Shown here one piece after another: positions 1 through 32,303 of a DNA stretch of 32,303 nt (the stretch's first letter is position 1; each line of letters opens with the position of its first letter). Below the pieces are notes generated by a model. The model worked only from the letters and a program-made list of their open reading frames with translations, made no database searches and had not been told where the DNA came from. The translations under genes were made by a program, and so were the position numbers. Origin of the DNA: Thermus sp. 2.9 (lineage in GTDB: Bacteria > Deinococcota > Deinococci > Deinococcales > Thermaceae). The stretch lies in the NCBI RefSeq assembly GCF_000794385.1, contig NZ_JTJB01000024.1, forward strand, positions 1 to 32,303, read 5' to 3'.

Positions 1-40
1 CTCACATGTGTAGGGCCGGGTACAGCAGTGAGTGGGGCCT

Positions 41-1147
41 TTAGGCATTGAAAAGTACATAGATCACGTCCCCGTCCTGCACCTCGTAGTCCTTGCCCTC
101 GAGGCGCACCCAGCCCCGCTCCTTGGCCTTAGCCCACCCCCCGGCCTCCACCAGCTTGTCCCAGGGGATCACCTCGGCCCGGATGAAGCCCCGCTCCATG
201 TCTGAGTGGATCTCCCCCGCCGCCTCCGGGGCCTTGGCCCCTTGGCGCACCGTCCAGGCCCGCACCTCCTTCTCCCCGGCGGTGAAGAAGGTGAGAAGCC
301 CCAAGGCCCTATACCCCGCCTGGGCCAGGCGTTGCAGGCCGCTTTGCGTGAGGCCATAGGCGGCGAGGAGCTCCTTCGCCTCTTCTCCAGGAAGTTCGGC
401 GAGCTCCGCCTCCAGCTTGGCGGAGGCCACCACCACCTCCGCCCCTTCCGCCTTCGCCTTCTCCCGCACCGCCTGAACATGAGGGTTCCCCTCCCCCTCA
501 GGGAGGTCCTCCTCCGCCACGTTGGCCACATAAATGACCGGCTTGGCGGTGAGGAGGGGGGTTTCCTTGAGGAAGCGGCGCACCTCCTCCGAAAGGGGGT
601 GGGTGCGGGCGGGCCTTCCCGCCTGCAGGTGGGCGTAAAGCCCTTCCGCCGCCTCCAAGAGGGGAAGCCTTTCCCGGTCGGCCCGGGCCTCCTTGCGGAG
701 GCGCTCAAGCCGGCGCTCTAAGGTGGCAAGGTCGGCGAGGAGGAGCTCGGTTTCCACCACCTCCGCGTCCTCCAAGGGGTCCACCCGGCCCATGACGTGG
801 ACCACCTCGGGGTCGGGGAAGCACCGGAGGACGTGGGCGATGGCCCCCACCTCGCGGATGTGGGCCAAAAACTGGTTGCCCAAGCCTTCCCCCCTGTGGG
901 CCCCCTTCACGAGGCCAGCGATGTCCACGAACTCCACGTGGGTGGGCACCACGGGGGGAACCCTTTCCCCCTTGGCGAAGACCTTCTGCAAGGCGTAAAG
1001 CCTTTCGTCCTCCAGGGGCACCACGCCCACGTTCTTGTCTATGGTGGCGAAGGGGTAGTTGGCCGCCAGGGCGCCCGCCCGGGTCAGGGCGTTGAAGAGG
1101 GTGGACTTGCCCACGTTGGGTAGACCTACGATGCCGACCGCAAGCAT
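41..1147 (-). CDS. ychF: Redox-regulated ATPase/GTPase YchF (OLA1 family)
   Basis: 368 residues, the usual YchF length. The P-loop GLPNVGKS is at residues 8-15, the switch II region carries DIAGL, and the base-specificity motif is NVAE (NxxE) in place of NKxD, the hallmark of YchF/OLA1, which prefers ATP. The last ~85 residues form a TGS-like domain ending in [11 protein letters not shown]. The family is cytosolic and ribosome-associated, linked to translation and oxidative-stress response. The ATG at 1147 has a good ribosome site, GAGGT, four bases upstream. The gene is divergent from deoC, and its short leader is almost entirely a hairpin with a U tract (see 1157-1185). Confidence 0.97.
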
Positions 1148-1156
1148 GCTTACCTC

Positions 1157-1185
1157 AAAAAAAGCCCCGCTTGGGGGCCTCTTTT
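1157..1185 (-). promoter_or_regulatory. Terminator-like hairpin in the ychF leader
   Basis: Read on the minus strand, a GCCCC/GGGGC core with a five-base loop is extended by A-U and G-U pairs to 12 pairs and is followed by a run of seven T, then GAGGT and the ychF ATG. No minus-strand gene lies upstream, so it does not end an upstream operon. It sits where the 5' leader of ychF should be; a -10-like TAGGAT is at 1187-1192. It may be a leader attenuator or mRNA-stability hairpin. Structure is seen; function is inferred. Confidence 0.55.
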
Positions 1186-1206
1186 CATCCTATCACGCCC
1201 CTTGCG

Positions 1207-1212
1207 TATGAT
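1207..1212 (+). promoter_or_regulatory. -10 element of deoC (leaderless type)
   Basis: TATGAT lies eight bases before the deoC ATG at 1221, so transcription would begin at or next to the start codon. There is no convincing Shine-Dalgarno site or -35 box. Confidence 0.5.
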
Positions 1213-1220
1213 GGCAGGGT

Positions 1221-1880
1221 ATGGACCTAGCGGCCCACATTGACCACACCCTCCTGAAGCCCACCGCCACCCCGGAAGAGATCACCAAGGTGGCGGAAGA
1301 GGCGCTGGAGTACGGTTTCTTTGGTCTTTGCATCCCCCCTTCCTACGTGGGCTTCGTGCGGGAGCGCTACCCCCATGCGCCCTTCCGCCTGGTGACGGTG
1401 GTGGGCTTTCCCTTGGGGTACCAGGAAAAGGAGGTGAAGGCCCTCGAGGCCAGCCTGGCCTACGCCCGGGGGGCGGACGAGATAGACATGGTGGTCCACC
1501 TGGGCCGGGCCTTGGCGGGGGACCTGGCCCACGTGGAAAGCGAGGTGCGGGCGGTGCGGGAGGCGGTGCCCCGGGCGGTGCTCAAGGTGATCCTGGAAAC
1601 CGGCCACTTCGCCCCGGAGGCCCTGGAGGCCCTGGCCGAGGCGGCCATCCGGGGCGGGGCCGACTTCCTCAAGACCTCCACGGGCTTTGGCCCCCGTGGG
1701 GCGAGCCTCGAGGACGTGGCGCTCCTGGTGCGGGTGGCGAGGGGCCGGGCCCAGGTGAAGGCGGCGGGGGGCATCCGCGACCGGGAAACCGCCCTTAAGC
1801 TCCTGGTGGCGGGGGCGAGCCGGCTCGGCACCTCCAGCGGGGTAGCCCTGGTGCGGGGGGAGGCGGGAAGTGGGTACTAG
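1221..1880 (+). CDS. deoC: Deoxyribose-phosphate aldolase
   Basis: 219 residues, class I aldolase of the DeoC family, which splits 2-deoxyribose-5-phosphate into glyceraldehyde-3-phosphate and acetaldehyde in deoxynucleoside breakdown in the cytosol. The Schiff-base lysine is K151 in FLKTSTGF, the proton-relay lysine is K180 in VKAAGGIR, and the catalytic aspartate is D89 in DEIDMV. Length fits the short bacterial and archaeal form. The ATG at 1221 follows a -10-like TATGAT by eight bases. The 3' end overlaps the next gene by 11 bases, so deoC heads the plus-strand run that continues into maf and mreCD. Confidence 0.97.
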   Translation: MDLAAHIDHTLLKPTATPEEITKVAEEALEYGFFGLCIPPSYVGFVRERYPHAPFRLVTVVGFPLGYQEKEVKALEASLAYARGADEIDMVVHLGRALAGDLAHVESEVRAVREAVPRAVLKVILETGHFAPEALEALAEAAIRGGADFLKTSTGFGPRGASLEDVALLVRVARGRAQVKAAGGIRDRETALKLLVAGASRLGTSSGVALVRGEAGSGY

Positions 1881-3003
1881 GAGGAAGCAGAGGAGCCTGG
1901 CCGGGCTTCCCGGTTACCTGGTCCTCCTTGTCCTCCTTCTCCTTTGGGCCTACCAAGAGTTCCGCCGCCCCGCCCCGCCCCCAGTAGAGGCGGGGAAGAC
2001 CGAGGTCTACTTCATGCCCGAAGACGGGGAAGACGGGGAAAGGGCCAAGGAGCGGCTCCTCGCCCTCATGGCCTCGGCCCAGGAAACCCTGGACGGGGCC
2101 TTCTACGAGTTCCGGGACCTAAAAATCGCCCAAGGCCTGCTCGCCGCCCACAAACGGGGGGTAAGGGTCAGGCTTTACGGGGAAAGCGACTACCGGGAGG
2201 ACTTTCGCCGCTACTTGGTGGCGGCTTCCTTGGGGCAAGGGGAAGAGCCTCCCAGGGTGCCCCGCGCCCTCTTGCGGGAACGGGTCAAGCCCCTTTCCCT
2301 TGACTGCGAGGAGGTCGCCGGCATCCCCGTCTGCTACGACGAGCGGGAGGGCTTCATGCACCACAAGTTCCTGGTGGTGGACCAGAAGGCGGTGTGGACG
2401 GGAAGCGTGAACATGACCTGGAACGCCTTCGCCCGCAACAACGAAAACGCCCTTCTCCTCCCCTCCCCCACCCTGGCGGAGGGCTACGCAAGGGAGTTCC
2501 AGGCCCTCTTCAGCGGGGTCAAGGAGGGTTTGGGCCAGCCCGTGGCCTTCGCCCTGGAAGGGGTGGAAGGGGTGGCGTACTTCAGCCCCAAAGGAGGCGG
2601 TCTCGCCCAGGAGGCCATCCTCCGGGAGATCCGAAGGGCCAAGCGGGAAATCCTGGTGGCCGCCTTCGTCCTCACGGACCGGGAGATCGTGGATGCCCTC
2701 CTGGGGGCCAAGCGGCGGGGGGTGGAGGTGCGGGTGGTCCTCGAGGCCCGCAACCTGGGGGACAGCCGGGAGGAGGCCTTGTTGCAAGGGGGCATCCCCG
2801 TGCGCAAGGACGCCAACCCCTACACCCTCCACCACAAGGTCATGGTCCTGGACGAAGCCCACGTGATCACGGGAAGCTACAACTTCACCTTCCGAGCCCG
2901 GGAGGTGAACAACGAAAACCTCCTGGTCCTAAAAAGCCCCTCCCTGGCGGAGGCCTACAGAAAGGAGGTGCTCAGGCTTTGGCAGGCGGGCGAACCCCTC
3001 TAG
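1870..3003 (+). CDS. Membrane-anchored phospholipase D-like protein
   Basis: 377 residues. An N-terminal hydrophobic segment (about 14-28) after a basic stretch RRKQR looks like an uncleaved signal anchor placing the enzyme outside the membrane. Two HxKxxxxD (HKD) motifs, at 164-171 and 321-328, each followed by TGSxNxT (about 177-183, 334-340), give the two half-sites of a PLD catalytic domain. The family includes phospholipases, cardiolipin synthases and nucleases; nothing seen tells which substrate is used. The start is GTG at 1870, with GGAGG at 1859-1863, inside the end of deoC. Its own 3' end contains the ribosome site and start of maf. Confidence 0.9.
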
Positions 3004-3542
3004 TCCTGGCCTCGGGAAGCCCTAGGCGGAAGGCCCTCCTGGAGGCCTTGGGCTACCCCCTAAAGGTGGTGGTCCCCGGGGTGGCGGAGGAGGACCTTGC
3101 CCTCCCCCCGCCCGAGCTCGCCCTGGCGCTTGCCCGACGCAAGGGGGAAAGGGTGGAAGGCCCTTGGGTCCTGGCGGCGGACACCGTGGTGGACTTGGAG
3201 GGCAAGGCCTTGGGCAAGCCCAAGGACCCGGAGGAAAACCGCCTTTTCCTAAGGCTCCTCTCCGGCAGGGAGCACCTGGTGCACACCGCCATCTACCTAC
3301 GCACGCCCCTGGACGAGGTGGCGGAGGTGCACACGGCGGCGGTGCGCTTCCGCGCGCTTTCCGAAGAGGAGATCGCCTGGTACGTGCGAAGCGGCGAGGG
3401 CCTGGACAAGGCGGGGGGCTACGGGGCCCAGGGGCTTGGCATGGCCCTTTTGGAAAGGGTGGAAGGGGACTTCTACACCGTGGTGGGCCTGCCCGTGGCC
3501 CGGGTCTTCGCCCTCCTTTGGCAAAGGGGGTTTCGGCCGTGA
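2979..3542 (+). CDS. maf: Maf/YhdE-type nucleoside triphosphate pyrophosphatase
   Basis: 187 residues from a TTG start. The frame is open far upstream, but that part is a shadow of the PLD gene. TTG at 2979 is chosen because AAAGGAGGTG at 2961-2970 sits eight bases before it and the Maf motif LASGSPRR follows at once. Other family motifs are AADTVV (catalytic Asp), KPKD and [10 protein letters not shown], closest to the YhdE class that hydrolyses dTTP/UTP and modified nucleotides. It acts as a house-cleaning enzyme and is linked to septum control. It overlaps the PLD gene by 25 bases, and its TGA overlaps the mreC GTG. Confidence 0.93.
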
Positions 3543-4327
3543 GCGAAACCGCCCTGCGCCGCCTCCTCTTCCTTCTCCTCCTGGCCTTGGGACTCGCCCT
3601 GGCCGCCCTCACCCGGCCCCTGGCCCCCCGGGTGGCCCTCCTCCTTTCCCCCCTCACCGCCCCCCTTCCCACCTTGGGCCACCGCCTGGGGGAGAACGTG
3701 AGGGCGGGCCTCGCCGCCCTGATGAACCGCCAGGACCTCTACGGGGAAAACCGGACCCTCCGGGCGAAGGTGGCGGCCCTGGAGGCGGAGAACCAGCGGC
3801 TACGCCTGGAGGTGGAGCGGCTTTCCCGGGCCCTTCGGGTGCGGCAGGAGCAGGCCCCAGGGGTGGTGGCCGTGGCCCCCGTGGTGGGGGAGGACCTCTC
3901 CGGGCTCTACCGCCGCCTGGTGATTGGCCTGGGGGAGCAGGACGGGATCCGGGTGGGTATGCCCGTCACCGCCCCCGAGGGGCTCGTGGGCCTGGTGGTG
4001 GAGGTGGAGGCCCACCGGGCCCTGGTGCGCACCCTCCTGGACCCGGAAAGCCAGGTGGGGGTGCGCCCCGAAAAGGCCCCGGGCCGGGGCGTGGCCCGCG
4101 GCGCCCCCCCGGACCGGGTCCTCGCCGAGTTCCCCCCCACGGTCCAGGTGGCGCCCGGGGAGCTCCTCCTCACCGGGGCCCCTTTGGGCCTCTTCCCGGC
4201 GGGCATCCCCGTGGGTAGGGTGGAGCGGGTGGAGCGGGTGCAGGGGGGGCTGAAGCTCAGGGCCTGGGCCAAACCCCTGGTGGAGCTTTCCCTCCTGGAG
4301 GAGGTCATCGTCCTGAGGCCCCTATGA
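3539..4327 (+). CDS. mreC: Rod shape-determining protein MreC
   Basis: 262 residues from GTG at 3539, which overlaps the maf stop (GTGA). One N-terminal membrane segment (about 7-25), a coiled coil (about 65-105, with repeated Leu/Glu heptads in [17 protein letters not shown]) and a C-terminal beta-rich periplasmic domain ([12 protein letters not shown], then EGLVGLV) match MreC. It links the MreB cytoskeleton to the cell-wall elongation enzymes. A GC-rich open frame continues upstream through maf but makes no sensible protein there. mreB is not in the window; mreD and PBP2 follow with start/stop overlaps. Confidence 0.94.
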
Positions 4328-4785
4328 AGGCGCTTCTCGCCCTTTTCCTAACCCTCTTCCTGGCCGGGTTCTTGGGAGCGGTCTGGCCCCAAGGGCTCAT
4401 GGCCCCGGACCTCTTCCTGGTCCTCGCCCTCTGGTACGCCTGGGAAAGGCCCTACTACCTGGGGCTTCCCGCCGCCTTCCTCCTAGGGCTTCTACAGGAC
4501 CTCTTGGGCTTCGGCCTCCTGGGCCTCCACGCCACGGGCCTCCTCCTCGCCGCCTACGCCTTCTACGCGGCAAGCCGCCGCCTGGTGGCCGGGGAAGGCC
4601 TGGGGACCATCTTCGCCTTCCTCTGGGCTTTTTTCGCCAAGTGGTTCGGCTACTTCCTGGTGGCTTACTGGCTCCGTTTGGATCTTCCGCCGCTTCTGCC
4701 CCTGGACTTGTTCTTGGAGGGGCTTTTCACCCTTCCCCTTTTCCTCCTCGCCCTCCGCCTGGGCGGCTTGGGTAAGGCGCCATGA
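4324..4785 (+). CDS. mreD: Rod shape-determining protein MreD
   Basis: 153 residues, strongly hydrophobic, with about five predicted membrane segments and little else, as is usual for MreD. The call rests on its hydrophobicity and length and on its place between mreC and PBP2, with ATGA overlaps on both sides (4324-4327 and 4782-4785). It is an inner-membrane part of the elongation complex. The sequence alone would be hard to assign. Confidence 0.88.
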   Translation: MKALLALFLTLFLAGFLGAVWPQGLMAPDLFLVLALWYAWERPYYLGLPAAFLLGLLQDLLGFGLLGLHATGLLLAAYAFYAASRRLVAGEGLGTIFAFLWAFFAKWFGYFLVAYWLRLDLPPLLPLDLFLEGLFTLPLFLLALRLGGLGKAP

Positions 4786-6524
4786 CCGCACGGCTTTACG
4801 CCCTCATGGCCTTCTTCCTCCTGGCCTTTGGCCTCCTTGGGCTTAGGGCCTGGCAACTCCAGATCCTGGAGCACGAGAAGTACGCCCTAAAAAGCCAAGG
4901 GAACTACCTGAAAACCGAAGGCATCCCCGCCCCCAGGGGGAGGATCCTGGACCGCAAGGGCCGGGTCATCGCCCAAGACCGGTTGGTGGTGGACCTGGTC
5001 TACGAGGGCGGAGAGGTGGCCTACAAGGAAAGGCTTCTTCCCCTTCTGGGCCTAAAGGAGCTTCCCAAGGAAGCGGGGGTGCTCAAGGCCGGGGTGCCGG
5101 AACACCTCCTCCCCACCCTGGCGGAGCTCACCGCCGGGCAGAAGAACCTGAAGCTGGTGGAGCGCATTGAGCGCCACTACCCCAACCCCATATCCGGGCC
5201 CGTCTTGGGCTACGTTCTGCAGGCCAATGCCGAGCAGGTGAAGCGGGGGTATAGCCCGGACGAGCAGGTGGGACAGGCGGGCCTCGAGGCGGCCCTGGAG
5301 TCCCACCTGCGGGGCAAGCGGGGAGTCAAAGCGGTGGAGGTGAACGTCCGGGGGGAGCGCCTGCGGGAAACCATCCTGGAGGAGCCCACCCCGGGGCAGG
5401 ACGTGGTCTTGACCCTAGACCTGGACCTGCAGCGGGCGGCGGAGCGGGCCTTGGAGGAGGCCTTAAGCGACATCAACGCCGGCCGCCGGCTGAACGGGCT
5501 TCCCCCCGAGACCCGGGTCAAGGGGGCCATCGTGGCCCTGGACCCCCGCACCGGGGAGGTCCTGGCCATGGCCAGCGCCCCCTCCTTTGACCCGGGTCTC
5601 TTCGCCAAGCGCCCCGTGCCCAAGGAGGTGCAGGACCTCCTCCAGGACAAGGACCTTCCCCTCTTGAACCGGGCCCTGCAACCCTACACCCCGGGCTCCA
5701 CCTTCAAGCTCGCCACCAGCTACGCCCTCCTGGAGGAGGGGTACGTGGGCCCGGCCACCACCTACCGCTGTAGCCCCTACATCGTCTACGGGGGCCAGGT
5801 GCGGCGCAACTGGGCCACCCGGGACCTGGGCCCCATGACGGTGCGGGAAGCCATCGCCTGGAGCTGCAACACCTGGTACTACCAGGCGGTGGCCCAAGAC
5901 CCCTTGGGCTTGGTGGACCGCCTGGCGGCCCGGGCTCGGCTTCTGGGCCTCGGGGAACCCACGGGGGTGGAGGTGGCGGAGAAAACCGGCCTCCTCCCCA
6001 CCCGCGCCTGGAAGCGGGAGGCCTTGGGGGAACCCTGGTACCCTGGGGAAACCCTCTCCGTGGCCATCGGCCAAGGCCCGGTCCTGGCCACCCCGGCCCA
6101 GGTCGCCCGGATGCTGGCCACGATAGCCAACGGGGGGAAGAAGCCCCAGCTCCACCTGGTGAAGCGGATCGGCAAGGAGGAGGTGAAGCCTACCCTAAAG
6201 CCAGTGCCAGGCCGCTTCTTTACCGTTCTCCAGGAAGGCCTGCGCAAGACCGTCGCCGAGGGCACGGCCCGGCATGTGCTGGGCAACTTCCCCGTGCCCA
6301 CCGGGGGCAAGACGGGCACCGCGGAAACTCCCGGCAAGCGCCGGGGCCTGGAGCACGCTTGGTACATGGGCTACGGCCCCACGGACCCCAACAGCCCCTA
6401 CCCACCCCTGGTGGTGGTGGCCTTCTTTGAAAACGGCGGGGAGGGAAGCCGGGTGGCCTTGCCGGCGGTGCGCAAGGTGATGGAGGCCTACTGGAAGGTG
6501 TCGGGGGAAGCCCAAGCCCGGTAG
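4782..6524 (+). CDS. mrdA: Penicillin-binding protein 2, cell-elongation transpeptidase
   Basis: 580 residues, class B PBP. A single N-terminal membrane anchor (about 5-25) is followed by the non-catalytic domain, with RGRILDRKG at about 52-60, and the transpeptidase domain. Catalytic motifs are S306-T-F-K309, S361-C-N363 and K510-T-G512. It cross-links peptidoglycan during lateral growth together with MreC, MreD and a RodA partner not present here. Its start overlaps the mreD stop (ATGA). Its TAG stop forms the first three bases of the -10-like TAGAAT in front of minC. Confidence 0.95.
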   Translation: MTARLYALMAFFLLAFGLLGLRAWQLQILEHEKYALKSQGNYLKTEGIPAPRGRILDRKGRVIAQDRLVVDLVYEGGEVAYKERLLPLLGLKELPKEAGVLKAGVPEHLLPTLAELTAGQKNLKLVERIERHYPNPISGPVLGYVLQANAEQVKRGYSPDEQVGQAGLEAALESHLRGKRGVKAVEVNVRGERLRETILEEPTPGQDVVLTLDLDLQRAAERALEEALSDINAGRRLNGLPPETRVKGAIVALDPRTGEVLAMASAPSFDPGLFAKRPVPKEVQDLLQDKDLPLLNRALQPYTPGSTFKLATSYALLEEGYVGPATTYRCSPYIVYGGQVRRNWATRDLGPMTVREAIAWSCNTWYYQAVAQDPLGLVDRLAARARLLGLGEPTGVEVAEKTGLLPTRAWKREALGEPWYPGETLSVAIGQGPVLATPAQVARMLATIANGGKKPQLHLVKRIGKEEVKPTLKPVPGRFFTVLQEGLRKTVAEGTARHVLGNFPVPTGGKTGTAETPGKRRGLEHAWYMGYGPTDPNSPYPPLVVVAFFENGGEGSRVALPAVRKVMEAYWKVSGEAQAR

Positions 6525-6527
6525 AAT
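6522..6527 (+). promoter_or_regulatory. -10 element of minC built on the PBP2 stop codon
   Basis: TAGAAT starts with the TAG stop of the PBP2 gene and lies six bases before the minC ATG at 6534, the spacing expected for a leaderless transcript. No -35 is obvious. minC could also be read through from the upstream operon. Confidence 0.45.
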
Positions 6528-6533
6528 GACCCC

Positions 6534-7091
6534 ATGCGCCTTCGCGCCACGCCCAAGGCCCTGGCCCTGCGGCTGGACGGGGGGGAAAGCCCCGAGGACC
6601 TAGCCCGCCTCACGCTCCCCGAGGGCCTTCCCCTGGAGGTGGAGGTGGCGGGCCCCGTGTCCCAAGAGGTGTTGCAAGCCCTCCTCGCCCTAGGCCGACC
6701 CCTCACCCTGGTGCCCGCCCGGAGCCACAAAAGCCTCGGCACCCTGGTGGTGGGCAAAACCCTGAGGGCTGGGGAGCGGGTGGAGCACCCTGGCACCGTC
6801 GTGGTCCTGGGGGACGTGAACCCGGGGGCCGAGGTGGTGGCGGGGGGCGACGTGATCGTGGTGGGCAAGCTCCGGGGCCTGGCCCACGCTGGGGCTGGAG
6901 GGGACGAGGAGCGCTTCATCTTCGCCCTGAGCCTGGCCGCCAAGCAACTTCGCATCGGCCCCCACCTGGCCCAAGCCCCCGAAGGGGAAGAGGCGACAGG
7001 CCCGGAGCTCGCCCGGGTGGTGGAAGGAAGGATCGTGGTGGAGCCCTGGTCTAGAAGGCGACTCCCCCCGACTCCACCCCGTAGCGCTTGA
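6534..7091 (+). CDS. minC: Septum site-determining protein MinC
   Basis: 185 residues. The C-terminal half (about 65-145) has the right-handed beta-helix pattern of MinC, with GTLVVGKTLRAGERV, VVVLGDVNPGAEV and GGDVIVVGKLRG. The N-terminal FtsZ-inhibiting domain is short but present. MinC, recruited by MinD, blocks FtsZ ring assembly away from midcell. Neither minD nor minE follows; the next gene is on the opposite strand and overlaps minC by 41 bases at 7051-7091. It follows PBP2, as in other mre-min clusters. Confidence 0.93.
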   Translation: MRLRATPKALALRLDGGESPEDLARLTLPEGLPLEVEVAGPVSQEVLQALLALGRPLTLVPARSHKSLGTLVVGKTLRAGERVEHPGTVVVLGDVNPGAEVVAGGDVIVVGKLRGLAHAGAGGDEERFIFALSLAAKQLRIGPHLAQAPEGEEATGPELARVVEGRIVVEPWSRRRLPPTPPRSA

Positions 7092-7488
7092 GCACCAGGT
7101 AGATCACCCAACCCGTGAGGGCCACGTAGAGCCAAATGGGCACCAAGACCTTGGCCCAGCGCTTGTGGAGGGCGAACTCCCCCCTAAGGGCCCGCCAGAT
7201 GACGTAAAAGGCCAAGGGGCCGTTGAGGGCGGCGAGGAGGGTGTGGGTGACGAGAATGAAGTAGTAGGCTCCCCGCCACGCCTCCGGCCCCCCGTAGGCC
7301 GTGGTGCCGTAAAGCCCCCACTTGGTGAGGTAGAAGACCAAGAAGAGGGCCGCCAAGCTGGTGGCGAGGAGCATGGTGCGGTGGTGCCACACCCGCTTCT
7401 CCCGGCGGATCAGGAACACCCCAAAAACGAGGGCCAAGCCCGAAAGGCCAATGCTCCAAACGGCAAGCAGGCCGAGAAGCTCCTTCAT
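7051..7488 (-). CDS. DUF420 family membrane protein
   Basis: 145 residues with four predicted membrane segments. Conserved-looking histidines lie in WHHRTMLLA, in VTHTLLAAL and in HKRWAKVLVPIWLYVALTG, the pattern of DUF420 (YozB-like) proteins. In other bacteria the family often sits near cytochrome oxidase and heme-copper assembly genes, but no such genes are seen here and I cannot assign a role. The ATG at 7488 overlaps the stop of the upstream 90-residue gene (ATGA). The 3' end runs 41 bases into minC on the other strand. Confidence 0.85.
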   Translation of the reverse strand: MKELLGLLAVWSIGLSGLALVFGVFLIRREKRVWHHRTMLLATSLAALFLVFYLTKWGLYGTTAYGGPEAWRGAYYFILVTHTLLAALNGPLAFYVIWRALRGEFALHKRWAKVLVPIWLYVALTGWVIYLVLKRYGVESGGVAF

Positions 7489-7757
7489 AGGCGTTCTCCC
7501 AAACGTTCGCTTAGAAGCCGCACCGCCTCGAGGCGGGCGGTGCGGGCGTAGCTATACCCCCTGAGGTAGTCCTCCTCCTGGCCTAAAAGCTGGTAAAGCC
7601 TGAGGTACGCCACCGCCAAAAGCCCGTCCCGCTCCCGGCTCGGGGGGAGGCGGTGGAGGAGCCTGGCGATTTCCCGAAAGCGCCCCGCCTCCTGGGCCTT
7701 TACGGGCGTTTCCCTAAGGGCCCGGGCCAGGTCTTCCAGGGCTTCCCCTAGCGGCAT
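7485..7757 (-). CDS. Small helical protein of unknown function
   Basis: 90 residues from the ATG at 7757. The open frame continues upstream, but that part is a shadow of the lipoprotein gene, and no other usual start codon lies in the 28-base gap. The protein is almost all helix, rich in Arg, Leu and Glu, with GLLAVAYLRLYQLLGQEEDYLRGYSYARTAR split over residues 45-75, resembling a helical-repeat fold. I do not recognise the family. It overlaps the DUF420 gene by four bases, so the two are probably translated together. No strong ribosome site is visible. Confidence 0.7.
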   Translation of the reverse strand: MPLGEALEDLARALRETPVKAQEAGRFREIARLLHRLPPSRERDGLLAVAYLRLYQLLGQEEDYLRGYSYARTARLEAVRLLSERLGERL

Positions 7758-7785
7758 ACTGGCGGGAAGTTTACCACAAATCCCC

Positions 7786-8358
7786 TTAGGGAATGCGACG
7801 GGAGGCGCGGTTTCCCGCGGCGTCCACCGCCACCACCACCGCCCCCTGGGGCACCTCTGCCAGGAAGGACACCTTAGCCTCCTTGGGCAGGGAAAGCGGC
7901 GTGTAGCGCCCCCCCATTTGCACCACCACCCGGTCCACCCGCACGTTGTCCTCCACCCGGCCATAGACCCGGTAAAGGCTCCCCTCCCGCTCTAGCCTTT
8001 CCAGCACGATGCGGGGCGGCGCAGCGTCCAGCACCAAGGGAACGCGCCGCTCCACCCGGTGGCCCAGGGCGTCCACCGCCTCCATCCTCAGTTCCACCTC
8101 CCCCGAGGTGGGGGCCTGTAGGCGGAAGCGGAAGCGCACGAGCCGCTTGCCCTTCTCCACCTCCCCCAGCACCTCCGCCCCTTGCGCCCGCACGCTTACC
8201 ACCCCGGAGGGGTCAAAGGCGTAGCCCTCCACCACCAGGGCCTTGCCGGGGGCCACCGCCCCACCCAGGGGCTCCACCAGGCCGAGCTCCGGCGGGGCCC
8301 CATCGGGCCGAGCGCAACCGGAAAGGAAAAGCAAAAGAAGAAGGGGATGCCTACGCAT
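7786..8358 (-). CDS. Predicted lipoprotein with Ig-like fold
   Basis: 190 residues. The N-terminus MRRHP plus a Leu/Phe stretch ends in the lipobox LSGC (residues 12-15), so the mature protein is probably lipid-anchored at C15. The rest reads as two beta-sandwich (Ig-like) repeats, with VEGYAFDPSGV near 43, VDALGH near 95, YGRVEDNVRVDRV near 130 and VDAAGNRASR near the end. Such domains usually bind carbohydrate or protein, but no function can be named. The start codon lies inside a perfect 10-bp inverted repeat, and a -10-like TATCCT is seven bases upstream. Confidence 0.85.
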   Translation of the reverse strand: MRRHPLLLLLFLSGCARPDGAPPELGLVEPLGGAVAPGKALVVEGYAFDPSGVVSVRAQGAEVLGEVEKGKRLVRFRFRLQAPTSGEVELRMEAVDALGHRVERRVPLVLDAAPPRIVLERLEREGSLYRVYGRVEDNVRVDRVVVQMGGRYTPLSLPKEAKVSFLAEVPQGAVVVAVDAAGNRASRRIP

Positions 8359-8364
8359 CCCCTT
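8341..8364 (-). terminator. Inverted repeat over the lipoprotein start codon
   Basis: A perfect 10-bp stem (AAGGGGATGC and its complement, four-base loop) covers the ATG at 8356-8358. On the minus strand it is followed by a pyrimidine-rich tract with many T. It lies 15 bases past the stop of the upstream secreted-protein gene, so it may end that transcript, or it may hide the lipoprotein start codon. -10-like TATCCT is at 8366-8371. Confidence 0.5.
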
Positions 8365-8379
8365 CAGGATAGCAAGGGA

Positions 8380-8868
8380 CTACTTCAGATAAACCCTGGG
8401 GCCGAAAACGATTCCGAAGGCTGCCTGTTGGGCCTGAAAGTAGTAGCTAAACGTAGGTTCTACCCGCAAAGCGAGGCTACCCTGAACTGGTACCTCAAGC
8501 CCAACGAGACCACGGACAGCAAAATCGGTAGCCGAAGTGCCGCCTGCAGAAACCAAGAGCAAACCAAGACCAAGGCCCGCATCCACCTTCAAGCCCTGGT
8601 CCAGGGGTAGGGGATAAAGCGCATCCACGTTCAACGCCACAAGCAGAATGCTAACGTTGTTAACGCTAGAAGAACCGAGCTCCACCGCACCCCTGAACCC
8701 CACAGGCCCAAGGACGTTTTCAGCGCCAGCACGGATTCCTAAGGCGGCCGAAAAGTTTGGGGTTACAGAAAGATTCCCGCCCAAGGCCTCTCCGTAAAGC
8801 CGCCCCTGCGCAAGGCCAAACCCCAAAGCAATCGCACAGAGAGCCAACAGGTTCTTCCACCTCATCAT
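8380..8868 (-). CDS. Predicted secreted beta-barrel-like protein
   Basis: 162 residues from the ATG at 8868; a few codons upstream belong to the leader region. AAAGGAGG is nine bases before this ATG. A signal peptide (MMRWKN, then a hydrophobic stretch to about residue 21, GLAQ) precedes short alternating strands rich in Gly, Val and Leu (VGFRGAVELG, VNNVSILLVALNVDALY, LGLGLLLVS), ending in FGPRVYLK. This fits a small outer-membrane-type barrel. I do not recognise the family. Two 60-base lines inside it count 52% and 60% GC, lower than its neighbours. It has a near-consensus promoter. Confidence 0.75.
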   Translation of the reverse strand: MMRWKNLLALCAIALGFGLAQGRLYGEALGGNLSVTPNFSAALGIRAGAENVLGPVGFRGAVELGSSSVNNVSILLVALNVDALYPLPLDQGLKVDAGLGLGLLLVSAGGTSATDFAVRGLVGLEVPVQGSLALRVEPTFSYYFQAQQAAFGIVFGPRVYLK

Positions 8869-8910
8869 ACCTACCACCCTCCTTTCACTAGGCCACTTAA
8901 GGCCGTCTAC

Positions 8911-8940
8911 ATCATATTTGTTTCCTTGGCAAGCTGTCAA
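8911..8940 (-). promoter_or_regulatory. Near-consensus sigma-70-type promoter of the secreted-protein gene
   Basis: On the minus strand a perfect -35 TTGACA (8935-8940), an 18-base spacer and TATGAT (8911-8916). Transcription should begin near 8904, giving a leader of about 36 bases with AAAGGAGG before the ATG at 8868. The TGA stop of argJ is inside the TTGACA box. Confidence 0.8.
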
Positions 8941-10082
8941 GTCGTGTACAAGGCGTTAATCCGCACATACCCCTCGGTCAGGTCGCACCCGTAGGCCTCC
9001 GCCGCCCCTTCCCCCTCTCCCAGATCCGCCAAGACCTCCACCACCTCAGCCCGCATGGCCTGGCTCGCCGCTTCCCGGTCAAAGGGAAGGACGCCGCCGG
9101 CGTATAGGGGGATGCCCTGAAGGTGGATGCGCACCCGCAAGGGGTCAAACCGGGCCCCCGAGTTGCCCAAGGCGGCCAAAATCCGCCCCCAGTTGGGGTC
9201 GTTCCCGTAAAGGGCGCTTTTCCAAAGGAGGCTCCCCGCCACCGCCCTGGCCGCCTGCCTCGCCTCCCCCTCCGTGGCCGCCCCCACCACCCGAACCACC
9301 AGGAGCTTGCTGGCACCCTCCCCGTCCCGGGCGATCTTTTTGGCGAGCTCCCGGGCCACCCCTTCCAGGGCCTGGAAAAAGGTCTCCAAAGGCACCTCGC
9401 CGTAGGCCCCGTTGGCCAGGACCAAAGCCAGGTCGTTGGTGGAGGTGTCCCCGTCCACGGTCACCTGGTTGAAGGTGCGGTCCACGATGCCCCTCCAGGC
9501 CTCCCGCAAGGCCTCCTGGGGCACCCAGGCGTCCGTGACCAAAAAGGCCAGCATGGTGGCCATGTTGGGGTGGATCATCCCACTCCCCTTGGCGATGCCC
9601 ACCACCCTGGCCCCCGCCACCTCGGCCTCCGCCACCTTGGGCACCAGGTCGGTGGTGAGGATGGCCTCGGCGAAGGGGTCGGCGTAAGGGGTGAGCTCTA
9701 TTTGCGGCAGGCCCGCCGCGATCCGCTCCACGGGCAGGGGCACCCCGATCACCCCCGTGGAGGCGGTGAGCACCTCCTCGGGGGCAAGGCCCAGGCGGAA
9801 GGCGGCGAGCTCGGCCATCCGCGCGTCGTCCCGGAAGCCCCGCTCCCCCGTGGCGCAGTTGGCGTTGCCGGCGTTCACCACCACGGCCCGCAAGGGGGCT
9901 CCGGTGGCGTAAAGCCCCCGGCCCCGGTGGATGGAAGGGGCCGCGGCCCGGTTCTGGGTGGCGGCGTAGGCCCATTGGGCGGGAAGCCCTGAGACCAAAA
10001 GGGCCAGGTCCGGCTTGCCCGAAGGCTTGATGCCCGCCCGGGTAGCCCCGGCGCGGAAACCCCTGGGTAACCTCACGGCCAT
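8937..10082 (-). CDS. argJ: Bifunctional glutamate N-acetyltransferase / amino-acid acetyltransferase
   Basis: 381 residues. ATG at 10082 (MAVRLPRGF) is chosen because the long upstream open frame is a shadow of argC. The self-cleavage site is A175/T176 in [10 protein letters not shown], where Thr becomes the nucleophile of the beta chain. [12 protein letters not shown] (about 68-79), TGVIG (109-113) and GNDPNWGR are typical. It transfers acetyl from N-acetylornithine to glutamate, and may use acetyl-CoA for the first step of arginine synthesis. It overlaps argC by ten bases and ends the argF-Uma2-argC-argJ run. Confidence 0.96.
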
Positions 10083-11119
10083 ACGCCCTCCTTGGGCAAG
10101 GCGGTGTCCTCGGGTAGGCCCAGCATCAGGTTCAGGTTCTGCACCGCCTGCCCCGCCATGCCCTTCACCAGGTTGTCCAAGGCGGCGAAGACCAGGACGC
10201 GCCCAGTCCTTTCCTCGTAGAGGGGCTTGAGGTCCACCCGGTTGGCGCCATAGGTGCCCTTGGTCTCGGGAAGCCCCCCCAAAACCCGCACGAAGGGCTC
10301 CCCTAGGTAGAAGTCCCGGTAGAGGGCGTCCAGAGCCTCCTGGCTCCAGGTCCCCTCCACCTCCGCCTCCGCGGTGACCAAAATCCCCCGGGTCATGGGC
10401 ACCAGGTGGGGGGTGAAGGAAAGGCGCACCTCCCGCCTGGGCCCGTGGGTGCGCACCCTCCGCCCTTGGGCCAGGAGGCGGCCCAGGTTCGCTTCCATCT
10501 CGGGGATGTGGCGGTGGGTGCCCCCTACCTTGTAGGGTTTCAGGTTCTCGTTCACCTCGGCGAAGAAGGTGCCTTCCCCCTCCCTGCCCGCCCCCGAAAC
10601 CCCGCTTAGGCCCACCACGAAGGCACCCCGGAGAACCCCTTCCGCCGCCAAGGGAGCGAGGGCCAAGGTGGCGGCGGTGACGTAGCAGCCAGGGTTCGCC
10701 ACCAGGCGGGCTTCCCTGAGCTCCTCCCGGTGGAGCTCGGGCAGGCCGTAAACCGCCTCCCGGAAGAGCTCGGGGCTTTGGTGGCGGATCCCGTACCAGG
10801 CCTCGTAGACCTCCGGGGGAAGGCGGTAGTCCCCGGAAAGGTCTATGACCCGCTTGCCCGCGCGAAGGGCCTCGGGGGTGATCCCCATGGCGAGGCCGTT
10901 GGGGAGGGCCAGGAACAGGACGTCCGCCCGTTCCAAGACCTCCTCTTGGGCAACGAAGGGCCTTTGGTCCCAAAGCTGGGGCCAAGCGGAAGAAAGGGGT
11001 CTACCCTCGTGCTTGCGGCTGGAAAAACCCACCAGTTCCACCCCGGGGTGTTCCTTAAGAAGGCGAAGGAGTTCCGCCCCGCCGTATCCCGAGGCGCCCA
11101 GGATCCCCACCCTTACCAC
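10073..11119 (-). CDS. argC: N-acetyl-gamma-glutamyl-phosphate reductase
   Basis: 348 residues. The NADP-binding GASGYGG is at 8-14 and the catalytic C145 is in NPGCYVTAA. It makes N-acetylglutamate semialdehyde in arginine synthesis. The GTG at 11119 overlaps the stop of the upstream Uma2-family gene by seven bases, and the 3' end overlaps argJ by ten, so the genes are one transcription unit. Thermus also has a related lysine-pathway enzyme (LysY); the argF-argJ context favours ArgC here. Confidence 0.95.
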
Positions 11120-11631
11120 GGCACCTCCAGAAGAACTTCCGGGAAGGCCAGGGGCGCCAGGCGCTCCCCGGGCTTAACCCAGATCTGCTCCCGGTAGTGG
11201 CCCTCCTCCGGGGTGCGGAAAACGAGGAGCCGGCTCCCCTGGAGGTCCTGGACCCAAACCTCGGGCACGCCCATACGGGCGTATAGGGGCACCTTTTTGC
11301 CTAAATCGTACTCCAAGGAAGCATCGGAAACCTCCAGGAGCAAAAGCACGTCCTCCGCCCCAGGAAGGCGCTCCCCATAGTCCCCCGGCCGCAGAAGGGC
11401 CAGGTCCGGCTCCAAATACACATCCGGAGCCAGGGCCAAGGGACCCTGAACCTGCACCAACGCTTCGGGAAAGCGCTCCACGAAGAGACGGTTCCAGCGG
11501 TTCAGAACGTAGGCGTGGCGTGGGCCGATGGGTGCCATCTGGTAAATCTCCCCCTCCAGAAGCTCCACCCCCCGCTCGGGCAGGGGAAGCTTCAGGAACT
11601 CCTCCAGGCTAAAGCGGTAAGGGCGGACCAT
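11113..11631 (-). CDS. Uma2 family (DUF820) predicted PD-(D/E)XK nuclease-like protein
   Basis: 172 residues. The Uma2/DUF820 core is clear: VELLEGEIYQM near 23, LEPDLALL near 73, LLLEVSDASLEYD near 98, K near 112, and PLYARMGVPEVWVQD, giving the acidic residues and lysine of a PD-(D/E)XK-like fold. The family is widespread and its role is not settled. It sits inside the arginine operon, five bases after argF and overlapping argC by seven. A -10-like TAAAGT lies six bases before the ATG, so it may also have its own leaderless transcript. It is paralogous to the gene at 16456-16980. Confidence 0.85.
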   Translation of the reverse strand: MVRPYRFSLEEFLKLPLPERGVELLEGEIYQMAPIGPRHAYVLNRWNRLFVERFPEALVQVQGPLALAPDVYLEPDLALLRPGDYGERLPGAEDVLLLLEVSDASLEYDLGKKVPLYARMGVPEVWVQDLQGSRLLVFRTPEEGHYREQIWVKPGERLAPLAFPEVLLEVPW

Positions 11632-11635
11632 ACCC

Positions 11636-12541
11636 CTACTTTAGCAAGGTGAGGAGGACGGCTTTGGCGGTGTGGAGACGATTTTCCGCCTGGTCAAAGA
11701 CGCGGCTTTTGGGGCCGTGCACGGCTTCCTCCGTGGTCTCCTCTCCGTAGTGGGCGGGGAGGCAGTGGAGGAAGATCCCTTCGGGGTGGAGGAGGGAGAG
11801 GAGTTCCCCGTTCACCTGGAAGCCACGGAAGTCCTTGAGGCGCTTTTCCCGCTCCGCCTCCTGGCCCATGCTGGTCCAGACGTCCGTGTAGAGGGCGTGG
11901 GCCCCAAAGGCGGCCTCCTTGGGGTCGTGGGTGAAGTAGGCCTTGGCCTTTTCCAGAAGGGCGGGATCGGGCTCGTAGCCCTTAGGGGTGGCCACCCGCA
12001 CCCTTAGCCCCACCAGGGGCGCGACCTCCAGGAGGGAGTTTAAAACGTTGTTCCCGTCCCCCACCCAGGCCACCTCGAGGCCCTCCCACCCCCCAAAGAC
12101 CTCCTTGAGGGTGAGGAGGTCCGCCAGGGCCTGCAGGGGATGGGCCCGGTCGGAAAGGGCGTTGATGACGGGAATGCGGGCGTGGCGGGCCAGGGCCGCC
12201 ACGGTCCCGTGCCGATACACCCGGGCGGCGATGCCCTCCACGAAGCGCTCCAGGTTCTTGGCCACGTCCTTCACGGGCTCCCGCTCCCCGATGCCCACCT
12301 GCTTTTGGTCCAAGTAGACCGCATGCCCCCCCAGGTGGACCATGGCCACCTCCAAGGTGGTGCGGGTGCGCAAGGAAGGCTTCTCAAAGAGAAGGGCGAG
12401 GACCTTACCCTTAAGGTCTTCTCCCCGGTAGCGCTCGCGCTTGAGCCTGTCCGCCAAGGCGATGAGCTCCCGGATGGCCTGGGCGCCGTAGCCGGAAAAG
12501 TCCAACAGGTCCTTGGGCAGGGTCAGGGCGTCTCCCCCCAT
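11636..12541 (-). CDS. argF: Ornithine carbamoyltransferase
   Basis: 301 residues from ATG at 12541 (MGGDALTLPKDLLDF), the start I recall for Thermus OTC; an upstream ATG would add 13 residues that run through the operator palindrome. The carbamoyl-phosphate motif is SLRTRT, followed by HPLQALAD and the ornithine-binding HCLPAH near the C-terminus. It forms citrulline from ornithine and carbamoyl phosphate. It heads the argF-Uma2-argC-argJ run. No good Shine-Dalgarno site is seen; a -10-like TATCCT lies nine bases upstream, and an 18-base palindrome lies just beyond it. From memory, a T. thermophilus arginine cluster with this make-up and weak ribosome sites has been described. Confidence 0.95.
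   Translation of the reverse strand: MGGDALTLPKDLLDFSGYGAQAIRELIALADRLKRERYRGEDLKGKVLALLFEKPSLRTRTTLEVAMVHLGGHAVYLDQKQVGIGEREPVKDVAKNLERFVEGIAARVYRHGTVAALARHARIPVINALSDRAHPLQALADLLTLKEVFGGWEGLEVAWVGDGNNVLNSLLEVAPLVGLRVRVATPKGYEPDPALLEKAKAYFTHDPKEAAFGAHALYTDVWTSMGQEAEREKRLKDFRGFQVNGELLSLLHPEGIFLHCLPAHYGEETTEEAVHGPKSRVFDQAENRLHTAKAVLLTLLK
11638..11643 (-). promoter_or_regulatory. -10-like element before the first Uma2 gene
   Basis: TAAAGT on the minus strand, exactly six bases before the ATG at 11631, overlapping the argF stop codon. It fits the leaderless spacing seen elsewhere in the window. No -35 is evident. Confidence 0.35.
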
Positions 12542-12550
12542 GAGGCCCTT

Positions 12551-12556
12551 AGGATA
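12551..12556 (-). promoter_or_regulatory. -10-like element of argF
   Basis: TATCCT, nine bases before the argF ATG at 12541. The same hexamer is the likely -10 of the ilv leader. A weak -35-like TTGCAT lies 18 bases upstream, inside the palindrome at 12564-12581, so a repressor bound there would cover the promoter. Confidence 0.5.
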
Positions 12557-12563
12557 CCTTGGT

Positions 12564-12581
12564 CTTGCAAAGTTATGCAAG
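12564..12581 (-). promoter_or_regulatory. Candidate arginine operator (ARG-box-like palindrome)
   Basis: An 18-base imperfect palindrome, CTTGCAAAGTTATGCAAG on the plus strand: six-base arms CTTGCA/TGCAAG around an AT-rich centre. Its length matches ARG boxes bound by ArgR in other bacteria, though the arms are not the E. coli or Bacillus consensus. Its place over the -35 region of argF suits repression by arginine. No T tract follows, so a terminator is unlikely. Confidence 0.5.
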
Positions 12582-12584
12582 GGG

Positions 12585-13268
12585 CTAGGCCCGGGACCAG
12601 GGGACGTAGAGCACGGGCAAGGGGCTCACGAAGGGCTCGGCGTAGTCCACCCCAAGGTAGTTCCCCCAGTAGCGGCGCATGGCCTTGCGGGCCTCCACCC
12701 CCTTGGGCCCCACCGTCTCGCTGGCCGCCTCGCCCAGGAACTGGCTCCGGTAGGCCAAGACCGCTTGCTCCCACTGGTCTATGAAGGCGGAAATCTTCAC
12801 CAGGAAACTGGGGGTGAAGGGGTGGTTGCCCGGGTAGAAGAAAAGCCTTTCTACCCGGTGGGGCTCCCCTTCCAAGGGGGCTTTCTTCAGGCCCGCCAAG
12901 TGGATGGCGGCCACCGCCAGGCGGCTCGCCGCGGTGTGGTCGGGGTGACGGTCGGCGGAAAGGGGGGCGAACACCACCCGCGGCCTGAGCTTGCGGAGCA
13001 CCTCGGCCAGGCGATGCCGCTGCTCGGGGAGGTCCGCAAGCCCCCCGTCGGGAAGCCCCAGATTTCCCCGGAAGTCCAAGCCCAGGATGCGGCTCGCCTC
13101 CGCCACCTCCTTTTCCCGCTCCTCGGGGGTACCCTTGGAGCCCATCTCCCCCCGGGTGAGGTCCAAAATCCCAGTGGAAAGCCCCTCCGCCTTGGCCCTT
13201 GCCAAGGTCCCCCCGCACCCGAGCTCCCCGTCGTCGGGATGGGGGGCGATGACCAAAAGGTCAAGCAT
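12585..13268 (-). CDS. bshB1: Bacillithiol biosynthesis deacetylase BshB1 (PIG-L/LmbE family)
   Basis: 227 residues. The zinc site is formed by H10 and D13 in APHPDD and H111 in RHPDH; the fold is that of PIG-L/LmbE deacetylases. Within it, the start MLDLLVIAPHPDDGELGCGG and the segment TRGEMGSKGT are typical of BshB1, which removes acetyl from GlcNAc-malate in bacillithiol synthesis. Neither bshA nor bshC is in the window, but a YpdA/Bdr-like gene is at 23519-24484. Its ATG overlaps plsY by eight bases, with GGAGGTG seen upstream. Confidence 0.88.
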   Translation of the reverse strand: MLDLLVIAPHPDDGELGCGGTLARAKAEGLSTGILDLTRGEMGSKGTPEEREKEVAEASRILGLDFRGNLGLPDGGLADLPEQRHRLAEVLRKLRPRVVFAPLSADRHPDHTAASRLAVAAIHLAGLKKAPLEGEPHRVERLFFYPGNHPFTPSFLVKISAFIDQWEQAVLAYRSQFLGEAASETVGPKGVEARKAMRRYWGNYLGVDYAEPFVSPLPVLYVPWSRA

Positions 13269-13863
13269 CCCGCACCTCCACCCTTTCCCCTAGCCGCCTT
13301 TCCGTGCCCGCCTGCAGGCGCTTTAGGTTGTCCCGGTGGGTGAAGAAGATGAGGAGGGCCATGAGGGCCACGGTGCCCACCTCCCAAAGGGGCCGGCCCA
13401 GGGCCAAGGAAAGCACCAAGGCCGCCACGCCCCCGGTCATGCTCCCCGCGGACACATAGCGGGTGAGGAGCATCACGGATAGCCCGATGGGCAAGGTCCA
13501 AAGGGCGAGCAAGGGGTCCAGGAAGAGCAGGGTGCCGAAGCTGGTGGCCACCCCCTTCCCCCCCCGGAAGCCCAAAAAGACCGAGAAGTTGTGCCCCAAA
13601 ACCGCCGCCAAGGCCACCCCCCCGAGCAAGGGCCCTTCAATCCCCACCGCCCGAGCGATGAGCACCGCAATGCCCCCTTTAAACACGTCAAAGAAGGCCA
13701 CCACCAAGGCGGGGCCAGGCCCCAAGGCCCTGAGGACGTTGGTGGCCCCGATGTTCCCCGAACCCACCTTGCGGAGGTCCACCCCGTAGGTGCGGGCCAC
13801 CAAGACCCCGGCGGGGATGGACCCAAAGAGATAGGCCAGAAGGAGGACCCAAAGCCAGTCCAT
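13261..13863 (-). CDS. plsY: Glycerol-3-phosphate acyltransferase PlsY
   Basis: 200 residues with about five to six membrane segments. The three PlsY motifs are present: GSIPAG near 14, GSGNIGATN near 34-42, and GHNFSVFLGFRGGKGVATS in the second half. It transfers acyl from acyl-phosphate to glycerol-3-phosphate at the inner membrane, the first step of phospholipid synthesis. A -10-like TAAAAT lies six bases before the ATG and contains the stop codon of the upstream permease. It overlaps bshB1 by eight bases. Confidence 0.96.
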   Translation of the reverse strand: MDWLWVLLLAYLFGSIPAGVLVARTYGVDLRKVGSGNIGATNVLRALGPGPALVVAFFDVFKGGIAVLIARAVGIEGPLLGGVALAAVLGHNFSVFLGFRGGKGVATSFGTLLFLDPLLALWTLPIGLSVMLLTRYVSAGSMTGGVAALVLSLALGRPLWEVGTVALMALLIFFTHRDNLKRLQAGTERRLGERVEVRDA

Positions 13864-13869
13864 GGGGGG

Positions 13870-13875
13870 ATTTTA
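13870..13875 (-). promoter_or_regulatory. -10 element of plsY built on the upstream stop codon
   Basis: TAAAAT, six bases before the plsY ATG at 13863. Its first three bases are the TAA stop of the ABC permease gene. The spacing suggests a leaderless plsY mRNA. Confidence 0.5.
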
Positions 13876-14655
13876 ACTGCTGGCCGAGGTGTAGCTCCCA
13901 AGGGCCAAGCGGAAAAAGCCCCGCGCCAGGAGGAAAAGGCCCAAAGCCAGCCCCAAGGCCACCCAGGGCGCCTCCCCCCGCCCCAAGGCGGCCTCCGCCG
14001 GCACCGTGGTGAGGAAAGCCACCGGAACCACGAAGGTGAAGAAGAAGCGGTAAAGGGCCGGGTAGCTGGAGGCGGGAAAGCGCCCCGCCTCCAAAAGCCC
14101 CCGCAGGACCTCGGTGACGTTATAGATTTTCACGAACCAGATGCTGGTGGTGGCGAGGAGGAACCAGAGGCTATAAAGGATGAGGGCCCCCACGAGCCAG
14201 TAGAAGGCGAAAAGGAAGTAGTCCCCAAGCCCAAGGCCAAGCCGGCTTCCCCCATAAAGGAGAAGCCCCACCCCTAGGAGGAAATCCCCAAGGCCCCAAG
14301 GGGAAAAGACCCTGAGGGAAAGCCAAAACTGGGGGTCTAAGGGCTTGAGGAGGACGAAGTCCAAGGTGCCCTGCTGCACGTGCTCCACGATCTTGTTGAG
14401 GTTGGGGGCGAGGAGGGTGCTCCCAAGGCCCTGTAGCAGGGTGAAGGCGGCAAGGACCAAAAGGGCCTCCTCCCAGGCCCACCCCCCTGGCCGGTACCCC
14501 CCCTGGTAGAGGAGGAGGAGGCCGAAGAGGGCCCCGAGGAGGGTGAGGGCCGAGGAGAAAAGCCCCAGGAGGAAGTTCAGGCGGTACTCCATCTCCGCCG
14601 CCAAGGAAAGGCGCAAAAAGAGGAGGTAGACCCGCAGGTAGCGCACAAAGACCAT
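13873..14655 (-). CDS. ABC-2 type permease (ABC2_membrane_6/DUF990-like)
   Basis: 260 residues from ATG at 14655 (MVFVRYLRVYL). The frame stays open upstream, but that part is antisense to the ATPase gene. It has about six membrane segments and the loop QGTLDFVLLKPLDPQFW near 90-105, matching GRLSFRLLRPLDP in the permease at 15672. This motif pair and the neighbouring ATPase fit the COG4586/COG4587/COG3694 exporter group, whose substrate is unknown. It is divergent from the ATPase gene with only 21 bases between the start codons. Confidence 0.87.
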   Translation of the reverse strand: MVFVRYLRVYLLFLRLSLAAEMEYRLNFLLGLFSSALTLLGALFGLLLLYQGGYRPGGWAWEEALLVLAAFTLLQGLGSTLLAPNLNKIVEHVQQGTLDFVLLKPLDPQFWLSLRVFSPWGLGDFLLGVGLLLYGGSRLGLGLGDYFLFAFYWLVGALILYSLWFLLATTSIWFVKIYNVTEVLRGLLEAGRFPASSYPALYRFFFTFVVPVAFLTTVPAEAALGRGEAPWVALGLALGLFLLARGFFRLALGSYTSASS

Positions 14656-14664
14656 TACACCACG

Positions 14665-14670
14665 TAGACT
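14665..14670 (+). promoter_or_regulatory. -10-like element of the ABC ATPase gene
   Basis: TAGACT, six bases before the GTG at 14677, in the 21-base gap between two divergent genes. No -35 is clear; any such box would lie inside the other gene. Confidence 0.4.
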
Positions 14671-14676
14671 TAGAGG

Positions 14677-15675
14677 GTGCGCCTCGAGGCCGTCGTCCTC
14701 GCCCAAGACCTCACCAAGCACTTCCGCGTGGCCCTGAAGGAGGAAAGCCTCCTGGGTACCCTGCGCCACTTCCTCTTCCGCCAGTACCGCCTGGTGCGGG
14801 CGGTGGAGGGGGTGAGCTTCGCCATCCGGCGGGGGGAGGTGGTGGGCTTTTTGGGCCCCAACGGGGCGGGCAAGACCACCACCTTGAAGATGCTCACGGG
14901 GCTCCTCCACCCCACCCGTGGGGAGGCGTTGGTGGCGGGGCACGTGCCCTGGCGGCGGGAAAGGGCCTTCCTGAGGAAGATCACCCTGGTCATGGGCAAC
15001 AAGCAACAGCTGATCTGGGACCTGCCCGCCATGGACACCCTCCGGCTCAACGCCGCCATCTACGAGGTCCCCGAGGGGGAGTTCCGGAAGCGGGTGGGGG
15101 AGCTGGCAGAGATGCTGGGGCTAGAGGGGAGGCTCCACCAGCCCGTGCGCAAGCTCTCCCTGGGGGAAAGGATGAAGGCGGAGCTTTTGGCCGCCCTCCT
15201 CCACCGCCCCGAGGTCCTCTTCCTGGACGAGCCCACCCTGGGCCTGGACGTGAACGCCCAGGTGGCGGTGCGGGAGTTCGTGCGGGCCTACAACGCCCGC
15301 TACGGGGCCACCATCCTCCTCACGAGCCACTACATGGCGGACATCGCCGCCCTTTGCGAAAGGGTCCTGGTCATCCACCATGGCAGGCTCCTCTACGACG
15401 GGGCCTTGGAGGGCCTTTTGGCCCGCTTCGCCCCCTACCGGGAGGTGCGGCTCGTCCTGGCCAAACCCCTCTCCCGGGAGGCCCTGAAGGCCTTCGGGGA
15501 GGTGCGGGAAGCGGAGGGGCGGGAGGCCAGGCTCCTCGTCCCCCGGGAGGGGCTCACGGAGCGGGTGGCCCTCATCCTGAAGGGGCTTCCCGTGGAGGAC
15601 CTCGAGGTCAAGGAGCCCCCCCTGGAAGAGGTCATCGCCCGGGTTTTCCAAAGCCCCAAGGAGGTGGAGGGATGA
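14677..15675 (+). CDS. ABC transporter ATP-binding protein (COG4586-type)
   Basis: 332 residues from GTG at 14677. Walker A is GPNGAGKTTT (about 61-70), the Q loop lies near MGNKQQLIWDLP, the signature is LSLGERMKAELL, Walker B is VLFLDEPTLGLD and the switch His is in LLTSHYMAD. A long N-terminal extension before the first strand (LRHFLFRQYRLVRAVEGVSF) is typical of the ATPase that works with two DUF990-like permeases. The C-terminal ~90 residues form an extra domain. The permease at 15672 follows with an ATGA overlap. Confidence 0.93.
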   Translation: MRLEAVVLAQDLTKHFRVALKEESLLGTLRHFLFRQYRLVRAVEGVSFAIRRGEVVGFLGPNGAGKTTTLKMLTGLLHPTRGEALVAGHVPWRRERAFLRKITLVMGNKQQLIWDLPAMDTLRLNAAIYEVPEGEFRKRVGELAEMLGLEGRLHQPVRKLSLGERMKAELLAALLHRPEVLFLDEPTLGLDVNAQVAVREFVRAYNARYGATILLTSHYMADIAALCERVLVIHHGRLLYDGALEGLLARFAPYREVRLVLAKPLSREALKAFGEVREAEGREARLLVPREGLTERVALILKGLPVEDLEVKEPPLEEVIARVFQSPKEVEG

Positions 15676-16448
15676 GGAAGGCCTGGGCCCTCCTAGGGGT
15701 GTACCTCGCCTACATGCTGGAGTACCGGGCGGAGCTTTTCCTTTGGGCCCTGGCGGGGGCGCTTCCCCTGATCCTCCTTGGGGTCTGGACGGAAGCGGCA
15801 CGGCACGGGGATTTCCCCTTAGGCCCCGGGGAGTTCGCCCGCTACTTCCTCATGGTCTTCCTGGTGCGCCAGGCCACGGTGGTCTGGGTGGTGTGGGAGT
15901 TTGAGCGGGACGTGGTGGAAGGGAGGCTCTCCTTCCGCCTCCTTAGGCCCCTGGACCCCTTCTTTGACCACTTGGCGGCCCACGTGGCGGAAAGGCTCGC
16001 CCGGCTTCCCTTCGTGGTCCTCCTCACCCTCCTCTTCTTTCTCCTCTTCCCCGAGGCCCGCTTCCAACCTGAGCCTTTGTCCTTCCTCCTCGGGCTCCTC
16101 CTCACCGCCCTAGCCTTTTTGCTCCGCTACCTCATGCAGTACGCCGTCGCCCTCCTCACCTTCTTCAGCGAGCGGGCCACGGCGGTGGAGGAGGTCTTCT
16201 TCCTCCTTTACCTCTTCCTCTCCGGGACCATCGCCCCCCTGGAGGTCTTCCCCGAACCCCTAAGGACCCTCGCCCTCCTCACCCCCTTCCCCTACCTGGT
16301 CTACCTCCCCGCCGCCCTCCTGGCGGGGCAGGAGGTGCGCCTCTTCCCGGGCCTTTGGGTGATGCTCCTTTGGGGGGTTTTCTTCTTCCTCCTCTGGCGC
16401 CTCCTCTGGCGGCTTGGGCTCAAGCACTACGCCGGCCACGGGGCATAA
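15672..16448 (+). CDS. ABC-2 type permease (ABC2_membrane_6/DUF990-like)
   Basis: 258 residues from ATG at 15672, overlapping the ATPase stop by four bases; GGAGG lies just before it. It has about six membrane segments and the loop EGRLSFRLLRPLDPFFDH near 80-96, as in its partner at 13873. Together with the ATPase and that partner it should form an exporter or flippase of unknown substrate. The open frame continues upstream but overlaps the ATPase gene. Its TAA stop forms part of the CATAAT hexamer in front of the next gene. Confidence 0.88.
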   Translation: MRKAWALLGVYLAYMLEYRAELFLWALAGALPLILLGVWTEAARHGDFPLGPGEFARYFLMVFLVRQATVVWVVWEFERDVVEGRLSFRLLRPLDPFFDHLAAHVAERLARLPFVVLLTLLFFLLFPEARFQPEPLSFLLGLLLTALAFLLRYLMQYAVALLTFFSERATAVEEVFFLLYLFLSGTIAPLEVFPEPLRTLALLTPFPYLVYLPAALLAGQEVRLFPGLWVMLLWGVFFFLLWRLLWRLGLKHYAGHGA

Positions 16449-16449
16449 T
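16444..16449 (+). promoter_or_regulatory. -10-like element of the second Uma2 gene
   Basis: CATAAT, one mismatch from TATAAT, six bases before the ATG at 16456, and containing the TAA stop of the permease. GGAGG lies only one base from the ATG, too close to act well, so a leaderless start is likely. Confidence 0.45.
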
Positions 16450-16455
16450 GGAGGC

Positions 16456-16980
16456 ATGGCCACCCGGTACCGCTTCAGCGTGGAAGCGTTTGAGCGGGCC
16501 TTCCAGGGGGTGCCCCACGTGGAGCTCCTAAGGGGAGAGGTGTACCAGATGAGCCCCATGGGACCCAGGCACGTGGCCGCCGCGATGCGCTTGGACCACC
16601 GGCTGAAGGAAGCTTTGGCAGGCAAGGCCTTGGTGGCGGTTCAGTCTCCCCTGCGCCTCGCGGAGGACTCCGAGCCCGAGCCGGACCTCCTCATCCTCAA
16701 GCCCCCCTTGGAGCGCTACCAGGATCGCCTCCCCACCCCCGAGGACGTCCTCCTCCTGGTGGAGGTGGCGGACACCTCCTTGGAGTTTGACCGAGGGGTG
16801 AAGCTTCCCCTCTATGCCGAGGCGGGCATCCCCGAGGTGTGGCTCGTGAACCTGAAGGAGGGCCTCCTGGAGGTCCACCGCGACCCCCGGGGTGGGCGGT
16901 ACCGGGAAATCCGCCTCCTCACCCCCGAAGAGGCGGTGAGCCCCCTGGCCTTTCCCGAGGTCAGGCTTCCTTGGGCGTAG
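16456..16980 (+). CDS. Uma2 family (DUF820) predicted PD-(D/E)XK nuclease-like protein
   Basis: 174 residues. The same framework as the gene at 11113: VELLRGEVYQM near 22, EPEPDLLIL near 73, LLLVEVADTSLEFD near 97, KLPLYAEAGIPEVWLVN near 112. ATG at 16456 is chosen because MATRYRFSVEAF aligns with the start of its paralog and the -10-like CATAAT is six bases upstream. The function of the family is not settled. It follows the ABC exporter and converges on cimA, overlapping it by 20 bases (16961-16980). Confidence 0.85.
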   Translation: MATRYRFSVEAFERAFQGVPHVELLRGEVYQMSPMGPRHVAAAMRLDHRLKEALAGKALVAVQSPLRLAEDSEPEPDLLILKPPLERYQDRLPTPEDVLLLVEVADTSLEFDRGVKLPLYAEAGIPEVWLVNLKEGLLEVHRDPRGGRYREIRLLTPEEAVSPLAFPEVRLPWA

Positions 16981-18538
16981 GGGCCCGGGCGAAGAGGAGG
17001 GCGTAGGCGTAGCCGTCGGTGAGGGCCTTGAGGGAGGCCTCGAGGATGTTCTCGCTGGCCCCCACCGTGGCGAAGCGCTCCTCCCCCCGCTTCATCTCGA
17101 TCATCACCCGCACCCCCGAGTTGGTGCCCGCCTCCTGCCCGGAGAGGATGCGCACCTTGTAATCCGTGAGCTCCACGTCGTCAAGCTCCGGGTAAAACTG
17201 CAACACCGCCTTGCGGAAGGCCCTGTCCAGGGCGGAAACGGGACCGAAGGGGCTCTCGGCGGCGGTGTGTTGCAGGCTATCCCCCACCCGCACCCGCACC
17301 GTGGCCTCGGCCCAGGCGGTGTCCAGGCCCGCCCCGTGGACGAAGACGCTAAACCCCTCCACGCTAAAGGGAAGCGCCCCGCCCCTTAGGCGGTGGGCCA
17401 GGAGGTAGAAGCTGGCCTCCGCCCCCTCAAAGGCGTAGCCCTCGTACTCCAGGGCCTTCACCTCATCCAAGAGGCGCTTGGCCTCCTCCCGGGAAAGGTC
17501 CACCCCGAGCTCCTGGAGCTTGGCCAGGAGGTTGGAGCGGCCCGAGACGTCCGAGACCAAAAAGCGGCGGGCGTTCCCCACCCACTCCGGGGGGATGTGC
17601 TCGTAGGTGCGGGGGTTTTTCAGGACGGCGGACACGTGCACCCCCGCCTTGTGGGCGAAGGCCGCCTCCCCCACGTAGGGGGCGCGGCGGTTTGGGGTGA
17701 GGTTGGCCCGCTCGTCCACGAAGTGGGAAAGCTCCTTAAGGCCCCGAAGCCGCTCGGGGGGGAGGGCGGGGATTTTGTACTTGAAGACCAGGGTGGGGAG
17801 GAAGCTCGTGAGGTTCAGGTTGCCGCACCGCTCCCCGTAGCCGTTGATGGTGCCCTGCACGTGGGTAGCCCCAGCCCGCACCGCCGCTAAGGCGTTGGCC
17901 ACGGCGAGCTCGGCGTCGTTGTGGGGGTGGATGCCCACCCTAACCCCGGGGAAGCGCTCCACCACCGCCTTGGTGATGGCGTAGACCTCCTCGGGCAGGC
18001 TCCCCCCGTTGGTGTCGCAAAGGACCAAGGTGTCGGCCCCTCCCTCCCGGGCGGCCTCGAGGGTGGCGAGGGCGTAGCTGGGGTCCTCCTTGTAGCCATC
18101 AAAAAAGTGCTCGGCGTCGTAAATGACCCGCTTTCCCCTCTGGGCGAAGAAGGCCACCGTGTCCCGGATCATGCGGAGGTTCTCCTCCAAGGAGGTTTCC
18201 AGGGCCTCCAGCACGTGCAGGGTCCAGCTTTTGCCGAAGAGGACCACCACCGGGGTTTCCGCCTCTAAAAGGGCCAAAACGGAGGGGTCCTCCTCCGGGG
18301 AAAGCCCCTTTTTGCGGGTGGCCCCGAAGGCGGCAAGCCGCGCCGCCCCCAGGTCCACCCCCTTCATGCGGGCGAAGAACTCCGCGTCCTTGGGGTTGGA
18401 GCCGGGCCAACCCCCCTCAATCACGTGGATGCCGAAGGCGGCCAGGCGCCGGGCAATGGCCACCTTGTCGTCCACGGAGAGGCTTACCCCTTCCCCCTGG
18501 GTGCCGTCCCGGAGCGTGGTATCCAGGATCTCCACCAT
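16961..18538 (-). CDS. cimA: (R)-citramalate synthase
   Basis: 525 residues. DRE-TIM motif DTTLRDG at 6-12, metal ligands H204 and H206 in HPHND, GYGERCGN at 233-240, and a C-terminal LeuA-type regulatory domain ending near AGTNSGVRVMIEMK. The LDTTLRDGTQGEGVS start and the long C-terminal part fit CimA rather than LeuA. It condenses pyruvate and acetyl-CoA to citramalate, feeding isoleucine synthesis without threonine deaminase. It lies two bases after leuA, so translation is probably coupled, and it ends the operon. Confidence 0.93.
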   Translation of the reverse strand: MVEILDTTLRDGTQGEGVSLSVDDKVAIARRLAAFGIHVIEGGWPGSNPKDAEFFARMKGVDLGAARLAAFGATRKKGLSPEEDPSVLALLEAETPVVVLFGKSWTLHVLEALETSLEENLRMIRDTVAFFAQRGKRVIYDAEHFFDGYKEDPSYALATLEAAREGGADTLVLCDTNGGSLPEEVYAITKAVVERFPGVRVGIHPHNDAELAVANALAAVRAGATHVQGTINGYGERCGNLNLTSFLPTLVFKYKIPALPPERLRGLKELSHFVDERANLTPNRRAPYVGEAAFAHKAGVHVSAVLKNPRTYEHIPPEWVGNARRFLVSDVSGRSNLLAKLQELGVDLSREEAKRLLDEVKALEYEGYAFEGAEASFYLLAHRLRGGALPFSVEGFSVFVHGAGLDTAWAEATVRVRVGDSLQHTAAESPFGPVSALDRAFRKAVLQFYPELDDVELTDYKVRILSGQEAGTNSGVRVMIEMKRGEERFATVGASENILEASLKALTDGYAYALLFARAPTPKEA

Positions 18539-18540
18539 GC

Positions 18541-20097
18541 CTAAACCCCGCGCGCCACCTCGGAGATGGAAGGGGGGTGGCGGGTGGCCCGGCCCGAGGC
18601 CAGCTTCCCGGCGGCGTCCAAAAAGGCCAGGGCGCTGGCCTCTATAATGTCCGGGGAAACCCCCACCCCCACCGCCTGGAGCTCCCCAAGCCTAAGCCGC
18701 ACCGTCACCTGGCCCAAGGCCTCGGTGCTCCCCGTGATGGCCTCCACCCGGTAAAGCTCCAGCTCTGGCTTGAGGCCGATGGCCTCCTCCAAGGCCTTGT
18801 ACACCGCGTCCACCGGCCCGTCCCCCGTGTGGGTGGCCACCTTTTCCCCGTCCGGGGTCCTCACCTTCACCGTGGCCGTGGGCAGGAGGCCCGAGCCGGA
18901 AAAGAACTGCACGTGCTCCAGGGTGAAGAAGTGGGAGACGGGCTCCCGTTCGCTTTCCACCAGGGCCTGGAGCTCCTCGGCGGAGAGGGGGCCCTTTTTC
19001 TCGGCGATCTCCTTGAAGCGGGCGAAAAGCTTCTTCAGCTCCTCCTCGGAGAGGTCCTTGTAGCCCAGGTCCTCGAGGGCCTTCTTAAAGGCCGCCCGCC
19101 CCGAGTGCTTGCCGAGGACGATCACCGCCGGGCGCCTACCGATGAGCTCGGCGTCCATGATCTCGTAGGTGGCCCGGTGCTTCAGGACGCCGTCTTGGTG
19201 GATGCCGGACTCGTGGGCGAAGGCGTTGTCCCCCACGATGGCCTTGTTGGGGGGGACGGGCATCCCGGTGTAGCGCTCCACCAAGCGGCTTACCCGGTAG
19301 ATCTCGCGGGTGTTGATCTGGGTGTAGGCCTTGTACCAGTCCCGGCGCACGTAGAGGGCCATGACCACCTCCTCCAAGGAGGTGTTCCCCGCCCGCTCCC
19401 CGATGCCGTTGATGGTGCACTCGATCTGGCCCGCCCCGTTCTCCACGCCCGCCAGGGCGTTGGCGGTGGCCAGGCCCAGGTCGTCGTGGGTGTGGGTGGA
19501 GATGATCACGTCCCGCCCCCGCACCACCTCGTCGCGGATGCGGCGGATGAGGGCCCCGTACTCCCCGGGGGTGCCGTAGCCCGTGGTGTCGGGGATGTTG
19601 ATGGTGGTGGCCCCCGCCTCAATGGCCACCTCGTAAAGCCGCTTCACGAAGTCCCAGTCCGCCCGCATCACGTCCTGGGCGGAAAACTCCACGTCGTCCA
19701 CGTACTGGCGGGCGTAGCGGACCATCTTGTCCGCCATCTCCAAGACCTCCTCCTCCGTCTTCTTCAGCATGTACTCCAGGTGGATCTTGGAGGCGGAGGT
19801 GAAGACGTGGATCCTGGGCTTTTCCGCCTTCTCCAGGGCCTTGGCCGCCTGGTCAATGTCCAGGGTGTGGGTGCGGGCCAAGGCGGCAATGATGGGGCCC
19901 TTTACCTCCGTGGCGATGCGCCGCACCGCCTCAAACTCCAAAGGCCCGGATACGGGGAAGCCCGCCTCAATGATGTCCACGTTGAGCCGGGCCAGGGCGT
20001 GGGCGATTTCCAGCTTCTGGTCCAAGGAAAGCGCCACTCCTGGGCTCTGCTCGCCGTCCCTGAGCGTGGTGTCAAAGATCCGGATGTGCCGTTCCAT
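18541..20097 (-). CDS. leuA: 2-isopropylmalate synthase
   Basis: 518 residues. DTTLRDGEQSPG at 9-20, metal ligands H202 and H204 in THTHDDLG, GIGERAGNTS at 231-240, and a C-terminal regulatory (LeuA dimer) domain, so leucine feedback is likely. It makes isopropylmalate from 2-oxoisovalerate and acetyl-CoA, the first step of leucine synthesis. GGGAGG stands just before the ATG at 20097. A terminator hairpin lies between ilvC and this gene and may lower its expression relative to ilvBNC. Confidence 0.97.
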   Translation of the reverse strand: MERHIRIFDTTLRDGEQSPGVALSLDQKLEIAHALARLNVDIIEAGFPVSGPLEFEAVRRIATEVKGPIIAALARTHTLDIDQAAKALEKAEKPRIHVFTSASKIHLEYMLKKTEEEVLEMADKMVRYARQYVDDVEFSAQDVMRADWDFVKRLYEVAIEAGATTINIPDTTGYGTPGEYGALIRRIRDEVVRGRDVIISTHTHDDLGLATANALAGVENGAGQIECTINGIGERAGNTSLEEVVMALYVRRDWYKAYTQINTREIYRVSRLVERYTGMPVPPNKAIVGDNAFAHESGIHQDGVLKHRATYEIMDAELIGRRPAVIVLGKHSGRAAFKKALEDLGYKDLSEEELKKLFARFKEIAEKKGPLSAEELQALVESEREPVSHFFTLEHVQFFSGSGLLPTATVKVRTPDGEKVATHTGDGPVDAVYKALEEAIGLKPELELYRVEAITGSTEALGQVTVRLRLGELQAVGVGVSPDIIEASALAFLDAAGKLASGRATRHPPSISEVARGV

Positions 20098-20116
20098 GGT
20101 TCCCTCCCTTACGCAA

Positions 20117-20139
20117 AAGGCCCCCGCAAGGGGGGCCTT
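20117..20139 (-). terminator. Internal terminator between ilvC and leuA
   Basis: On the minus strand a 9-bp stem AAGGCCCCC/GGGGGCCTT with a five-base loop runs into TTTTGCG. It begins six bases after the ilvC stop and ends 20 bases before the leuA ATG. As leuA and cimA have no other obvious promoter, it probably gives partial termination or RNA processing inside the operon. Confidence 0.65.
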
Positions 20140-20144
20140 ACTGG

Positions 20145-21663
<1,519 letters not shown>

Positions 21664-21667
<4 letters not shown>

Positions 21668-23352
21668 GCCTCCACCTCCTCCTTCTCCTCGGGGTGTTCA
21701 ATGATCATGTCCTCCGCGGCGCCGCCTGCGGGGATCATGGGGAAGACGCCTTCCTCATGGTAGACCTTGAACTCGGCCACCACGGGGCCATCGGCGTTTA
21801 GCACCGCCTCCACGCCCTTCCTCAGGTCCTCCTTGCGCTCCACCCTAATGCCCCGGATGCCGTAGGCCTCCGCCAGCCGGGCGAAGTCGGGGTTGGAGTC
21901 CGCCAGGTAAACCTCGGAGTAGCGCTTGGCGTGGAAGAGATCCTGCCACTGCCGCACCATCCCCAGGTAGCCGTTATTCAGGATCACCACCTTCACGTCC
22001 AGGCCGTACTTGACCACGGTGGCCAGTTCCTGCAGGGTCATCTGGAAGGAGCCGTCCCCGTCAAAGTCAATCACCAGCTCCTCAGGGCGGGCGAGCTTGG
22101 CCCCGATGGCGAAGGGAAGCCCCACCCCCATGGTGCCCAAGCCCCCGGAGGTGATGAAGCTCCGGGGCCTGGTCACGGGGAAGAACTGGGCGGCGAACAT
22201 CTGGTGCTGGCCCACCCCGGTGGTGACGATGGCGTTCCCCCCGGTGGCCTCAAAGAAGGCCCGGATCACCTCTTGGCTTTGCAGGTGGGGCTTGGGTTTC
22301 CAGCGCAAGGGGTAGCGGGTGCGCCACTCCTCCAGCTCCCGCCACCAACCGGCCAGCCTGAGAGGCTTGGCACCCTTGAGCATCTCCTTCAGCACAAGCC
22401 GGGCGTCCCCCACGATGGGGATGTGGGTGCGCACCACCTTGCCGATCTCCGCCGGGTCAATGTCCACGTGGATGATGGTGTGGGCGTGGGGGGCAAAGCG
22501 GGAGACCTTGCCCGTGACCCGGTCGTCAAAGCGCAGGCCGATGGCCAGGATCACGTCGGCGTGGTGGATGGCCCGGTTGGCTGCCACGGTGCCGTGCATC
22601 CCGGGCATGCCGAGCCACAGGGGGTGGTTGCCGGGAAAAGCCCCGAGGCCCATGAGGGTGGTTATGACGGGCAGGCCGGTCTTCTCGGCGAAGGTCAGGA
22701 GCTCGCCGTGGGCGTGCTGGGCCCCACCACCCACCATCAGGATGGGCCTTTCCGCCTTCTCCAGGGCATCCAGGGCCCGTTCAATCTGCTTGGGGTGGCC
22801 CTTGGTGGTGGGCTTGTAGCCGGGAAGGTCCAGCGCCACCTCAAAATCCCCCGTGAACTCGGCCAGCTGCACGTCCTTGGGGATATCAATGAGCACCGGC
22901 CCCGGGCGCCCCGTGGCGGCAATGTGGAAAGCCTCCTTGACCACCCGGGGGATCTCGTTCACGTCCTGGACCAGATAATTGTGCTTGGTGATGGGCATGG
23001 TGACCCCGGTGACGTCCGCCTCCTGGAAGGCGTCCGTGCCAATGAGGGCCCGGGGAACGTTGCCGGTGATGGCCACCACCGGGGTGGAGTCCATGTAGGC
23101 GTCCGCAAGCCCCGTGACCAGGTTGAGCGCCCCGGGGCCCGAGGTGGCCATCACCACCCCCACCCTGCCCGAAGCCCGGGCGTAAGCCGTGGCGGCGTGC
23201 ACCCCTCCTTGCTCGTGCCGCACCAGGATGTGGCGGATGTTGCTGTCGTAGAGGGCGTCGTAGGTGGGCATGATGGCCCCGCCCGGATGGCCGAAAATCA
23301 CCTCCACCCCTTCCCGTTCCAGCGCCTTTAAAAGTGCCTCCGCTCCCTTCAT
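21664..23352 (-). CDS. ilvB: Acetolactate synthase large (catalytic) subunit
   Basis: 562 residues. The catalytic glutamate E47 is in RHEQGGVHAA, and the thiamine-diphosphate motif GDGSFQM...ILNN lies in the last third. PGCINLVTG is replaced by the common PGALNLVTG near 72-80. It makes acetolactate from pyruvate and acetohydroxybutyrate from oxobutyrate plus pyruvate. TTAGGAGGGGG precedes the ATG at 23352. The first structural gene after the leader peptide and attenuator. Confidence 0.97.
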
Positions 23353-23370
23353 CGCCCCCTCCTAAACCAA

Positions 23371-23394
23371 AACCCCCCGGTTTCCCGGGGGGTT
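23371..23394 (-). terminator. Attenuator terminator of the ilvBNC-leuA-cimA operon
   Basis: A perfect 10-bp stem AACCCCCCGG/CCGGGGGGTT closed by a GAAA tetraloop and followed by TTGGTTT on the minus strand. It lies between the leader-peptide stop (23414) and the ilvB ATG (23352). Its 5' arm can pair instead with 23419-23430 inside the leader ORF, which would prevent termination. Confidence 0.85.
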
Positions 23395-23413
23395 GGGATG
23401 CGCCTTAAAATCG

Positions 23414-23482
23414 CTACACCCTACCCCCCGCTGGCCCTACGATTAGGACCAGGGCTAGGGATAGGGCGAGAGCCAAGCGCAT
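23414..23482 (-). CDS. Branched-chain amino acid leader peptide
   Basis: A 22-residue open frame from ATG to TAG. Residues 3-15 read L-A-L-A-L-S-L-A-L-V-L-I-V; six Leu, three Val and one Ile make 10 of 22 residues. Three Leu codons are CTA and one Val codon is GTA, unusual in this GC-rich DNA. This is the make-up of ilv/leu leader peptides that sense charged Leu/Val/Ile tRNA. The ATG is about 10 bases after the -10 hexamer, so the mRNA is nearly leaderless. The RNA of the ORF also holds pause segment 1 (23458-23466, CCCTATCCC) and segment 2 (23419-23430). Confidence 0.85.
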   Translation of the reverse strand: MRLALALSLALVLIVGPAGGRV

Positions 23483-23492
23483 CTTGCCGCTA

Positions 23493-23522
23493 AGGATAGC
23501 CCGCACCCCAAGGGGGTGTCAA
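23493..23522 (-). promoter_or_regulatory. Promoter of the ilv-leu operon
   Basis: Minus-strand TTGACA (23517-23522), 18-base spacer, TATCCT (23493-23498). The predicted start is near 23486, four bases from the leader ATG. The TGA stop of the upstream flavoprotein gene lies inside the -35 box. Confidence 0.8.
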
Positions 23523-24484
23523 GGGGCAAGCCGCTTGGCGATGGCAGAAAGGGCCAGCCTGGCGTGCTCCCGGCCGTTTTCTATGAAAACCGAGCGGGTG
23601 TCGGGGCCGAAGGCGCAGGAGCCCACGGCAAAAAGGCCGGGGATGGAGGTTTCAAACTCCGGGGTCAGGCGGGGCTTTTCCCCTTCGTAGACCACCCCAG
23701 CCTCCCGAAGCAAGCGGTCCTCCGCCCGGTAGCCGATAAGGACGAGGACGAAGTCCGCCGGGAGGAACGCTCGGCCCCCGGGACGCCTAAGACAAAGCCC
23801 CTCCGGAGTGATGGCCTCCACCCAAGCCTCCATGAGGGCCTGGATGCTCCCCTCCTTCACCCGGTTTTCAAAATCGGGAAGGAGCCAGTACTTGACGCTG
23901 GGGCGCACCCACGTTCCCCGGTGAACCAGGGTTACCTGGGCCCCGGCCCGATAAAGCTCCAAGGCCGCCTCCACCGCGGAGTTGCTCCCCCCTATCACCG
24001 CCACCTTGCGGCCGAAGAAGGCCTCCCCTTCCTCGTAGCGGTGGAAGACATGGGGCAGGTCCTCCCCCGGCACCCCAAGGCGGTTGGGGTTGCCGTAGTA
24101 GCCCGTGGCCAGAACCACGTAGCGGGCGAGGAACGTCCTTTCCCTATACCGGTCTTTCGCTAAGACCTGGAAGCCCCCTTCCTGGCCTTCCAGTCGCAAA
24201 ACCTCCGTGTGGGTGAGAACGTTTAGGGCCTCCCGTTCCGCCACGCGCTGGTAGTAGAGAAGTGCCTCCCTGCGGGTGGGCTTGGGGCCGTGGGCCACCA
24301 GGGGGTGGCCGCCGATCTCTAAGTTCTTGCCCTCGGAGAAAAAGACCATGTTCCGGGGAAAGCGGTAGATGGTCTCCGCCACCGTCCCCCGCTCCAGAAC
24401 CAAATGGGAAAGGCCCAAGCGCTTGGCCTCCATCGCGCAGGCAAGCCCCACGGGGCCCGCCCCCACCACCAGCACGTCCACCAT
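23519..24484 (-). CDS. YpdA/Bdr-like flavoprotein, putative bacillithiol disulfide reductase
   Basis: 321 residues. FAD-binding GAGPVG at 8-13, NADPH-binding GGSNSA at 165-170, a GYRAED segment near 255 and a C-terminal FAD motif GLFAVGSC near 286-293. The layout (NMVFFSEGKNLEIGG near 45-59, LATGYYGNPNRLGVPGEDL near 125-143) is that of the YpdA family, thought to reduce bacillithiol disulfide with NADPH. At the place where Firmicute YpdA proteins have Cys after GGGP there is Val12; C16 is close. bshB1 elsewhere in the window supports a bacillithiol role. Start ATG 24484, with -10-like TAAACT seven bases upstream. Confidence 0.85.
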   Translation of the reverse strand: MVDVLVVGAGPVGLACAMEAKRLGLSHLVLERGTVAETIYRFPRNMVFFSEGKNLEIGGHPLVAHGPKPTRREALLYYQRVAEREALNVLTHTEVLRLEGQEGGFQVLAKDRYRERTFLARYVVLATGYYGNPNRLGVPGEDLPHVFHRYEEGEAFFGRKVAVIGGSNSAVEAALELYRAGAQVTLVHRGTWVRPSVKYWLLPDFENRVKEGSIQALMEAWVEAITPEGLCLRRPGGRAFLPADFVLVLIGYRAEDRLLREAGVVYEGEKPRLTPEFETSIPGLFAVGSCAFGPDTRSVFIENGREHARLALSAIAKRLAP

Positions 24485-24491
24485 CCTCCCC

Positions 24492-24497
24492 AGTTTA
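24492..24497 (-). promoter_or_regulatory. -10-like element of the YpdA-like gene
   Basis: TAAACT on the minus strand, seven bases before the ATG at 24484. GGGGAGG touches the ATG directly, too close for a normal ribosome site, which favours a leaderless start. Confidence 0.4.
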
Positions 24498-24502
24498 TGG
24501 GG

Positions 24503-24508
24503 TATAGT
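24503..24508 (+). promoter_or_regulatory. -10-like element of the terC-like gene
   Basis: TATAGT, eight bases before the ATG at 24517 and back to back with the divergent element at 24492-24497. A TTG at 24511 would be too close to the hexamer to be transcribed, so ATG 24517 is preferred. Confidence 0.45.
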
Positions 24509-24516
24509 TCTTGCCC

Positions 24517-25260
24517 ATGGAGTGGCTCGCCAACCCCGAGGTCTGGATCGCCCTCGTCACCCTCGCGGTGCTAGAGGTGGTCCTGGGCGTGGATAACGTG
24601 ATCTTCATCAGCATTCTGGCCTCCAAGCTCCCCAAGGAGGAGCAGGACCGGGCCCGGGTCCTGGGCCTGAGCCTGGCCGCGGTGACCCGGATCCTCTTCC
24701 TCCTCTCCATCACCTGGATCATGGCCCTGAAGAAGCCCCTCTTCGCCCTTTTTGGCCACGAGGTCACGGGGAAGGACCTGGTCCTTATCACCGGGGGGCT
24801 TTTCCTCATCTACAAATCGGTTAAGGAAATCCACGAGAAGCTGGAGGGGGAACCGGGGCACGCCGTGAAGCGGGTGGCACCGAGCTTCGCCAGCGTCATC
24901 GCCCAGGTCCTCCTCCTGGACATCGTCTTCTCCATTGACTCCGTCATCACCGCCGTGGGCCTCACCCGCTACGTGCCCGTGATGGTGGCGGCCATCCTCA
25001 TCTCGGTGGCCATCATGCTCCTGGCCTCCAAGGGGATCTACGGCTTCGTCAACCGCCACCCCACGGTGAAGATGCTGGCCCTAAGCTTCCTCCTCCTCAT
25101 CGGCTTCACCCTGGTGGCGGAGGGCACTGGGGTCCATATCCCCAAGGGCTACGTCTACTTCGCCATGGGCTTCGCCGTCTTCGTGGAGTGGCTGAACCTC
25201 AGGGCGGGGCTAAGGGGCGAGCCCGTAAAGCTCCACCAGCCCTACGAGGAGGAAGGGTAA
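24517..25260 (+). CDS. TerC family integral membrane protein
   Basis: 247 residues from ATG at 24517. About seven membrane segments, with the paired acidic motifs of the TerC family: LEVVLGVDNVIFIS near 18-31 and LLDIVFSIDSVITAVG near 134-149. The family (tellurite resistance TerC, Alx, YceF-like) is now linked to Mn2+ export and metalation of exported proteins. Manganese export would suit a genome using Mn-SOD, but that is inference. An in-frame TTG at 24511 is an alternative start. Its TAA stop is part of the -10-like TAAAAT before fumC. Confidence 0.9.
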   Translation: MEWLANPEVWIALVTLAVLEVVLGVDNVIFISILASKLPKEEQDRARVLGLSLAAVTRILFLLSITWIMALKKPLFALFGHEVTGKDLVLITGGLFLIYKSVKEIHEKLEGEPGHAVKRVAPSFASVIAQVLLLDIVFSIDSVITAVGLTRYVPVMVAAILISVAIMLLASKGIYGFVNRHPTVKMLALSFLLLIGFTLVAEGTGVHIPKGYVYFAMGFAVFVEWLNLRAGLRGEPVKLHQPYEEEG

Positions 25261-25276
25261 AATCGGTCCGGAGGTG
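25258..25276 (+). promoter_or_regulatory. -10 element and ribosome site of fumC
   Basis: TAAAAT (25258-25263) begins with the TAA stop of the TerC gene. GGAGGTG (25270-25276) lies five bases before the ATG at 25282. Unlike many genes here, fumC therefore has a short leader with a strong Shine-Dalgarno site. Confidence 0.6.
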
Positions 25277-25281
25277 GTCCT

Positions 25282-26679
25282 ATGGAATACCGGATTGAGC
25301 GGGACACCATGGGCGAGGTGAAGGTGCCGGCGGACAAGTACTGGGGAGCCCAGACCCAGCGCTCCTTGGAACACTTCAAGATCGGGGCCTGGCGCTTCCG
25401 CATGCCCACGGAGGTCATAAGGGCCTACGGGATGTTAAAGAAGGCCGCCGCCAGAGCCAACCTAGAGCTGGGGGAGCTTCCCGAGGAGATCGCCAAAGCC
25501 ATCATCCAGGCGGCGGAGGAAGTGGTCCAGGGCAAGCTGGACGAGCACTTCCCCCTAGTGGTCTTCCAGACGGGTTCGGGCACCCAGACCAACATGAACG
25601 TGAACGAGGTCATCGCCAACCGGGCCTCGGAAATTTTGGGCAAGCCCTTGGGGAGCAAGTACGTCCACCCCAACGACCACGTGAACCGGGGCCAGAGCTC
25701 CAACGACACCTTCCCCACCGCCATGTACGTGGCCACCGCCTTGGCGCTCCACCAAAGGCTTTACCCGGCGGCGGAAGCCCTCATCGCCACCTTTGAGGAA
25801 AAGGCCAAGGCTTTTGACCACGTCGTCAAAACCGGGCGCACCCACCTCATGGACGCCGTGCCCATCACCTTGGGGCAGGAGGTGGGAAGCTGGGCGGCGC
25901 AGCTTAAAAACACCCTCGCCATGGTGAAGGAGGCGGAAAAGGGCCTCCACAACCTCGCCATCGGCGGCACCGCCGTGGGCACGGGCCTCAACGCCCACCC
26001 CCGCTTTGGAGAACTGGTGGCCAAGTACCTGGCGGAGGAAACGGGCCTTCCCTTTAGGGTAGCGGAAAACCGCTTCGCCGCCTTGGCCGCCCACGACGAG
26101 CTGGTCCAGGTGATGGGGGCCTTGCGCACCCTGGCCGGGGCCCTGATGAAGGTCGGAAACGATATCCGCTGGCTGGCCTCGGGGCCATATGCGGGCATCG
26201 GGGAGATCTTCATCCCCGCCAACGAGCCCGGCTCCTCCATCATGCCCGGCAAGGTGAACCCCACCCAGGTGGAGGCCCTCACCATGGTGGTGGTGCGAAT
26301 CTACGGTAACGACCTCACGGTGGCCTTCGCGGGAAGCCAGGGGAACTTCCAGCTCAACGTCTACAAGCCGGTCATGGTGGACGCCGCCCTCGAGTCCATC
26401 AAGCTCTTGGCAGACGCCATGGAATCCTTTGACGAGCACCTGGCCAAGGGGATTGAGCCCAACCTAGAGCGGATTGAGGAGCACCTCCAGAAAAACCCCA
26501 TGCTGGCCACCGCCCTCAACAAGGCCATCGGCTACGATAAGGCGGCGGAGATCGTGAAGAAGGCTATCAAGGAGAAGAAGTCCCTGAAGCAGGCGGCCTT
26601 GGAGCTGGGCTACCTCACGGAAGAGGAGTTTGACCGCATCGTGGTGCCCTTGAAGCTGGCCAAGCCCCACGAGGGCTAA
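25282..26679 (+). CDS. fumC: Fumarate hydratase class II
   Basis: 465 residues, iron-free class II fumarase. The signature [11 protein letters not shown] begins at residue 317 and holds the catalytic Ser loop; the catalytic His is in TGRTHLMDA near 188; [10 protein letters not shown] lies near 138. It interconverts fumarate and malate in the citrate cycle. Aspartate ammonia-lyase is a close relative, but the fumarase-like N-terminus ([25 protein letters not shown], split at 4-29) favours FumC. A strong hairpin terminator follows. Confidence 0.96.
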
Positions 26680-26694
26680 GGTGCTTTGTGAGAA

Positions 26695-26719
26695 CGCCCA
26701 CCCCCTTTAGGGGTGGGCG
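26695..26719 (+). terminator. fumC terminator
   Basis: A perfect 10-bp stem CGCCCACCCC/GGGGTGGGCG with a five-base loop, followed by CTTTAT. It ends four bases before the -10-like TATAGT of sodA, so terminator and promoter are fused back to back. Confidence 0.8.
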
Positions 26720-26722
26720 CTT

Positions 26723-26743
26723 TATAGTGGGGCTTGGGAGGTG
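26723..26743 (+). promoter_or_regulatory. -10 element and ribosome site of sodA
   Basis: TATAGT at 26723-26728 and GGGAGGTG at 26736-26743, four bases before the ATG at 26748. Any -35 box would fall inside the fumC terminator hairpin. Confidence 0.55.
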
Positions 26744-26747
26744 AAGT

Positions 26748-27362
<615 letters not shown>

Positions 27363-27375
27363 GGCCTTGCGGATG

Positions 27376-27400
27376 GGCCCGGGGCCCTTGGCCCCGGGCC
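27376..27400. terminator. Bidirectional hairpin between sodA and mqnB
   Basis: A 10-bp all-GC stem GGCCCGGGGC/GCCCCGGGCC with loop CCTTG between two convergent genes. No clear T tract on either side, so termination strength is uncertain. Confidence 0.6.
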
Positions 27401-28059
27401 TAGCCCTTCTCCAGAAGGCGCCCCACCGCTTCCCCCAAGGCCGCCACCGCCTCCCGCACCCGCCAGGCCGCCTTGTCCCGCACCCCGGCGGGGTTGGAGA
27501 TGGCCCTGAGCTCCACCCCCCGCACCCCCAAGAGCAAGCAGGCCCGGGCGAAGGCCGCCCCCTCCATGCTCTCCACCTGGGCGCCCCAGCGCCTCGCCAA
27601 GGCCTCCGCCTCCTCGGAGGTTTCGGAAACCAGGTCCCGGGTAAGGCCCACCGCCACCTTTAGGCCCAGGGCCTGGGCGAGGCGCTGGGTGAGGCCGGGG
27701 TCCAAGGGAAAGCGGTTGTAGTAGCGCTTCCCCCCCACCTCGAGGGCGGGAAAGCCCAGGGGCTCGAGGCCCTCCCGAAGGCCCAGGTCCGCCTCCACCT
27801 CCTCCCCCACCAGGACCGCCTCCCCCAGGGCCAGGCCCGCTTCCGGGTAGGCCCCCGCGATGCCCAAGAGGAGGGCCCTCTCCACCGGGTTCCGGCTGGC
27901 CCAGGTGGCCAGGGTGAGGGCGGCGTTCACCTTGCCGATCCCAGTTTCCAAGTAGACGAAGCCTTCCCCCCTCAAGCCTCTCCGCCCCAGAAAGGAAAAG
28001 GCCTCCCCCCGGAGGAAGGAGGCCTCCAAAGCCGTGGGGGAAAGGAGAAGCCAGCCCAC
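27400..28059 (-). CDS. mqnB: Futalosine hydrolase
   Basis: 219 residues of the nucleoside phosphorylase/MTAN fold: GIGKVNAALT near 41-50, the M165-E166 ribose-binding pair in ESMEGAAFA, and RAISNPAGVRD with the catalytic-type Asp at 195. This combination fits futalosine hydrolase, which frees hypoxanthine in the futalosine route to menaquinone, used by Thermus. MTA/SAH nucleosidase is the main alternative. The start is GTG at 28059, six bases after the stop of the Wzz-like gene. Confidence 0.88.
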   Translation of the reverse strand: MGWLLLSPTALEASFLRGEAFSFLGRRGLRGEGFVYLETGIGKVNAALTLATWASRNPVERALLLGIAGAYPEAGLALGEAVLVGEEVEADLGLREGLEPLGFPALEVGGKRYYNRFPLDPGLTQRLAQALGLKVAVGLTRDLVSETSEEAEALARRWGAQVESMEGAAFARACLLLGVRGVELRAISNPAGVRDKAAWRVREAVAALGEAVGRLLEKG

Positions 28060-28065
28060 AAAAGC

Positions 28066-30828
28066 CTACGCCGCCCGCGCCTGCCCCTCGCCCCGAAGAG
28101 CCTCGGCCACGAAGGCCGCCATAACCCCCAGCATGAGCCCCAGAGCCACCGCCAGGGCGAAGATGAGCCCCCGCTTGGGGGCCACCTTCTCGTAGATGGG
28201 GTAGGCGGGGGCGATGACCTGGGCCAAAGAGTTCTGGGAGCTGGCCAGCTCGATCTGCAGGTCGGTCTTCTTCTGGGAGAGGGCCAGGTAGGCGTTCTTG
28301 GCCAGCTCCAGGGCTTGGTTCAGCCGGTCCTGCTCCACCTGGGCCTTGGCCACCCGCTCCCTGAGGAGGGCGATGCGGGCCTCCACCTGGGCGATGCGGG
28401 CCTGCAGGGCCGCCTTTCGGGCCAAAAGTCTCGCCTCCTCCGCCTGGGCGTCGATGAGGGCCGAGCGCAGGCGCTGGTACTCGGGGTTGGGGTTGTCGAA
28501 GGCCAAGTCCTGGGCGGTGAGGTTGGCGATCTGGTCGTAACGGGCCCGGAAGGTCTCGTAGGCGGCCTTTTTGGTGTTGTACTCCAGGAGCACCGCCTCC
28601 TTCTCGCGCTCCTGGGCGGCCACCTGGCCGCGAAGCGCCTGAATGCGGCGATCGTACTCCTGCACGTTGCGCTCTAAGGCCTGGCGCTCCGCCTCCAGGG
28701 CCGCGCGCTCGGCCTCGAGGGCCACCACCTCGTCCCGGAACCGGAGCACGTCCGGGCTCACCTCCCGCAGCCTCGTGTCCGGCTTCGCCGCCAAACGCTT
28801 CAGGTTCTCCGCATACCGGTACACCGCATTGTAGATGTCCCGAGCCACCTCCAGCTCCGTGGAAAGCCGCGCCCGCTTCGCCTCCTCCTCCGCTATCCGC
28901 TCCTGCAACGACGCCACTTGCGGCTGAAGCCGCGCCTCCTCATCCCGCAAAGCCCGCTCCTCCCGGTCCAGGGCCGCCAAATCCGCCCGCAGGTCCAGCG
29001 CCGTGAAGAGGAGCTTCTGGTGGGCGGGGTTCAGTTCCTGGTTCTTGAGCTTCAGGCCCACCAAGGCCTGCAGGTCCCCTCCCCGGGCAATAGCGGCGGC
29101 CACCACGGGATCCGCCACCACTTCCCTTTCCAAGGCGAGCAGCTTGGGCTCCTTGGCTAGCTCCGCCTCGGCCTCCGCAAGGCGCCTTTGCAGTACCGTC
29201 CGCTCCGTGGGGATCTTCTCCAGGCGCTGCCGGATGCTCGCCACCCGGTCGGCAAAACCCCCAAGCTGTTGCTTCAACACGTTGAGCTGGCTCTCTCGCT
29301 GGTACGCCTGCCACGCGGCCTCCGCCGCCTTCACCCGGGCGTCCGCCTCCTTTAAACGCTCCGCCACCAGGGCCTCCGCCTCCCTCACCGTAAGCCCCGC
29401 CACCAGGTTCTCTATGGAAAGGCTGGGAAGCTCACCCTTGAACTCCTCAAAGCGTTGCCGGGCTACACCCAAGGCCTCCTGAACCCGGGCCCGCTCCGTG
29501 ATAATCCCGTTTAAACGCTGCCGGATGCTCGCCACACGGTCGGCAAAGCCCCCAAGCTGCTGCTTCAGCACGGATAGCTGGTTCTCCCTCTGGTAGGCCT
29601 GCCACGCCGCCTCCGCCGCCTTAAGCCGCGTGTCCGCCTCCCTCAGGCGCTCCGCCACCAAAGCCTCCGCCTCCCTCACCGTCAAACCCGCCACCAGGTT
29701 CTCTAAGGACAAGCCCGGCAACTGGGCCTTGTACTCCTCCAAGCGGGTCTGGGCTTCCCGTAGCTGGGTTTCCTTAACCGCCAAGTCCTTGCGAATGCCA
29801 AGAAGCCGCGCCTGCGCGGAAGCCAAGCCCTCCGTATAGGCAGAGATCTCCGCCTGCCAAACGGGGATGCGCTCTTTCCCCTTGAAGCGCTCCAATGCCT
29901 GGGCCGCTTGAACGTAGCTCTGCCGAGCCTTCTCCGTTTCCCGCCGCAGGTTCTCTTGGGCTTCCCGAAGACGCTTGCCAATGATGGCCAGCTGCTCGGG
30001 ACTCGTGCCAATGGGCACCAAGGCAACCTGACGCTGGACTTCGGCCATCAAGGCCTCCATGCGCCCGCGAACCGCCGCCAGGTCCCGCTCCAGGGCGAAA
30101 AGCTCCTGGTCCAGGCTTACCCTTTCCCCCGTTTTGGCGTCTAGCTCCGCCTTGTCCTGAGCCAAAGTAGAGGCTCTTTGGAAGGCCTCCCAGCGCGCTT
30201 GGGCTTCTTGGTAAGTCCTTTCAGCTGGTGCGATCTGCTCTTCCAGGGCTTGTAGGTTGGCCTCGAGGCGCGCCAAGGGAATCCGGTTCACCCGCCTGGT
30301 CACCGCCTCTGCCCAAAGGTTTGCCGCCTTGGCCGCCACCTCGGGGGTAGGCGCCTCCACGCTCAGGGAAGCCACCACCGGGGGCACCTGCCCCTGGGGC
30401 ACTACCTGCTCCTGCTGCCGGGAGGTTTCGTTTTTGATCTTGAAGTCCTTCACCATCCGCTCCAGGCCTGGGGTGCCCCCCTGGTCCTGCCAGGCGGTAG
30501 GTAGCTTCCCCTCTTGTTTCAAAGTTTCCCAGACCTCTTTGGTCACCTCTTCGGAAAAGGCCAGGGCCTTAAGGCCCTCAAAGGTGAGGAGGTTCTGTCC
30601 CTGCACCTGGATGCGCTGCTCCAGCTGGGCCTGCACCTGCACCGGGGAAACGTTCACCGTGGCGGTGGAGGCGTAGCGGGGCTCGGCGATGAAAAAGCCG
30701 TAGATGAGGGCTAGGACGCCGAAGGCTAGAGGTGGGCTTAGAATCCAAAGCTTTTGCCGCTTGAGGACCTCAACGATATCCCGCAAGGAAAGCTCTTCGC
30801 TGGGGGTTCCCACCATCACGGGGTCCAC
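28066..30828 (-). CDS. Very long Wzz-like polysaccharide chain-length / co-polymerase protein
   Basis: 920 residues from GTG 30828. An N-terminal membrane segment (about 27-47) after LSLRDIVEVLKRQKLW, a periplasmic part with SLSVEAPTPEVAAKAANLWAE near 154-174, a huge helical coiled-coil region (about 185-870), and a C-terminal Pro-rich motif and membrane segment (APAYPIYEKVAPKRG 873-887, then 888-909). This is the Wzz/GumC/PCP layout, but typical members have 300-750 residues. No tyrosine-kinase domain follows. Residues 364-557 are two tandem 97-residue copies. A -10-like TATAGT overlaps the GTG, so GTG 30819 or ATG 30816 may be the true start. It follows the CapD-like gene. Confidence 0.85.
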   Translation of the reverse strand: MDPVMVGTPSEELSLRDIVEVLKRQKLWILSPPLAFGVLALIYGFFIAEPRYASTATVNVSPVQVQAQLEQRIQVQGQNLLTFEGLKALAFSEEVTKEVWETLKQEGKLPTAWQDQGGTPGLERMVKDFKIKNETSRQQEQVVPQGQVPPVVASLSVEAPTPEVAAKAANLWAEAVTRRVNRIPLARLEANLQALEEQIAPAERTYQEAQARWEAFQRASTLAQDKAELDAKTGERVSLDQELFALERDLAAVRGRMEALMAEVQRQVALVPIGTSPEQLAIIGKRLREAQENLRRETEKARQSYVQAAQALERFKGKERIPVWQAEISAYTEGLASAQARLLGIRKDLAVKETQLREAQTRLEEYKAQLPGLSLENLVAGLTVREAEALVAERLREADTRLKAAEAAWQAYQRENQLSVLKQQLGGFADRVASIRQRLNGIITERARVQEALGVARQRFEEFKGELPSLSIENLVAGLTVREAEALVAERLKEADARVKAAEAAWQAYQRESQLNVLKQQLGGFADRVASIRQRLEKIPTERTVLQRRLAEAEAELAKEPKLLALEREVVADPVVAAAIARGGDLQALVGLKLKNQELNPAHQKLLFTALDLRADLAALDREERALRDEEARLQPQVASLQERIAEEEAKRARLSTELEVARDIYNAVYRYAENLKRLAAKPDTRLREVSPDVLRFRDEVVALEAERAALEAERQALERNVQEYDRRIQALRGQVAAQEREKEAVLLEYNTKKAAYETFRARYDQIANLTAQDLAFDNPNPEYQRLRSALIDAQAEEARLLARKAALQARIAQVEARIALLRERVAKAQVEQDRLNQALELAKNAYLALSQKKTDLQIELASSQNSLAQVIAPAYPIYEKVAPKRGLIFALAVALGLMLGVMAAFVAEALRGEGQARAA
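29158..29448 (-). repeat. Second copy of a 291-bp intragenic tandem repeat
   Basis: Codes residues 461-557 of the Wzz-like protein. The core (473-536, from ENLVAGLTVREAEALV to VASIRQRL) differs from the first copy in only about 5 of 64 residues. Confidence 0.9.
29449..29739 (-). repeat. First copy of a 291-bp intragenic tandem repeat
   Basis: Codes residues 364-460. The phrase CACCAGGTTCTCT occurs at 29401 and 29692, exactly 291 bases apart, and similar stretches continue along both copies. DNA identity is high in the core and falls at the edges. Confidence 0.9.
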
Positions 30829-30832
30829 TATA
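30827..30832 (-). promoter_or_regulatory. -10-like element of the Wzz-like gene
   Basis: TATAGT, seven bases before the in-frame GTG at 30819 and overlapping the GTG at 30828. If used, it gives a leaderless mRNA starting at GTG 30819 or ATG 30816. Confidence 0.35.
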
Positions 30833-30834
30833 CC

Positions 30835-32303
30835 CTATCCAGATCCTTCCCCAGCCGGCACACCCTCAGGCCGGTAGCTGGGGATAAGGCGCTTCAGCAT
30901 CTTGCGCACCTCTAAACCATCGCCTTGGCGCGCTATCCGATAGAGCTCTTCCAGAAGATGGGGGAAATCCGAGGGGAGTTGGGCGTTCCTGGCCACCCAG
31001 ATTTTCTCATGCCGGCTGGCCTCCGTTCCCTCCTCGGCGGTGAGAAGTTCCTCAAAGAGCTTCTCCCCAGGCCGTATGCCTGTAAAGACAATATCTATGT
31101 CCCGGTAAGGCTCCAGGCCCGCCAAGCGTATCAGGTCCTTGGCTAAGTCCAGGATCTTCACCGACTCCCCCATGTCCAGAATGTAGACCCGTCCATTCTC
31201 CCCTATACCCCCAGCCTGCAACACCAACTGCGCAGCCTCAGGGATGGTCATGAAGTAGCGGCGCATCTCGGGATAGGTCACGGTCACCGGACCGCCCCTC
31301 TTGATCTGCTCCATGAAAAGGGGTACCACGCTCCCCCGGCTTCCCAGGACATTGCCAAAGCGCACGGAAACAAACACCTGATCGGGCCCTGCCCGCAAAG
31401 CTCCCCAGGCCACCACCTGCTCCGCCACCCGCTTGCTGGCCCCCATCACCGAAGTGGGGTTGACCGCCTTGTCGGTGGAGATGTTTACCAAGCGCTCCAC
31501 CCCGAACTCAAGGCAAAGCTCCACCACGTTCTGGGTCCCCCATACGTTGTTGAGAATGGCCTCACCGGGATTGGCCTCCATCAAGGGCACGTGCTTGTGG
31601 GCGGCTGCATGGAACACCACCTGGGGCCTATGGAGCTGAAAAATGTAGCGAAGTCGGTCCCGGTCCTGTACATTGGCTACCACCACCCTGTACTTAAGCT
31701 CAGGCCAGTTCGCCTCCAACTCTTTTTCCAAAAGAAAGAGGCTATTCTCACCGCGTCCTAAAAGCACCACCCGCTCCGGATGGAAGCGGGCCACCTGCCG
31801 CACCAGCTCGCTCCCAATGGACCCCCCCGCTCCCGTGACCAACACCACCCGCCCCTCCAAGTAACCTGCGATCTCTTCCAAGTTAAGGCGCACAGGCTCG
31901 CGGCGAAGGAGGTCCTCCAGCCGCACCTCCCGTATTTGGGAAATCTCCACCCGGCCAGAGAGGATCTCGTAAATCCCTGGCAGGATACGGTACCGAACCC
32001 CCACGGCCCGGGCCAGGTTCACCACCTTGCGCACCACAGCCCCAGGAGCCGAAGGCATGGCCACCAAAACCTCTTCCACCTCCAAAGCCCTGGCCACCTT
32101 GGGAAGCTCATCCAAAGTGCCCATCACCCGGATACCGGCGATGGTCTGCCCCCTCTTGTTGGGGTCATCGTCCAGGAAGCCCACAGGGTAAAGGCCAGCC
32201 TCCGGGTGGCGGAGCATCTCCCTAGCCAACATGCTCCCCGCCTCCCCAGCCCCCACCACCAGGACCCGGCGCCCCCTAATCCCTCGCCCCCTTTTGCTCT
32301 CCC
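30835..32303 (-). CDS. CapD/FlaA1-like sugar-nucleotide 4,6-dehydratase, 5' end missing
   Basis: The frame is open to the window edge, and 488 whole codons are visible. An internal GTG at 32259 is not the start: the upstream residues RRVLV complete the Rossmann strand RRVLVVGAGEAG. Such proteins have N-terminal membrane segments, a first Rossmann domain (GAGEAGSML) and the catalytic SDR domain, with VTGAGGSIGSELVRQ, AAAHKHVPLME, NISTDKAVNPTSVMGASK (a Ser-Met-Lys site as in long CapD/WbpM enzymes) and RFGNVLGSRGSV. It probably acts on UDP-GlcNAc in surface polysaccharide synthesis, at the membrane. A line at 31681-31740 counts 48% GC, far below the rest of the window. Confidence 0.92.
   Translation of the reverse strand, partial: ESKRGRGIRGRRVLVVGAGEAGSMLAREMLRHPEAGLYPVGFLDDDPNKRGQTIAGIRVMGTLDELPKVARALEVEEVLVAMPSAPGAVVRKVVNLARAVGVRYRILPGIYEILSGRVEISQIREVRLEDLLRREPVRLNLEEIAGYLEGRVVLVTGAGGSIGSELVRQVARFHPERVVLLGRGENSLFLLEKELEANWPELKYRVVVANVQDRDRLRYIFQLHRPQVVFHAAAHKHVPLMEANPGEAILNNVWGTQNVVELCLEFGVERLVNISTDKAVNPTSVMGASKRVAEQVVAWGALRAGPDQVFVSVRFGNVLGSRGSVVPLFMEQIKRGGPVTVTYPEMRRYFMTIPEAAQLVLQAGGIGENGRVYILDMGESVKILDLAKDLIRLAGLEPYRDIDIVFTGIRPGEKLFEELLTAEEGTEASRHEKIWVARNAQLPSDFPHLLEELYRIARQGDGLEVRKMLKRLIPSYRPEGVPAGEGSG

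Follow-up and report, generated by a model that had tools for sequence, protein, structure and literature searches.

The window analysed here, a 32,303-nucleotide stretch of DNA from Thermus sp. 2.9, carries on its minus strand a gene encoding a 920-aa protein (Table 1). The original prediction had described this protein as Wzz-like, and the domain searches agree, since both the N-terminal Wzz domain (PF02706, 43.6 bits against a cut-off of 25.5) and the C-terminal GNVR domain (PF13807, 34.2 bits against 27.7) exceeded their Pfam cut-offs. In the AF2 model, a helical rod is flanked by helices 26-47 and 886-911, which were taken as TM1 and TM2, and a Pro-rich segment, PAYPIYEKVAPKRG, and a Gly motif, GLMLG, were found at TM2. 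The protein stops after TM2, and the fused C-terminal tyrosine kinase that is a trait of PCP-2a proteins is absent. Foldseek matched it to WzzE, WzzB, Wzc, and KpsE, all of them co-polymerases, and to generic coiled coils. Judged from its sequence, the protein is a membrane-anchored polysaccharide co-polymerase (PCP) of the Wzz type, and no second member of the Wzz family was found in the genome. Matches to SMC, Rad50, and filament proteins (NCBIfam, Pfam, Foldseek) were set aside as coiled-coil background, being below cut-off or having very low TM scores, and a match of the N units to PF18088 (glycosidase 20C C-terminal) was under its own cut-off. A literature search for a Thermus Wzz found no paper.

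The gene belongs to a polysaccharide synthesis locus. Its neighbour, in the same operon context, is a CapD-like UDP-sugar dehydratase gene which lacks the N-terminal membrane part because the contig ends there, and the remaining polysaccharide locus lies on another contig. A CapD-like gene also adjoins wzz in six relatives (G014, G020, G001, G002, G011, and G006). The loci of relatives contain glycosyltransferases, Bac_transf, and EpsG, the EpsG-family protein being a candidate for the polymerase. Downstream, the neighbour of wzz in the window is a futalosine hydrolase gene; at five loci of relatives (L032, L033, L034, L035, and L044), wzz stands where the polysaccharide locus ends, beside the gene of the GTPase Obg. 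No Poly_export protein (Wza/OPX, PF02563) was found in any of eight Thermus genomes, including that of the window, using a search that gave a match in 4 of 14 known genomes taken as controls. Likewise, a search of the eight genomes for a partner BY-kinase (a PCP-2b trait, TIGR01007) returned nothing over the cut-off, only weak ParA/MinD-like matches.

Table 1. Features of the wzz gene and its neighbour in the window. Positions are those of the window; residues are those of the 920-aa protein.
Feature	Position	Strand	Basis
Wzz/GNVR polysaccharide co-polymerase (PCP) gene, 920 aa	28066..30828	-	ORF; PF02706 E=3.8e-11 and PF13807 E=2.5e-8, both above cut-off
Wzz domain, residues 11-100, TM1 inside	30529..30798	-	PF02706 match; AF2 helix 26-47
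N-arm joint 1, residues 269-276, PIGTSPEQ	30001..30024	-	AF2 helix break; conserved motif
N-arm unit copy A, residues 362-458, first part probably native	29455..29745	-	Repeat alignment; set apart from copy B in unit tree
N-arm joint 2 (copy A), residues 369-383, LPGLSLENLVAG	29680..29724	-	AF2 helix break
N-arm unit copy B, residues 459-555, most likely imported	29164..29454	-	Repeat alignment; clusters with copy B of G014 (bootstrap 96, 99% nt)
N-arm joint 3 (copy B), residues 476-480	29389..29403	-	AF2 helix break; residues 461-474 in N2C2 relative
Putative recombination tract, residues 420-649, from the end of copy A through the linker, copy B, and rod tip into the start of the C-arm unit	28882..29571	-	Comparison with G014
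Single C-arm unit, about residues 619-709, boundaries approximate	28702..28974	-	Duplicated (91 aa) in G014, G019, and G024; single in window
C-arm joint, residues 679-691, RLREVSPD	28756..28794	-	AF2 helix break
C-arm joint, residues 769-781, AFDNPNPEY	28486..28524	-	AF2 helix break
GNVR domain, residues 835-908, with Pro-rich segment and TM2	28105..28326	-	PF13807; AF2 helix 886-911
CapD-like UDP-sugar dehydratase gene, truncated by contig end, same operon context	30835..32259	-	PF02719 E=2e-115

The first half of the rod contains a direct repeat (29200-29464 and 29491-29755) with 81% identity over 265 nt, and the repeat alignment reproduced the two predicted 97-residue copies, exactly 291 bp apart and both in the single frame of the gene. 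The best internal offset of the protein is 97 aa, aligning residues 362-446 with 459-543 (71 of 85 residues and 208 of 255 nt identical). This repeat scored 62.6, compared to at most 7.4 after shuffling of residues and at most 11.4 after shuffling of heptad blocks, which rules out chance or heptad periodicity as its origin. Since identity fades into unique linker on each side, the boundaries of the two units were placed at about the positions listed in Table 1. The core was predicted to differ at about 5 of 64 residues, which is close to the computed value of approximately 6 of 65; the high DNA identity claimed for it was overstated, as the core DNA is 84% identical between copies, with a longest exact common word of 20 bp. 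The dS between copies A and B (0.67) falls in the range observed between Thermus species (0.64-0.89) and above the within-gene values obtained elsewhere (0.04-0.30). The two copies are so dissimilar that an assembly error is unlikely to have created the second one, and the same junction linker is present in three other species.

Orthologs were compared from Thermus and nearby genera, with one genome per species. Pairwise alignment placed them on three rungs of a length ladder, named here by the number of extra blocks in the first (N) and second (C) half of the rod: N0C0 (624-630 aa; G005, G015 (T. composti), G002, G011 (T. scotoductus), and G036, from another genus), N1C1 (817-822 aa; G009, G020, G001 (T. 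altitudinis), G018, and G022 (T. parvatiensis)), and N2C2 (1005-1009 aa; G014, G019 (T. caliditerrae), and G024). The unit number thus varies among Thermus species (0, 1, or 2), as had been anticipated. From 628 to 817 aa, about 98 aa are added in the N half and about 91 aa in the C half, and from 817 to 1005 aa, 97 and 91 aa, respectively. The numbers of N and C blocks are equal in every relative compared on these rungs, and the window protein, with 97 aa added in N only, is alone in being N2C1. The original prediction overlooked the matching block of the other arm, and this changes the meaning of the repeat: growth normally adds a block to both arms, and of these two the window allele has one.

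Other forms of the gene were also encountered. Proteins of 383-429 aa (G006, G010, and G012) contain none of these blocks, and several Thermus genomes gave no match to the wzz gene at all. At L024 (G003) and L026 (G023), remnants of the gene were seen, interrupted by stop codons or truncated where a contig ends. In the complete genome of T. parvatiensis RL (G022; L037, positions ~5800-6200), the Wzz domain is in a separate 102-aa frame, reflecting either a frame-shift or a sequencing error. In G028, the ortholog is divided over two short contigs (L047 and L048) whose ends fall within the N and the C unit, a pattern to be expected if that gene has repeats of both.

The blocks extend beyond the repeat initially noticed. 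When the family profile was compared with itself, the best diagonals were at offsets of 97, 99, and 196 in the first half and of 90, 91, and 181 in the second half, and even the sixth-best diagonal (41.1) exceeded the best of 100 heptad-block shuffles (40.2). On the evidence of these profiles, the repeating blocks are ancient and fill the whole rod. Each block contains one helix break, marked by SPEQLA or LPxLSxENLVAG in the N arm and by REVSPDVL or FDNPNPEY in the C arm, and the AF2 models have three such joints per arm in the N2C2 protein, compared to three in the N arm and two in the C arm of the window protein.

In the AF2 model of the window protein (19 sequences, monomer, pTM 0.32), most of the rod was predicted with confidence, and pLDDT fell to 32-47 at approximately residues 370-475, that is, at the extra N block. 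The equivalent block of the N2C2 protein of G019 reached 82-88 with the same 19 alignment rows. Alignment depth at this block being equal in both proteins, the N2C2 control counters an explanation of the low pLDDT by depth, which is most simply explained by the lack of a C partner for this block. These predictions support a periplasmic part built as a long antiparallel helical hairpin in which facing blocks are paired, and a change of blocks in both arms together is what such a hairpin demands.

Comparisons between rungs showed near-identical segments in otherwise different genes. G009 (N1C1) and G019 (N2C2) are 94-100% identical in each common block and 97.5% over the N flank, have the same four genes upstream, and are one block apart in each arm. 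In G022 (N1C1) and G002 (N0C0), the stems are mostly 94-100% identical up to about the first joint in both arms, and the distal rod is swapped between roughly matched positions of the two arms. In the two arms, identity between G011 and G014 is 96% and 98% close to the first joint, beyond which they differ. Near-identical stems with a swapped distal rod were thus seen in two pairs of loci, L041 (G002) with L037 (G022) and L042 (G011) with L031 (G014). Taken together, these alignments indicate repeated recombination in the wzz gene among Thermus species.

Compared with G014, the window gene differs at only 18 of 690 positions in the tract (97.4% identity), and at 419 of 2061 outside it (79.7%), with a dlogL of 80; the same scan with six other species gave dlogL values of at most 38 and, in five of the six, tracts that spanned nearly the whole gene. 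Within the tract, 336 bp contain two mismatches with G014 (99.4%), with exact runs of 164 and 170 bp. By comparison, housekeeping DNA of the window is 90% identical to that of G009 and only 88% to that of G014, the lowest value of the seven Thermus genomes compared, so that an identity of 99.4% over 336 bp is foreign to this background. A tree of the tract joined the window and G014 with a support of 98, and the trees of the flanks did not join them. Copy B of the window shares 99% identity with its counterpart in G014 and 84% with the adjacent copy A, compared to 93% between the N copies within G014. Since copy B and the rod tip are near-identical to those of one other species, they were most likely imported ready-made, and the tract most likely reached the window gene by recombination from another Thermus species. 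The left breakpoint inside copy A and the right one inside the single C unit would account for the N2C1 state.

We therefore consider it probable that the protein is a modular hairpin and that a segment of an N2C2 gene recombined into a gene of the N1C1 type, yielding an N2C1 product. The hairpin would consist of repeating blocks with a single joint each, approximately 97-99 aa long in the outgoing arm (N) and 90-91 aa long in the returning arm (C), and its length would evolve stepwise by gain or loss of one block in both arms, with facing blocks paired. The extra N-arm block of this strain would not be of local origin. A segment of an N2C2 gene like that of G014 would have recombined into a resident gene that we infer to have been of the N1C1 type, the first of the two crossovers falling within its N unit and the second within its C unit, at a lower C-side joint. 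Donor and recipient would thus have been joined at unequal positions on the two arms, leaving one N block unpartnered.

Four other readings were weighed. The true gene may be N2C2, with arms equal in reality, if two similar C units were collapsed into one during short-read assembly. In favour of this, the draft genome is in 62 contigs, identity among the C units of relatives reaches 98%, with exact runs of 60-231 bp, the tract ends where C1 and C2 of the donor are nearly identical, and the contigs of G028 break within both units. We regard such a collapse as unlikely, as the contig is continuous across the site, no orphan C1-C2 junction was found in the window assembly, from which small contigs may have been dropped, and a crossover in vivo in the same region accounts equally well for these features. 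A search of the G009 assembly for an orphan N-arm junction also found none. The transfer may have run in reverse, with copy B and the tip passing from the window lineage to that of G014. The tract tree leaves the direction unfixed, but the N copies disagree in the window and agree in G014, and in the window gene each breakpoint falls within a unit, which makes this direction rather improbable. It is also quite doubtful that the N unit forms a helical module of its own, such as a polymer-binding hairpin, which could do without a partner in the C arm and leave N2C1 as stable as N2C2. The gene is open over 920 aa and the joint motif LPxLSxENLVAG is well conserved; against this, N and C counts match in all other members of the ladder, sister genes change both arms together, and AF2 confidence is lost only at the unpartnered block. 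Finally, although the copies lie head-to-tail and in frame with a conserved core, the originally predicted recent tandem duplication in this lineage is very unlikely given an inter-species dS, a linker identical in three other species, and a copy B far closer to that of G014 than to its neighbour. The window gene is thus most likely an unbalanced recombinant allele, and its repeat half of a paired growth step.

Among known systems, WzzE and WzzB (PCP-1), which regulate the chain length of O-antigen and ECA, resemble the Thermus protein in their Wzz domain, two TMs, and periplasmic helical hairpin, but WzzE chains in the PDB have about 360 aa, compared to 920 aa here, and we know of no block repeats in WzzE or WzzB. 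KpsE (PCP-3, known from KpsMT-KpsE structures) matches the fold over about 200 residues of the base, but it has an ABC-transporter partner and is without a long modular rod. E. coli Wzc (PCP-2a), the partner of Wza, matches the C-terminal part of the 920-aa protein (phmmer, 6e-7) and its fold. Wzc likewise extends helical arms into the periplasm, and cryo-EM of Wza-Wzc showed a 360-angstrom channel that is formed by docking of the Wzc arm on Wza (PMC12881504). Unlike Wzc, the Thermus protein has no kinase domain and its rod is several times longer and modular; with no OPX protein found in the eight Thermus genomes, its arm cannot use Wza as a docking partner in the manner of E. coli Wzc. The arms of SMC proteins, an unrelated family, offer an analogue, being long antiparallel coiled coils with discrete natural length classes that function only in certain length regimes (PMC5344682), whereas the steps in Thermus are whole homologous blocks of 91-97 aa moved by recombination.

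At 0.15 nm per residue and with joints ignored, the rods would measure approximately 12, 26, 40, and 53 nm for the rungs, in a periplasm reported to be about 70 nm wide in T. thermophilus (PMC4463427). The most likely role of the rod would be to extend the co-polymerase arm so that it organises or guides polymer export across this wide periplasm. A role as a ruler for polymer length is possible; in Wzz proteins, control of modal length has been placed at several surface regions, and timer, chaperone, and ruler models are all left standing, with no support for a simple size rule such as the original prediction invoked (PMC7809406, PMC12004945). A bolder and speculative proposal, to which we give little weight, is that the co-polymerase replaces the missing Wza-type exporter, stacked paired blocks forming a conduit whose reach would be adjusted, about 14 nm at a time, to the ~70-nm periplasm, and that recombination shuffles rod lengths between species and produces unbalanced intermediates like the window allele.

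If the proposed history is correct, these results would show a long antiparallel coiled coil changing its length by homologous blocks in both arms via recombination, one genome having preserved an intermediate of the process. The G009/G019 pair, for its part, constitutes a natural experiment on whether the length of the regulator sets polymer length or envelope reach.
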